64,000 nt of DNA from Buchnera aphidicola (Thelaxes californica) (GTDB lineage Bacteria; Pseudomonadota; Gammaproteobacteria; Enterobacterales; Enterobacteriaceae), in assembly GCF_005080825.1 (NCBI RefSeq), contig NZ_CP034852.1:335120-399119 (forward strand), written 5' to 3'. The notes under the pieces were generated by a model, which was given only the letters and a program-made list of their open reading frames with translations, was not told the DNA's origin and did no database searches. Below are positions 1-64,000 of this stretch, one piece after another. The translations under genes were made by a program, and so were the position numbers. Every line of letters starts with the position of its first letter. Position 1 is the first letter of the stretch.

Positions 1-30
1 AATTCAAATTAAATTTGTTTAATAAACTCA

Positions 31-1860
31 TTACTGTATTTCAAAAGGAGGAGTAAGTGGTTTTCTATTCATTAATTCTTCAATTTGTATAGATTCAATA
101 GTTTCATATTTTAATAAAGCATCTTTCATAGCATGTAATATATCAATATTTTCAAATAAAATATTTTTTGCCCTTTCATAATTTTTTTGTATAATTAATC
201 TAATTTCTTCATCAACAATTCTTAATGTTTTTTCAGATATATACTGTACTCTAGAAACATCTTTACCTAAAAAAAAATCTTCTTCTTCTTTTAAATATAA
301 AAGAGGTCCTAATGTTTCTGAAAACCCCCATTTCATCACCATATCACGAGCTAAGTTAGTTGCTATTTTTATATCATTTGAAGCACCAGTTGATATACAT
401 TCTTTTCCATAAATAATTTCTTCAGCCAATCTGCCACCATATAATGTAGAAATTTGACTTTCTAACTTCCTTCTGTTAATACTTAAAGAATCTTCTTTAG
501 GAAGAAAAAATGTTACCCCTAATGCTTTTCCTCTTGGAATAATAGTTACTTTATGTGTAGGATCATGTTCAGGAACTAATTTTCCTACAATAGCATGTCC
601 TGCTTCATGATATGCTGTAGCTTCTTTTTGTAATTCACTCATTACCATCGATTTTCTTTCAGTTCCCAATAACAATTTGTCTTTTGCTTTTTCAAAAGCA
701 GACATAGAAACAACTATGGCATTAGAACGAGCAGATAATAAAGCTGCTTCATTAACTAAATTAGCTAAATCAGCTCCAGAAAATCCAGGAGTTCCTCGAG
801 CAATAATCATAGAATCTACATCACTATGTAAAGGAACTTTTTTAGTATGTAAATCTAAAATATTTTTTCTTCCTTTGATATCAGGAAGAGATACCATAAC
901 TTGTCTATCAAATCTACCTGGTCTTAATAAAGCAGTATCTAAAACATCAGGTCTATTGGTAGCTGCAATTAAAATTACTCCTTCATTTTTTTCAAAACCA
1001 TCCATTTCTACTAACATTTGATTTAATGTTTGTTCTCGTTCATCATTTCCTCCTCCTAAACCCGTACCTCTTTTTCTTCCCACAGCATCTATTTCATCAA
1101 TAAAAATAATACAAGGTGCTTTTTTTCTAGCTTGTTCAAACATATCTCGTACTCTTGAAGCACCTACTCCAACAAACATTTCCACAAAATCAGCTCCAGA
1201 AATTGTAAAAAAAGGAACTTTAGCTTCTCCTGCAATTGCTTTTGCTAATAGTGTTTTACCTGTTCCTGGAGAACCAATCATTAAAATTCCTTTAGGTATT
1301 TTTCCTCCTAATTTTTGAAATTTTTCAGGATATTTTAAATATTCAACTAATTCTTGTACTTCTTCTTTTGCTTCATCACAACCCGCAACATCTTTAAAAG
1401 TAATTTTAATTGCATTTTCTTGTAACATTTTTGCTTTGCTTCTTCCAAAAGAAAATGCTCCTTTTCCTCCACTTCCTATTTGTAATTGTTTCATAAAAAA
1501 GAACCAAAATCCTATTAATAATAACATAGGAAACCACGACATAAACAATTCAGATAACCAATGAGAATGTTCTGGAGTCATGCCAACTATTTTAATTTTT
1601 TTATATAATAAAGTATCTAATAATTTTGAATTATTTATAGGAACAAATGTATTATATTGACTTCTATCTTTTTTCATTACTTGAATTGCATGTTTATTAA
1701 TAAAAACTTGATAAATTTTATTTTGATCAATATCTGATATAAAATTAGAGTAATTTACTGTCTTAACGGGTAAATTATTTAAATTAAAAGTATGAACAAT
1801 AGATATTAAAAATACTGAAACTAATAACCAAAAAACTAAACTTTTAGTTATATCATTCAA
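31..1860 (-). CDS. ftsH: ATP-dependent zinc metalloprotease FtsH
   Basis: Inner-membrane AAA protease that degrades misfolded membrane proteins and short-lived regulators. Two hydrophobic segments (about residues 8-26 and 106-123) flank a periplasmic loop. The AAA domain follows, with Walker A GSPGTGKT at 196-203 (the family usually has GPPGTGKT) and Walker B FIDEID at 253-258. The protease zinc motif HEAGH is at 418-422. At 609 residues it is about 35 shorter than E. coli FtsH, mainly in the C-terminal tail. It lies 51 nt downstream of rlmE on the same strand, the conserved rlmE-ftsH pair. No heat-shock promoter could be identified with confidence. Confidence 0.98.
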
Positions 1861-1911
1861 AAAAGTAACCTCATTATTATTAATGATGTAAATAAAAACA
1901 GATAAAAAAAA

Positions 1912-2544
1912 TTATTTTTTTTTATTACCTGCAATAATAAAAAATTCACGAGAACAAGCACTAGAAGATTTCGGTTTACATATTTTTACATGAAAAAAAT
2001 GTTCACGCATCAAATTTAAATATTGATTAACGCCTGTACCCTGAAATATTTTTACTAAAAATAAACCTTCTTTAATAAGAATTAATTTTGTAATTTTCAA
2101 TGCTAGTTCAGCTAAAAAAATAGAATTTGGTATATCTATAGATGATATTCCTGTTATATTAGGAGCCATATCAGAAATTAATAAATCTACTTTTTTATTA
2201 CATACATAATTTAAAAATTGTTTCAAAAAGAGATGATTTGTCAGATCTCCTTGCATAAAAATTACCTTATCTATTTTTTTCATATTTATTCTATCGCAAG
2301 CTATAATTTCACTATTTTTTTTATTTAAAAATTGATGTGAAACATATTGAGACCATCCCCCAGGAGCAGCTCCTAAATCTACTACACATTTTTTATTATA
2401 TAATAAATTTGTCATTTTATTTATTTCATCTAACTTAAACCATGCTCTAGAACGTAATTGATTTTTATGAGAATTTTGAACATATATATCATTAAAATGT
2501 TTTTTTAACCATTTTTTAGAACTTTTAGAACGTTTTTTTTTCAT
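1912..2544 (-). CDS. rlmE: 23S rRNA 2'-O-methyltransferase RlmE (FtsJ/RrmJ)
   Basis: Methylates the ribose of U2552 in the A loop of 23S rRNA within the 50S subunit. The SAM-binding motif VDLGAAPGGW begins near residue 55. The catalytic K-D-K-E tetrad is readable: Lys in the KLDEI stretch near 38, Asp in SDMAPN, Lys in LVKIFQGTG and Glu in SREFFI. Length 210 matches E. coli RlmE (209). It sits between greA and ftsH on the minus strand; yhbY, found between greA and rlmE in E. coli, is absent here. The N-terminus is strongly basic, as expected for an rRNA-binding enzyme. Confidence 0.97.
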   Translation of the reverse strand: MKKKRSKSSKKWLKKHFNDIYVQNSHKNQLRSRAWFKLDEINKMTNLLYNKKCVVDLGAAPGGWSQYVSHQFLNKKNSEIIACDRINMKKIDKVIFMQGDLTNHLFLKQFLNYVCNKKVDLLISDMAPNITGISSIDIPNSIFLAELALKITKLILIKEGLFLVKIFQGTGVNQYLNLMREHFFHVKICKPKSSSACSREFFIIAGNKKK

Positions 2545-2688
2545 AATTTTACTAATTTTTTTATAAATAAAAATACTAATATCATTAAAAAGATTTTTAA
2601 TAAAATATTTTAAGATAAATATGTTTACATTGTAAAATAAACATAAGAATGATAAACATTTTTATGTATAAAAAATTTTTTGAAATGA

Positions 2689-3168
2689 TTAAACATGTTG
2701 TATCATTAAAATTTGATATTTTACTATTCCTCTAGGAGTTTTTACTAAAACGATATCATCAATTTCTTTCCCTATTAACGCTCGAGCAACAGGAGAATTA
2801 ATAGAAATTAATTTTTTTTTGAAATTAGATTCATCATCCCCTACAATACGGTATACAAATTTTTTTTTTTCATCAATATTATAAATTGTAACTGTAGAAC
2901 CAAAAATTACTCTTCCTGTATTACTAATTTTTTTTATGTCTATAATATGAGCTTTAGATAAAATTGTTTCAATATATCTAATACGACTTTCACAAAATCC
3001 TTGTTCTTCACGAGCAGCATGATATTCTGCATTTTCTTTTAAATCGCCATGTTTTCTTGCTTCTTGAATTGCATTAATAATTTTAGGTCTTTGATTCTTT
3101 TTTAATTCATATAATTCATTTAACAGTTTTATTTCTCCAGAAATTGTAATAGGAATGTGTTCTATCAT
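2689..3168 (-). CDS. greA: Transcription elongation factor GreA
   Basis: Binds the RNA polymerase secondary channel and stimulates cleavage of backtracked transcripts. The N-terminal coiled coil (about residues 1-75) carries the acidic tip motif in DLKENAEYHAAREEQ, which supplies the metal-binding Asp and Glu. The C-terminal FKBP-like domain ends in TPRGIVKYQI. Length 159 versus 158 in E. coli. A T11 run at 2860-2870 reads as A11 on the coding strand and is a possible slippage site, but the frame is intact. First gene of the leftward greA-rlmE-ftsH run. Efficient transcript cleavage could matter in a genome full of homopolymers; that is inference. Confidence 0.97.
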   Translation of the reverse strand: MIEHIPITISGEIKLLNELYELKKNQRPKIINAIQEARKHGDLKENAEYHAAREEQGFCESRIRYIETILSKAHIIDIKKISNTGRVIFGSTVTIYNIDEKKKFVYRIVGDDESNFKKKLISINSPVARALIGKEIDDIVLVKTPRGIVKYQILMIQHV

Positions 3169-3568
3169 ACTATATTCTCCTTAATCTATTCTATTAAATA
3201 TAGAATAATTCAAATTAACTATATTAATAATAACAATTTCAATGTTATTAATACAATTTATTTTATTAAAAAATGGAATTTTCATATTTAAATATAATAA
3301 AGTTATTAACTTCGTTAATATATTTTTCAAAAAAATTATGTATAGATTATATTTAATTAAATATATAAAAAAATTTTTTATTTTACAAACATAAATAAAA
3401 TAATTAAGATAATACCTAATAACTTTTTTTTGATTTATACTATATAAACAATTATATATTGTTAAAAATATCAGAATTATGATTATTATAATGTATAGCT
3501 AAAAAAGATATATAATTTTTAATTAAAAATTTTTTATTTCCATCCACAATTTAAGTTTATATTACAAA
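3169..3568. other. Gene-free gap between divergent greA and ibaG
   Basis: No open frame with recognisable homology on either strand. The stretch is almost pure A/T. It must hold the promoters of greA (leftward) and ibaG (rightward), but AT content makes -10 look-alikes uninformative. A 7-bp hairpin (arms 3188-3194 and 3200-3206, loop 5) lies in the greA leader, and an 8-bp one sits at 3228-3250. Neither has a U-tract. Whether they regulate greA cannot be judged from sequence. Confidence 0.5.
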
Positions 3569-3835
3569 ATGAAAATTAAAGATATTAAAATATTATTAAA
3601 AAAAAAAATACCATTAAGTGACATCTATATTGAAGGAAATAATCAACATATAAAAATTATCGCAATCGGTGATATATTTAACAATATGAATACTATGCAA
3701 AGAGAAAAAACCATATATAATATTTTAACTCCATATATAATTAATCAAACCATACATGCTGTTAGTATCAATGCATATTCTCTTATAGAATGGAAAAATA
3801 ATTATATAAATAATGCGAATAAACATAAAAAATAA
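3569..3835 (+). CDS. ibaG: BolA-family protein IbaG (YrbA)
   Basis: Small BolA-like protein (88 residues; E. coli IbaG 84-89) of the family that pairs with monothiol glutaredoxins and binds Fe-S clusters. The family signature is clear in IIAIGDIFNNM and in HAVSINAYSLIEW, with the conserved His near residue 69. In E. coli it is followed by murA; here the next 347 nt hold no gene, so murA has apparently been lost from this position. It is divergent from greA. Identity rests on family resemblance over the full length; its exact role in this organism is not known from the sequence. Confidence 0.9.
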   Translation: MKIKDIKILLKKKIPLSDIYIEGNNQHIKIIAIGDIFNNMNTMQREKTIYNILTPYIINQTIHAVSINAYSLIEWKNNYINNANKHKK

Positions 3836-4182
3836 AATAATATTTATAAATATATTCTATAATGAAAATACACAATATTTTCATTAAATTTTATTATATA
3901 TTTAAATATTAAAAAGTAATTGTTATAATAAAATTATTATTTTTAATAAAAAATTTATTTTATGAAATATATAAAAATAATTACAAAAATTTTGTACTTT
4001 TAACTACAATAAAATTAATAAAAAATAAAATATTTATTTAAAAAAAATCATATAGAGTATATGATTTTTTTTATTTATATACAATTTTGAAAATCATTAT
4101 CTTAAAATTATTTAACAATAATATATATAAATCAAAATAAATAAATTATTGCTATTTTTTATTAAAAAAGGAATAAAAAATT
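3836..4182. other. Gene-free gap where murA is expected
   Basis: In E. coli murA (UDP-GlcNAc enolpyruvyl transferase) follows ibaG, and I recall the same in the pea-aphid Buchnera. Here no murA-like frame or fragment can be read in 347 nt. The only structured element is the terminator hairpin at 4041-4072, about 200 nt beyond ibaG, which may be what is left of the 3' end of the lost gene. The rest is A/T-only sequence and presumably includes the rplU promoter. Confidence 0.5.
4041..4072 (+). terminator. Rho-independent terminator downstream of ibaG
   Basis: Perfect 14-bp stem: arm 4041-4054, loop GAG at 4055-4057, arm 4058-4071. The arms end in an A-run and a T-run, so it can act in both directions. 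It is the strongest hairpin in this gap and lies between ibaG and rplU. It would end transcription from ibaG or from the vanished murA. Confidence 0.7.
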
Positions 4183-4494
4183 ATGTACGCTGTTTTTACA
4201 AGTGGTGGAAAACAATATAAAGTATCTGAAGGATCAATAATAAAAATAGAAAAATTAAATATAAGAATAGGTTCAACCATTAAAATAAAAAAAATATTAA
4301 TGATAAATGATGAAACAAACAAAAAAATAGGAACTCCATTTTTAAAAAAATCATATATACATGCTATAATTGATGAACATGGTAAATCAAAAAAAATCAA
4401 TATTATTAAATTTAAAAGAAGAAAACATTATAAAAAAAAACAAGGTCATAGACAATTATTTACTAAAATACGTATTACAAAAATTCACGGTTAA
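4183..4494 (+). CDS. rplU: 50S ribosomal protein L21
   Basis: L21 of the large subunit, which contacts 23S rRNA and L20. Length 103 equals the E. coli protein. The N-terminus [14 protein letters not shown] and the C-terminal [18 protein letters not shown] block are diagnostic. A good ribosome binding site (AAAAAGGA) precedes the ATG. It is followed after 14 nt by rpmA, the usual rplU-rpmA pair. A reverse-strand frame over it is only a shadow. Confidence 0.98.
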
Positions 4495-4508
4495 AAAAAG
4501 GAATCAAC

Positions 4509-4769
4509 ATGGCACAAAAAAAAGCTGGAGGATCTACTCGAAATGGGAGAGATTCTAACCCCAAAAAATTAGGAGTAAAAAAATTTGGAGGGGAATTTGT
4601 TATATCAGGCAATATATTAGTGAAACAAAGAGGAACTAAATTTCACCCAGGATTAAATGTACAATGTGGAAAAGATCATACACTATTTGCAGTAAAAAAT
4701 GGAATTGTTCAATTTAAAAAAAAAGGAGTTAAATATCGCACTTACGTAAATGTAATTCAATCAAAATAA
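4509..4769 (+). CDS. rpmA: 50S ribosomal protein L27
   Basis: L27, whose N-terminal tail reaches the peptidyl transferase centre. Length 86 (E. coli 85). It starts directly [16 protein letters not shown], so there is no Firmicute-type N-terminal extension that needs cleavage. The core motif [16 protein letters not shown] is present. The gene starts 14 nt after the rplU stop with AAAAAAGGA as binding site. In E. coli yhbE follows; here obgE is the next gene after 139 nt. Confidence 0.98.
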
Positions 4770-4824
4770 TACTCCAATTAAACATTAATTAATATCACTA
4801 CACTCAATAAATGTATTTATTTAA

Positions 4825-5931
<1,107 letters not shown>

Positions 5932-5968
5932 AAAACATTGAAAAATACATATATTTTTATAACTTTTA

Positions 5969-6011
5969 TTTTTTTCAACTCGGATAAAAATGTATCTCGT
6001 GTTGAAAAAAA
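5969..6011. terminator. Bidirectional terminator between obgE and rpsI
   Basis: Arms 5969-5979 (T7 then CAAC) and 6001-6011 (GTTG then A7) pair perfectly for 11 bp. The interior can extend the stem imperfectly. The element lies between two convergent genes and carries T-runs for both strands, as expected for a shared terminator. Confidence 0.6.
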
Positions 6012-6020
6012 TATTATTTA

Positions 6021-6407
6021 TTAACGTTTTGAAAATTGTGGTTTTTTTCGTGCTTTTCTTAAACCAACTTTTTTTCTTTCTACTTGACGTGAATCACGTG
6101 TCACAAGTCCTGCTTTTCTTAATTTAATTCGAAAAGCACTATCATATTGAATTAAAGCTCGTGCAATTCCTTGACGCACAGCCCCAGCTTGACCTGAAAT
6201 ACCTCCTCCTGTTACAGTAATATACAAATTAATATTTTTAATCATATCAACAACTAAAAGGGGTTGTAAAATAATCATTCGAGCAGTTTCTTTTTGAAAA
6301 TATGTTTCAATAGTACGTTTATTTATTAAAATTTTACCATTTCCTTTTTCTAAAAATACTCGAGCAGAAGAACTTTTCCTTCTTCCTGTTCCATAATGCT
6401 TTATCAT
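6021..6407 (-). CDS. rpsI: 30S ribosomal protein S9
   Basis: S9 of the small-subunit head; its C-terminal tail reaches the P-site tRNA. Length 128 (E. coli 130). It begins [19 protein letters not shown] and ends in the canonical basic tail [12 protein letters not shown], whose last Arg contacts tRNA. It lies 20 nt downstream of rplM, the universal rplM-rpsI pair. Its stop is close to the shared terminator with obgE. Confidence 0.98.
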
Positions 6408-6427
6408 ATTATTTACCTAATATATAT

Positions 6428-6859
6428 TTAAGTGATGTATAAATCATGAGGATTTTGAGCAAAATGTATATGTTGATGATCAGAAAAAATTTTTAATTTT
6501 TTTAACATTTCTCTTCCTAAAGAATTTTTAGGAAGCATGCCTTTGACTGCAAGATAAATAATTCTTTCAGGGTTCGTGATTAACATATCTTTAAAACTAA
6601 TTTGTTTAATACCACCAATATAACCAGTATGGTGATAATATTTTTTATTTATATTTTTTTTTCCTGTCAACAATATTTTTTTTGCATTAACAACAATAAC
6701 ATAATCTCCAGTATCTATATGTTTCGTATATTCTGGTTTATGTTTTCCTCTTAAATATATAGATATGGTAGTCGCTAACCTTCCTAATATTTTGTTTTGA
6801 GCATCTATACAGTACCATTTTTTTTTTATGGTATTTTTTTTAGCCGAAAAAGTTTTCAT
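6428..6859 (-). CDS. rplM: 50S ribosomal protein L13
   Basis: L13, an early-assembly 23S rRNA-binding protein. Length 143 (E. coli 142). Diagnostic stretches are [19 protein letters not shown] and [15 protein letters not shown]. First gene of the rplM-rpsI operon; the 275-nt region up to pheA should contain its promoter. No separate autoregulatory structure can be recognised. Confidence 0.98.
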
Positions 6860-7134
6860 TAATCCACAACCTTTTTTTTGAAAAAAATAATTACACTAAA
6901 ATAATCAAATTTATATTAACTAATTATTATAAAATAAGAAAAGAGATAGTACAAAACTATTAAAAATAATAGCATGATCAATTAAATAATTAAAGTACAT
7001 TTATATTTATCACGTAATGAACACATTATAAAAATTAAACTTGTAATAAAAATTATTATAAATACATAAACATCATTAATGTCATATGTATTGTTATATT
7101 TATTATGTTTACTATAATTAAGGGGTTTATGGCC

Positions 7135-8274
7135 ATGAATACAACAAATATATTAAAATCATTAAGAAAAAAAATTAATTTAGTAGATGAGTCTATAATA
7201 GAATTGTTGTCTAAAAGACAATCTCTTATAAAAGAGATAGCAAAAGAAAAAATTGAAAAAAAATTAAAAATAAGAGATGAAAAAAGAGAAAAAGAATTAT
7301 TATGTTTTATTGAAAAAATCTCAAAACAAAAAAAATTAAATACCCAATTAATTTTAAAAATATTCAAATTAATCATTTTAAATTCTGTTTTAGAACAAAA
7401 AAAATTTTTAAAAATTATATCTAATAAAAAAATAAATGATAAAACAATTTCTCTTTTAGGTCCAAAAGGATCATATTCTTATATTGCAGCATTAAAATAT
7501 AATAAATATAAATTGAAAAATTATGAATTAAATATGTTATCTAACTTTAAAGAAATAGTATGTGCAGTAGAATTAAATCAATCTCATTATGGTATATTAC
7601 CTTTAGAAAATACTAGTTCAGGAGACATTGAAGAAGTATTTAATTTATTATTTGAACATGATATTTTTATAATAAATGAATTCTATTTAAAAATAGAACA
7701 TTGTTTATTATCTATAAAAACATCTGATATTCATAAAATAAAAAATGTATATTCACATTATCAACCTTTAAAACAATGTAATAAATTTATCCAATTATTT
7801 CCACATTGGAATATTAAAAAAATTTCAAGTAGTTCTTATGGTATGCAAAAAATTATGCAATCTAATTGCATTACAAACGCTGTTATTGGAAGTGAAGAAG
7901 GAGCAAAATTATATGGTTTACAAATAATTAAAAAAAATATTTCTAATCAAAAAAAAAATATAACACGATTTATAATCATTTCCAAAAAATTAAAAAAAAA
8001 TCATAAAAATATTCCACTGAAAACTTCAATAGTGTTAAAATTAGATAAAAATATAAATAATTTTTTAGAAATCTTAAAAATTTTTAAAAGTTATTCAATT
8101 GTAATACATAAACTCCAAACGCATATAAATATTCATAAACCAACAAAAAAATTTTTTTATTTAGAAATTACAAATGATCTATATTCTAATAATACCATTA
8201 AATTCATAAAAGAAATAAAAAAAATAGTTGATTTTATAAAAATATTAGGTTGTTATCCAATTAATAATATATAA
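7135..8274 (+). CDS. pheA: Bifunctional chorismate mutase / prephenate dehydratase (P-protein)
   Basis: Turns chorismate into prephenate and then phenylpyruvate, the committed route to phenylalanine. Mutase domain about residues 1-90 keeps the catalytic Arg11, Arg28 and Lys39 equivalents. The dehydratase domain spans about 104-285, with LGPKGSYS and the TRF motif at 277-279. A C-terminal ACT-like domain follows. The E. coli feedback motifs GALV and ESRP align with NNFL (308-311) and QTHI (328-331), so phenylalanine binding is probably lost. Start at 7135 is chosen because AAGGGG at 7120-7125 is 9 nt upstream; in-frame ATGs at 7105 and 7129 are less well placed. No leader peptide or attenuator seen. 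Confidence 0.96.
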   Translation: MNTTNILKSLRKKINLVDESIIELLSKRQSLIKEIAKEKIEKKLKIRDEKREKELLCFIEKISKQKKLNTQLILKIFKLIILNSVLEQKKFLKIISNKKINDKTISLLGPKGSYSYIAALKYNKYKLKNYELNMLSNFKEIVCAVELNQSHYGILPLENTSSGDIEEVFNLLFEHDIFIINEFYLKIEHCLLSIKTSDIHKIKNVYSHYQPLKQCNKFIQLFPHWNIKKISSSSYGMQKIMQSNCITNAVIGSEEGAKLYGLQIIKKNISNQKKNITRFIIISKKLKKNHKNIPLKTSIVLKLDKNINNFLEILKIFKSYSIVIHKLQTHINIHKPTKKFFYLEITNDLYSNNTIKFIKEIKKIVDFIKILGCYPINNI

Positions 8275-8460
8275 AAAGTTTTCACAAACAAAAAAAATCA
8301 GTATAATACTTTATAACTTTTTAAGTTAAAATTATTAATAACATAAAAATAAAAAATTTATTTATTTTAGACATCACATTTTTTATTCTATTTTATTAAT
8401 ATATTTAATAAATAAAAAAAATTTAACACTATCCTCTTATTTTAAAAAATTGAGAAAAAA

Positions 8461-9813
8461 ATGTTTAATACTTTAACTGAACATTTAAATAAAATTTTAA
8501 ATAAAATTTCTAATACAGGAAGATTAACAGAACAAAATATTCAAAATACTTTAAGAGAAGTACGCACAGCTTTACTAGAAGCTGACGTATCATTAGAAGT
8601 AATAAAAAATTTCATAGAAAAAGTAAAATTACAATCTATAGGAAAAAAATTTAACAAAGAATTAACACCTGGACAAGAATTAATTAAAGTAGTAAAACAA
8701 GAACTTATTAATTGTATGAAAAATACAAATGAACATTTAAATTTTTCCACTATTCCTCCAGCAATAATATTAATGGTAGGATTACAAGGAATGGGAAAAA
8801 CAACAACAACAGCAAAATTAGGAAAATATATTCAAAAAAATAAGAAAAAAAAAGTACTTTTAGTATCTTTAGATATACATCGTCCTGCGGCAATAGAACA
8901 ATTAAAAGTATTATCAGAGCAAATTCAAGTGGATTTTTTTTCTCCTTTAACAATACATAATCCATTACAAATAGCACAAGATGCTTTATCATATGTAAAA
9001 AACAAAATGTATGAAGTAATCATTTTTGATACTGCTGGTCGTTTGCATGTTAATGAAAATATGATGAAAGAATTAAATCAAATTTATAATTCTATATCTC
9101 CAATTGAAACATTATTAACTATAGATGCTATGATTGGACAAGATGCACATAATATTATTAATCAGTTTAGTAAAAATATTAATATTACTGGAATTGTTAT
9201 CACAAAAATCGATGGTAATGCTAGAGCAGGAGTAGCACTTTCTATAAAAGAAATGACTGGAAAACCAATTAAATTTATGGGAATAGGCGAAAAAGTCGAT
9301 GACATCGAAGCGTTTAATCCAGAAAAAATAGCAAATAGAATATTAGGAATGGGTGATACAATATCAATAATTGAAGAAATAGAAAGAAAAATTACTAAAA
9401 AACAATCCCATAATTTAAAAAAAAAAATTAATTCTGGAAAAAAATTTACATTAAATGATTTTTTAATTCATATTACAGAAATCAACAAATCAGGAGGAAT
9501 AGTAAATTTAATAAATAGATTACCTCAAAATGATGTATTAAAAAATCAATCACCGAATTCTATGAATAATAACATTTTGAAAAAGTTTTCTGCTATCATT
9601 CAATCTATGAATCATACAGAAAAAATGGATCCAGACATTATTAAATCTTCTAGAAAAAAAAGAATTGCTTTAGGTTCTGGTACTAAAGTTCAAGATATTA
9701 ATATAATGTTAAAACAATTTTTATATTTACAAAATATTATGAAAAAAGTTAAAACCGGAAATATAAAAAGTATCTTTGAAAATATAAAAAATATTTTTTC
9801 AGGTAAACGATAA
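8461..9813 (+). CDS. ffh: Signal recognition particle protein Ffh
   Basis: SRP GTPase that binds 4.5S RNA and signal sequences for co-translational insertion. The N domain (1-90) is followed by the G domain with GLQGMGKTTT at 107-116 and DTAGRL near 192. The M domain keeps the RNA-binding SRKKRIALGSG stretch near residue 397. Its finger loop looks lysine/asparagine-rich and methionine-poor, as in other AT-rich genomes. Length 450 (E. coli 453). It is 29 nt upstream of rpsP, as in E. coli. The ffs RNA is not in this window. Confidence 0.97.
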   Translation: MFNTLTEHLNKILNKISNTGRLTEQNIQNTLREVRTALLEADVSLEVIKNFIEKVKLQSIGKKFNKELTPGQELIKVVKQELINCMKNTNEHLNFSTIPPAIILMVGLQGMGKTTTTAKLGKYIQKNKKKKVLLVSLDIHRPAAIEQLKVLSEQIQVDFFSPLTIHNPLQIAQDALSYVKNKMYEVIIFDTAGRLHVNENMMKELNQIYNSISPIETLLTIDAMIGQDAHNIINQFSKNINITGIVITKIDGNARAGVALSIKEMTGKPIKFMGIGEKVDDIEAFNPEKIANRILGMGDTISIIEEIERKITKKQSHNLKKKINSGKKFTLNDFLIHITEINKSGGIVNLINRLPQNDVLKNQSPNSMNNNILKKFSAIIQSMNHTEKMDPDIIKSSRKKRIALGSGTKVQDINIMLKQFLYLQNIMKKVKTGNIKSIFENIKNIFSGKR

Positions 9814-9842
9814 TTTATTAATAGAACAATTAAAAGGTAAAA

Positions 9843-10100
9843 ATGATTAAAATAAGATTAGCACGTCATGGAGTCAAAAAAAAACCATTTTATAAAATAA
9901 TTATAGCTGATAGTAAATCTCCTAGAGATGGAAAATTTATTGAAAAAATTGGTTTTTTTAATCCATTTAGTAAAAATGAAAAAGAAAAAATTCATATTAA
10001 TTTAAAAAGATTAGAATATTGGATACAAAAAGGAGCACAACTTTCAGATCGTACTAAATATTTAATTAAAAAAACAAAAAAAAATAATATTATAATATAA
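9843..10100 (+). CDS. rpsP: 30S ribosomal protein S16
   Basis: S16, a small-subunit assembly protein. Length 85 (E. coli 82). It begins MIKIRLARHGVKKKPFYKI and carries DSKSPRDGKFIEKIGFFNP, both hallmark stretches. First gene of the rpsP-rimM-trmD-rplS operon; AAAGG lies just upstream of the ATG. The gap to rimM is 14 nt. Confidence 0.98.
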   Translation: MIKIRLARHGVKKKPFYKIIIADSKSPRDGKFIEKIGFFNPFSKNEKEKIHINLKRLEYWIQKGAQLSDRTKYLIKKTKKNNIII

Positions 10101-10114
10101 AATTAAACAAAATA

Positions 10115-10621
10115 ATGAACAATCATTTTACTATTGCTGGAAAAATTACTGTTCCTTATGGAATTTTAGGTTGGATGCATTTTTTATCTTTTACAGAAAA
10201 CAAAAAAAATATATTTTTTTATCAACCTTGGTTTATAAAAACAAAACATCAATATGTTGATATTTCCATAGAAAGTTGGAAAAAACATAACAAAAAATTT
10301 ATTATTAAAATAAAAAATATAAACGATAGAAATCAAGCTTTTTTTTTTCAAAAAAAAGAAATATATGTTCAAAATAATTGTTTTCCATTATTAACCAATG
10401 ATGAATATTATTATAAAGACATTATAAAATGTAATGTTTACGACGAATTTAGTATATACATTGGAGAAGTAATAAACATTGTTAATAATAAATTTTATGA
10501 TCTTTTAATTATAAAAAATAAACAATCAAAACAAATATATATTCCATTTATATATAAGAAAATAATAAAAAAAGTTAATATAGATAAAAAAGAAATTATT
10601 ATTAAAATAAATTATAATTAA
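10115..10621 (+). CDS. rimM: Ribosome maturation factor RimM
   Basis: Assists assembly of the 30S head and binds S19. Length 168 (E. coli 182). The N-terminal domain starts with the typical ITVPYGILGWMH; a PRC-barrel domain follows from about residue 95 (DEYYYKDIIKCNVY, then IGEVINIVNNKFYDLLII). Conservation is modest, and much of the gene is lysine/isoleucine-rich. The call rests on these motifs and on its fixed place between rpsP and trmD. Confidence 0.93.
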   Translation: MNNHFTIAGKITVPYGILGWMHFLSFTENKKNIFFYQPWFIKTKHQYVDISIESWKKHNKKFIIKIKNINDRNQAFFFQKKEIYVQNNCFPLLTNDEYYYKDIIKCNVYDEFSIYIGEVINIVNNKFYDLLIIKNKQSKQIYIPFIYKKIIKKVNIDKKEIIIKINYN

Positions 10622-10630
10622 ATTAAAATA

Positions 10631-11344
10631 ATGCATATAAAAATTATTAGTATTTTCCCAGAAATGTTTTATCCTATTATAAATTATGGCATAACAAAAC
10701 AAGCAATAAATAAAAAAAAATTACAAATACAATTAATTCAATTAAGAAATTTTTCCAATAATAAAAGAAAAAATATAGATGATAGACCTTATGGAGGAGG
10801 AGCTGGAATGATATTCACAGCACCTCCATTAAAAAGAGCAATACATTTTTCAAAATTAAAAAGTAAAACACCTATAAAAGTTATTTATTTATCTCCACAA
10901 GGAAAAAAAATTAACCAAAAAAATATTGATGAGTTAATGAAAAACCACACACTTATTTTAATATGTGGAAGATATGAAGGCATTGATGAACGAATAATAT
11001 TAACTGAAATTGACGAAGAATGGTCAATTGGAGATTATGTATTAAGCGGAGGGGAACTTGCAGCAATGGTTCTAATTGATGTTATTACAAGATTTATTCC
11101 TGGAGTAATTAAAAAAAAACAATCTTTAATTGAAGAATCATTTTTTCATGGAATATTAGATTGTCCTCATTATACTCGACCGAAAAAAATATCTGGTATC
11201 CATGTTCCTAAAATACTATTATCTGGAAATCATAAAAAAATTTGTGAATGGAAAATACAAACAGCAATCAAAAATACATTAAAAAAAAGACCTGATTTAT
11301 TAAAAAATATAAATTATAAAAAAATAACAAAGAGTAAATTATGA
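10631..11344 (+). CDS. trmD: tRNA (guanine-37-N1)-methyltransferase TrmD
   Basis: Makes m1G37 in tRNAs reading CNN codons and so prevents +1 frameshifting. SPOUT-fold motifs are intact: [12 protein letters not shown] near residue 53, [11 protein letters not shown] near 113-123 and [13 protein letters not shown] near 133-145, which form the knotted SAM site. Length 237 (E. coli 255), shortened at the C-terminus. Its TGA overlaps the ATG of rplS (ATGA), so the two are translationally coupled. Substrate tRNAs in this window include tRNA-Leu(UAG). Confidence 0.97.
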
Positions 11345-11685
11345 ATTTAATTTTAAAAAAAATTGAAAAAAAACAAATGAACATTAAAATTCCACATTTT
11401 AATACAGGAGATACAATAGAAGTTAATGTATGGATTGTAGAAGGAGATAAAAAAAGAACTCAAAAATTTATAGGAATTGTTATTAGTATTAAAAAAAGAC
11501 AATTAAATTCTTCTTTTACTGTAAGAAAAATATCAAATGGAGAAGGTATTGAACGAGTATTTCAAATGTATTCTCCAGTTATTGATACCATTAATATTAT
11601 CAGAAGAGGATCAGTAAGAAAAGCTAAACTATATTTTCTAAGAAATAGAAAAGGAAAAGCAGCAAGAATTAAAGAAAAAATGTAA
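11341..11685 (+). CDS. rplS: 50S ribosomal protein L19
   Basis: L19, at the interface between the subunits. Length 114 (E. coli 115). The core [21 protein letters not shown] and the C-terminal [12 protein letters not shown] are nearly universal. The start at 11341 overlaps the trmD stop by the ATGA arrangement and aligns with the E. coli N-terminus. Last gene of the operon; a clear terminator follows at 11733-11753. Confidence 0.98.
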
Positions 11686-11732
11686 TTAAAAATAATATTC
11701 AAAAATAATATTCAAAAAATTATTAAATAATC

Positions 11733-11753
11733 ATGCAGTTTATTTAACTGCAT
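11733..11753. terminator. Terminator between convergent rplS and tldD
   Basis: Perfect 8-bp stem ATGCAGTT/AACTGCAT (11733-11740 and 11746-11753) with a 5-nt loop. It contains three G:C or C:G pairs, unusual for this background. A T-rich stretch follows on the plus strand, and flanking AATAAT/ATTATT can extend the stem. Its place just after rplS fits termination of that operon, perhaps in both directions. Confidence 0.7.
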
Positions 11754-11824
11754 AATTATTTTATTATATAAATCAATATTTATATTCCTTAAGATTTTTA
11801 TTAAATCATAGTTTTTTAAAAAGA

Positions 11825-13282
11825 TTATTTTTTAGTACCTCCCACAGTAAGTGCATCTATTTTTAAAGTAGGTTGTCCCACTCCTACTGGAATACTCTGA
11901 CCTTCTTTAACACATGTTCCCACACCTTCATCTAAAGCTAAATCATTTCCTACCATAGAAATTTTATTCATAACTTCAATTCCTGAACCTATTAACATTG
12001 TTTTTTTTATAGGAGACATAATTTTTCCATGTAATATTAAATATGCTTCAGATGTGGAAAAAACAAAATCTCCAGATGTAATATCCACTTGACCTCCAGA
12101 AAAATTTTTAGCATAAATACCATAATCAACACTATTTATAATATCTAAAACATTAGTGTTACCTGGAAGCATATAAGTATTAGTCATCCTTGGCATAGGA
12201 AGATAAGCATAAGATTGACGACGAGCATTACCAGTAGAAATTGAATCTCCCATTAATCGCGCATTAAATTTATCTTGCATATAAGACTTTAAAATTCCAT
12301 TTTCAATTAATACATTATATTTTGTAGATACTCCTTCATCATCAATATTTAATGTTCCTCTACGAGAGTAAATTGTTCCATCATCAACTACAGTACATAA
12401 ACTCGAAGCTACTTTTTTTCCAATTTTATTACTAAAAACAGAAATTTTTTTTCTATTAAAATCTCCTTCTAATCCATGACCAACTGCTTCATGTAATAAT
12501 ACACCAGGCCAACCAGATCCAAGAACTACAGGAATCATTCCTGAAGGAGCATCTTTAGATGATAATTGTGTTAAAGCAATGCGAACTGCTTCTTTAGTCC
12601 ATTCTTCAAATAATAACTCTCCGGATAAAGAACTTTTTTTTAATAAAAAAGTATAGTTATCACGCCTACCTCCTCCCATTCTTCCCATTTCTCTCTTTCC
12701 ATTTGATTCTACTACAACTTGAATAGATAAACTAATTAAAGGACGAACATCTGTAGCTAAATTACCATCAGTAGAAGCAACTAAAATATTTTCATAAAAA
12801 CTTGATAAAACAGCATTCACTTGAGATACTCTAGAATCAGTAGAACGAGCAATTCGATCAATATCATATAATATTTTTATTTTTTCTGGTTCTGTTAAAC
12901 TTTTATAAGGATTACTATTTCTATAGTATGAACAAATTGAATCTATTTTTTTTTTATTAATATGATTAATTGTATTTGTAGTATTATTTTGCTTTAATAT
13001 TTGTAAAGTTTTATGTAAAGCATTTAAAGAAATAATATTAGAATAAGAAAAAGAAGTAGTAATATTAGAAATAGATCGCATTCCAAATCCTATATCAATA
13101 TTATATATACCTTCTTTTACAATTTTATTTTCTAAAACCCAAGTTTCTGACTCAGAATTTTGAAAATATAAATCAGAATAATCAACATATTTGGTATATG
13201 CGTCATTTAATATTGAAAAAATATCATTTTCACAAATATTATTTTTAGTTAATAAACAATTAATTACTTTACTTTTATTCAT
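11825..13282 (-). CDS. tldD: Metalloprotease TldD
   Basis: Zinc metalloprotease subunit that works with TldE (PmbA) on small or unfolded peptides. The catalytic HEAVGH motif is at residues 264-269, followed by GLEGDFNRK. Length 485 (E. coli 481). N-terminal similarity covers DYSDLYFQ and [11 protein letters not shown], so the start is well supported. The partner pmbA is not in this window. It converges on rplS; a 256-nt intergenic region separates it from aroQ on the other strand. Its benefit to a symbiont is unknown. Confidence 0.97.
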
Positions 13283-13538
13283 TGATACCTACTTAAATAT
13301 GTTTATAGAAAAAAATTAAATAATGTTACAAAATGATTTTTTATAACATTAATAACTAATATGAATTATTTGTGTAACAATTTTACATAAAAATATAAGA
13401 ATAATTTATTTACAAATGCTTATTTTATAATAAAATCATATGAATATGTAGATATTTCATTAATATTATTAAAAATAATTTTCTTTTGATGTAAATATTA
13501 TACATATATTATAAAATTTTTTTAAAAAGAGAATATAT

Positions 13539-13997
13539 ATGAAAAAAAAAAATAACATTTTATTAATAAATGGACCAAATCTAAATTTATTGGGAACACG
13601 ACAACCTGAAATTTATGGTAAATATACTTTAATTGATCTTATTAAAATTTTAAAAAAACAAGCAAAAAAAAATGATATTAATCTTTTAGATTTTCAATCT
13701 AATTCTGAACATTTACTAATTGAAAAAATACATACAGCTAAAGAAAAACTAATTAGATATATTATTTTTAATCCTGCTGCATTTACACATTCTAGTATTG
13801 CATTAAGGGATGCTTTATTAGCGATAGATATTCCATTTATTGAAGTACACATCTCTAATATTTATGCACGTGATAATTTTAGATCTCATTCTTGGTTTTC
13901 AGATATTTCTCAAGGAGTAATTTCTGGATTTGGAATAGATGGATATCTGTGGGCATTAAAAACAATTATAAATAGAATAACTAATAATAAAAAATAA
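13539..13997 (+). CDS. aroQ: 3-dehydroquinate dehydratase, type II
   Basis: Third step of the shikimate pathway, dehydroquinate to 3-dehydroshikimate, feeding aromatic amino acids including the phenylalanine made through PheA. Type II signature INGPNLNLLGTRQPEIYG (residues 10-27) carries catalytic Tyr and Arg residues. HSSIALRDAL (near 88) and EVHISN (near 105) complete the active site. Length 152. The gene opens ATG followed by an A11 run (13542-13552), so the N-terminus is a slippage-prone lysine stretch; the frame is intact as written. Confidence 0.97.
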   Translation: MKKKNNILLINGPNLNLLGTRQPEIYGKYTLIDLIKILKKQAKKNDINLLDFQSNSEHLLIEKIHTAKEKLIRYIIFNPAAFTHSSIALRDALLAIDIPFIEVHISNIYARDNFRSHSWFSDISQGVISGFGIDGYLWALKTIINRITNNKK

Positions 13998-14023
13998 AAT
14001 GTTTTTGACATGAATATTATAAT

Positions 14024-14050
14024 GCGCTTTTCTTTTTAAAAGAAAAGTGC
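14024..14050. terminator. Terminator between convergent aroQ and rluD
   Basis: Arms GCGCTTTTC (14024-14032) and GAAAAGTGC (14042-14050) form a 9-bp stem with one G:T pair; the T-rich/A-rich loop can pair further. It lies in the 81-nt gap between two converging genes and is GC-rich for this genome. The U-tract after it is weak. Confidence 0.6.
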
Positions 14051-14078
14051 TAATAAAAAATATTTATAACTTTCAATA

Positions 14079-15037
14079 TTATAATTTAAAATTTATTATA
14101 TTTTTTATACAATCACACATATCCTCAGGAAGAGGTATTTCTATTTTTACTATTTTTTTTGTTAATGGATGAAAAAAAACAATTTTTTTAGCATGTAGTA
14201 ATGGTCTCTCAATATTTTGAATTAATTTTTTAACATTTAATTTTTTTATAAAATAAGATTTTTTTTTTTTATTATAATATATAGGATCTCCTAAAATTGG
14301 ATGCCCAATATTTTCCATATGTAATCGTATTTGATGAGTTCTACCTGTTTCTAAATTTATTCTGAGATGTGTAAAACAAAAAAAATTATTAAGTATTTTA
14401 TAATGAGTTACTGCTTTTTTTCCTATAATACCAACACTCATTTTTGTTTTATAAATAGGATGTCTTATTATATTATTAATAATAGTATTATTTTTTAATA
14501 ATATACCATACACAATAGTTTCATATTCTCTGAAAATTTTTCTTCTTCTCATATGTGAATTAAACCAAAAATAAGATTCTAATTTTTTTGCAATAATCAT
14601 TAATCCAGTTGTATTTTTATCTAAACGATGAATAATTCCTCCTCTTGGTATATATTGAAGATCCGGATATTTTTGAATTAGCATATCCAATAAAGTACCA
14701 TATAAATTTTTAATTCCTGGATGTACTACTAAACCTGATTGTTTATTAATAATCAGCATATAATCATCTTCATACACAATATTTAATTGCAATTGATTTA
14801 GCTTATATTTATTAATATTTTGAATTATATGAATTAATAAAATTTTATCTCCATAAAACACTTTTTTACTAGGTTTAGTACAAATTTTATTATTTACTAA
14901 TACTTGATTATTTTTAATACATTGCTTAAAAAAAGAACGAGAATATGTTTGGTCATAAATATTTAAAATTTGATCCAACCTATAACAATTATAAACAATA
15001 TTAGAAATAGTAAATTTTAAGATTTTTTTTTTAACAT
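14079..15037 (-). CDS. rluD: 23S rRNA pseudouridine synthase RluD, N-terminus frameshifted at a poly(A) tract
   Basis: Makes pseudouridines 1911, 1915 and 1917 in helix 69 of 23S rRNA. The catalytic motif HRLDK is present; its Asp falls at about residue 140 of the restored protein (E. coli Asp139). An S4-like domain precedes it. The uninterrupted frame starts only at a TTG (14978), but the same frame stays open upstream and reads FTISNIVYNCYRLDQ, matching the E. coli N-terminus. An ATG at 15035-15037 has AGG 7 nt upstream but is one base out of frame because of an A10 tract (15023-15032). With A11 it gives a 319-residue protein (E. coli 326). Expression probably needs slippage, or the TTG start is used. 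Confidence 0.88.
15023..15032 (-). other. Poly(A)10 slippage/frameshift site at the start of rluD
   Basis: Coding strand reads ATG TT, then ten A, then TCTTAAAATTT. With ten A the frame ends at a TAA after six codons. With eleven A it continues as MLKKKILKFTIS into the whole RluD frame. The ATG is preceded by AGG at 7-nt spacing, so it is very likely the real start. This is either a true one-base deletion rescued by polymerase slippage or a homopolymer sequencing error. Confidence 0.75.
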
Positions 15038-15232
15038 AATTGTACCTAAAAATAATTTACTTTAACAATTTTATTAATATATATTGGATATATAAAAAAT
15101 TATATAATAAATTTTATTTACATTAATATACTGATTATATGCTATCTATTTGAAATAGAAATTGTATTATTAATAATTATCATAAAAAATTTAATATTTA
15201 AAATTAGAAAATTTTAATTTAATTGGAGTATT

Positions 15233-17866
15233 ATGTTTCTCAAAATTCACGAAATTAGAACAATGTTTTTAGATTTTTTTAAACAAAAAAAACATCAAAT
15301 ACTACCAGGTAGTAGTATTGTACCTAAAAATGATAATTCATTATTGTTTGTAAATGCAGGAATGAATCAATTTAAAAATGTTTTTTTAGGTAATGAAACA
15401 TCGATGTTTAAACGTATAGCTACTACTCAAAATTGTTTAAGAACAGGGGGAAAACATAACGATTTAGAAAATGTTGGATACACAAATTATCATCATACTT
15501 TTTTCGAAATGTTAGGAAATTTTAGTTTTAATGATTATTGTAAAGAACAAGCTATCATTTATGCTTGGGAATTTATTACAAGTATTAAATGGTTAAATTT
15601 AAATCCTGAAAAAATATGGATATCTGTACATGCTGCCGATAAAAAATCTTATGAAATTTGGAAGAAAATTCTTCCTAAATCAAAAAATCAAATTTTTATT
15701 TTTGGAAACAAAAAAAAGATACAAGAAAATGATGAAAATTTTTGGCAAATGGGAAAAATTGGTCCTTGTGGTTTTTGCACAGAAATATTTTATCAATACA
15801 CCGATTATAATAAAAATTATGAAAATATTATACACTTTATTCAAAAATCATGTGTAGAAATTTGGAATATTGTATTTATGGAATTTTATCAGTCTCTGAA
15901 AAATTCTTTTATTCCTTTATCTGTACATTCTATAGATACTGGAATGGGTTTAGAAAGAATTGGTGCTGTTTTACAAAATGTAAAATCTAGCTATGATACT
16001 GATATCTTTCAAAAAATTATCCAAAAAATTATTGATATAATTCATATTAAAGAAAAAAAAAATACTACATCTATTAAAATTATTGCGGATCACATTCGTG
16101 CTGCAGTATTTATCCTTGCTAGTGAAATATTACCTTCAAATGAAGGTAGAGGATATATTTTAAGAAAAATTATAAGAAGAGCTATTTTACATGGACATAA
16201 AATAGGAGCAAATGGTTTATTTTTTTATAAATTAGTGTCTATAGTTATACATGTAATGAAAAATAACAATATTCTTTTAATAGAACAAGAAAACAAAATT
16301 AAAAAAATAATATATCAAGAAGAAACAAAATTTTTAGAAACTTTAGATATTGGTATTAAAATTCTTAATAAAGAATTAAAAAAAATTAAAAATAATACAT
16401 TAAATGGTGCAGTAATCTTTCAATTATATGATACTTTTGGATTTCCAAAAGAATTAACAAAAGAAATATGTAAAGAAAAAAATATTAAATGCGATTTTCA
16501 AGTTTTTCAAAAAAAAATGAAAATTCAACAAGAAAAAAGTAAAAAAAACAAAAAATTTTTTGTTAAAAATTCTGAAAATCTTCCATTAAACATATATTCT
16601 ACTTTTCAAGGATATAATCAATTAATTATAAAAAGTACCATTATACATATTAATATAGAAGGTAAACAAAAAAAAATAATTAAAATAGGTGATAAAGCAT
16701 CAATTATTTTAAATGAAACTACTTTTTTTGGAGAATCTGCAGGTCAAATTGGAGATAGTGGAACAATATATAATAAACACGGTATTTTTGAAGTATGTGA
16801 ATCAAAAAAAATATCTTCTTGTATTATACATATTGGAAAAATAATAAAAGGTTATTTACAAATAAATGATGTAGTAACAACAGAAGTTAATAAAAAAAAT
16901 CGTAAACAAATTCAAGCTAATCACACAGCAACTCACTTATTACATTCTGCTTTAAAATCTCTTATAGATAATTCTATCCAACAAAAAGGTTCTTTTATTA
17001 ATCATAATTATTTAAGATTTGATTTTTCTTATTATAAAAAAATTCAATTAAAAGATATCTTTAAAATTGAAAAATTAGTTAATTATTACATTCAAAAAAA
17101 TATTGTAGTAACAAATTTTATTACAACTTTACAAGAAGCAAAAAAAATGAATATTTTATCATTTTTTGAAGAAAAGTATGGAAATAAAGTAAGAGTGCTT
17201 TCTATTGGAAATATTTCACAAGAATTATGTAGTGGTACTCATGTAAAAAAAACAGGCGATATTGGATATTTTAAAATTATTTTAGGAAAAAAAATAGCAT
17301 CAGAAATTTTCAGAATTGAAGCTATCACAAAAAATCAAGCAGTGAAATACAATCAAAAACAAGAAAATTTATTATACTCAATAAAAAAAGTTTTATTAAC
17401 CAATGATGAAAACATCATTAAAAATATAAAATCTATTTTAAATAAAAATGCTATACTAGAAAAAAAATTAAAACAATTTGAATTAATTCAACAAAAAAAA
17501 TTAAAAGAAAAAATTATTAACAAGATTATAACCACTTCAACAATTAATTTATTAATTCAACATTTTAAAGAAAAAAATCATTCAATTATTAAAACTATGA
17601 TTAACGATATACGAAATTGTACTAAACAATTAATAATTATATTTACTAATTGTACAAAAAATAAAATATCCATTATAGTTTCAGTCAGTAATGACTATAT
17701 TCAAAAAGAACATGCATATCAAATATTTCAAAAAATTATTATCAATACTAATATAAAAGGAGGAGGAAATAATTGTACTGCATCTGGAGGAGGAAAAAAT
17801 ATTCAAGATATAGAAAAAGTTATATTAAATATACATAAATGGAAAAAAATGAAAAATAAAAGTTAA
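15233..17866 (+). CDS. alaS: Alanine-tRNA ligase
   Basis: Class II synthetase charging tRNA-Ala, with its own editing domain. The catalytic core runs about 1-440, with motif 1 near NAGMNQFKNVF and motif 2 near YHHTFFEMLGNFSF. The editing domain keeps its zinc residues in NHTATHLLHS and the CSGTHV motif. A C-terminal domain ends with GGGNNCTASGGG. Length 877 (E. coli 876), so the protein is complete. The alaS-csrA-tRNA order downstream is as in E. coli; recX, upstream in E. coli, is absent. Confidence 0.98.
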   Translation: MFLKIHEIRTMFLDFFKQKKHQILPGSSIVPKNDNSLLFVNAGMNQFKNVFLGNETSMFKRIATTQNCLRTGGKHNDLENVGYTNYHHTFFEMLGNFSFNDYCKEQAIIYAWEFITSIKWLNLNPEKIWISVHAADKKSYEIWKKILPKSKNQIFIFGNKKKIQENDENFWQMGKIGPCGFCTEIFYQYTDYNKNYENIIHFIQKSCVEIWNIVFMEFYQSLKNSFIPLSVHSIDTGMGLERIGAVLQNVKSSYDTDIFQKIIQKIIDIIHIKEKKNTTSIKIIADHIRAAVFILASEILPSNEGRGYILRKIIRRAILHGHKIGANGLFFYKLVSIVIHVMKNNNILLIEQENKIKKIIYQEETKFLETLDIGIKILNKELKKIKNNTLNGAVIFQLYDTFGFPKELTKEICKEKNIKCDFQVFQKKMKIQQEKSKKNKKFFVKNSENLPLNIYSTFQGYNQLIIKSTIIHINIEGKQKKIIKIGDKASIILNETTFFGESAGQIGDSGTIYNKHGIFEVCESKKISSCIIHIGKIIKGYLQINDVVTTEVNKKNRKQIQANHTATHLLHSALKSLIDNSIQQKGSFINHNYLRFDFSYYKKIQLKDIFKIEKLVNYYIQKNIVVTNFITTLQEAKKMNILSFFEEKYGNKVRVLSIGNISQELCSGTHVKKTGDIGYFKIILGKKIASEIFRIEAITKNQAVKYNQKQENLLYSIKKVLLTNDENIIKNIKSILNKNAILEKKLKQFELIQQKKLKEKIINKIITTSTINLLIQHFKEKNHSIIKTMINDIRNCTKQLIIIFTNCTKNKISIIVSVSNDYIQKEHAYQIFQKIIINTNIKGGGNNCTASGGGKNIQDIEKVILNIHKWKKMKNKS

Positions 17867-18009
17867 TATAAATAATCAACAAAATTTATATATAATATTT
17901 TTTTTAAATCAATACTATTTATATTTTTAAATTATTTAATTTTAATTAAATTAATTTACAGATGATTTACTTTTATTTTTTTTTAAAAATTATGAAAGGG
18001 ATACACTAA

Positions 18010-18198
18010 ATGTTGATTTTAGCACGTAGAGTAGGAGAAACATTAATTATTGGTGATAATATAACTATCACAGTACTAGGTGTGAAAGGCAATCAAACAC
18101 GTATAGGTGTAAATGCTCCTAAAAATATTTCTATTCATAGAGAAGAAATATATGAAAAAATTAAATTTAATAAACATCAAAAACAATATAAACGATAA
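18010..18198 (+). CDS. csrA: Carbon storage regulator CsrA
   Basis: Small RNA-binding dimer that controls translation by binding GGA motifs in mRNA leaders. The 62-residue protein keeps the beta-strand core [16 protein letters not shown] and [14 protein letters not shown], and the HREEIY helix with the key Arg44 RNA contact. A clear AAAGGG site lies 9 nt before the ATG. It sits between alaS and two tRNA genes, as in E. coli. Its retention as one of few global regulators is notable. No CsrB/CsrC-like RNA was recognised in this window. Confidence 0.97.
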
Positions 18199-18240
18199 AC
18201 ATCAAATGTCTATCATTTATTAATATATAAATATAACAAA

Positions 18241-18262
18241 TAAAATCATTATAATGATTTTA
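18241..18262 (+). terminator. Possible terminator hairpin after csrA
   Basis: A 10-bp inverted repeat (18241-18250 and 18253-18262), realistically a 9-bp stem with a 4-nt loop, 43 nt after the csrA stop. There is no U-tract, so it may stabilise the 3' end rather than terminate. Chance occurrence is possible in such AT-rich sequence. Confidence 0.3.
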
Positions 18263-18481
18263 CATCAAAATATTGTTATATAAAAAAATAAAAATAAATA
18301 TTAAAAATGTGATATTTATCAAATCATAAATATTTATTTAATTAAAATTATTCAATACATAAATATTAAAAATATATTTGACTTATTATTTAAAACACGT
18401 AATATATTAAAAAATACCATATAATTTTATATTATACTATAAAGTATTCATAAAAATTATCAAACATATTAAACATATTAC

Positions 18482-18572
18482 GGTGAGATGGCCGAGAGGC
18501 TGAAGGCTCTCCCCTGCTAAGGGAGTATACAAAATTTTTGTATCGAGGGTTCGAATCCCTCTCTCACCACCA
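18482..18572 (+). tRNA. tRNA-Ser(GCU)
   Basis: Class II tRNA with a long variable arm. Acceptor GGTGAGA pairs with TCTCACC (18562-18568). The anticodon stem is CTCCC/GGGAG with loop CTGCTAA (anticodon GCT). T-stem GAGGG/CCCTC encloses TTCGAAT. CCA is encoded (18570-18572). It corresponds to E. coli serV downstream of csrA. The discriminator at 18569 is A, whereas E. coli serine tRNAs have G73. Confidence 0.97.
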
Positions 18573-18574
18573 AT

Positions 18575-18648
18575 GCATCCGTAGCTCAGTTGGATAGAGT
18601 ACTCGGCTACGAACCGAGCGGTCGGAGGTTCGAATCCTTCCGGATGCA
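18575..18648 (+). tRNA. tRNA-Arg(ACG)
   Basis: Acceptor GCATCCG pairs with CGGATGC (18641-18647); discriminator A at 18648. The anticodon loop is CTACGAA (anticodon ACG, read as ICG after A34 deamination, so TadA is needed). One G:T pair is in the T-stem. CCA is not encoded. It begins 2 nt after tRNA-Ser and matches the E. coli serV-argV arrangement, with one Arg copy instead of four. Confidence 0.97.
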
Positions 18649-18778
18649 AAAATTGTTAATAAAAATTTTATATTTAACAATACTTTTTATATAAATAAAT
18701 AACATATAAACATTTAAAAAATATTTATATATATAATATATTTTTTCAAAAATTTAATTAAATATAGGAAATTTTTAT

Positions 18779-20371
18779 TTGATTTTTATAAAACTAAAAG
18801 AATTAAATTGGATTAAAAAAAATAAAGAAATATTTACAAAAATTTTTAGAGGTATAGAAAGAGAAACTCTTAGAGTTAATTCTAAAGGAAAAATTGTTAG
18901 TACGACACACCCTAAACAAATGGGGAAATCTTTAACACATCAATGGATAACAACAGATTATTCTGAAAATTTATTAGAATTTATTACACCAAAAACAGAT
19001 AAATTAAAAAATTCTATACAATTTTTACAAGACTTATATATATATGCTACTAAAAATATTTATCCAAAAGAAAGAATGTGGCCTTTAAGTATTCCTTTAT
19101 ATAATATAAAAAAAGATAAAGTAAAATTAGCTAAATTTGGAAATTCTAATATAGGTAAAGTTAAAGAACTATATAGAAAAGGTTTACAAAAGAGATATGG
19201 TAATTTTATGAATATAATTTCTGGAATTCATTATAATTTTTCTTTTCCTATAATATTTTGGAAAAAATGGAAAAAAATAAAAAATAATGATTGTGAAACA
19301 GAAATTATTTCTAATGGTTATTTAGGTACAATTAGAAATTATTATCGTATTGGTTGGATTATCCCTTATTTATTTGGAGCATCACCAGCTGTTTCTAATA
19401 ATTCTTATGATGATCCAAAAATTAAAAGAAAATTAACTAAAAACAAAAAAAAAAATTTTTTATATTTTCCGTGGGGTACTTCAATAAGAATTAGTAAATT
19501 TGGTCATCAAAACAAATATAATAAAAAATTTAAAATATCTTATAATAACATAAACGATTATATTAATAGTGTAATAAAAATTTTATCTACAAATTCAAAA
19601 AGTTTTAAAAAAATAAAAGAAAAAGATAAAAAAGGAAAATTAAATCAATTAAATACTAATATAATTCAATTAGAAAACGAATTATATACTCAAATAAGAC
19701 CAAAATCATCTGTAAAAAATAATGAAAAAATTATTGATTCAATGAAAAAAAAAGGAATTGAATATATTGAAATACGTTCATTAGATATCAATCCATTTAG
19801 TGAAATTGGAATTGAAAAAAAACAAATACTTTTTTTAGATTTATTACTTATTTTATGTACTTTTTTAGAATCTCCTTCTATTTCTAATACAGAATGGAAA
19901 AAAATTCAACAAAATTGGGAAACTGTTGCAATATATGGAAGAAAACCTAATCAGAAAATTTTTGATATAAATAGCAATACAACAATTACTTTGAAAAAAA
20001 TAGGAATTTCAATTTTTTGTGAACTGAAAAAAATTGCCAAAATATTAGATATTTCTTCCAAAGAAAAATTATATGAAAATACTTGTTTATATTTAGAAAA
20101 TCTAATAAAATATCCACAATTTACATATTCTGCTCGTGTACTAAAAAAAATGAAAAAAAAAGGAATATTACAAACTGGATTAAATTTTGCAAACTTTTAT
20201 TATAAAAAAAATATAAATAAAAAATTTCAAAAATTAAGTAATGATGATTTTGTAAACGAAGCTATTAATTCTCAAAAAAAGCAAAAAAATATAGAAAAAA
20301 AAGAACAAATTCCATTTCATTTATATTTAAAAGAATATACAGTTTTAAACAAAAATGATGCAAAAAAATAA
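18779..20371 (+). CDS. gshA: Glutamate-cysteine ligase
   Basis: First step of glutathione synthesis: gamma-glutamylcysteine from glutamate, cysteine and ATP. Length 530 (E. coli 518). The N-terminal match is strong: RGIERETLRVN near residue 24-34 and WITTDYSENLLEFITP. The core GIHYNFSFP and EIRSLDINPF are present. The start is TTG, with AGGAA 8 nt upstream; E. coli gshA also uses TTG. It depends on cysteine, which links it to the sulfate genes at 28354-37239. It starts 130 nt after tRNA-Arg, in conserved alaS-csrA-gshA order. Confidence 0.97.
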   Translation: MIFIKLKELNWIKKNKEIFTKIFRGIERETLRVNSKGKIVSTTHPKQMGKSLTHQWITTDYSENLLEFITPKTDKLKNSIQFLQDLYIYATKNIYPKERMWPLSIPLYNIKKDKVKLAKFGNSNIGKVKELYRKGLQKRYGNFMNIISGIHYNFSFPIIFWKKWKKIKNNDCETEIISNGYLGTIRNYYRIGWIIPYLFGASPAVSNNSYDDPKIKRKLTKNKKKNFLYFPWGTSIRISKFGHQNKYNKKFKISYNNINDYINSVIKILSTNSKSFKKIKEKDKKGKLNQLNTNIIQLENELYTQIRPKSSVKNNEKIIDSMKKKGIEYIEIRSLDINPFSEIGIEKKQILFLDLLLILCTFLESPSISNTEWKKIQQNWETVAIYGRKPNQKIFDINSNTTITLKKIGISIFCELKKIAKILDISSKEKLYENTCLYLENLIKYPQFTYSARVLKKMKKKGILQTGLNFANFYYKKNINKKFQKLSNDDFVNEAINSQKKQKNIEKKEQIPFHLYLKEYTVLNKNDAKK

Positions 20372-20404
20372 TTTGATTATTAAATTAATGATTAAAAATT
20401 AATT

Positions 20405-21157
20405 ATGAATATTTTTAAAAAAAAATATATATATATTATTTGTACTTTTTTTTTATTTTACTCTTCTCAAATATATGCAAATACATTTCATCAAAACAAT
20501 TTTTATCAAGCAAAATTATGGGCAATTAAAATACATAAAAATGCTCCAGGATCTTTTTATTGTGGATGTACAATTAATTGGAATGAAAAAAAAGGTATTC
20601 CTAATTTAAATAGTTGTCATTACAATATCAGAAAAAATAAAAATCGAGCTCAACGTATTGAATGGGATCATGTTGTACCCGCGTGGGAATTTGGACATAA
20701 CAAAATATGTTGGAAAAAAGGAGGAAGAAAATATTGTGAACATGACGATCAATTATTTAAAAAAATAGAATCTGATTTACATAATATTCAACCAGTAATC
20801 GGAGAAATTAATGGAGATCGTTCTAATTTTTCTTTTAATGAATTACAGTTTGAAAATTATCAATATGGAAATTGTACTGTAAAAATAGATTTTAAAAAAA
20901 AACAAATTGAACCAACAAATGAAACGAAAGGTATAATTGCAAGAACATATTTTTATATGATAAACCAATATCATATTACTATTTCTGAATCACAGATGCA
21001 ATTATTTACCAAATGGGACAAAGAAAATCCAGTGAGTTGTTGGGAATGTGAAAGAGAAGCTTTAATTTATCAAGTTCAACATATACATAATGATTATGTT
21101 AAAAAAAATTGTGAAAAAAAAAACTTTCATTATGTTTCTAACGAAACAGAAAAATAA
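20405..21157 (+). CDS. endA: Periplasmic DNA endonuclease I
   Basis: Non-specific double-strand endonuclease of the periplasm. A signal peptide covers about residues 1-25 (basic start, then IYIICTFFLFYSSQIYA). The EndA/NucM core follows with RIEWDHVVPAW near 88-98 and GEINGDRSNFSF near 139-150, the metal- and DNA-binding motifs. Cysteines at CGCTINW, NSCHYN and CWECERE suit a disulfide-bonded exported enzyme, and DsbA is encoded at 37613. Length 250 (E. coli 235). It lies 33 nt after gshA and 5 nt before rsmE. The reason for keeping a nuclease in a symbiont is unclear. Confidence 0.95.
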   Translation: MNIFKKKYIYIICTFFLFYSSQIYANTFHQNNFYQAKLWAIKIHKNAPGSFYCGCTINWNEKKGIPNLNSCHYNIRKNKNRAQRIEWDHVVPAWEFGHNKICWKKGGRKYCEHDDQLFKKIESDLHNIQPVIGEINGDRSNFSFNELQFENYQYGNCTVKIDFKKKQIEPTNETKGIIARTYFYMINQYHITISESQMQLFTKWDKENPVSCWECEREALIYQVQHIHNDYVKKNCEKKNFHYVSNETEK

Positions 21158-21162
21158 AATAC

Positions 21163-21897
21163 ATGAATTATCCAAGAATTTATTATAAAAAAAAAATTAA
21201 TATATTTTCTAATATAGAAATTACAGATACTTTTAATTGCCATTATTTAAAAAATGTTTTAAGAATAAAATATAAAGACATCATAATCATTTTTAATAAT
21301 GAACCCATAGATTTTTATACTAAAGTGATCAAAATTAATTCTATTATTACTTTAAAAGTAATTAAACTAAAAAATAATAATAACATATCTCCTTTATATA
21401 TACATTTAGCACAAGTTATATCTCTTAATAAAAAAAAAATGAATCTGATTATACAAAAAAGTACTGAACTAGGGGTAAAAGAAATTACACCGATTTATTT
21501 ATTGAATAAAAATACAAAAATAAATTTTATTAAAAATAAAATAATAGAAAAATGGAAAAAAATCATTATTTCTGCATGTCAACAATGTCGTCGAAATAAT
21601 TTGCCAATTATTAATCAACCAACTGAATTAAATAATTGGTTTATTGATATAAAAAATAAAAAAGAAAAAAAAATCATTTTTCATACAAATGCTAATAAAA
21701 AAATAAAAGACATAACATGTAAAATTAAAAATATAATTATTCTGATGGGTTATGAAAAAGGTTTTTCGAATGAAGAAATACAAAGTGCTATGAAAAATAA
21801 TTTTCATGTTTTTTCTCTTGGAGAAAGAATATTAAAAATGGAAACAGCAACAATAGCTGCTATTTCAATTTTGCAATCAAAATACGGAGACATTTAA
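21163..21897 (+). CDS. rsmE: 16S rRNA m3U1498 methyltransferase RsmE
   Basis: Methylates U1498 of 16S rRNA in the mature 30S subunit. SPOUT-family C-terminal motifs LMGYEKGFSNEEI and FSLGERILKMETATIAA form the knotted SAM site. The N-terminal PUA-like domain is in the first 70 residues (HYLKNVLRIKYKD). Length 244 (E. coli 243). It begins 5 nt after the endA stop, so endA-rsmE is one transcription unit, as in E. coli (endA-rsmE-gshB; gshB is not here). Confidence 0.96.
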   Translation: MNYPRIYYKKKINIFSNIEITDTFNCHYLKNVLRIKYKDIIIIFNNEPIDFYTKVIKINSIITLKVIKLKNNNNISPLYIHLAQVISLNKKKMNLIIQKSTELGVKEITPIYLLNKNTKINFIKNKIIEKWKKIIISACQQCRRNNLPIINQPTELNNWFIDIKNKKEKKIIFHTNANKKIKDITCKIKNIIILMGYEKGFSNEEIQSAMKNNFHVFSLGERILKMETATIAAISILQSKYGDI

Positions 21898-22103
21898 AAA
21901 AAAGTTATTATTTTAATATAAAATTAAAGTTTTTTATCTTTCAATTTAAAAAATGTTTTTATTAATTAAAATATTTATAATTAACAATTAAAAATTTAGT
22001 TAAAATATTTTATTTATTAAATAAAAAGAAAGTATTTTAAAAAAAAGTTAAAAAAATATAAAAAATTCATTTTTTTATATTGTAAAAAAATATATATTAT
22101 AAT

Positions 22104-22760
22104 TTATAAAATTTTTATACCATTTTCTGAACTAATTAACACTATGTCTGCTTTTTTTTTTGCAAAAATACCTACCGTAACTACACCAACTATAGAATTA
22201 ATATATAATTCTGTTTTTAAAGGATTACTCATATTTAAATGATATACATCAATAATAATATTTCCATAATCAGTAAAAAAATTTTTTCGTACTTTTGGTA
22301 TACCACCTAACTTTTTTATTTCTTGACAAACATACGATGTTGACATTGGAATAACTTCAATTGGAATAGGAAATTTACTTCCTATTTTTGATACTTTTTT
22401 ACTTTTATCAACAATACAGATAAAAATATCAGAAATGGAAGAAATAATTTTCTCACCAGTTAAAGCTCCTCCACCACCTTTAATCATTCTTTTTTTATCA
22501 TCTACTTCATCAGCACTATCAATATAAATTTGTAAAGAATTAATTTGATTAATATTAATTATATTAATTTTATTATTTTTTAAAAAATATGTAGAACTTT
22601 TTGAACTTGAAACCGCTCCATAAATTAAATGACTGATTTTTTTTAATTCTTTTATAAGATAAAATACAGTACTACCAGTACCAACGCCAATTGTTATACC
22701 TGAATGTAAATAATTTATAGCTTCAATAGCTACTTTTTTTTTTAAATGTTTAAAATTCAT
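22104..22760 (-). CDS. rpiA: Ribose-5-phosphate isomerase A
   Basis: Interconverts ribose-5-phosphate and ribulose-5-phosphate. Conserved blocks are IGVGTGSTVFYLI (22-34), a DSADEVDDKKRMIKGGGGALTGEK stretch (about 81-105, with catalytic Asp and Glu) and the Lys of the GGGGAL region. Length 218 (E. coli 219). It converges on rsmE. A hairpin with AT-only arms around 22056-22080 may serve as a shared terminator but is weak. Downstream of the tRNA cluster on the same strand, spaced 68 nt. Confidence 0.97.
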   Translation of the reverse strand: MNFKHLKKKVAIEAINYLHSGITIGVGTGSTVFYLIKELKKISHLIYGAVSSSKSSTYFLKNNKINIININQINSLQIYIDSADEVDDKKRMIKGGGGALTGEKIISSISDIFICIVDKSKKVSKIGSKFPIPIEVIPMSTSYVCQEIKKLGGIPKVRKNFFTDYGNIIIDVYHLNMSNPLKTELYINSIVGVVTVGIFAKKKADIVLISSENGIKIL

Positions 22761-22828
22761 AATTGTTAAACATACTTTTGATTAAAAATTTATTTAAATG
22801 ATTTTTTAAAAAATACACATTTTTATAA

Positions 22829-22900
22829 CTGGGGTACCTGGATTCGAACCAGGGGTGTCGGTATCAAAAACCGATGCCTTAACCTCTTGGCTATACCCCA
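22829..22900 (-). tRNA. tRNA-Gln(UUG)
   Basis: Acceptor TGGGGTA/TACCCCA (5' end at 22900), anticodon loop TTTTGAT with stem TCGGT/ACCGA, T-arm CCTGG-TTCGAAT-CCAGG, discriminator G. No CCA is encoded. It closely matches E. coli glnU and is last in the Met-Leu-Gln cluster, a reduced version of the E. coli metT operon. Confidence 0.97.
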
Positions 22901-22918
22901 AAATAAAATTAATATAAA

Positions 22919-23000
22919 TACGGAGAGCGAGATTTGAACTCGCAAACCTTGCGGTGCCAGAACCTAAATCTGGTGCGTCTACCATTTTCGCCACCTCCGC
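22919..23000 (-). tRNA. tRNA-Leu(UAG)
   Basis: Class II tRNA with anticodon TAG in loop ATTTAGG and A73. The T-arm is GCGAG-TTCAAAT-CTCGC. Compared with E. coli leuW the acceptor has decayed: 5' GCGGAGG faces TCTCCGT, giving G:U at both 1-72 and 7-66. No CCA is encoded. Middle gene of the Met-Leu-Gln cluster. Confidence 0.95.
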
Positions 23001-23045
23001 ATTTTTATTGAAAAATAAAACTTAATATTATTATATATATAATCA

Positions 23046-23120
23046 TGGCTATGATGGGAATTGAACCCATGACCTCAGCGTTATGAGTGCTGTGCTCTAA
23101 CCAATCTGAGCTACATAGCC
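23046..23120 (-). tRNA. tRNA-Met(CAU), elongator
   Basis: Acceptor GGCTATG/CATAGCC with A73, D-arm GCTC/GAGC, anticodon loop CTCATAA, T-arm ATGGG-TTCAATT-CCCAT. The 1-72 pair is G:C and the anticodon stem lacks the three G:C pairs of initiator tRNA, so this is the elongator (metT type). The pair 31-39 is A.C, a mismatch. No CCA is encoded. First gene of the leftward tRNA cluster. Confidence 0.95.
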
Positions 23121-23383
23121 TAATAAAAATTTAATGTAAAAAATAGTATTAAAAACATTTATAAAAATATACATTAAATTTAATAATAAATTTTATATTA
23201 AAAATATATTCAAATTTTATTAAAAATATTTATAGAATATAATAATATGATATATTATATCAAATAAATTAAAAAAATAAAGAGAAATAAAAAATTTGTT
23301 TATAAATATTTTTATCAATTTATATACAAAATATTAATAAATAATAACTAATTATCAACACACTATAATTTTCAAATAAAAAT

Positions 23384-25015
23384 ATGAATAAAATTAATGG
23401 ATTTATTAATAATATCATTCAACAAGACATAAAAAAAAAAATTATTACAAAATTAAGAACACGATTTCCTCCTGAACCAAATGGTTATCTACATATTGGT
23501 CATATTAAATCTATGCATTTAAATTTTATCCTAGCTGAATATTATAAAGGATGTTGTAAATTAAGATTTGATGATACCAATCCAAAAAAAGAAAAAAATA
23601 AATTTGTAACATCAATTAAAAAAGATATTTTGTGGATGGGTTTTAACTTAAATAAAAATATTACATTTACATCAGAATATTTTGAAATTATATACCAATA
23701 TGCTATTGAACTTATAAAGAAAAAATTAGCATATGTAGATCAATTAAACAAAATACAAATCAAACAATATCGAGGAACATTAAAACAACCTGGTAAAAAT
23801 AGCCCTTATAGAAATCAAACAATAGAAGAATCATTAAATTTATTTAAAAAAATGAAAAAAGGATTTTTTTCTGAAGGACAAGCTTGTTTACGTGCTAAAA
23901 TTAATATGAAAGCATCATCAATACTTATGAGAGATCCAGTTTTATATAGAATTATTCATAAAGAACATCATAAAACTAAAAATAGTTGGTTGATATATCC
24001 TACTTATGACTTTGCACACTGTATTTCTGATTCTATTGAAGGAATAACTCACTCATTATGTACATTAGAATTTAAAGAAAATAAAAAATTATATGAATGG
24101 ATATTAGATAATATTAGTGTGGTTCATTATCCTAAGCAATATGAATATGCTAGATTAAAATTAGAATATACTGTTTTATCAAAAAGAAAATTAACAATAT
24201 TAGTAAAAAATAAAATTGTTTCAGGATGGAATGATCCTAGAATGCCTACTATTTCTGGATTAAAAAAAAAAGGTTACACACCAGAATCTTTAAAAAAATT
24301 TTGTAATAAAATTGGAGTAAGTAAACAAGATAGTTTAATAGAATTACATTCTTTAGAATCATGTATCAGAAATGAACTAAACAAACAATCTATGAGAACT
24401 ATGGCAATTATTGATCCTATTTTAGTAATCATTGAAAATATGAATGAAAAAAAATATGAAAATATTTCAGTATTAAATCATCCTAAAATGCCTAATATGG
24501 GAATCAGAAACATTGTTTTTAGTAAAGAAATTTATATTGATAAATCTGATTTTAAAGAATATGCAGATGAAAAATATAAAGGATTAACATTAAAAAATAC
24601 TGTACGATTACGCTATGCTTATACAATTAAAGTAAAAGACATCAAATATGACAAAAAAGGAAATATAAAAAAAATATTGTGTACATACGATAACACAACA
24701 TTACACACATATAAAAACCAAAAAAAAAAAATAGGAATTATACATTGGATATCAAAAAATGATGCAATTCCTGCATATTTTTATTTTTACTCTCCGTTAT
24801 TCACAATAAAAAATCCAGAAATAGAAAAAAATTTTTTAAATTTTATTAACTTACATTCTAAAATAAAAAAAAAAGGATTTGTGAATAAAGAAACATTAAT
24901 TAATTTTAATAATTATCCTTTTCAATTTGAAAGAATTGGATATTTTTTTATAGATAAAAAATACACAAACAAAATAGTATTTCATCAAACAGTGAGTTTA
25001 AAAAATAAAAGATAA
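23384..25015 (+). CDS. glnS: Glutamine-tRNA ligase
   Basis: Class I synthetase charging tRNA-Gln. HIGH-type motif PPEPNGYLHIGH at about residues 29-40 and KMSKS-type motif VLSKRKL near 268-274. Two C-terminal anticodon-binding beta-barrels follow (from about residue 340). Length 543 (E. coli 554). Its substrate tRNA is encoded nearby (22829-22900), on the other strand. It contains an A12 run (24720-24731) in frame, coding QKKKI. Confidence 0.98.
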   Translation: MNKINGFINNIIQQDIKKKIITKLRTRFPPEPNGYLHIGHIKSMHLNFILAEYYKGCCKLRFDDTNPKKEKNKFVTSIKKDILWMGFNLNKNITFTSEYFEIIYQYAIELIKKKLAYVDQLNKIQIKQYRGTLKQPGKNSPYRNQTIEESLNLFKKMKKGFFSEGQACLRAKINMKASSILMRDPVLYRIIHKEHHKTKNSWLIYPTYDFAHCISDSIEGITHSLCTLEFKENKKLYEWILDNISVVHYPKQYEYARLKLEYTVLSKRKLTILVKNKIVSGWNDPRMPTISGLKKKGYTPESLKKFCNKIGVSKQDSLIELHSLESCIRNELNKQSMRTMAIIDPILVIIENMNEKKYENISVLNHPKMPNMGIRNIVFSKEIYIDKSDFKEYADEKYKGLTLKNTVRLRYAYTIKVKDIKYDKKGNIKKILCTYDNTTLHTYKNQKKKIGIIHWISKNDAIPAYFYFYSPLFTIKNPEIEKNFLNFINLHSKIKKKGFVNKETLINFNNYPFQFERIGYFFIDKKYTNKIVFHQTVSLKNKR

Positions 25016-25155
25016 AAAATAGTTAAAATTATAAAATTAATTAATAAAAAATTTGTTAATTCTTTATAGAAAATAAAAATTGTTGTATATTATATATCAA
25101 TTTCATACAAACTATATTAATAATAATATTATTAACTTTTTTATTATAGTAATAA

Positions 25156-26817
<1,662 letters not shown>

Positions 26818-26836
26818 CAAAGATAGGAAATTATTT

Positions 26837-28138
26837 ATGACATCAAAAATAAAAAAAATTATAGCAAGAGAAATCATTGATTCACGAGGAAATCCAACTA
26901 TAGAATCAGAAGTACATCTTGAAAACGGATCTATAGGAAGAGCATCAGTACCTTCTGGTGCATCTACTGGAACCAAAGAAGCATTAGAATTAAGAGATCA
27001 TGATAAAAAATATTTTTCTGGAAAAGGAGTTTATAAAGCAATTAAAAATGTTAATAAACATATAAATCAAAATTTATATCATCAAGATGCTTTAAATCAA
27101 AAAAATATAGACGAAATAATGATTAATTTAGATGGAACAAAGAATAAATCAAAATTAGGAGCAAATTCTATATTATCTGTTTCTTTAGCTAATGCAAAAG
27201 CAGCTGCGTCTTATAAAAAAATTCCTTTATATCAACATATATCTGAATTAAATGCAACTCCTGGAATATTTTCCATGCCTTTACCTATGATGAATATTAT
27301 TAATGGAGGTAAACATGCCAACAATAATATTGATATTCAAGAATTTATGATTCAACCTGTTTCAGCAAATAGTATAAAAGAAGCTATAAAAATGGGTTGT
27401 GATGTATTTCATTCTTTATATGAAATTTTAAAATTAAATAAATTTAATACATCTGTTGGAGATGAAGGAGGATTTGCTCCTAATTTACAATCTAATCAAG
27501 AAGCATTAGAATTAATCGAAAAATCTATAAAAAAATCTGGTTATGAATTAGGAAAAGACATATTTTTATCAATAGATTGCGCAGCATCAGAATTATATAA
27601 TCAAAAAAATAAAACTTATACATTATCTGGAGAAAAAAAAATTTTTGATTCTAAAGAATTTACACATTATTTAGAACATCTTACAACAATGTATCCTATA
27701 TCTTCTATAGAAGATGGACAAAGTGAACTAGATTGGGAAGGATTTGCATACCAAACTAAAAAATTAGGATCTAAAATTCAATTAGTTGGAGATGATTTAT
27801 TTGTTACAAATACTACAATTTTTAAAAAAGGAATTGAAAAAAACATTGCAAATGCAATATTAATTAAACCAAATCAAATAGGAACATTAACAGAAACTTT
27901 GCAAGCAATTAAAATGGCTAAAAAATATAATTATGCTGTTATCATTTCTCATAGATCAGGAGAAACAGAAGATACAACAATTTCTGATATAGCAGTAGGA
28001 ACAAACGCAGGACAAATAAAAACAGGTTCACTATGTAGAACAGATAGAACAGCAAAATATAACCAATTAATGCGTATAGAAGAATCTTTAGGATTAGAAA
28101 AAGCTCCTTTTTGGTATAAAAAAATTAAAAAAACATAA
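26837..28138 (+). CDS. eno: Enolase
   Basis: 2-phosphoglycerate to phosphoenolpyruvate in glycolysis; in E. coli it is also part of the RNA degradosome. Start at 26837 is preceded by ATAGGA; a longer frame into pyrG is not real because the family begins [20 protein letters not shown]. Metal and catalytic motifs: [26 protein letters not shown], and the signature [13 protein letters not shown], then [10 protein letters not shown]. Length 433 (E. coli 432). Convergent with cysC across 215 nt; the best hairpin there (28204-28230) is weak. Confidence 0.98.
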
Positions 28139-28353
28139 ATATAAATTATCATTCATAAAATATATTAGTTAATATTAAAAATATTATTAGTATTGACTAG
28201 TATATTGTTATAAATATTTTATTAAACAATAATTCAAAAATTCATTTAATGATTAAATACACATTTCACAACGTATATAATAATTTATTAATTATTTAGA
28301 GAAAAAATATCAAAAATATAATACCTATTATGATAAATAAAGGAACAAAATAA

Positions 28354-28956
28354 TCAGGTAATAAGACGTTTATACAAAAATTTTAATAATTTTTTTGATA
28401 TTTTATCTAAACTTTCTGTTCCGTCAATATTATAATCTGGACTATCTGGAGATTCATATTCTTCTTGTATTCCCGTGAAATCATTAATTTCTCCTTTTAA
28501 TGATTTTAAATATAAATTTTTAGGATCTCTTTCTTTACAAATATTAATTGGAGTATTTACAAAAATTTCTAAAAAATTTTTTTTTCCTATAATATTTTTA
28601 GCTTGATCTCGATGTTTTTGATAAGGGGAAATTAAAGTTACTAAAACTAGTAAACCAGCATCGACCATTAACTTCGCTACTTCTGCAACTCTTCTAATAT
28701 TTTCTTGTCTATCTGCTATATTAAAACTTAAATCTTTACATAATCCAGTTCTGATATTATCACCATCTAATAAATATGTATTTATTTTTTTTTGATATAG
28801 CAAATGTTCTAAAAATCCAGCTATAGTAGATTTACCAGATCCTGATAATCCAGTAAACCATAATACAAAAGCATTGTGTTGATTTCTCATAATTCTAAGT
28901 TTTTTATCTATATAATGTTTATGCCAAAAAACATTTTTTAAATTAGAAATATTCAT
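28354..28956 (-). CDS. cysC: Adenylyl-sulfate kinase
   Basis: Phosphorylates adenylyl sulfate (APS) to PAPS, second step of sulfate activation. P-loop GLSGSGKST near residues 36-44 and the APS-binding DGDNIRTGLCKDL. Length 200 (E. coli 201). Last gene of the leftward cys run, 30 nt after cysN. In E. coli cysDNC is a separate operon from cysJIH; here both lie in one cluster. Confidence 0.97.
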   Translation of the reverse strand: MNISNLKNVFWHKHYIDKKLRIMRNQHNAFVLWFTGLSGSGKSTIAGFLEHLLYQKKINTYLLDGDNIRTGLCKDLSFNIADRQENIRRVAEVAKLMVDAGLLVLVTLISPYQKHRDQAKNIIGKKNFLEIFVNTPINICKERDPKNLYLKSLKGEINDFTGIQEEYESPDSPDYNIDGTESLDKISKKLLKFLYKRLIT

Positions 28957-28986
28957 AACTAAAATTTTCTCAATATTGATTTTCGT

Positions 28987-30399
28987 TTATACTTTCCAAT
29001 GAGGGAAATAAATTTTTACTAATTTTTTTAAATCTTGTTCAAACATAATCATACGATTACTATCATTATTCTCTTTATTTTGATATACAACTTTTTGAAC
29101 CATTCCAGCTCCAATTGTTGCATTAGTATATGGATCAATGATAATAAAACTTCCTAAATTTTTATTATTAACATAAGAATCACATATAACTAAATCGTCA
29201 AAAAAAATTTCCAATAATCCTATTTCATTTAAACATAAACTAGTAGCATTTTTTTTATGTAAATTAGTAATATCAATTTTATATTGAATATTTTTAATCA
29301 TTCCTCTGGTTTTTTTACAATGAATTTTAATATCATAAAAAGTACAAAAACTTAATGGAATAGTACTCATCCAAACAATTGTAGCTAAAATATTTTTTGT
29401 CGGAATTAATTTGGAATCAGCATCGACTAAAACATCACCTCTAGTAATATCTAAGTCATTTTTAATAGTTACAGTAACAGGATCACCTTCATATGCTTGT
29501 TGCATATTATTATCATAAGATATTAATTGATCAATGGTAGTATATAAATTGTTTGGTAATACCTTTATTTTTTTTCCTGAAAATATTTTGCCTGAAGAAA
29601 CAGTTCCTGTATAACCTCTAAATTCCGAATTGGTACGATTAACATATTGAATAGGTAAAATTAAATGATCACTTTTTTTCTTTTTTTTAATTTCAATATT
29701 TTCTAATATTTGTAACAACGTCATACCTGTGTACCAAGAAGCACAATTGTGAGAAGTAACAACATTTTCTCCATTTAAAGCAGATATGGGAATAAAATAT
29801 ATTATTAAATTATTAGATAAATTTTTACTAAAATTAATAAATTCATGTTTTATTTTATTAAAAATATTTTGATTATAATCAATTAAATCCATTTTATTAA
29901 TTGTAACAATAATATGACGTATACCTAATAATGTTGTAATAAACGCATGTCTAAAAGTTTGTTCCATTAATCCTTTTTTTACATCTATTAAGAGTATTGC
30001 AACATCACATGTAGATGCACCTGTTACCATATTACAAGTATATTGTGCATGACCAGGAGTATCTGAAATAATAAATTTTCTATTTTTTGTATAAAAATAT
30101 CGATATGCAACATCTATTGTAATACCTTGTTCTCTTTCTGCTTGCAATCCATCTACCAATAAAGCATAATCTATTTCTTTTCCTTGAGTACCATGTTTTT
30201 TACTATCTTGACGTAAAGAATCTAATTGATCTGTATAAATTTGTTTAGTATCATATAATAAACGACCAATTAATGTACTTTTTCCATCATCAACACTTCC
30301 ACAAGTTAAAAAACGCAATATTTTTTTGTTATTTTGAGTATTCATCCATTCCAAATTAAGTATTTCATGTTTTTTTTGATTATAAATATTAATACTCAT
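28987..30399 (-). CDS. cysN: Sulfate adenylyltransferase subunit 1 (GTPase)
   Basis: GTP-hydrolysing subunit that drives APS formation by CysD. Translation-factor-type G domain: GSVDDGKST near residues 34-42, DTPGHAQYT near 113, NKMD near 168. Beta-barrel domains follow. Length 470 (E. coli 475). No kinase domain is fused; CysC is separate. It starts 12 nt after the cysD stop, consistent with the CysDN heterodimer. Confidence 0.97.
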   Translation of the reverse strand: MSINIYNQKKHEILNLEWMNTQNNKKILRFLTCGSVDDGKSTLIGRLLYDTKQIYTDQLDSLRQDSKKHGTQGKEIDYALLVDGLQAEREQGITIDVAYRYFYTKNRKFIISDTPGHAQYTCNMVTGASTCDVAILLIDVKKGLMEQTFRHAFITTLLGIRHIIVTINKMDLIDYNQNIFNKIKHEFINFSKNLSNNLIIYFIPISALNGENVVTSHNCASWYTGMTLLQILENIEIKKKKKSDHLILPIQYVNRTNSEFRGYTGTVSSGKIFSGKKIKVLPNNLYTTIDQLISYDNNMQQAYEGDPVTVTIKNDLDITRGDVLVDADSKLIPTKNILATIVWMSTIPLSFCTFYDIKIHCKKTRGMIKNIQYKIDITNLHKKNATSLCLNEIGLLEIFFDDLVICDSYVNNKNLGSFIIIDPYTNATIGAGMVQKVVYQNKENNDSNRMIMFEQDLKKLVKIYFPHWKV

Positions 30400-30411
30400 A
30401 CTTTTTAATCC

Positions 30412-31323
30412 TTAAAAATATCCTTTTTTCTTTTTAAATTCCATGGAATCTGATGCATTATGATCAATCATTCTTCCTGTACGTTCACTAGTATGCATTA
30501 ATAACATTTCTTGTATAATATCGGATAAAGTAGTCGCATTAGATTTAATTGCACTAGTTAAAGGCCAACATCCTAAAGTTCTAAAACGAATATTTCTTAA
30601 TTTTATTTTTTCATTTTTATTTAACTGTATTCTATCATCATCTATCATTAATAGCATTTTATTTCTTTTTATAGTAGGACGCTTTTTTGAAAAATATAAA
30701 GGAACAATTTCAATATTTTCTAAATATATATATTGCCAAATATCTAATTCAGTCCAATTAGATAATGGAAACACTCGAATACTTTCTCCTTGAAATATTT
30801 GTCCATTATAAATATTCCATAACTCTGGTCTTTGCTTTTTAGGGTCCCATTTATGCCATATATCTCGAAAAGAATAAATACGTTCTTTAGAACGAGATTT
30901 TTCCTCATCTCTTCTTGCACCACCGAATGCCGCATCAAATTTGTATTTTTCTATTGCTTGTTTTAATGCATCTGTTTTCATAATTTCAGTATACTTTGCA
31001 ACATCTTTATTGTAAAAAGGATTTAAAACATGTTTTTTCCCTTCTTCATTGATATGAATTATTAAATCAATATCCATTTTTTTAATTAATAAATCTCGAA
31101 AAGTATACATTTCTCGAAATTTCCATTGAGTATCAATATGTAATAATGGAAAGGGAATTTTCCCAGGATAAAAAGCTTTTTTTGCTAAATGTAGCATAAC
31201 AGAAGAATCTTTACCAAGAGAATATAACATGACTGGATTGATAAATTCAGATGCTACTTCTCTAATAATTGAGATACTTTCTGATTCTAATTGAGTCAAA
31301 TAAGTAAACCCTTTTTTTTTCAT
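30412..31323 (-). CDS. cysD: Sulfate adenylyltransferase subunit 2
   Basis: Forms adenylyl sulfate from ATP and sulfate. PP-loop ATPase motif [13 protein letters not shown] near residues 35-47. The later [16 protein letters not shown] and [11 protein letters not shown] segments are family hallmarks. Length 303 (E. coli 302). It lies between cysG (18 nt upstream) and cysN (12 nt downstream), same strand. Confidence 0.98.
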
Positions 31324-31341
31324 AAATATACCTTAATATAA

Positions 31342-32748
31342 CTAAATTTGAGTGAAAATATTATTTTTATCAATATAAATATTTTTATTAAACCAATGAA
31401 ATTTTTCATAAAATTTCACAACATCTCCTATAATTAATAAAATTGGAGTATTTAATTTAATATTATAATTTGTTAAGACACTTAATGATTTAATTAAAAC
31501 AATTTGATTTGTTGTCGTCGCTTGACTAATTACAGCTACAGGTGTATTTTTAGATAACCCTTTTTTTATTAAATTTAATGCAATAAAATGAGCATACATT
31601 TTTCCCATATAAATCACAATCGTATATTTTTTAATATTTTTTTCAAAAATATTAAAACAATCGAAATTATATTTATGTCCTGTAATAAAAATAATACCTT
31701 CAGCAATATTACGATAAGTTAATGGAATTCCTGAAAAAGCTGCAGCACCAATTGCAGTAGTAATTCCTGGAATTACTTGAAAATCAACATTTTTTTTATA
31801 TATATAATCTAATTCTTCCCCTCCTCTTCCAAATATAAATGCATCCCCACCTTTTAAACGCACTACTTTTTTTCCTTGTAGTGCATGATATACTAATAAT
31901 TTCTGAATTTTTTTTTGTGTATAAATATATTTATTCCTTTCTTTTCCAATACAAATACGATCTGCATCTCTTCGTATTAAATCTAATATTTTTTTTCCAA
32001 CTAAACGATCATAAAATACGATATCTGCATTTTGTAAAACTTGTAATCCATCTAATGTTAATAAACCAACCTTACCTGGACCAGCTCCTACTAAAGAAAT
32101 AATACCTTGAGAAAAGTTAGAGTTACAAATTATTTTTTTAAAAACAGACATAGCATTACACATATTATTATTTAATATATGATTAAAAAAAACACTTTTA
32201 AATAATTTTTCCCAAAAATATCTTCTCCTCTCTATTTTTTTAAAAAAATATTGTATTTTTACTCTCCACTTTTTTGCAAAATATGCAATTTTATTAATCC
32301 CAAAAGGGATAATAGATTCAATTTTTTCTCTTATTAATTTTAGTAGTACTGGCGAAGTACCAGAAGATGATAAAGAAATTAATATAGGATTACGATCGAT
32401 AATAGAAGGAAAAATACAAGAACAATTATCAATATCATCTACTGAATTTACAAATAAACATTTTTTTGTAGCTAATTTAAAAATATATTGATTTAAAATA
32501 GTATTATTAGTCGCAATTATAACTAAAAAAATATTATTTAAATATTTTTTTAAAAATATAGTATCAATCCATTCTATTTTTTTTTTTTCAAATAATAATT
32601 GTAAATCTGCACAAAGTGTTTTAGATACTATTTTTATATTACCCTGAGATTTCATTAATAAATTAATTTTTCTTAAAGCTATTTTTCCCCCTCCTATTAC
32701 TAAAATGTTTTTTTCTTTTAATTTTAAAAAAATAGGAAAATAATTCAT
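31342..32748 (-). CDS. cysG: Siroheme synthase (uroporphyrin methylase, dehydrogenase, ferrochelatase)
   Basis: Makes siroheme, the cofactor of sulfite reductase CysI, from uroporphyrinogen III. N-terminal dehydrogenase/chelatase module (1-215) has the NAD motif VIGGGKIALRK and the SSGTSPVL segment carrying the Ser128 equivalent. C-terminal methyltransferase (220-468) has VGAGPGKVGLLTL, VRLKGGDAFIFGRGGEE and VIPGITTA. Length 468 (E. coli 457). In E. coli cysG lies with nirBD; here it is inside the sulfate cluster between cysH (178 nt away) and cysD, a grouping that suits its cofactor role. Confidence 0.97.
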   Translation of the reverse strand: MNYFPIFLKLKEKNILVIGGGKIALRKINLLMKSQGNIKIVSKTLCADLQLLFEKKKIEWIDTIFLKKYLNNIFLVIIATNNTILNQYIFKLATKKCLFVNSVDDIDNCSCIFPSIIDRNPILISLSSSGTSPVLLKLIREKIESIIPFGINKIAYFAKKWRVKIQYFFKKIERRRYFWEKLFKSVFFNHILNNNMCNAMSVFKKIICNSNFSQGIISLVGAGPGKVGLLTLDGLQVLQNADIVFYDRLVGKKILDLIRRDADRICIGKERNKYIYTQKKIQKLLVYHALQGKKVVRLKGGDAFIFGRGGEELDYIYKKNVDFQVIPGITTAIGAAAFSGIPLTYRNIAEGIIFITGHKYNFDCFNIFEKNIKKYTIVIYMGKMYAHFIALNLIKKGLSKNTPVAVISQATTTNQIVLIKSLSVLTNYNIKLNTPILLIIGDVVKFYEKFHWFNKNIYIDKNNIFTQI

Positions 32749-32926
32749 ACAATCCTTAACAAAATATACTAAAAAATGTAAAATAATTAATATTTTTGAA
32801 ATTTTGTCATACTTAAAAAAAATAAAAAATTCAAATTGATTAATTTCTTTTAAATATAAATTTATTAATTTATAATATTTTGATAAAAAACATTAATATA
32901 TTTCAAATTGAATGCATGTGTTTATA

Positions 32927-33664
32927 TTAATATTTGTTCTTTTCATGTAAACCACATTCTCTTTTTAATCCAAAAAAACGTGTTTCTGATTCTAACATTC
33001 CAGATTGAAAAGGAATAGTAGTATGTATATCTCCAACAGAAATATAACCTTTTTTATATAAAGGATGTATATCAAGTTGATAATATGTAGTATAATCATC
33101 TATCATTTTTTGATTCCAATCAAAAATTGGTAAAAATTTAAAAATATTTTGATGCAAATTTAAAATAGAAAAAGAGGAACGTATATTCGATTGATTAAAT
33201 CTTAATCCCGCAAACCATGTATTCACACTTAAATCTTTTAAAGCTCGTTTCATAGGATCAACTTTATTCAAATTGTTATATAATTCAATTCCAGTTAATC
33301 CTTTTTTCCATAATTTTCCATAACGCACCTCTTGCCAAGCAGATGAAATTTTTGGACGAAAAATTTTCAAATTTAATTCTAATTTTTTTGATATTTTATC
33401 AATAAAATGATAAGTTTCTGGAAATAAATATCCAGTATCAATTATAACAACAGGAATGTCTTTTTTTTGTTGTATCATTAAATGTAAAGAAACTAATGAA
33501 TGAATACCAAAACTAGAAGTTAAAATGTGTACACCTGGAAGATTTTCTAAAGCCCAAGATATTCTTTCTTTGGCTGACATATTTTTTAAAATTATATTTT
33601 GTGTATACAAAAAATTTTTTTTTTCGTTTAATGTTAAATTATTGACATTATTTAAATTAATCAC
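32927..33664 (-). CDS. cysH: Phosphoadenylyl-sulfate (PAPS) reductase
   Basis: Reduces PAPS to sulfite using thioredoxin. Modified PP-loop [13 protein letters not shown] near residues 49-61, then DTGYLFPET. The catalytic Cys is in the C-terminal KRECGLHEK. The paired cysteines of the Fe-S APS reductase type are absent, so this is the PAPS form and fits the presence of cysC. Length 245 (E. coli 244). 21 nt after cysI. Confidence 0.97.
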
Positions 33665-33685
33665 GTTTTAACCTTTTATTATATT

Positions 33686-35410
33686 TTATTTTTTCCAAAA
33701 ATCATTAAAAGAATCAATCACTTCCAACACTATTTTTTTTCTAATAACAAAATCACCAAAATCTTCTTTTGTTTGACGTTCTGAAGACCATAAGAATATT
33801 AACTTATCCAGATGTTTAAAAATTGCATTTTCATCAAGGTTTTCTAAATATAAATGTGGAATTCGTGTTCCAATTTTATTACCACCTAAATATAAATTAT
33901 ATTTTCCAAACGATTTACCTACTAAAGCAATTTCTGCTAATAAAGCTCTAGCACAACCATTCGGGCAACCAGTAATACGAAATACTATATATTCATGATT
34001 AATATTATACTTTATTAGAAGTAATTCTAATTTATTAACAAAATTATCTAATACTCTTTCTGCTTCTGCCATTGCTAATGGACATGTAGGAAAAGAAACA
34101 CAAGCCATGGAATTTTTTCTTACATTAGAGAATGAATTATCTATATTATATTTTTGTAATAATTTTGTAATATTTATTTTATTTTCAGTAGAAATTTCAG
34201 ATATAATAATATTTTGGTTAGCAGTGATACGAAATGAACCTTTATGTATTTGAGCTATTTTTTGTAAACACTCTCCTAATTTTAAATCAATGGTATTAAC
34301 TATTCTTCCTTGAGGAATAAATAAAGTGTAATACCATAATTGATCTTGACCCTTTAACCAACCAAATCTATCTCCTCGAGAAATAAAATGATAAGGTTTA
34401 GATTTTTCAAAAAAAACATTTGCTCTTTTTTCAATTTCTTTTTTAAAAATTTGTAATCCTACTCTTTTTATTGTATATCTTGTTTTTGCTTGTTTTCTAT
34501 TAGTTCTATCTCCCCAATCTCTTTGAATAGTTACAACAGATTGAATAACAGAAAAAATATTTTTATAATCAATAAAACCTATATCTTTACTAATAGCAGG
34601 AACTGTTGCATGATTACTGTGTTCAAAAGACAACCCTCCTCCTAATAATAAATTAAATCCTAAAATAGTAGTATTGTGAACATCAATAATAGCAACTAAA
34701 CTCATATCATTAGCATGAATATCTATATCATTATATGGAGGAATTACAATACTAATTTTAAATTTTCTTGGTAAATAAAATTTTGTTAATATAGGTTCTT
34801 CTTCATATGTTTTAAATATTTTTTTTTTATCTAACCAAATTTCAGCATAAGCATTAGTTTTTGGAAGTAATAAATCTGAAACTTTTTTTGAAAACTCATA
34901 AATTTGATGATGTATAATAGTTTCATTAGGATTAGATGTACAAATCACATTTCTATTAACATCATTAGCAGTTGCTAAAGAATCTAAACCCACTTCATTC
35001 AACATTTTATGTGTATTTTTTAATTTATTTTTTAAAATTCCATGTAATTGAAAAGTTTGTCGATTAGTAAGTCTTATACTTTTATAAAAAGTACAATTTA
35101 ATGCAAAATCATAAATTTTTAACCATTGTTTTGAAGTAATTACTCCTCCTGGCAAACGACATCTAAGCATCATAGTATATTTTGGTTCTAATTTTTGTTC
35201 TATCCTTTCTTTGCGGAGATCTCGATCATCTTGTTGATACATCCCATGAAAACGAATAAGATAAAAATTATCTCCTTTAAATCCATTTGTTAATGAATCT
35301 AATAAATCATCTGAAATTGTACCCCTGAGATAATTACTTTCACCTTTCATTCTTTCATAATCGCTTAACTGACCTTGTACAACTAATGAATTATTTTTGT
35401 ATTTTTTCAT
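33686..35410 (-). CDS. cysI: Sulfite reductase hemoprotein (beta) subunit
   Basis: Six-electron reduction of sulfite to sulfide. The four Cys that hold the coupled 4Fe-4S/siroheme centre are present in CVSFPTC (near residues 437-443) and GCPNGC (near 482-487). Siroheme-contact segments include RLTNRQTFQLHGI and TANDVNRN. Length 574 (E. coli 570). Its ATG overlaps the cysJ stop by one base (TAATG), so the subunits are translationally coupled. Confidence 0.98.
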   Translation of the reverse strand: MKKYKNNSLVVQGQLSDYERMKGESNYLRGTISDDLLDSLTNGFKGDNFYLIRFHGMYQQDDRDLRKERIEQKLEPKYTMMLRCRLPGGVITSKQWLKIYDFALNCTFYKSIRLTNRQTFQLHGILKNKLKNTHKMLNEVGLDSLATANDVNRNVICTSNPNETIIHHQIYEFSKKVSDLLLPKTNAYAEIWLDKKKIFKTYEEEPILTKFYLPRKFKISIVIPPYNDIDIHANDMSLVAIIDVHNTTILGFNLLLGGGLSFEHSNHATVPAISKDIGFIDYKNIFSVIQSVVTIQRDWGDRTNRKQAKTRYTIKRVGLQIFKKEIEKRANVFFEKSKPYHFISRGDRFGWLKGQDQLWYYTLFIPQGRIVNTIDLKLGECLQKIAQIHKGSFRITANQNIIISEISTENKINITKLLQKYNIDNSFSNVRKNSMACVSFPTCPLAMAEAERVLDNFVNKLELLLIKYNINHEYIVFRITGCPNGCARALLAEIALVGKSFGKYNLYLGGNKIGTRIPHLYLENLDENAIFKHLDKLIFLWSSERQTKEDFGDFVIRKKIVLEVIDSFNDFWKK

Positions 35411-37239
35411 TAATATATATCTCTTTGATAACGTTTGCTCGTTCTTAACATATTTAAAAAATCATTCGATTGCTCTGTATTTGTTCCATTATATTGACAA
35501 ATTATTTTTATTAAAGCTAATTCTACATCTTTTGCCATGTTTGTAGCATTGCCACATACATAAATATAAGCTTCATCATTATAAATCCATTTCCATAATT
35601 CTTCTGATTTTTCTAACATTTTCTCTTGAATATATATTTTATGATCAAAATCCTGAGACCATGCTAAATCTATATTATTTAATAATCCTTGCTTATGATA
35701 TAATTGCCATTCTTGTTGATATAAAAAATCTTCACTTGATTGTTGATTTCCAAAAAAAAGCCAATTTTTTCCTAATGCATTTCTATTATCTCTTTCTTGA
35801 ATAAATGATCTAAAAGGAGCAATTCCAGTCCCAGATCCTATCATAATAATAGGAATATTATTATTTATAGGTAACTTAAAATTATTATTTTTTTCTATAA
35901 AAATTTTTATTTTGGAAACATCTGGAATTGTTTTTGATAAATATCCTGAAGCACCTCCCAAATATTTTTTTCCAGAACAAATATTGTGTACTACATTTAC
36001 AGTAATATGTATTTCTTCATTATTTTCTAATTGAGATGAAGATATAGAATAAAATCTAGGTTTTAAAGGATGTAATAATTCAATTAAATTTTGTGCAGAA
36101 AGACAAGTAGGAAATTGACGAAACATATGTACTAAAGGCATATTTTTTATGTAAGATTGTAAAAATTTTATATCATTATTCATATTAATTAAATGTGGAT
36201 CTTTACTTAAAAAAGAATATTTTTTAAAAATTACACTACTATTTGTAGTTAATTCATAATCAAATTTTAAAGCATGAAATATAGTTTTTTGTATATTTTT
36301 TATATTAACTATTTCATTTTTTTTTATTTTCAATATCTCTAATATTTCATTAATCAATGAATCATCATTTTCATACCAAATACCTACAGAATCTCCCGGA
36401 TTATATTGAATTTCTGAATCTTTTATATGTAATTCCAAATGTCTTACGTCTTTATTAGAATATCTTCCTGTAATTTTTTGATTAGTTAGTAAAGTAGATA
36501 AATAAGGATTAACTTTACTCCAAATTGAATGATTTAATTGATTTTGTTGATTGTTAGAAGTACACTTATCTAATGTTTGATTTGATGTTTCAAAAAAAAA
36601 TTTTTTTTGAATAATCTGAATTAAATTTGTACACCATTGATTTGATATCTCTTCATAATTAACATCAGCATCAATTCTTTCTAACAATGGTTTTGCTCCT
36701 GCATCGAAAAAAATTTTGTCGAATGTTTTTCCAGCTTGACAAAAATGTTCATAAGAAGAATCTCCTAAACCAAAAATACAATATTGTAAATTTTTTAAAT
36801 AAGTAATTTTTTTAGATGTTAAAAAATGATACATAGGTAAAGCAATTTCAGGAGGTTCTCCTTCTCCATGAGTTGATATAATTAATATTAAAATTTTTTC
36901 TGAATTAATTTTTTTAAATTTATATTCATGAGCATTAAATAATTTTACTGGTATATTATAATGTAAGCATTTTCTTTCAAGTTTTTCTGATAAACTTCTA
37001 GCATTACCAGTTTGAGAAGCAGAAATAATTGTTATATGATTATTATTTTTTTTATTAATTAAACTTTTTTTTTCTTCTCCTGTTTTTTTCAATATAATTT
37101 TTTTTTGAGATAAACCACAAAAAAAACCAGATAACCAAGTACATTGATTACTAGTTAATTTATTTGTAAAACTATTCAGTAATTTTATTTGTTCGTCAGT
37201 AAAAGGATAGACTGATAAATCATCTATTTTTTTTATCAT
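35410..37239 (-). CDS. cysJ: Sulfite reductase flavoprotein (alpha) subunit
   Basis: Moves electrons from NADPH through FAD and FMN to CysI. N-terminal flavodoxin domain (about 70-215; SASQTGNARSLSEKL, GDSSYEHFCQAGK). FAD domain with RFYSISSSQ, then GTGIAPFRSF and the NADPH-binding C-terminus ending RYQRDIY, as in E. coli. Length 609 (E. coli 599). First gene of the cluster; its promoter should lie in 37240-37612. No CysB site could be recognised. Confidence 0.98.
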   Translation of the reverse strand: MIKKIDDLSVYPFTDEQIKLLNSFTNKLTSNQCTWLSGFFCGLSQKKIILKKTGEEKKSLINKKNNNHITIISASQTGNARSLSEKLERKCLHYNIPVKLFNAHEYKFKKINSEKILILIISTHGEGEPPEIALPMYHFLTSKKITYLKNLQYCIFGLGDSSYEHFCQAGKTFDKIFFDAGAKPLLERIDADVNYEEISNQWCTNLIQIIQKKFFFETSNQTLDKCTSNNQQNQLNHSIWSKVNPYLSTLLTNQKITGRYSNKDVRHLELHIKDSEIQYNPGDSVGIWYENDDSLINEILEILKIKKNEIVNIKNIQKTIFHALKFDYELTTNSSVIFKKYSFLSKDPHLINMNNDIKFLQSYIKNMPLVHMFRQFPTCLSAQNLIELLHPLKPRFYSISSSQLENNEEIHITVNVVHNICSGKKYLGGASGYLSKTIPDVSKIKIFIEKNNNFKLPINNNIPIIMIGSGTGIAPFRSFIQERDNRNALGKNWLFFGNQQSSEDFLYQQEWQLYHKQGLLNNIDLAWSQDFDHKIYIQEKMLEKSEELWKWIYNDEAYIYVCGNATNMAKDVELALIKIICQYNGTNTEQSNDFLNMLRTSKRYQRDIY

Positions 37240-37612
37240 AACGTATACATCCTAATTATCCTATATTGATTATTATCTAAAATATTTCATAAGTACTGTT
37301 ATAATTATAAGATTTATTTTGTTTATTAAAATATAATATAAATATTTTAAAATAAAAAGTGGAATTAAAAAAATTAATTGCATAAAAAATAATAAAAAAT
37401 CGACTATTTTTTGATATATATATAAAATATATTAACATTTTTAAATCTGTGTGTCACAATAAGTAATCCTTTCATAAAGAAAGAGTTCAATATAAAAAGT
37501 TACAATAATTAATATAATTCAACATATAAAAAGAATAATTTTTTGTAATTAAAAAAATAAAAAATTTTTCACTTTATTTATTTCATCTTACATAATTAAA
37601 CAAAAAACTGTT
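37240..37612. other. Gene-free divergent region between cysJ and dsbA
   Basis: No open frame or RNA recognised in 373 nt. It must hold the promoter of the seven-gene cys cluster and that of dsbA. The part at about 37447-37490 is less AT-rich than its surroundings and includes a small 5-bp hairpin (CTTTC/GAAAG, near 37473). It may be the most functional stretch here, but no known operator fits. Confidence 0.4.
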
Positions 37613-38254
37613 ATGAAAAAATTTTTTTTAATCGTATTTATATGTATATTTTTTTACCAACATGCTATGTGTCAAGAGATGGAAAAAGAAAACAACGTCA
37701 TTTTCTTACAACAAAAAAAAATTAATAATAATTCTATAAAAATTTTTTTCTCTTTTTTTTGTCCTCATTGCTATATACTTGAAACAAATGATATATTAAA
37801 TGAAATATTAGAAAATGCTAAAAAAAATAAAATTCAAATCCAATATTATCATATTGATTTTAACAAAAGTAAATTAGGATTAATGTTAAATAAAGCTTGG
37901 ATAATAGCAAAATTATTACACATACAAGAAAAAATAAAAAAACCAATATTTTTAGGTATACAAGAATTAAATACTATTTATGATTATGCAACATTAAAAA
38001 AAGTGTTTATAGAATCTGCTCATATATCTTCTGAAATATATGATTCATATTGGAATAGTATTACTGTAGAAATATTAATTAAAAAAAATGAACAAGAAAT
38101 AAAAAATTTACCAATCACAGATATTCCTGCAATATTAATTTATGAAAAATATTTAATTAATTTTCCATTTCAATCATATATTATAAAAAGTGATTTATTA
38201 AATCAATATTTTCGACAAATCAATTCAATAATAAAAAAATCAATTATTAATTAA
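37613..38254 (+). CDS. dsbA: Thiol:disulfide interchange protein DsbA
   Basis: Periplasmic oxidase that introduces disulfides into exported proteins. A signal peptide covers about residues 1-20 (KKFFLIVFICIFFYQHAMC). The thioredoxin-fold active site FFCPHCY is near residues 47-53, and the cis-Pro loop is in TDIPAILIYEKY. Length 213 (E. coli 208). A likely client in this window is EndA. It lies 79 nt upstream of the polA exonuclease, the conserved dsbA-polA order. DsbB is not in the window. Confidence 0.95.
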   Translation: MKKFFLIVFICIFFYQHAMCQEMEKENNVIFLQQKKINNNSIKIFFSFFCPHCYILETNDILNEILENAKKNKIQIQYYHIDFNKSKLGLMLNKAWIIAKLLHIQEKIKKPIFLGIQELNTIYDYATLKKVFIESAHISSEIYDSYWNSITVEILIKKNEQEIKNLPITDIPAILIYEKYLINFPFQSYIIKSDLLNQYFRQINSIIKKSIIN

Positions 38255-38333
38255 TAATATAAAAAACTAACATTATAAACAATATTGTTTTATATATTCT
38301 ATAAATAATTTTTTTTTAAAAAGGAAAAATATT

Positions 38334-39251
38334 TTGATTAATAATCATAAAAAAAAAGTATTAATCATTGATGGTCATGTTTATTTTTATCAATCTTATT
38401 ATGCTTATCCTTTATTAAAAAATGACAAAGGAGAAAATTGTGGTGCAATATATGGATTTTTAAAAAAAATAAAAACCTTAATATTAAATTTTCAACCAAA
38501 AAAAATCATTATAGTATTTGATACTCCTTTGCCAACTTTTCGACATACGTTATTTAGCGATTACAAAAGTAATAGAAATAAAATGCCATCATTATTACAA
38601 CAGCAAATAATTCCTCTAAAATCAATTATTTTAGCTATGGGAATTCCAATAATTACTCTTCCTCATGTTGAAGCAGATGATATAATAGGAACATTAACAC
38701 ATTTAGGATCCAAAAAAAATGAAACAATATTAATATGTAGTAATGATAATGATATGAACCAATTAATTAATAAAAATGTTATAAGAATTAATAACAAAAT
38801 GAAAATTATTGGAATTCAAGAAATTAAAAAAAAATATGAAATACTTCCTCAATATTTACCACATGTATCAGCATTAATGGGAGATAAGTCGGACAACATA
38901 CCTGGAATTTATGGAATAGGAAAAAAAATTGCTACTATTTTAATCAAAAAATTTAATACAATTAATATATTGTATGAAAATATAAATATAATAAAAAATA
39001 TGAATATTAGAGGAACATTAAATATAATAAAAAATTTGAAAGAACAAAAAAAAACAGCTTTTTTATCTTTAAAATTAGTTACAATTAACAATAAAATCAA
39101 TATCGAAAAAAAATGGAACGAATTAAATTGTATAACCCCAAATATAAAACTATTAAATTTATTTTTCAAACAATATCAATTTAAATCTTGGTTAATAGAT
39201 ATAAACAACAATTTTGGATTAATACGATATATAGAAAATATAAAAGTTTAA
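38334..39251 (+). CDS. polA: DNA polymerase I 5'-3' exonuclease domain, free-standing
   Basis: Flap/RNase H-type nuclease that removes RNA primers and displaced flaps. Acidic metal ligands are intact: IIDGH (near 14), FDTPLPTFR, VEADDIIGT, SNDNDMNQL and MGDKSDNIPGI. A helix-hairpin-helix follows. It starts at TTG with AAGGA 9 nt upstream. It ends after 305 codons with QFKSWLIDIN, where E. coli PolA passes into its linker; a one-base loss puts the rest of polA in another frame. As I recall, the pea-aphid Buchnera also has only this domain. The domain ends cleanly, so it is likely functional. Confidence 0.93.
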   Translation: MINNHKKKVLIIDGHVYFYQSYYAYPLLKNDKGENCGAIYGFLKKIKTLILNFQPKKIIIVFDTPLPTFRHTLFSDYKSNRNKMPSLLQQQIIPLKSIILAMGIPIITLPHVEADDIIGTLTHLGSKKNETILICSNDNDMNQLINKNVIRINNKMKIIGIQEIKKKYEILPQYLPHVSALMGDKSDNIPGIYGIGKKIATILIKKFNTINILYENINIIKNMNIRGTLNIIKNLKEQKKTAFLSLKLVTINNKINIEKKWNELNCITPNIKLLNLFFKQYQFKSWLIDINNNFGLIRYIENIKV

Positions 39252-39283
39252 CTATAAAAATTATAGGAATAATCAACAATAAT

Positions 39284-41046
39284 ATGTTTAATATAAAAAA
39301 AAAAAGTTGGATAGATGTTATTCTTAATGCCAAAATAATTGCATTTATTATACAAATTAATAAAAAAAAAAAATTACATGCATTAATTTCACAATAAATA
39401 AAAACACAACTATTTACATTAAATTTAAAAAAGACAATAATCACTTTAATCAACTGATCAGTCAAAAAATAGAATTAAAAGTTTTTAAAAAAGTGTTTGA
39501 AAATAAAAAAATAACAAAAATTACTTATAATGTAAAATTACAATATAAAATTTTACAACAATATAATATTAAATTATCAGATAATACTCATGATATTTTA
39601 TTAGAAAACTATGTATTAAAAGGATTAATCAAAATTAATCATTGTATTGAACAAATTCATCAAGAATTAATGTTATATGAACATTTTTTATTAAAAACAA
39701 ATAAAAAACATCTTGGTAATTTTAAAATAAATATTAAAGATACTTCTCATTGTATTTTTCAAACACATCAAGAAAATAAGAAATATTTTAAAAAAGAAAT
39801 AAAATTACATTCAATTTTATATGATATTGAAAAACCAATAACGAAAATATTATATATAATGGAAAATAATGGAGTACTGTTAAATAAAGAAAAATTAAAA
39901 ATACAATCACACAATATACAAAATAAATTAAAAATATTAAAAAACAACGCTTATAAATTAGCTAATGAAAAATTTAATATTTTATCTAATGAACAAACAA
40001 GAATTATTTTATTTAATAAACTTAAATATAAAACCATTACCAAAACTCCTACAGGTAAAAATTCTATTAATGAAGCAGTATTACAAAGACTGTCTGAAAA
40101 ATATATTTTACCAAAAATAATTTTGGAATATCGAAAATTATATAAATTAAAATCTAATTATCTTGATAAATTAATAACAATGATTAATAAAAAAACAGGA
40201 AGAATACATACTTCCTACCATCAACATTCTACTACAACCGGTAGATTAACTTCTTTTTACCCTAATCTTCAAAATATTCCAAAAAAAACATTAGAAGCAG
40301 AAAAAATTAGAGAAGCTTTTATAGCTCCTCATGATCATGTTATTGTAACTGTAGATTATTCTCAAATTGAATTACGTATATTAGCACATTTTTCAAAAGA
40401 TCAAAATTTAATTAAATCTTTTCGAAAAAATATTGATGTACATAATGCAACAGCATCAAATATTTTTAATATTGAAATACATCAAGTTACTATACAACAA
40501 CGTCAAATTGCAAAAACAATAAACTTTTCTTTAATTTATGGCATTACTCCTTTTGGTTTATCAAAAAAATTAAATATAACAATTTATCAAGCAAAACAAT
40601 ATATTCATATGTATTTTGAAAAATATCATGGAATTTTAAATTTTATTCAAAAAACCCTCGATTACACTTCCAAGAAAGGATATGTAAAAACTTTATTTGG
40701 AAGAAAAATTTATATACCTAACATTAATTCTAAAAATTCTAACATTAGAAAAGCAGCAGAAAGAGCATGTATAAATGCTCCAATGCAAGGAACAACAGCT
40801 GATATAATTAAAAAAGCCATGATTAAAATACATAAATATTTATATTTAAATAAATTTGAACAAGGAAAAATGATTATTCAAGTACATGATGAATTAATAT
40901 TCGAAATTAAAACACAACATATAAAAACAACAACAAATAACATCCGTACAATTATGGAAAATATAACTACACTTGATATTCCTTTACTAGTACATATAGG
41001 AATAGGAAAAAATTGGAATGAAGCTAATAATACTCAAATTGTATAA
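39284..41046 (+). CDS. polA: DNA polymerase I large (Klenow-like) part, frameshifted from the exonuclease
   Basis: Polymerase part of PolA. The longest continuous frame runs 39493 (GTG) to 41046, and this frame is open from 39364. The region before it (39284 onward, KKKSWIDVILNAKIIAF) is in a different frame, joined at an A12 tract (39362-39373); one more A would restore continuity. Polymerase motifs are intact: VDYSQIELR (A), RQIAKTINFSLIYG (O helix with Arg, Lys, Phe, Tyr) and VHDEL (C). The 3'-5' exonuclease is dead: the DTE motif reads IIQ, and the other metal Asp residues are gone. Translation start is uncertain; it could be a late-stage pseudogene, but the long conserved frame argues for selection. 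Confidence 0.8.
39362..39373 (+). other. Poly(A)12 frameshift/slippage site in polA
   Basis: Twelve A. Before the run the PolA-like frame is the one reading IIQINK; after it the homologous frame reads ITCINFTINKN, one base off. A13 would join the two. A second run, A11 at 39295-39305, lies in frame upstream. Confidence 0.65.
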
Positions 41047-41062
41047 TTGATAATATAAATAT

Positions 41063-41662
41063 TTATGTATTATAATATGTCGATAAAAAATTTTTTACAT
41101 CAAATATTCCAAGATGTAATGTAGATGAAAATAAAATTACAGAAACTTTTTTATGTATTAATAAACATTCTTTTTTAATCTTAAACATTTTTCTTTCTCG
41201 TATAGATTTAGAAAACTTATCTGATTTAGTTAATGTTATTAATATTGGAAGATTTTTTTTATTTAATATGTTTATTATTGTATAATCTTCTTTTCTAAAA
41301 GAACGTCGAATATCTACTAACAGTACTACTGCTTTTAATGATTTCCTATATATTAAATATTTTATTATCAATTTTTTTAAAGTATTTTTTAAATTTTGAG
41401 AAAAGTTTGAGTAACCATATCCTGGTAAATCTACTAAATATTTTTTTTTAGCAATTTTAAAAAAATTAATTGTACGTGTACTACCTGGAGTCTTACTAAC
41501 TCGTGCTAATTTATGTTGATTCGTTAAAAAATTGATCATGCTGGATTTTCCAACATTTGAATAACCTATAAAAGCAATTTCAATGTTATTATCACACTTA
41601 AGTTGATTCATACAAGTAATACTTGTAGAAAAAATAGTTGATGTATAACTATTAAATATCAT
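41063..41662 (-). CDS. engB: Ribosome-biogenesis GTPase EngB (YihA/YsxC)
   Basis: Essential GTPase for 50S assembly. G1 GYSNVGKSS near residue 32-40, G3 DLPGYG, G4 TKSD, G5 SSTLH. I place the start at 41662 rather than the upstream ATG at 41692, because AAGGA is 5 nt before it and the length (199) then suits the family (E. coli 210). It converges on polA with a 16-nt gap, as in E. coli, where yihA follows polA (with spf between; no Spot 42 RNA here). Confidence 0.95.
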   Translation of the reverse strand: MIFNSYTSTIFSTSITCMNQLKCDNNIEIAFIGYSNVGKSSMINFLTNQHKLARVSKTPGSTRTINFFKIAKKKYLVDLPGYGYSNFSQNLKNTLKKLIIKYLIYRKSLKAVVLLVDIRRSFRKEDYTIINILNKKNLPILITLTKSDKFSKSIRERKMFKIKKECLLIHKKVSVILFSSTLHLGIFDVKNFLSTYYNT

Positions 41663-41876
41663 ACATATCCTTATTATTAATAGTAATATCATTATATTAA
41701 AAAAATTTTTACAACAAAATGAATTAAAATAATACTAATCTAATTTATCAAAAAAAAATATCATAATTTAAATACTATATTACATATTTATTATAATGAC
41801 ATCATTTTATACAAATTAAGAATGATAATTGTTTTGAATATTTATTAAAAAAATAAAATACATAAGGCTTTATTAT

Positions 41877-43697
41877 ATGAATTTAGAATTAAGAAATATA
41901 GCAATCATTGCTCATGTAGATCATGGAAAAACAACATTAGTAGATAAATTATTAGAACAATCTAAAAATTTAAAACATCAAAAACATCAATTAAATAGAG
42001 TAATGGACTCTAACATCTTAGAAAAAGAAAGAGGCATCACAATTTTATCTAAACATGCATCTTTATTTTGGAAACAATATAAAATTAATATTATTGATAC
42101 TCCTGGACATGCAGATTTTGGAGGAGAAGTCGAAAGAGTAATGTCTATGGTTGATTCAGTATTATTAATTGTGGATGCTATAGATGGTCCTATGCCTCAA
42201 ACTCGTTTTGTGACACAAAAAGCATTTAACTATAATATACAACCTATTGTTATAATTAATAAAATTGATAGAGAAAATGCACGTCCTGAATGGGTGTTAG
42301 ATCAAATTTTAGATTTATTTATCAGTTTAGATGCTAATGATATGCAACTAGATTTTCCAGTAGTATATACTTCTGCAATTCAAGGAATTTCAGGAATCCA
42401 GATAAATGATATGAAAAAAAATATGGATCCTTTATTTGAAACAATAATAAAGTATGCTCCAGCTCCTAATGTTCACATTAACGGGCATTTAAAAATGCAA
42501 GTATCACAACTAGATTATGATAACTATTTAGGAACTATCGGGATAGGTAAAATTCAAGAGGGAAAAATTTTAATTAATCAAAATGTCAAAATTATAAATA
42601 CTATGAATCAAATTTCTAGTGGTAAAATTAATAAAATTTTAACGTATGTAGGATTAGAACGTAAAGAAACTGCTGTTGCTCAAGCAGGAGAAATAGTAGG
42701 AATAGCTGGACCTGATGTAATTAATATTTCTGATACGATTTGTGATAATGAAAATATTGAAGCATTACCAAAACTAAATATTGATAAACCTACAGTAAAA
42801 ATGTTTATATCAGTTAATACATCACCTTTTTGTGGAATTGAAGGAAAATTTATCACTTCTCGACAAATTTATAATCGATTACACAAAGAAGCTAAACATA
42901 ATATTGCTTTAAAAGTTGAAGAAACAAAAAATGCAAATACTTTTTGTATATCAGGAAGAGGAGAATTACATTTATCAATATTAATTGAAAATATGAGAAG
43001 AGAAGGATTTGAAATGGAAGTTTCGAGACCTAATGTTATTTTCAAAAAAAAAAATGAATTAGAACAAGAACCTTATGAAAATGTTACTTTAGACATATTA
43101 TCAGAACATCAAGGAACTTTAATGCAACTATTAGGTAATAGAAAAGGAAAAATTACAGATATATTTCCTGAAAACAATGGAAGAGTACGTATGAATTATA
43201 TTCTTTCAAGTCGTTCACTAATAGGTTTCAGAAATGATTTTTTAACTCTTACTTCAGGAACAGGATTATTTTTCTCAGCTTTTAGTCACTATGATACTAT
43301 GCAATCTAATACAATTGGTCAAAGAAAAAATGGAGTATTAATTTCTAATAAACAAGGACATGTAGTATCATTTGCTTTATTTCATTTGCAAGACAGAGGA
43401 AAATTATTTGTAATTCATGGAGAAAAAGTATATGAAGGACAAATTATAGGTATACACAATAGAAATAACGATTTAACAGTTAATTGTTTAACTGGAAAAA
43501 AATTAACAAATATGAGAGCATCAGGATCAGACGAAGCAATTATTTTAACACCTCCTTTAAAAATGAGTTTAGAGCAAGCAATAGGATTTATTAATGATGA
43601 TGAATTAATTGAAGTAACTCCTAAAGCTATTAGATTAAGAAAACGTTATTTAACAGAAACACAAAGAAAAAAATTTGGAAGAAACATAAAAAATTAA
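41877..43697 (+). CDS. typA: Ribosome-binding GTPase TypA/BipA
   Basis: Translation-factor-like GTPase that aids 50S assembly and stress growth. G1 AHVDHGKTT at 12-20, switch [16 protein letters not shown] near 76-89, NKID near 130. Domains III and V follow, with the BipA-specific C-terminal region ([13 protein letters not shown], then [18 protein letters not shown]). Length 606 (E. coli 607). A perfect terminator follows at 43745. Confidence 0.98.
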
Positions 43698-43744
43698 TAT
43701 ATATCAAAAAATATTTAAATTAAATACATTTATAAAAATTATTT

Positions 43745-43768
43745 GGATAGATTATATCTATCCTTTTT
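43745..43768 (+). terminator. Rho-independent terminator of typA
   Basis: 7-bp stem GGATAGA/TCTATCC (43745-43751, 43757-43763), 5-nt loop, immediately followed by TTTTT (43764-43768). Placed 48 nt after the typA stop, with gmk converging. Textbook intrinsic terminator. Confidence 0.85.
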
Positions 43769-43810
43769 AAACAAAAATAATTTTTATAATAGTAAAATAC
43801 ATAATCAATG

Positions 43811-44437
43811 TTATTTACAAATTAAAGATTGAATAAAATGATATTTTTTCCATTGTTGATAATGTAAAGATAAACGATAAGAAATAACAATACTTTTTAA
43901 ATCTGATATAGCTTGATAAAAATCATCATTAATAATGATATAATCATATTCATTATAATGATTCATTTCCAAAACTGACTTTTTCATTCTATTTTCAATA
44001 TCTATTGTTGTATTTTGACCTCTTTTTTTTAATCGTTGATATAATTCTTTTTTTGATGGAGGAAATATAAATATGCTAACTACTGGAGAAAAAATGTTTC
44101 TTACTTGTTGAGCACCTTGCCAATCAATATCTAAAAAAACATCTTTTCCTTGTTTTAACACTGTTTCAGTTAATACACGTGATGTTCCATAATAATGATT
44201 AAATACTGTTGCATATTCTAAAAAAAGATTTTTCTTTATCATGTTTTCAAATTTTTTTTTAGAAATAAAATAATAATGTTTACCTTCTTTTTCCCCATTT
44301 CTAATTTTACGCGTAGTATACGAAACAGATACTGTTGAATTTAAACCATATTTTGTAGATAAAAAAGATCGAATTAAACTAGATTTTCCTGCTCCACTAG
44401 GAGCTGAAATTATAAAACAAATTCCAGATTTTATCAT
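43811..44437 (-). CDS. gmk: Guanylate kinase
   Basis: Phosphorylates GMP to GDP. P-loop SAPSGAGKSS near residues 10-19, GMP-binding SYTTRKIRNGEKEGKHYYFIS (about 39-59) and the DIDWQGAQQV motif. Length 208 (E. coli 207). It is 70 nt downstream of ygfZ on the minus strand; rpoZ and spoT, its E. coli neighbours, are not here. Confidence 0.97.
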   Translation of the reverse strand: MIKSGICFIISAPSGAGKSSLIRSFLSTKYGLNSTVSVSYTTRKIRNGEKEGKHYYFISKKKFENMIKKNLFLEYATVFNHYYGTSRVLTETVLKQGKDVFLDIDWQGAQQVRNIFSPVVSIFIFPPSKKELYQRLKKRGQNTTIDIENRMKKSVLEMNHYNEYDYIIINDDFYQAISDLKSIVISYRLSLHYQQWKKYHFIQSLICK

Positions 44438-44507
44438 ACTGATATTATATAAATTTTTTTAAAAGTTTACATGGATTATAAAATAAAATTTTTTTTTAAA
44501 CAAAATA

Positions 44508-45467
44508 TTAAAATTCTTTTTTTATTTTAAAAAAAATATTTGAAACACCTTGTATTCTAAGATTATTCAAATGATCTAAGTTTTTTCGCAAAATGCATTG
44601 TACCCATATTTCTTTTTTTAATGTTTGAGAAACCGATAATATTGTTCCAATAATTAACCAATCATTATCTCTTTGAATTTCTATATAAGATCCTTGAAAT
44701 TGAAAAAAATTTGTTAATTCTATGTCAAAAGAACCAGAAGAAGTAGATATTAACCAATATAAAGAATATTTAATTTTTCCCTTAAAATACAATCGAGCTA
44801 TAGCTTCTTGTCCATAATAACATCCTTTTTTAAAATCAATTCCTTTTAATTTTACTAAATTAGTATTTAAAGCTATAATTTTAGCATAATTGTTTTGATC
44901 TATAATTGGAATTCCGGACTGAATATCTAAACTTAACCATATGTTATTTGAACATACTTTTTTTAGTAAATGATATGTATTTTGTATATATTTTATATAT
45001 TCTTTTTTTAATAAAACCAAAAATCTTTTTTTTATTATATCTAAATTAAATATTAATCCTTCTTGACAAGAAGTAATAATATTATTTTTTTTAAAAAACA
45101 TTGTTGAATTAAAATTAAAATATTGTTGTATAGAATTTCCTTTTATACCTAATAATATATATTGATTTAATTCAATAATACTTAAATTATAAAAAATTGA
45201 ACATTTTTTCAATTCACTTATTTGATATTGTGTTACGCTACTTCTTTGTATATAAGCATAACCTGTTTTATAATGAAAAATAATAAAAATACTTAATAAT
45301 TTTCCATGAACATTACAATGAGAACCAATTGCATATTCATTTTTTTTGACATTATTTATATTAATTGAGAACATATTTTGCAAAAAACATGCTGCATCCA
45401 CTCCTTGTACTGAAATACACGTCCAATCTGTTAAGAAAATATTATTAAACAATAATTTTTTTTTCAT
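44508..45467 (-). CDS. ygfZ: tRNA-modifying / Fe-S maintenance protein YgfZ
   Basis: Folate-binding protein needed for activity of some Fe-S enzymes such as MiaB, which is encoded at 50352. The family signature KGCYYGQEAIARL (near residue 217-229) includes the functional Cys. The GcvT-like fold starts with WTCISVQGVDAACFLQNMF. Length 319 (E. coli 326). Divergent from prfB across 160 nt. Its molecular activity is not fully established even in E. coli. Confidence 0.93.
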   Translation of the reverse strand: MKKKLLFNNIFLTDWTCISVQGVDAACFLQNMFSININNVKKNEYAIGSHCNVHGKLLSIFIIFHYKTGYAYIQRSSVTQYQISELKKCSIFYNLSIIELNQYILLGIKGNSIQQYFNFNSTMFFKKNNIITSCQEGLIFNLDIIKKRFLVLLKKEYIKYIQNTYHLLKKVCSNNIWLSLDIQSGIPIIDQNNYAKIIALNTNLVKLKGIDFKKGCYYGQEAIARLYFKGKIKYSLYWLISTSSGSFDIELTNFFQFQGSYIEIQRDNDWLIIGTILSVSQTLKKEIWVQCILRKNLDHLNNLRIQGVSNIFFKIKKEF

Positions 45468-45627
45468 TTTTATTTTTTTCTGATATATTTTATGATTTTT
45501 TAAAATATAATTAACAATACATTATTAACCATAAAGAAAGAATACATAAAATAATTATTGGTATACTTTTTTTTTTAATAATATTATATTAATAACATAA
45601 ATAAAATTTACATTCATGGAATAATAT

Positions 45628-46714
45628 ATGATGATAGAGCAAAAAGAATTTAAACTAATACAAAAATTATATGAAAAATTTATCATTTTAAAGAGGAATC
45701 TTTGAATATGACAAAAAAAAAAATAGATTAAAAGAAATTCATTTACTACTGTCAAACACTCAAAATTGGAAAAATATTCTAATTACTACTCAATTATATA
45801 AAGAAAACAAAGAGATTGAAACAATTATTTTAAAAATAAAAGATATTGATAAAAAAATAAAAAAAATAAAAATATTGCTTAGAGAGAATGATAAAAAAAA
45901 TATATATTCAATTCATATTTTAATAACAGAACTGAAACAAAAAATTCAAAATCTTACTTTATATACAATGTTATCTCAAAAAAACGATAAACTTAATTGT
46001 TATATAGATATACAATCTGGGTCTGGAGGATTAGATGCACAAAATTGGGCAAAAATGTTATTACGTATGTATTTAAAATGGTTACATAAAAAAGAGTTTA
46101 AAGTTGCGATTATACATGAATCAGAAGGAGATAATATAGGAATTAAATCTGCTACAGTACATGTTTCCGGTAAATATGCATATGGTTGGTTGCGTACTGA
46201 AACGGGAATACATAGATTAGTACGACCAAGTCCTTTTAATAATAATAAAAAAAGACATACATCTTTTTGTTCAATTTTTGTATATCCTGAAATAAAAAAA
46301 TCTCATGAAATTAAAATTCAATCTAATGATTTAAGAATAGATTTTTACCGATCTTCTGGAGCAGGAGGACAACATGTAAATACCACTGAATCAGCAGTGA
46401 GAGTAACTCATATTCCAACAGGAATAGTCACACAATCACAAAGTGATCGATCTCAACATAAAAATAAAAATCAAGCATTAAAACAATTAGTTTCTAAATT
46501 ACATGAATTACAAATCCAAAAAAAAAAAACTGAACAAAAAAAAAAAGAACAATTAAAACATAAAATAAGATGGGGTAATCAAATACGTTCGTATATTTTA
46601 GATGATGCTCGAATTAAAGATTTAAGAACTGGAATAGAAAAAACAAACATTCAAGAAATATTAAATGGTGATTTAGATCATTTTATTGAAGCTAGCTTAA
46701 AAATGGGATTATGA
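45628..46714 (+). CDS. prfB: Peptide chain release factor 2 (programmed +1 frameshift)
   Basis: Recognises UAA and UGA stop codons. The gene must be read in two frames: ATG at 45628 gives 25 codons ending in CTT (45700-45702), then an in-frame TGA (45703-45705). A +1 shift continues at GAA (45704) as EYDKKKNRLKEI. The product is about 361 residues (E. coli 365). The SPF codon-reading motif is present in VRPSPF, and the catalytic GGQ in SSGAGGQHVN, where the residue at E. coli position 246 is Ser. Without the shift only a truncated frame from about 45875 would be seen. The A11 just after the shift (45713-45723) is in frame. prfB-lysS order as in E. coli. Confidence 0.96.
45691..45706 (+). promoter_or_regulatory. 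Programmed +1 frameshift signal of prfB
   Basis: Sequence AAGAGG AAT CTT TGA A. The internal Shine-Dalgarno-like AAGAGG (45691-45696) is 3 nt before the slippery CTT, exactly the E. coli spacing, and the in-frame TGA follows. The base after TGA is A, where E. coli has C. Low RF2 favours the shift to TTT and GAA, giving autoregulation of RF2. Confidence 0.93.
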
Positions 46715-46727
46715 GGACTTTATTTAA

Positions 46728-48251
46728 ATGCGTGATATAAAAAAAACATTTTTTTCTGAAAATAAAAATGTTCAAACAGAATATAACGAAAGAAAAAAAA
46801 AATTGAATATTATGAAACAAAAAGGATTTATTTTTCCTAATAATTTTCAACCTAATTTCACTACTAAAATTATACAAAAAAAATATAATTTTTTAAATAA
46901 ACAACAACTTGAAAATATAAAAATTTTTGTAAAAATTGCTGGAAGAATTATTAATAAAAGAATTATGGGTAAAGCATCTTTTTTTACAATTAAAGATATA
47001 AGATATACCATACAATTATATTTAAAAGAAGAAACAATATCATTAAATTTATATCAAGATTATATTAATAACTGGGACATTGGAGATATTATCGGAGCAG
47101 AAGGTATTTTATTTAAAACAAATACTAATGAACTTACTATTCGGTGTACTACATTAATTCTTTTAAATAAATCTATATACCCTTTACCTGATAAATTTCA
47201 CGGATTAATAAATAAAGAAATTAAATATAGAAAAAGATACATCGATTTAATTGCTAACGATGATCAATTTAAAATATTTGAAAAAAGATTTCAAATTATT
47301 CAATTTATTCGAAAATTTATGATACAAAAAAATTTTTTAGAAGTTGAAACACCAATGTTACATAACATACCAGGTGGAGCTAATGCACGTCCTTTTTCAA
47401 CTTACCATAACGTATTAAACAAAAAAATGTATTTAAGAATATCACCAGAATTATATTTAAAAAGATTAATTATTGGAGGTTTTAGTCGTATTTTTGAAAT
47501 AAATCGAAGTTTTAGAAATGAAGGGATTTCGAATAAACATAACCCAGAATTTACTATGATGGAAATATATCAATCATATGCTACATATAAAGATATGATG
47601 AGACTCATAGAAGTATTATTTAAAAATATAGCACTGAAGATTAATAAAACAGATGTTGTTAATTATCAAGATTATTCATTCAATTTTAATGAAAAATTTG
47701 AAAAATTATCCATTAAAAATGCTATTTTAAAATTTAATCCTGAAATTCACGTATCAGAATTAGATAACCTTAAATCAATTAAAAAAATTGCATCTACTTT
47801 AGATATAAATATAGAACCTACATGGTCTATAGAAAAAATTCAAATAGAAATATTTGAAAAAAACACCGAAAAAAAAATTATACAACCAACTTTCATTACT
47901 GAATATCCTATCGATGTATCTCCATTATCTAGAAAAACTAATAACAATCATAAAATCACAGAACGTTTTGAACTATTTATTCACGGAATGGAAATAGCTA
48001 ATGGATTTTCTGAATTAAATGATTTTGAAGATCAAAAAATAAGATTTAAAAAACAACTAAAAAATAAAACTACTAAAAACTATGAGACACATAATTTTTA
48101 TGATCACGAATATGTTACTGCTCTTAAATATGGATTACCTCCTACGGCTGGTTTAGGAATAGGAATTGATCGCTTAGTAATGTTATTAACTAATAGTAAA
48201 AATATTCGTGATGTCATATTATTTCCAGCATTAAGATCTTTTGAATTATAA
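46728..48251 (+). CDS. lysS: Lysine-tRNA ligase (class II)
   Basis: Charges tRNA-Lys, heavily used here because AAA codons abound. N-terminal OB-fold anticodon domain (about 60-150; IAGRIINKRIMGKASFFTI). Class II motif 2 in FRNEGISNKHNPEFTMME and motif 3 in GLGIGIDRLVML. Length 507 (E. coli 505). It begins 13 nt after the prfB stop, so the pair is co-transcribed. An 18-bp hairpin follows its stop codon. Confidence 0.98.
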   Translation: MRDIKKTFFSENKNVQTEYNERKKKLNIMKQKGFIFPNNFQPNFTTKIIQKKYNFLNKQQLENIKIFVKIAGRIINKRIMGKASFFTIKDIRYTIQLYLKEETISLNLYQDYINNWDIGDIIGAEGILFKTNTNELTIRCTTLILLNKSIYPLPDKFHGLINKEIKYRKRYIDLIANDDQFKIFEKRFQIIQFIRKFMIQKNFLEVETPMLHNIPGGANARPFSTYHNVLNKKMYLRISPELYLKRLIIGGFSRIFEINRSFRNEGISNKHNPEFTMMEIYQSYATYKDMMRLIEVLFKNIALKINKTDVVNYQDYSFNFNEKFEKLSIKNAILKFNPEIHVSELDNLKSIKKIASTLDINIEPTWSIEKIQIEIFEKNTEKKIIQPTFITEYPIDVSPLSRKTNNNHKITERFELFIHGMEIANGFSELNDFEDQKIRFKKQLKNKTTKNYETHNFYDHEYVTALKYGLPPTAGLGIGIDRLVMLLTNSKNIRDVILFPALRSFEL

Positions 48252-48252
48252 T

Positions 48253-48296
48253 TTTATATATAAATTATATTATTTAATATATAATTTATATATAAA
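48253..48296 (+). terminator. Long AT-only hairpin after lysS
   Basis: Perfect 18-bp inverted repeat, arms 48253-48270 and 48279-48296, loop 8 nt, starting 2 nt after the lysS stop. No U-tract follows, so it may be a 3'-end stabiliser or weak terminator of prfB-lysS. It contains no G or C. The length exceeds what I would expect by chance at one site, but local low complexity inflates it. Confidence 0.45.
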
Positions 48297-48347
48297 TATG
48301 TATAAAAATTATATATAACATATATTGTTAATTAAAAATAGGAACTT

Positions 48348-49589
48348 ATGTTTAATTCTTTCAATTATACTTTTTCTTATCAAGATATTTATAATTTTAT
48401 AAAAAAAAATAATACACCTTTTTGGGTATATGATCATAATATTATTATAAATAAAATTCAAATGTTACAAAAATTTGATGTGATTAGATTTGCTCAAAAA
48501 GCATGTTCAAATATCAATATATTAAAAATAATGAAAAAAAATAATGTGAAAATAGATGCTGTATCTAATGGAGAAATAAAAAGAGCATTATTTTCAGGAT
48601 TTCATCCTGATAATGGAGATATAGTATTTACTTCTGATATACTTGATAATGAAACTTTATTAACAGTAACTAAATTTAATATTCCAGTAAATATTGGCTC
48701 TATAGATATGATTCATAAATTAGGAAAAGTATCTCCAACACATCAAATATGGTTAAGAATTAATCCAGGATTTGGAGATGGTCATAATAAAAAAACTAAT
48801 ACAGGAGGTGATAATAGTAAACATGGAATATTACAACCTTTGTTAGCCTTAAATGCTATAAAAAAATATAACTTCCAATTAATCGGAATACATATGCATA
48901 TAGGATCTGGAGTTAACTATACACATTTAAAAAAAGTATGTAAAGCAATGTATCAAAATGTTTTAAAAATCAAAAAAAATATTTCTCATATCTCTGCAGG
49001 AGGAGGATTATCTATTCCTTATCGAAAAAAAGACCAACAAATCGATATTGAACATTATTTTCAAGAATGGAGTAATACTAAAAAAAAAATTGAAAAATAT
49101 TTAAAATATCCTGTTACTTTAGAAATAGAACCTGGAAGATTTTTAGTAGCTGAATCAGGAATATTAATATGTACAGTATATGTAATCAAAAAAACAAATA
49201 CACATACTTTTGTATTAACTGACGCAGGTTTTAATGATCTTATGCGACCAGTAATATATGGTAGTTATCATGAAATTTCAATTATTCCACATGATCATAG
49301 AATAATTAATACACATAATTTAATTGAAACAGTAATAGGAGGACCTTTATGTGAATCCGGAGATATTTTTACTCAAAATAGTAAAGGAGATATTATTACA
49401 AGAAAATTACCTGAAATTAAAATAGGAGATTACTTAATATTTCATCAAGTAGGAGCATATGGATCTTCTATGTCATCTAACTATAACAGTAGACCATTAA
49501 TATCTGAATTTTTATTTCAAAATAAAAAATTTATGATAATAAGAAGAAAACAAAAAATAGAAGATTTAATCCAATTAGAAATAAATTGA
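48348..49589 (+). CDS. lysA: Diaminopimelate decarboxylase
   Basis: Last step of lysine synthesis: meso-diaminopimelate to lysine. PLP Lys in RFAQKACSN (near residue 49). HIGSGVNY, SAGGGLSIPY and EIEPGRFLVAESG bind the cofactor, and GPLCESGD provides the partner-subunit Cys. Length 413 (E. coli 420). Lysine is an essential amino acid for the aphid. It lies 96 nt after lysS, so lysine synthesis and charging genes are adjacent. No lysR regulator is present; SD-like AGGA precedes the ATG. Confidence 0.98.
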   Translation: MFNSFNYTFSYQDIYNFIKKNNTPFWVYDHNIIINKIQMLQKFDVIRFAQKACSNINILKIMKKNNVKIDAVSNGEIKRALFSGFHPDNGDIVFTSDILDNETLLTVTKFNIPVNIGSIDMIHKLGKVSPTHQIWLRINPGFGDGHNKKTNTGGDNSKHGILQPLLALNAIKKYNFQLIGIHMHIGSGVNYTHLKKVCKAMYQNVLKIKKNISHISAGGGLSIPYRKKDQQIDIEHYFQEWSNTKKKIEKYLKYPVTLEIEPGRFLVAESGILICTVYVIKKTNTHTFVLTDAGFNDLMRPVIYGSYHEISIIPHDHRIINTHNLIETVIGGPLCESGDIFTQNSKGDIITRKLPEIKIGDYLIFHQVGAYGSSMSSNYNSRPLISEFLFQNKKFMIIRRKQKIEDLIQLEIN

Positions 49590-50351
49590 TGAAAAAAAAA
49601 TCAATATTTATTACTATAAATTATAGATATACATCTATATGTATTTTAAAAATTATATTCAAACATAACAAAAAATATTTTTTTAAATAATATTCAATAT
49701 TGAATTATACAACATAATACATCATTGTTTATATATAATATTTAATATATTTTTTTTGAAAATACATATTTATTTCTATAATATTTGATACTTTTATTTT
49801 AAAAAAATATATATCATTTATCATTAATATATATTAATAAATAAATACAATTTTTAAAAAATATCATAATTAATTATTATAACAATTTTTTAAAAAATTT
49901 AAAAAAAACAAAAAAATTATCAAAAATATTTTTATGTAATATTTATTACACTGAATAATTATTAATATATTTTAAAATATTAATATTTATTTTTTAAAAA
50001 CAAATATTTTTACATTATTTTAAATATCCATAATAAATCAAAGCAAATTCTTTTTATTAACTATATTTTAAAATATAATTATTTACAAAAAAAAATGTAT
50101 TAAATTACAATTACAAAATTTCATTTTAAAAAATATTATTAATAAAAATTCAATTATCAATTTATTCTTTCATTTATTAAAAAAAGAAATATTATTAGTG
50201 TAACAATAATCATAATATGATATAAAAAAAATTATTTTGTTAAATATAAAAAAATTTTTTTGTATTAAATAATCTAGTATTAAATGTTGATAAAATATAT
50301 TTTTTCTTCAAATCTTTTTTTTAAAATTATATACAAATATAAGTCAAAAAT
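49590..50351. other. 762-nt gene-free gap between lysA and miaB
   Basis: Almost pure A/T with no readable homology. As I recall, lgt and thyA sit here in the pea-aphid Buchnera, and thyA-lgt lie near lysA in E. coli. No fragment of either can be recognised, so any loss is old. A 14-nt palindrome (ATTCAATATTGAAT, 49692-49705) is present but could be chance. The last 100 nt presumably hold the miaB promoter. Confidence 0.45.
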
Positions 50352-51683
50352 ATGAAAAAATTTTTTATAAAAACATGGGGTTGTCAAATGAATGAATATG
50401 ACACCTCTATTATTAGTAATTTACTTAATAAAGAAAATAATTTTTTATTAGTATATTCTGAAAAAGAAGCTGATATTTTAATTTTAAATACTTGTTCTAT
50501 TCGAAAAAAAGCACAAGAAAAAGTATTTGATCAACTGGGAAGATGGAAAAAATTAAAATGTGAAAATCCAAAAATTGTCATTGCAGTAGGAGGTTGTGTT
50601 GCTACACAAGAAGGAAAAAAAATGTATCAAAGAGCTAATTATATTGATATAATTTTTGGTCCTTTAACACTACATAAATTACCTTTTATGTTACAACAAA
50701 TCAAAAAAAAAAAAATTATTATAGATACCAAATCAAAAAAAATAGATAAATTTGATTATATTATTCCACAAGACAAAAAAAAAATTACTAAAATTATTTC
50801 TATTATGGAAGGTTGTAATAAATTTTGTTCTTTTTGTATTGTTCCCTATACTAGAGGACGTGAAATACATCGTTTTTATAAAGATATTTTAAAAGAAATT
50901 ATAATAGCTGCAGAACATGGAGCAAAAGAAGTTATTTTATTAGGACAAAATGTTAATTCTTATGTATACCGAGAAAAGGAAAATACTGTTACTTTTGCAA
51001 AATTATTATTTTTAATTTCTGAAATAAAAAAAATCCATCGTATACGATTTATTACAAGTCATCCTATTGATTTTACAGAAGATATAATAGAAGTATATAA
51101 ATATAACAAAAAACTAGTAAATTTTTTACATTTACCAGTACAAAGTGGTTCAAATAGAATTTTAAAATTAATGAAAAGAAAATATACTATTCAGCAATAT
51201 AAAGAAATTATTCAAAAAATTTTATTGGTTCGAAAAGATATGCAATTTAGTTCAGATTTTATAGTAGGTTTTCCGGGAGAAACTCAAAAAGATTTTGAAA
51301 AAACCATTCAGTTGATTGAAGAGATTAATTTTGATATGAGTTATAGTTTTTTATATTCCCCTAGACCAGGAACACCCGCTATAAAATTAGAAGATAATAT
51401 CAGTATTCAAGAAAAAAAAAAACGACTTCAATCGTTACAAAATATTATTAATCAACAAACGCTAAAATGGAGTCAAAAGATGTTAAATACTACAACAATG
51501 GTTTTAGTAGAAGGACCTTCAAAAAAAGATCCAATAAAATTATCAGGTAAAACTGAAAATAACAGAATTGTAAATTTTTCAGGTTTTTATAATATGATTG
51601 GGAAAATTATCCCTGTTAAAATAACAAAAATTAGTCATTACCAACTAGAAGGAACACCAATTTTCAGACAATTCATATATTAA
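50352..51683 (+). CDS. miaB: tRNA-2-methylthio-N6-isopentenyladenosine synthase MiaB
   Basis: Radical-SAM methylthiotransferase acting on i6A37 of tRNAs reading UNN codons. The N-terminal UPF0004 domain has three cluster Cys ([24 protein letters not shown]). The radical-SAM motif is in [16 protein letters not shown] (near 155-170). A TRAM domain is at the C-terminus. Length 443 (E. coli 474). It carries an A13 run (50703-50715), one of the longest in the window, in frame as IKKKKII. YgfZ is a known helper. Confidence 0.97.
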
Positions 51684-51718
51684 CGTTTAATAATCAAACA
51701 ATAAAATAAATAAAAAAT

Positions 51719-52159
51719 ATGTTAAATATTACATTACAAAAAGTTTATACTGCTTATTATATTCCTTCTAAAAAAAAATTTTTAATGTGGCTTAAACCTG
51801 CTTATAAAAATAAAAAACAAAATTTTATTACAATACGTATTGTGAATGCTTGTGAAATTAAAACATTAAATAAAAAATATAGAAAAATAAATAAAATAAC
51901 TAATATATTATCTTTTTCATATAATATTATTATGAGTAAAAAAAAAATATTTTCAGGAGATTTAATAATATGTAGCGAAAAAATTTTTAATGAAGCAAAA
52001 AAACAAAAAAAAAACTTAGATGCTCATTGGGCATATATCAGTATTCATGGAGCACTACATTTACAAGGATATACACATAACACAAATATTAACTTTGAAA
52101 AAATGAAAAAAAAAGAAAATGAAATATTAAATATATTAGGATACCAAACTCCTTATTAA
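51719..52159 (+). CDS. ybeY: Endoribonuclease YbeY (16S rRNA maturation)
   Basis: Metal-dependent RNase for 16S 3'-end maturation and ribosome quality control. The zinc motif is HGALHLQGYTH (near residues 113-123), the H-x3-H-x5-H form. Also KYRKINKITNILSF and the conserved SGDLIICSE. Length 146 (E. coli 155). In E. coli the order is miaB-ybeZ-ybeY-corC. ybeZ, its PhoH-type partner, is missing and only 35 nt separate miaB from ybeY. Confidence 0.95.
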   Translation: MLNITLQKVYTAYYIPSKKKFLMWLKPAYKNKKQNFITIRIVNACEIKTLNKKYRKINKITNILSFSYNIIMSKKKIFSGDLIICSEKIFNEAKKQKKNLDAHWAYISIHGALHLQGYTHNTNINFEKMKKKENEILNILGYQTPY

Positions 52160-52245
52160 ATATAATTTACTGATATATAAAAATACAATGTTTATATATA
52201 ATAAACATACCTTTAACATTAAATAGAGATTTATATTTAAAAATC

Positions 52246-53127
52246 ATGGATGTTATTCGTTCAAAAAATATTAAAAATAAAAAACAGAAAAAAAATAAAA
52301 AAGATAAAAAAAATTTTTTTTCTGTTTTAATAAAACAACTGTTTTATAATAAAAAAAAAAATAAAAAAAATTTATTTGATTTAATTAAAGATGCACAACA
52401 AAACAAATATATAGATCCAGAAATTAAAGATATGTTAGAAGGTATTATTGATATAACTAAACAATGTGTAAAAGAAATTATGGTTCCAAGATCTCAAATG
52501 ATTACATTAGAAGCAAATTATACTTTAAATCAATGTTTAGATATTATTATTCAATCTTCACATTCTAGATTTCCAGTAATGAACGCTGATAAAAATTATG
52601 TAAAAGGTTTTTTAATAGCAAAAGATTTATTATCTTTTATGAGAAACAACACAGAAAATTTTTTTATAGAAAAGATGTTACGACCAGCTGTCATTGTACC
52701 AGACAGTAAAAATGTAGACAGTATGTTAAAAGAATTTCAGTTAAGACGTCACCATATGGCAGTAGTAATAGATGAATTTGGTGCAGTATCCGGATTAATA
52801 ACTATCGAAGACATTTTAGAATTAATAGTAGGAAAAATTGACGATGAATATGATAAAAAAAACGAATTAAATATTAAACCAATGAATAGTAATACATTTC
52901 ATATTAGCGCATTAACTGAAATTAAAGAATTTAATGAAAAATTTCACACTTCTTTTGGAAATCAACAAATTGACACTGTGGGTGGTTTAATTATGCAAGC
53001 ATTTGGAAAACTTCCAAAAAACAATGAAATCATTACTATTCATAATTTTCAATTTAAAATTATGATAGTAAATAGTAGAAGAATAGTTCAATTACAATTA
53101 AAAGTATTACATAACCATAAAAAATAG
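52246..53127 (+). CDS. corC: CorC (YbeX): CBS-domain protein of magnesium/cobalt efflux
   Basis: Cytoplasmic CBS-pair protein linked to CorA-mediated Mg/Co efflux and, more recently, to ribosome metabolism. Tandem CBS domains span about 75-195 (MVPRSQMITLEA, SHSRFPVM, DEFGAVSGLITIEDILE). The C-terminal CorC/HlyC domain includes DTVGGLIMQAFGKLP. Length 293 (E. coli 292). The lysine-rich N-terminus contains an A11 run (52351-52361). lnt, next in E. coli, is absent; leuS follows after 107 nt. Confidence 0.95.
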   Translation: MDVIRSKNIKNKKQKKNKKDKKNFFSVLIKQLFYNKKKNKKNLFDLIKDAQQNKYIDPEIKDMLEGIIDITKQCVKEIMVPRSQMITLEANYTLNQCLDIIIQSSHSRFPVMNADKNYVKGFLIAKDLLSFMRNNTENFFIEKMLRPAVIVPDSKNVDSMLKEFQLRRHHMAVVIDEFGAVSGLITIEDILELIVGKIDDEYDKKNELNIKPMNSNTFHISALTEIKEFNEKFHTSFGNQQIDTVGGLIMQAFGKLPKNNEIITIHNFQFKIMIVNSRRIVQLQLKVLHNHKK

Positions 53128-53234
53128 AAAAAAATTTAGTATAAAAATGTAATACCTTTATAACAGTTATTTAAATTTTTTTTTAAAATGTAAAATAACA
53201 TTACTTTTAAAATATTAAAAATAAAAAATAAAAT

Positions 53235-55841
53235 ATGATATATGAAAAATATAATTATAAAAAAATAGAAAAATATGTACAAAAATATTGGTATAAAAAT
53301 AAAACATTTAGTGTGACTGAAAATACAAAAAAAAAAAAATATTATTGTTTAGCTATGTTACCTTATCCTTCTGGTAATTTACATATGGGACATGTACGTA
53401 ATTATACTATAAGTGACGTAATTTCTCGTTGTCAAAGAATGCTTGGAAAAAATGTTTTACATCCAATTGGATGGGACGCTTTTGGACTTCCTGCTGAAGA
53501 AGCAGCTATTAAAAATAAACTTAATCCTAAAAAATGGACTGAAAATAATATAATTGCAATGAAAAAACAATTATATAAATTAGGATATAGCTATGATTGG
53601 AATAGAGAAATTAATACATCTAATCCAGAATATTATAAATGGGAACAATGGTTATTTATTCAACTATATAAAAAAAAATTAGTATATAAAAAAAAAGAAA
53701 CTGTATATTGGTGCCCAATTGACAAAACAGTATTAGCAAATGAACAAGTAATTCATGGAACATGTTGGAGATGTCAAACAGAAGTACAAATAAAAAAAAT
53801 TTCTCAATGGTTTCTTAAAATTACACATTATGCAAAAGAATTGTTACATGATTTAAAAATGTTACATCAATGGCCTAACAAAGTAGTTAATATGCAAAAA
53901 CAATGGATTGGAGAAACTAAAGGAATCGAAATAAAATTTAAAATATTCAACGATAAAATGACAATTAAAATATTCACTACTCGAATTGATACAATTATGG
54001 GAGTTACATTTTTATCTCTTTCTCCTGAACATCCATTTTCTAAAAAAATTGCGAAAAAAAAAATTCATATAAAAAATTTTTTAAAAGAAAAAATTGAAAA
54101 AAATGTTATGTATAATCATCAAAAAATATATGATTATATAGGTATCAATACTGAATATTTTGCTATTCATCCTATTAATAATAATTTAATTCCAATATGG
54201 ATTACTAATTATGTTACTTTAGAACACAATATTAAAGCAATAATGTCTATCCCCGCTCATAACATACATGATTTTTCTTTCGCATTAAAATACAATATTA
54301 ATATTAAAAATGTTATTAACATATCTAAAAAAATAAAAAAAGAATCAGTACAATTACCAATTATAAAAAAAGGATATCTTCATAATTCTGGAGATAACTT
54401 AAATACTTTAAATTCTGATGAAGCCACTAAAATAATTAAAAAAATATTATTTAAAAAAAAAATAGCAAAAGAAAAAATTATTTATAAAATTAAAGATTGG
54501 AATATTTCAAGACAAAGATATTGGGGAACTCCAATTCCAATAGCAGTTACAAAAACTGGAAAAAAAATATTAATACCAGAAAGTGATCTTCCAGTAGTAC
54601 TTCCTGATAATGATTTAAATGCTCAACAGGAATATATCAATATATTAAAACTCAATAGTAAATGGAAAAAAATTAACATTAATGGTGAGATAGTACAAAG
54701 AGAAACAGATACATTTGATACATTTATGGAATCATCTTGGTATTATATTAGATATACTAATCCACATATAAAAGATAAAATGATCGATCAAAAAGCAGCA
54801 CAATATTGGTTACCAGTAGATCAATATATTGGAGGTATTGAACATGCAACTATGCACCTATTATATTTTAGGTTTTTTCATAAATTATTGCGTGATTTAA
54901 ATCTTGTAAAAACCAATGAACCAGTTCAAAAATTAACATGTCAAGGTATGGTATTATCTAATGCATTTTACTATTTAGATTCATATAAAAAAAAACATTG
55001 GGTTAATTTAAAAAACATAAAAATTACACAAAATAAAAAAGGAAAAAAAATTTTTTTTTATCAAAAAAAAAAAATTGAAGTAATTAATGCTGGAATAATA
55101 AAAATGTCCAAATCTAAAAATAACGGTATTGATCCAAATTTAATGATTGAAAAATATGGAGCTGATACTATTAGATTATTTGTGATGTTTGCTGCTCCCA
55201 TTGAAAATGCATTAGAATGGCAAGAAAATGGAGTAAAAGGAATGTCCCGTTTTTTAAATAAATTATGGAATCTTGTTATTGACAAAAAAAAATATAAAAG
55301 AAATGATAAGAATTTCAACTATGTTAGTTTAACACATCAAGAAAAAAATATATTATCAAAGTTACATGAAACTATCATGAAAGTAACTTATGATATATAT
55401 GAAAAAAATGCATATAATACTGCAATTGCTTCTATAATTATTTTAGTAAAAAAAATTGAAGAATTTAAAATTGAAACTGAACAAAGTAAGTCAATACTTT
55501 TTATATGTTTATTAAATATTGTAAAAATGATGTATCCTTTTTCTCCTCATATTTGTTTTTTTATGTGGGAAAAATTTTTATCATGTTCAACTTCAAAAAC
55601 TATTGATTTTGAATCATGGCCTCAATATGATAAAACATTAATTTTAAAAAAAAATATTGTAATTGTTCAAATTAACGGAAAAAAAAAATGTAATATTCTT
55701 ACAGACGTTAATACACCTCAAAATATTATTTTGAAAAAAATAACAAAAATATCTAAAATATCACTTTTTTTAAAAAATAAAAAAATAAAAAAAATTATTT
55801 ATATTAAATCTAAAATCTTTAATATAGTAACTGAAAAATAA
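53235..55841 (+). CDS. leuS: Leucine-tRNA ligase
   Basis: Class I synthetase with editing. HIGH-type motif PYPSGNLHMGH near residues 42-52; KMSKS at IIKMSKSKNNG near 618. The CP1 editing domain keeps the Thr-rich FTTRIDT and the Asp in PAHNIHDFSFA. Length 868 (E. coli 860). Two very long in-frame runs stand out: A13 at 53327-53339 (after residue 31) and A12 at 55063-55074. It charges tRNA-Leu such as that at 22919. Confidence 0.98.
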   Translation: MIYEKYNYKKIEKYVQKYWYKNKTFSVTENTKKKKYYCLAMLPYPSGNLHMGHVRNYTISDVISRCQRMLGKNVLHPIGWDAFGLPAEEAAIKNKLNPKKWTENNIIAMKKQLYKLGYSYDWNREINTSNPEYYKWEQWLFIQLYKKKLVYKKKETVYWCPIDKTVLANEQVIHGTCWRCQTEVQIKKISQWFLKITHYAKELLHDLKMLHQWPNKVVNMQKQWIGETKGIEIKFKIFNDKMTIKIFTTRIDTIMGVTFLSLSPEHPFSKKIAKKKIHIKNFLKEKIEKNVMYNHQKIYDYIGINTEYFAIHPINNNLIPIWITNYVTLEHNIKAIMSIPAHNIHDFSFALKYNINIKNVINISKKIKKESVQLPIIKKGYLHNSGDNLNTLNSDEATKIIKKILFKKKIAKEKIIYKIKDWNISRQRYWGTPIPIAVTKTGKKILIPESDLPVVLPDNDLNAQQEYINILKLNSKWKKININGEIVQRETDTFDTFMESSWYYIRYTNPHIKDKMIDQKAAQYWLPVDQYIGGIEHATMHLLYFRFFHKLLRDLNLVKTNEPVQKLTCQGMVLSNAFYYLDSYKKKHWVNLKNIKITQNKKGKKIFFYQKKKIEVINAGIIKMSKSKNNGIDPNLMIEKYGADTIRLFVMFAAPIENALEWQENGVKGMSRFLNKLWNLVIDKKKYKRNDKNFNYVSLTHQEKNILSKLHETIMKVTYDIYEKNAYNTAIASIIILVKKIEEFKIETEQSKSILFICLLNIVKMMYPFSPHICFFMWEKFLSCSTSKTIDFESWPQYDKTLILKKNIVIVQINGKKKCNILTDVNTPQNIILKKITKISKISLFLKNKKIKKIIYIKSKIFNIVTEK

Positions 55842-55870
55842 ATAATTAATTTATTTTTTATATTTTAATA

Positions 55871-55891
55871 TACATTTTTGATAAAAATGTA
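55871..55891 (+). terminator. Hairpin between leuS and holA
   Basis: 9-bp perfect stem TACATTTTT/AAAAATGTA (55871-55879, 55883-55891) with GAT loop, 29 nt after leuS. No U-tract follows, so it may be a weak terminator or processing element. lptE, found between leuS and holA in E. coli, is absent here. Confidence 0.4.
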
Positions 55892-55977
55892 CTAATTGTT
55901 AATGTGATACACATACAATGTAATACTGTTAATTACTTTAACAAAAACATTTAAAAAAAATTTTGAGTAAAATATTA

Positions 55978-56976
55978 ATGAAATGTATTTTTTATGAAGA
56001 ATTAGAAAATTACTATATAGAAAAAAAAAATGTTTTTTGCTATTTTATTATAGGGAATGATACTCTTTTATTACAAGATAGTATCAATTTTATTGTTAAT
56101 ACAATTAATAAAAATAAATTTTTTAAAAAATTTGAAATTTCTATTCAAAAAAAACAAGATTATCAATTAATACTTAAAATATTACAAATTAATGATTTTT
56201 TTAATCAAAATAAAATTTTATTTATATCTTTTAAATCAAATTGTTTTGATAAAAAAATTTTAAAAAAAATAGAAAATATTTTTCCTTATCTTAATGAAAA
56301 AGTAATTTTAATTACATTTTTTACAAAAATTGACATAAAAATTAAAAAAATATGGTCTCAATATTCCAAATATAAAAATATTATTACAATTTATTGTAAT
56401 ACTCTTAATCAAAAAAAAATTTTAGTCTGGTTTAACAATAAAGAAAAATATAATAATGTAACCTTTACACAAGAAGCAAAAGAATTTTTATGTAATCATT
56501 TTGATAATAATTTTTTATTTTTAAGAAAAGAAATAGAAATTATATTATTGCTATATCAAAAAAAAAAAAATATTTCATTAAATGATTTAAAAAAAAATAC
56601 AACATTCAATTCTCAATTTACTGTATTTCAATGGATAGATTGCCTTTTTTTAGGAAATAAAAAAAAAAGTTTAAAAATTTTAAATGTTTTACATCAAAGT
56701 AAAATTCATCCATTAAACATTATAAGAATGTTACAAAAAGACATCATTATATTAATTGAAATGCAACAACAAAAAAATGTAAATAGTACTTTTTTATTTC
56801 AAAAAACAATATGGAAATCTAGACATCATTTATTTTTTAGATTAATAAAAAATAATAAAATAAATATTTTTTATAAAATTATTAAAATATTATATATCGC
56901 AGAAATATCAGAAAAAAAAAACAATCAATATTATACATGGATAATTTTACAATCAATTATTTATTATATAAAATAA
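55978..56976 (+). CDS. holA: DNA polymerase III delta subunit
   Basis: Clamp-loader subunit that opens the beta clamp. Family landmarks: FIIGNDTLLLQDS near residue 23-35, LFISF (E. coli LLLLL) region, then FTVFQWIDCLFLGNKKKSLKIL and IIRMLQKDIIILIEMQ. Sequence is strongly eroded toward K/I/N but full-length: 332 residues (E. coli 343). ATG at 55978 is preferred because its N-terminus matches E. coli in length; a TTG at 55963 is the alternative. An A12 run is at 56558-56569, in frame. Confidence 0.92.
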   Translation: MKCIFYEELENYYIEKKNVFCYFIIGNDTLLLQDSINFIVNTINKNKFFKKFEISIQKKQDYQLILKILQINDFFNQNKILFISFKSNCFDKKILKKIENIFPYLNEKVILITFFTKIDIKIKKIWSQYSKYKNIITIYCNTLNQKKILVWFNNKEKYNNVTFTQEAKEFLCNHFDNNFLFLRKEIEIILLLYQKKKNISLNDLKKNTTFNSQFTVFQWIDCLFLGNKKKSLKILNVLHQSKIHPLNIIRMLQKDIIILIEMQQQKNVNSTFLFQKTIWKSRHHLFFRLIKNNKINIFYKIIKILYIAEISEKKNNQYYTWIILQSIIYYIK

Positions 56977-57230
56977 AAAATATTTATAATTAAATTATAA
57001 AACTATATTATTAATAATAAAAATAAAATATTAAAAAAATCTTTTAAATTAAAAATATAAAATATATATTTTATATTTTTTTTTAAAATACTTGAATCAA
57101 CTTTTTAAAATATATAAATACATTTTCAACTGACATAAAAAATAATAGTAATTATTATTACATATCTATATCAGTTGAAATATACATTAAAAAATTAATT
57201 TAAACATTACTCATAATATAAATGTAAAAC

Positions 57231-57464
57231 ATGAAGATAAATCAAATAAAAATTTTAAATTTATTGGGATTAAAATGCCCTATACCTATTATGCAATTAA
57301 AAAATAAAATTAGAACAATGAAAAAAAAAGAAAAATTAATTGTATTATCTGATGATATATATAGTAAAAGAGAAATCATGTTATTTTGTAATTGTATGGG
57401 TCATAATATTATTCAAATTACTTATAAAAAAAAAATTATTAAATATTATATCGAAAGACAATAA
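57231..57464 (+). CDS. tusA: Sulfur carrier protein TusA
   Basis: Sulfur relay protein that takes persulfide from IscS and passes it on for 2-thiolation of tRNA wobble uridines. The signature GLKCPIPIMQLK (residues 13-24) carries the active Cys and CPxP motif. Length 77 (E. coli 81). It stands alone between holA and asd. A 10-bp inverted repeat with a long spacer (57124-57133 and 57171-57180) lies 50 nt upstream. It depends on cysteine sulfur, which is supplied by the cys genes. Confidence 0.95.
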   Translation: MKINQIKILNLLGLKCPIPIMQLKNKIRTMKKKEKLIVLSDDIYSKREIMLFCNCMGHNIIQITYKKKIIKYYIERQ

Positions 57465-57500
57465 TAAAATAAATAAATTTTAAAAAATAAGAAAAAAATA

Positions 57501-58610
57501 TTAGATTAATAACAGTAACATTCTTCTTAAAGGTTCTGCTGCACCCCACAATAATTGGTCTCCTACAGAAAATATAGATAAATATTTTTTTCCAAGATTT
57601 AATTTTCTTAATCTACCTACAGGTATTGACAAAGTTCCTGACACATTAACTGGAGATAATTTTACTTTAGTTAATTGTTCTTCATTAGGAATAATAGTGA
57701 CCCATTGATTATTTTCTAATAATAATTCTTCTATATTTCTTATAGAAATATCTTTTTTTAATTTTATTGTAAAAGATTGACTATGACATCTTAATGTCGC
57801 GACTCTTACACAAATTCCATCGATATTTATATTTTTTTTAGAATTTAAAATTTTATTTGTTTCTGCTTCTATTTTCCACTCTTCTCGAGTTTGTTGATTA
57901 TTTAAAGGTGCATCAATCCAAGGGATTAAACTTCCTGTTAAAGCAACCCCAAAATTTTTTTTTGGAAAATTTTTTTCATTAAAAATACGAGTAATTTTTT
58001 TTTCAATATCTAGTATTGAAGGTGTTTTTGTAAACAAATCTTTTTGTATCGATTGACAAATAAAGTTCATTTGTTGAATCATTTCTAACATATAAGCAGA
58101 ACCTGCTCCAGAAGCTGCTTGATAAGTAGAAACATTTAACCAATCAATTAAATTATTTTGAAATAACCCACCTAATGCTAACAACATTAAACTAACAGTA
58201 CAATTTCCACCAACAAATGTTTTTATTCCTTTATCAATTGCTTGAATAATATTTTGTTTGTTGATAGGATCTAAAACGATTAAAGTATCAGTATTCATCC
58301 TTAAGGAAGAAGCCGCATCAATCCAATAACCCTGCCACCCTATATTTCTAATTTTAAAATACATTTTTTCAGTATAGTCACTACCTTGACAACTGATAAT
58401 TATATCCATTTCTTTTAATTGTTCTATATCATATGCATTTCTTAATCTTTCTTTCTGTTGATTATTTAATATATAATGATATTCTTCAAATTGAGAAGTA
58501 GAAAAGAAAACAGAATTTATATTTTGAAAATCTTTTTCTTCTAACATACGATCTATTAAAACAGAACCTACCATTCCTCTCCAACCAATAAAACCAACAT
58601 TTTTTTTCAT
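57501..58610 (-). CDS. asd: Aspartate-semialdehyde dehydrogenase
   Basis: Reduces aspartyl phosphate to aspartate semialdehyde, a branch point to lysine (see lysA), threonine and methionine. NADP motif VGFIGWRGMVGSVL at the N-terminus, catalytic Cys in FVGGNCTVSLML near 136 and catalytic His in the RCHSQSFT segment. Length 369 (E. coli 367). Start ATG at 58610 fits E. coli MKNVGF; a GTG directly before it (58613) is possible. AGG lies 8 nt upstream. Convergent with tusA across 36 nt. Confidence 0.97.
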   Translation of the reverse strand: MKKNVGFIGWRGMVGSVLIDRMLEEKDFQNINSVFFSTSQFEEYHYILNNQQKERLRNAYDIEQLKEMDIIISCQGSDYTEKMYFKIRNIGWQGYWIDAASSLRMNTDTLIVLDPINKQNIIQAIDKGIKTFVGGNCTVSLMLLALGGLFQNNLIDWLNVSTYQAASGAGSAYMLEMIQQMNFICQSIQKDLFTKTPSILDIEKKITRIFNEKNFPKKNFGVALTGSLIPWIDAPLNNQQTREEWKIEAETNKILNSKKNINIDGICVRVATLRCHSQSFTIKLKKDISIRNIEELLLENNQWVTIIPNEEQLTKVKLSPVNVSGTLSIPVGRLRKLNLGKKYLSIFSVGDQLLWGAAEPLRRMLLLLI

Positions 58611-58985
58611 CACTTATACCTTTTTATTCAATTTTAATAACTTAACTTAAAAAAATATTTGATATACAGAAATATTTTTTTAAGAACTTATATTTTTTTT
58701 TAAAATTCAATTATAATAGTTTATATTGATATTTATAAATATAACTAATTAATATTTAATTAAATTTATTAATTATATTAATGTTTTTTTTTATAAAATC
58801 ATATATATATATATTAAAACTCTCTTAAACATTGTATTTTACAATAAAAAATTTATAAAAAGAAATAAATGAGTTATATTTTATTTTAATAATTTTAATA
58901 AAAAAATAATATATATAAATATATATTATTATTAAATAATACCATTAATACATTTTTTGAAAAAAAATTATAATAGGAAAATATA
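58611..58985. other. Gene-free divergent region between asd and yhgN
   Basis: About 375 nt, almost pure A/T, with an (AT)n tract near 58800-58814 and an 11-bp AT-only hairpin (58905-58915/58920-58930). It must contain promoters for both asd and yhgN. Nothing else can be recognised. asd and yhgN are also neighbours in E. coli, so the arrangement is ancestral. Confidence 0.45.
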
Positions 58986-59576
58986 ATGAATAACATGATT
59001 TCTAATACTATATTATTAATATTAATAATGGATCCTTTAGGTAATTTACCAATTTTTATGTCTACTTTAAAAAATTTTAAACCACATAGACAACGATTTG
59101 TATTAATTAGAGAGATGTTATTAGCATTAATGATTATGTTTTTGTTTTTGTTTGCTGGAGAAAAAATACTAAGTATTTTGAATGTAAAAACAGAAACAGT
59201 TTCTATATCTGGAGGAATAATTTTATTTTTAATTGCAATTAAAATGATATTTCCATCTGAAACAAATCAAAATAATAATTCTTTTAAAGAAGAACCATTT
59301 CTGGTACCACTAGCTATTCCATTAGTTGCAGGTCCTTCTTTATTAGCAACTTTAATGTTACTTTCTCATAAATACCCTCATCAAACTCCTTATTTAATTG
59401 GTGCTTTATTGCTAGCTTGGACCATTACAATGTTTGTTTTATTATCATCAGAATTATTTTTAAAATTATTAGGAAAAAAAGGAGTAATTGCACTAGAAAG
59501 ATTAATGGGATTAATTTTAATTATGATATCAACTCAAATGTTTTTAGATGGAATTCAAAATTGGTTTAATTTTTAA
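58986..59576 (+). CDS. yhgN: MarC-family inner-membrane protein YhgN
   Basis: Integral membrane protein of the MarC family, function unproven. Length 196 (E. coli 197) with very high similarity: LLILIMDPLGNLPIFMS, then SISGGIILFLIAIKMIFPS, VPLAIPLVAGPSLLATLMLLS and GLILIMISTQMFLDG. About six hydrophobic segments are visible (near 4-20, 45-62, 68-86, 107-127, 137-158, 173-190). It is markedly better conserved than many neighbours, suggesting a needed transport or membrane role. ATAGGA precedes the ATG. Confidence 0.94.
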   Translation: MNNMISNTILLILIMDPLGNLPIFMSTLKNFKPHRQRFVLIREMLLALMIMFLFLFAGEKILSILNVKTETVSISGGIILFLIAIKMIFPSETNQNNNSFKEEPFLVPLAIPLVAGPSLLATLMLLSHKYPHQTPYLIGALLLAWTITMFVLLSSELFLKLLGKKGVIALERLMGLILIMISTQMFLDGIQNWFNF

Positions 59577-59753
59577 ATAAAAATATTAAAAATAAGATAA
59601 AAACATTTATTTTGTACTATTTTTATTAAAATATGTATTTTATTTTAAAATAATATTTAATATTCATTTTTTTTATAAAAAAAATATTTTTTATAAATAA
59701 TTTATATGATAAAGTAACTTCATAAAAACTAAAGATATTGAGTTAATAATCAT

Positions 59754-60896
59754 ATGCTTAACATGAATGAAATAAATTTAAAAAATAAAAGGGTATTAAT
59801 TAGATTAGATTTAAATGTTCCTATACATAATGGAAAAATTCAATCTTATGCTCGAATTGATGCAGCGTTACCAACAATTAAAATGGCAGTAAAAGCACAC
59901 GCAAAAGTTATTTTAATGTCTCATTTAGGACAACCTAAAGAAGGAATATTTGAAAAAAATTTTTCTTTAAAACCTATTTTTAAAGAATTAGTTAAAAGAT
60001 TACCTAATGTTTCATTATTTTTCAAAAAAAATATTGAAGATATCAACAAAATTAATTCTGGAGAAATTATTCTTTTAGAAAATGTTCGTTTTAATATTGG
60101 TGAAACAAATAATTGCAAAACATTATCAAAAAAATATTCTGAAATATGTGATATTTTTATTATGGACGCTTTTGGAAGTGCTCATAGAATACATGCATCT
60201 ACTTATGGAGTAGCAAAATATTCATCGATAAAATGTGCTGGACCTTTACTTCTAAAAGAAATTTGTGCTTTAGAAAAAGTATTAAATCAACCAAAAAGAC
60301 CTATGGTTGCTATAGTAGGAGGTGCAAAAATTTCTACTAAATTTAATATTTTATATGCTTTAGAAAAAATTGCAGATATAATCATTGTCGGAGGAGGTAT
60401 AGCAAATACTTTTATTGCTGTAAATAATTCAGTAGGAAAATCTTTACATGAACCAGAATATATTGAAGAAGCCAAAAAAATTTTAGAAAGAAAAAAAATT
60501 ATTGCTCCAATTGATTCTAGAGTTAGTACTTCTTTCAATAAAGAAGCTGTTGCATACATCAAAAGTACTAATAATATTCATATCAATGAAGAAATAATGG
60601 ATATTGGAACTAAAACAGAAAAAATAATAAAAAAAATTATTTTAAATGCAAAAACAATATTATGGAATGGACCTGTAGGAGTTTTTGAATTTCCTAATTT
60701 TTCTTCTGGAACAAAAAATTTAGCTATGGCTATTGCTGAAAGTAATGGTTTTTCAGTTGCTGGTGGAGGGGATACTATTAATGCAATCGAAAAATTTCAA
60801 ATTAAAAATAAAATATCCTATATTTCTACAGGAGGAGGTTCATTTTTAACTTTTTTAGAAAAAAGTACACTTCCTTGTATTGATATTTTAAAATAA
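59754..60896 (+). CDS. pgk: Phosphoglycerate kinase
   Basis: ATP-forming step of glycolysis. Substrate site RLDLNVP (17-23) and SHLGQP near 60; nucleotide-binding GGAKISTK near 187-194, and C-terminal NGPVGVFEFPNF and SVAGGGDT. Length 380 (E. coli 387). The Met at residue 4 is an alternative start. fbaA follows after 69 nt, the conserved pgk-fbaA pair; epd, upstream of pgk in E. coli, is absent. Confidence 0.98.
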   Translation: MLNMNEINLKNKRVLIRLDLNVPIHNGKIQSYARIDAALPTIKMAVKAHAKVILMSHLGQPKEGIFEKNFSLKPIFKELVKRLPNVSLFFKKNIEDINKINSGEIILLENVRFNIGETNNCKTLSKKYSEICDIFIMDAFGSAHRIHASTYGVAKYSSIKCAGPLLLKEICALEKVLNQPKRPMVAIVGGAKISTKFNILYALEKIADIIIVGGGIANTFIAVNNSVGKSLHEPEYIEEAKKILERKKIIAPIDSRVSTSFNKEAVAYIKSTNNIHINEEIMDIGTKTEKIIKKIILNAKTILWNGPVGVFEFPNFSSGTKNLAMAIAESNGFSVAGGGDTINAIEKFQIKNKISYISTGGGSFLTFLEKSTLPCIDILK

Positions 60897-60965
60897 ATTA
60901 TTAATAAATATTTTTATTAAAAAATAAAATACATAAATAATAAAATAAATGAAAGGTATATTGTT

Positions 60966-62057
60966 ATGCATAAAATATCTAAAATTATTAAACCAGGAAT
61001 AATTTTTGGAAAAGATATAAAAACAATTTTTACAATAGCAAAAAAAAACAAATTTGCAATTCCAGCAGTAAATTGCATTGGAACTGATTCTATTAATGCT
61101 GTATTATCAGCTGCATATGAAGCACAATCTCCGGTTATTATACAACTATCTTACAGCGGGGCTAGTTTTATAGCAGGAGCAAAAATTAATACAGTAAAAT
61201 ACCAATGTCCATATAAACAATCTATAATAGGAGCAATATCTATTGCTCATTATATCCATAAATTATCAAAATATTATCAAATACCAGTAATTTTACATAC
61301 TGATCATTGTTATCAAGAAATATTACCTTGGATAAATGCATTAATTGAAGAGGGAGAAAAAAACTTTCAAAAAACTGGGATACCTTTATTTTCATCACAT
61401 ATGATTGATTTATCTAAAGAAAAAATAGAAAAAAATATATCAACATGTAAAAAATATCTTCAAAGAATGTCAAAAATCAATATGATTTTAGAAATAGAAC
61501 TAGGTTGTACTGGTGGAGAAGAAGATGGTATTGATAATTCATCTCTTAAAAAAGAATCTCTTTATACTTCTCCTGAAGAAGTAAATTATGCTTATGAACA
61601 ACTAAATACTATTAGTGATCAATTTACTATTGCAGCATCATTTGGAAATGTTCATGGAGTATATTCACCAGGTAGCATTCAATTAAAACCAAAAATTTTA
61701 AAAAAATCACAATCTTATATTAGAAATAAACATAAATTATTAAACATTAATCCAATTAATTTTGTTTTTCATGGTAGTTCCGGAACAAATATACATGATA
61801 TTAAAAAAGCTATTTCTTATGGAGTAGTTAAAATAAATATCGATACTGATATACAATGGGCTACATGGGAAGGAATATTAAAATATTACTATATAAATAA
61901 ACATGGTTTACATAGTCAATTAGGAAATGATAAAGGAATTGAATATCCAAACAAAAAATATTATGATCCTAGAGTATGGATTCATGAATCTCAAAAAAAT
62001 ATAAAAAAAAGATTAATACAATCGTTTCAAGATTTTAACTCATGTAACCAATTATAA
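60966..62057 (+). CDS. fbaA: Fructose-bisphosphate aldolase, class II
   Basis: Cleaves fructose-1,6-bisphosphate. Zinc ligands in HTDHC (near residue 111), SFGNVHGVY and FHGSSGT; GEEDGID near 183 belongs to the class IIA signature, and NIDTDIQWATW binds phosphate. Length 363 (E. coli 359). SD-like AAAGG before the ATG. Last recognisable gene before an 816-nt gap. Confidence 0.98.
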   Translation: MHKISKIIKPGIIFGKDIKTIFTIAKKNKFAIPAVNCIGTDSINAVLSAAYEAQSPVIIQLSYSGASFIAGAKINTVKYQCPYKQSIIGAISIAHYIHKLSKYYQIPVILHTDHCYQEILPWINALIEEGEKNFQKTGIPLFSSHMIDLSKEKIEKNISTCKKYLQRMSKINMILEIELGCTGGEEDGIDNSSLKKESLYTSPEEVNYAYEQLNTISDQFTIAASFGNVHGVYSPGSIQLKPKILKKSQSYIRNKHKLLNINPINFVFHGSSGTNIHDIKKAISYGVVKINIDTDIQWATWEGILKYYYINKHGLHSQLGNDKGIEYPNKKYYDPRVWIHESQKNIKKRLIQSFQDFNSCNQL

Positions 62058-62873
62058 ATTAAATCAAAAAATCATATTAAATAATAGTTTTTTTATAAAA
62101 AATTAAAATGTAATAAAGTAAAATACAAAACAATATAAAAAATTACTAAATTTTATCAAAAAATTAAATTATTAAATATAAAATATTTTTTATTTTGAAA
62201 AAAAACGATTTTTAATTATTGTTTTTAAAAAATTTTTTTTATATTTATTTTAAAATAAATTTTTATCTTATTTTTTTGAATAAAATTGAATTATAAATTA
62301 TATTTATAAATTTAAACCGATTTTTTTACATTTGTTATGATTACTTTATTATTAAACTAAATTAAAATATAAAATGTATTTTATAAATATTATTAAACAG
62401 TTTTAAATTAATTTAAAAAAAATTCTAAAAAACAGTACACAATAATTTTTTAAATTTTAATATTTTATAATGTGAAAAAAATATGATATAAAAAAAATAA
62501 TATTATTAAACTTTTTATCTGTGTATATAAAACAATATAACAAAATCTTTTTGAGAACTATATAAAAAATATTTTTTTAAAAAAATAAAGTAATTTATAC
62601 TTCAAGAAATATAATTAAATTACTCTATAATTATTATTATAGTTATAAAAAAAAATTATTTTTGTCAAAAAAAAATATTTATATCTTGATATAATATTGT
62701 TCAAATTAGTCAATAAAATTTATTTTTCATGAATCTTTTTTTTTGAATTCTTATAATAAATATATAAAATATTTAAAAAAAAACATGAATAACAATAATT
62801 CTTTTTATATCTAATACCATACATAAAAAATACATTAAAAAAATATTTTTTATATAAAAAAATTGGAAAATAT
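62058..62873. other. 816-nt gene-free gap between fbaA and recC
   Basis: The largest empty stretch in the window: A/T nearly throughout, no open frame with homology, no tRNA. In E. coli mscS follows fbaA, and I recall an MscS-family gene here in the pea-aphid Buchnera. The gap is close to the length of mscS (about 860 nt), which suggests erosion in place, but no residual similarity is readable. One small hairpin (7-bp, 62625-62642) is present. Confidence 0.45.
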
Positions 62874-64000
62874 ATGCTATATCTATATGAATCAAATCAA
62901 TTAAAAAAACTTTTAGAAATAAATTGCAATATTATTAAAAAAAAAATATAAATAATACACCATTCATTCCTGAATTTTTTTTAATTTATCAACATCCTAC
63001 ATTATCTAAATGGTTAAAAATTAACTTAGCGAAAAATAATAATATTTGTGCTAATAATTCTATAGAAGATTTTGAATATTTTTTTTTAAAAATATTTAAA
63101 ATTACTCTTCCTGAAGTTTATTATAAAATTATTAAATCTTCTTCTACATTCTTTTGGAATATTTTAAATATACCAAATAATCAACTATTTACAGAAATAT
63201 TTAATAAAAACAATTCTGAATTAAAAAAATATCAAATTGCAAAAAAACTATCAAACATTTTTAAAAAAAATTTGATGCAATGTAATAATTGGAAAAAATT
63301 TTGGAAAATAAATTGTCATAATATTTATGAAAAAAAAATTTTGATATGGAAAAAAAGTATTTGGAATATTGTAACTAAAAAAATAAAAAAAAAAAATGTT
63401 TTTACAATTTTGAAAAAAAAAATTAAAATTTTACATATAAAAAAAATGTTGTTTATTCCAAATCGAATATTTATATATAATTCTCATACACTTCCAATTT
63501 TTTATTGGAAAATATTAAAAATATTCAGTTCTTATTGTCAAATATTTGTTTTTAATATCAATAATAATAATAACTATTTTTATAATCTTAATGATAATAA
63601 AAATATCTTTCCAATGAAAGAACAACATAATTTTCATAAACATAAATTTTTAAAAATAAAAAATAATAAAAATTTATTTTATTCATATCAAAATAACATC
63701 AGTATATATTATAAAAAAAAATGTTATATTCATCAATATACCGAAAATAATGTACTAAATTTTTTAAAAAATTATATATCTTTAAAAAATGTTTCACATA
63801 TAATAAAAAAACATAAAAAATTTTGCTTATTAAAAGATGATAAATCCATTGATATTCAAGTTTGCTCAAATATTCAACAAGAAATTGAAATACTTGTAAA
63901 AACCATCATTAATCAAATAAACAATAATAAAAATATTAGTCCTAAAAATATATTAATACTAGCTCCTAATATTGAAATATATATACCTTACATACATTCA
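62874..64000 (+). CDS. recC: Exodeoxyribonuclease V gamma subunit RecC, partial and frameshifted
   Basis: RecC recognises Chi and splits strands in RecBCD repair. ATG at 62874 has GGA 7 nt upstream and reads MLYLYESNQLKKLLE (E. coli MLRVYHSNRLDVLEA). At an A10 tract (62937-62946) the frame would end at TAA (62949-62951). One more A continues it as INNTPFIPEFFLIYQHPT, matching E. coli RecC, and this frame is open to the window end (64000). Late landmarks include SIDIQVCSNIQQEIEIL and PKNILILAP. The gene continues beyond the window. Either slippage-rescued or a sequencing error. Confidence 0.9.
62937..62946 (+). other. Poly(A)10 frameshift/slippage site in recC
   Basis: Ten A after ATT. As written, the frame reaches TAA within two codons of the run. 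Eleven A gives KKKNINNTP and the long RecC frame. The break lies at codon 22-25, so without rescue no RecC would be made. Confidence 0.8.

Follow-up and report, generated by a model that had tools for sequence, protein, structure and literature searches.

A polA gene divided into a free 5'-3' exonuclease and a separate, probably working polymerase without proofreading in Buchnera

Does a polA gene that has come apart between its nuclease and its polymerase still provide a DNA polymerase I, or is the polymerase part a dead gene? The question is raised by a locus in the window, by which we mean the whole stretch of 64,000 nucleotides that was analysed, which lies in a 534-kb genome of three contigs (G000) with a gene order resembling that of Buchnera. 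All features of the locus are on the forward (+) strand. An open reading frame of 305 codons (38334-39251), which starts at a TTG behind AAGGA and ends at a TAA stop codon (39249-39251), encodes a free 5'-3' exonuclease, the FEN-like N-terminal domain of PolA (Pfam 5_3_exonuc_N and 5_3_exonuc, 2.2e-47 and 4.2e-22), and its acidic residues are among the invariant columns of a 22-sequence alignment. A further open frame of 560 codons (39367-41046) carries the remainder of a ruined 3'-5' exonuclease domain, where proofreading-domain Pfam matches are weak and below the curated cut-offs, followed by a complete family A polymerase (DNA_pol_A, PF00476, 2.7e-139, residues 175-552 of 559). Motif A (the TVDYSQIEL region, 40348-40374, with the equivalent of D705 at 40354-40356), motif B or O helix (QRQIAKTINFSLIYG, 40498-40542) and motif C (QVHDE, 40879-40893) are all in place, and the 11 polymerase residues tested are all intact (R668, D705, E710, R754, K758, F762, Y766, Q849, H881, D882 and E883 in E. 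coli numbers). Both the split into a free exonuclease and a polymerase and the integrity of motifs A, B and C had been claimed in an earlier note on this DNA, and both are borne out.

The predicted structure of the window polymerase (44-row alignment) has a Klenow fold with a mean pLDDT of 88.1. Its first match among solved structures is Klenow 1kfs (TM 0.88, 40% identity in the structural match), and the two stretches with pLDDT below 50 both fall within the first 120 residues, which correspond to the proofreading remnant. Exonuclease and polymerase are not joined in one chain: they lie in separate frames in the window genome and in separate ORFs in both sister species (G001 and G002). In all three, polA adjoins engB and typA and so occupies the orthologous place; a search of a plasmid collection returned five records, all distant.

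How the two pieces meet was read in three frames. The exonuclease stop is followed by a spacer of 32 nt (39252-39283; 12 nt in G001 and 18 nt in G002) and then by an ATG in frame 2 that opens a piece of 31 codons (39284-39376). This piece aligns weakly to the start of the 3'-5' exonuclease (AFIIQ vs E. coli AFDTE); it is short and weakly conserved and has no Pfam match. Within it, an A12 run (39362-39373) marks the passage from frame 2 to frame 1, that of the polymerase. In G002, a comparable piece starts at the ATG 18 nt past the exonuclease stop and leads to an A15 run, which is homologous in position to the A12 run and has an identical frame offset; in G001, an unbroken ORF of 609 codons encodes the polymerase, beginning at an ATG 12 nt past the exonuclease stop. 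Exonuclease and next piece share one frame in both sisters and are parted by at least two in-frame stops. For this reason we prefer to see the break in the window as a separation that was inherited, with later drift of the spacer. The earlier note had proposed a one-base loss near 39242-39251, which fits the frames (0 to 2) but is unproven, the sisters having in-frame stops instead. Since the sisters' pieces are parted by such stops and G001 has no frame break, the separation, present in all three species examined of the window genus, would by inference be older than the break at the A run. In G012 and G002 an A10 run stands just before the exonuclease stop, and a single slip there does not join the pieces, because what follows is already in frame with the exonuclease. 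The second cistron of the window probably begins at ATG 39284, in another frame, and meets the polymerase frame at A12. The frame is indeed open at 39493, where the earlier note had placed the polymerase start, but the start need not be there, as alignable sequence reaches back to ATG 39284. The GTG at 39493-39495 is the first ATG, GTG or TTG of the polymerase frame and a possible internal start; it has no clear Shine-Dalgarno sequence, and the first such start of G002 is located elsewhere.

Selection on the pieces was measured as dN/dS (Nei-Gojobori, with codon bootstrap intervals). Between G000 and G002, which both carry the A-run break and differ at 25% of polymerase residues, the ratio is 0.24 (0.17-0.32) for the polymerase, a rough figure thought to be an upper bound because dS of this pair is likely close to saturated, the genome being A+T-rich. 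The same pair gives 0.30 (0.21-0.42) for the 5'-3' exonuclease and 0.74 (0.44-1.30) for the proofreading remnant, and by dN the polymerase (0.16) is more conserved than the exonuclease (0.26). The other two pairs of the window genus have polymerase ratios of 0.36 (0.26-0.48) and 0.46 (0.34-0.64), and distant pairs with full-length members come to about 0.30 (G012-G160) and 0.33 (G223-G032), calculated from dN and dS; we take the ratios of distant pairs as upper bounds because a saturated dS inflates them. In the genus g92, the split pair G205-G260 is unsaturated (dS 0.27) and its polymerase ratio is 0.20 (0.13-0.31), with 0.21, 0.21 and 0.31 in three further g92 pairs. Five full-length pairs gave 0.14, 0.16, 0.17, 0.19 and 0.23, and g11 pairs with a broken gene 0.26, 0.27 and 0.38. 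(G009 was run with a wrong exonuclease start, with a stop at codon 3, and enters no pair.) Judged by these ratios, the split polymerase is clearly constrained and at close range evolves much like an unsplit one. Both pieces appear to be under purifying selection, roughly so in the window pair given its high dS, and without saturation in G205-G260. Polymerase ratios are below 1, and the neutral rates that the earlier note had set against its own reading were not seen. The proofreading remnant of the window genus is indistinguishable from neutral (0.74-0.90, with intervals that span 1); that of g92 is still constrained (0.23-0.43).

The proofreading site itself is gone: as the earlier note had said of the metal residues, D355, E357, D424, Y497 and D501 are replaced, by I, Q, Q, N and T, the last two where the alignment is poor and the Y497 position being a gap in a second alignment. 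It had also coupled this loss with the split, and here the comparison with other genomes goes against it. The tabulation of DEDDY and polymerase residues covers the first 21 of 35 polymerase-bearing genomes. All 11 tested polymerase residues are kept in each of these 21 small-genome PolAs and the full DEDDY set in none, including 11 that are full-length in one frame. Because these 11 full-length genes lack the full motif as well, proofreading loss is not tied to the split, and the link between the two was rejected; on the residues tabulated, the loss is general in the tested symbionts and not a mark of the split. Among control PolAs from other bacteria (43 from 74 usable of 80 loci, among the matches listed, none of them Buchnera), D424, Y497 and D501 are all kept in 31 of 43. 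According to PMC12926913, the DEDDy motif is broken in roughly half of PolA1 proteins, irrespective of genome size.

How widespread is the split? From a family sample of 246, 61 small genomes (200-800 kb) were hand-picked; genomes of the same size left out of the 61 include G130, G199, G220, G224 and G231. The exonuclease domain is present in 59 of the 61, the polymerase domain in 21 and the exonuclease alone in 38, with open frames 287-330 codons long in 34 of these 38. Because the split had already been seen in the genera g11 and g92, further genomes were taken from them; the genus g123 added none. The polymerase is kept in 14 of 16 g11 species, the other two having lost it but kept the exonuclease, and in all four g92 genomes. 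Read by frame, the 35 polymerase-bearing genomes comprise 19 with one frame, 13 broken at the joint between exonuclease and Klenow part and three broken elsewhere only (G020, G249 and G255). The break of G249 lies in the proofreading domain. In G020 (L072, about 1669-1678), an A10 run breaks the frame within the 5'-3' exonuclease and the rest of polA is in one frame; in G255 (L246, 3955-4003), polA is in one frame except for a break just past motif C, near the C terminus.

Eleven of the 13 joint-broken genomes have a candidate start close to the exonuclease end or overlapping it (G000, G001, G002, G009, G060, G093, G205, G226, G012, G260 and G261), and a further A-run break lies behind the joint in G000, G002 and G012. 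In G250 (A19) and G252 (A11) the break is at a homopolymer within the joint, and these two genes may be read through by slippage. In all four g92 species an ATG overlaps the exonuclease end, inside its last codons, at one homologous place, which suggests translational coupling. G012, with a frame of 402 codons, had been taken for a decaying gene; this was revised, its second cistron being led by an ATG and interrupted by one A-run break.

In a tree of AlaS and LeuS from 30 genomes (INDEPENDENCE), built with FastTree, the split genomes stand in six places (the window genus, g92, G226, G009, G060 and G012). Groupings within genera are well supported, as is the position of the split G012 beside the full-length G160, and deep nodes are weak, so that six independent fissions, which the two-gene tree would imply, is an estimate. 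The breaks also differ in architecture between genomes, some consisting of in-frame stops and others of frame changes whose starts are placed differently, in agreement with six fissions. They converge on one region: across the 11 genomes measured, the last exonuclease residue corresponds to E. coli residue 289-329 and the first polymerase residue to 301-330, with a loose alignment of the linker. Six of the eight break events not at a long homopolymer fall in the joint, the other two being G249 and G255, which were assigned to this class by eye; the binomial probability of at least 6 of 8 breaks in a 46-residue window of 928 is 3.8e-7, with the window and the event count chosen afterwards. If the exonuclease alone were needed, breaks should scatter over the roughly 600 codons behind it. 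In L075 (G121, 2371-3685) and L079 (G179, 2407-3398), a gap of about 1-1.3 kb between the exonuclease and engB gave no polymerase match by tblastn of the window polymerase at 1e-5 or by PF00476; these gaps are likely the graveyard of a lost polymerase.

Altogether, a fission of polA into a working two-piece Pol I with a proofreading-dead polymerase seems to us the probable state of this locus, rather than a dead gene, because both halves are constrained and similar breaks occur in several related symbionts. The gene would have been cut where the Klenow cut falls in the E. coli enzyme. Its upstream cistron would yield a free 5'-3' exonuclease for the removal of primers and flaps, and its downstream cistron a separate Klenow-like polymerase that fills gaps without proofreading, after which ligase would seal the filled gap; we infer that both proteins are produced and divide the work as the fused enzyme does. 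Most likely this state is also a way station to loss of the polymerase. The order of losses across lineages would then be proofreading, the cut at the Klenow joint and the polymerase, with the exonuclease kept last. The earlier note had offered an intermediate stage and a working two-piece Pol I without proofreading as alternatives; both fit and they are compatible, full-length, split and exonuclease-only states all being found and the polymerase being constrained.

Three other explanations were weighed. The one that survives best, although we consider it unlikely, is that the polymerase part became a pseudogene so recently that its frame is still open, the exonuclease being all that is needed. 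The exonuclease does stand alone in 38 of 61 small genomes, and the two g11 species show that the polymerase can be lost while the exonuclease is kept, so loss occurs in relatives. The A12 break and the relaxed 3'-5' exonuclease remnant could be its first steps, and the distant window-genus pairs (0.36 and 0.46) exceed the five full-length pairs (0.14-0.23). A split PolA has also been interpreted as a pseudogene elsewhere: in the Burkholderia symbiont Lv-StB, likewise a reducing symbiont genome, polA is in two pieces, according to an excerpt of PMC7042692. There, unlike here, a transposase made the cut, the authors call the pieces two truncated pseudogenes, and selection on them is unreported in that excerpt. 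Against a young pseudogene, the polymerase ratio of 0.24 holds although G000 and G002 have diverged at a quarter of its residues, the frame is still open over 560 codons, breaks concentrate at the joint and not over the polymerase, and the overlapping ATG of g92 is homologous in 4/4 species.

Recoding at both breaks could yield some full-length Pol I, so that the gene would not be functionally split. Two shifts could join frames 0, 2 and 1, and in G250 and G252 the homopolymer lies exactly at the joint, where slippage could read through. We hold this to be very improbable: the first break in the window has no long run, other split genomes have an ATG at the joint, and a single shift would be useless in the sisters because in-frame stops part their pieces. 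Slimmer still is the chance that both breaks are sequencing or assembly errors in a continuous gene, for although one break sits in A12 and dnaQ of the same genome is broken at A10 yet in one frame in both sisters, the exonuclease/polymerase break has no long homopolymer, the separation consists of in-frame stops in two other assemblies, G002 has the identical offset at the homologous run, the nine other runs of at least 12 in the window lie within intact listed ORFs (8) or an open frame (1), and leuS is open over at least 848 codons in 30/30 genomes (two rows with one TAA inside the match).

Frame breaks suspected in leuS were not borne out: in G046 and G121 the matched part is one frame without stops (in G121 up to query residue 797), and in G090 both pieces lie in one 869-codon open frame. 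A script re-check of the suspected breaks found no forward match in the leuS locus of G090 and the alaS locus of G226. The alaS gene, which is normally essential, can be matched in one open frame over only about half its length, with stops inside, in L201 (G226) and L202 (G124), the two g123 species covered.

If polA is a working two-piece gene, how would the polymerase frame be read? We lean towards translation from ATG 39284 through A12, in transcripts to which RNA polymerase has added one A; translation from a downstream start such as GTG 39493 is a somewhat less probable alternative. The sequence features expected of a slippage gene are found: a break at a homopolymer, a frame that is otherwise open, and the same offset in G000 (A12) and G002 (A15). 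All seven tract breaks (polA in G000, G002, G250, G252, G012 and G020, and dnaQ in G000) need +1, of which only about five are independent (two-sided 0.06), and a bias to losing one A would give the identical pattern. In Buchnera, A or T runs hold 151 of 157 transcript insertions, with single-base insertions dominating, and the frame is not restored by them according to the part of PMC5574713 available. In Blochmannia, excerpts of PMC3017870 describe dnaX and dnaG with one poly-A/poly-T frame break, the dnaX break being common to two species, and slippage is proposed. Replication genes there are frameshifted at a homopolymer and otherwise intact, as is the window polymerase, but in Blochmannia the whole gene is one unit, whereas the window run lies inside an already separate polymerase cistron. 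The window contains ten A or T runs of at least 12, and the polA break stands out among them because the other nine lie in intact ORFs or an open frame, according to a list built from long ORFs from which broken genes could be absent.

Two further genes of this genome were noticed. Outside the window, dnaQ, the Pol III proofreading subunit (G000:C1:220592-221292; L265, L270), is broken at an A10 run and otherwise reads on. It is in one frame in both sister species and, as we take it, keeps its catalytic residues; the break may be slippage, a recent mutation or a sequencing error. In prfB (window 45640-45730), the site AGAGGAATCTTTGA with CTTTGA at 45700, followed by an in-frame A11 run, looks like a classical programmed frameshift.

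A broader reading joins these points, and we put it forward as tentative and rather doubtful: endosymbionts of the family would repeatedly and stably run replication and repair on a divided Pol I, made of a free flap nuclease and a proofreading-dead natural Klenow, and in the window genus slippage of RNA polymerase on a conserved poly-A run would determine how much polymerase is made, with dnaQ of the window genome under the same control.

Set beside E. coli Pol I and its Klenow fragment, the window polA is alike in domains, order and fold, and natural breaks of the window type fall at about residues 289-330, that is, at the Klenow cut, which we take to be at residue 324. It differs in being two cistrons, in having lost the 3'-5' exonuclease residues and in a change of frame after the beginning of that domain. 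Within Buchnera, an excerpt of PMC6403173 gives APS and 16 of 18 genomes as exonuclease-only and two with full-length PolA, in keeping with the statement in the earlier note that the pea-aphid Buchnera keeps only the exonuclease. The free exonuclease described there has the same end boundary as that of the window, which unlike it retains the polymerase as a separate constrained frame. The excerpted part of PMC11188193 lists polA among the genes lost in Buchnera of Phyllaphidinae, and what was available of PMC11481867 reports that, in transposon screens of Enterobacteriaceae, polA appears to hold an essential domain; the accessible part of PMC5437351 contains nothing on polA. PMC12926913 describes family A polymerases whose proofreading is inactive, as well as solo FENs, and both resemble the window pieces; a solo 5'-3' exonuclease substitutes for Pol I in genomes that lack it. 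The solo FENs described there occur where canonical Pol I is absent or replaced, in contrast to a PolA1 cut into adjacent genes. Cardinium is an endosymbiont group with apparently independent loss of PolA domains, which in the excerpt of PMC12842512 were deleted rather than split and retained. The literature covered, in part as excerpts and with most subscription journals outside it, yielded no report of a PolA divided between neighbouring exonuclease and polymerase genes and with selection on the polymerase.

The window polA thereby adds an intermediate between a full-length Pol I and the reduction to an exonuclease reported for most Buchnera, and indicates that the polymerase is able to persist as a selected gene of its own after the chain is cut. 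Two questions can now be put to the test: what these cells still require a family A polymerase for, and which functions of Pol I disappear before which (proofreading, joint, polymerase, and the 5'-3' exonuclease last).
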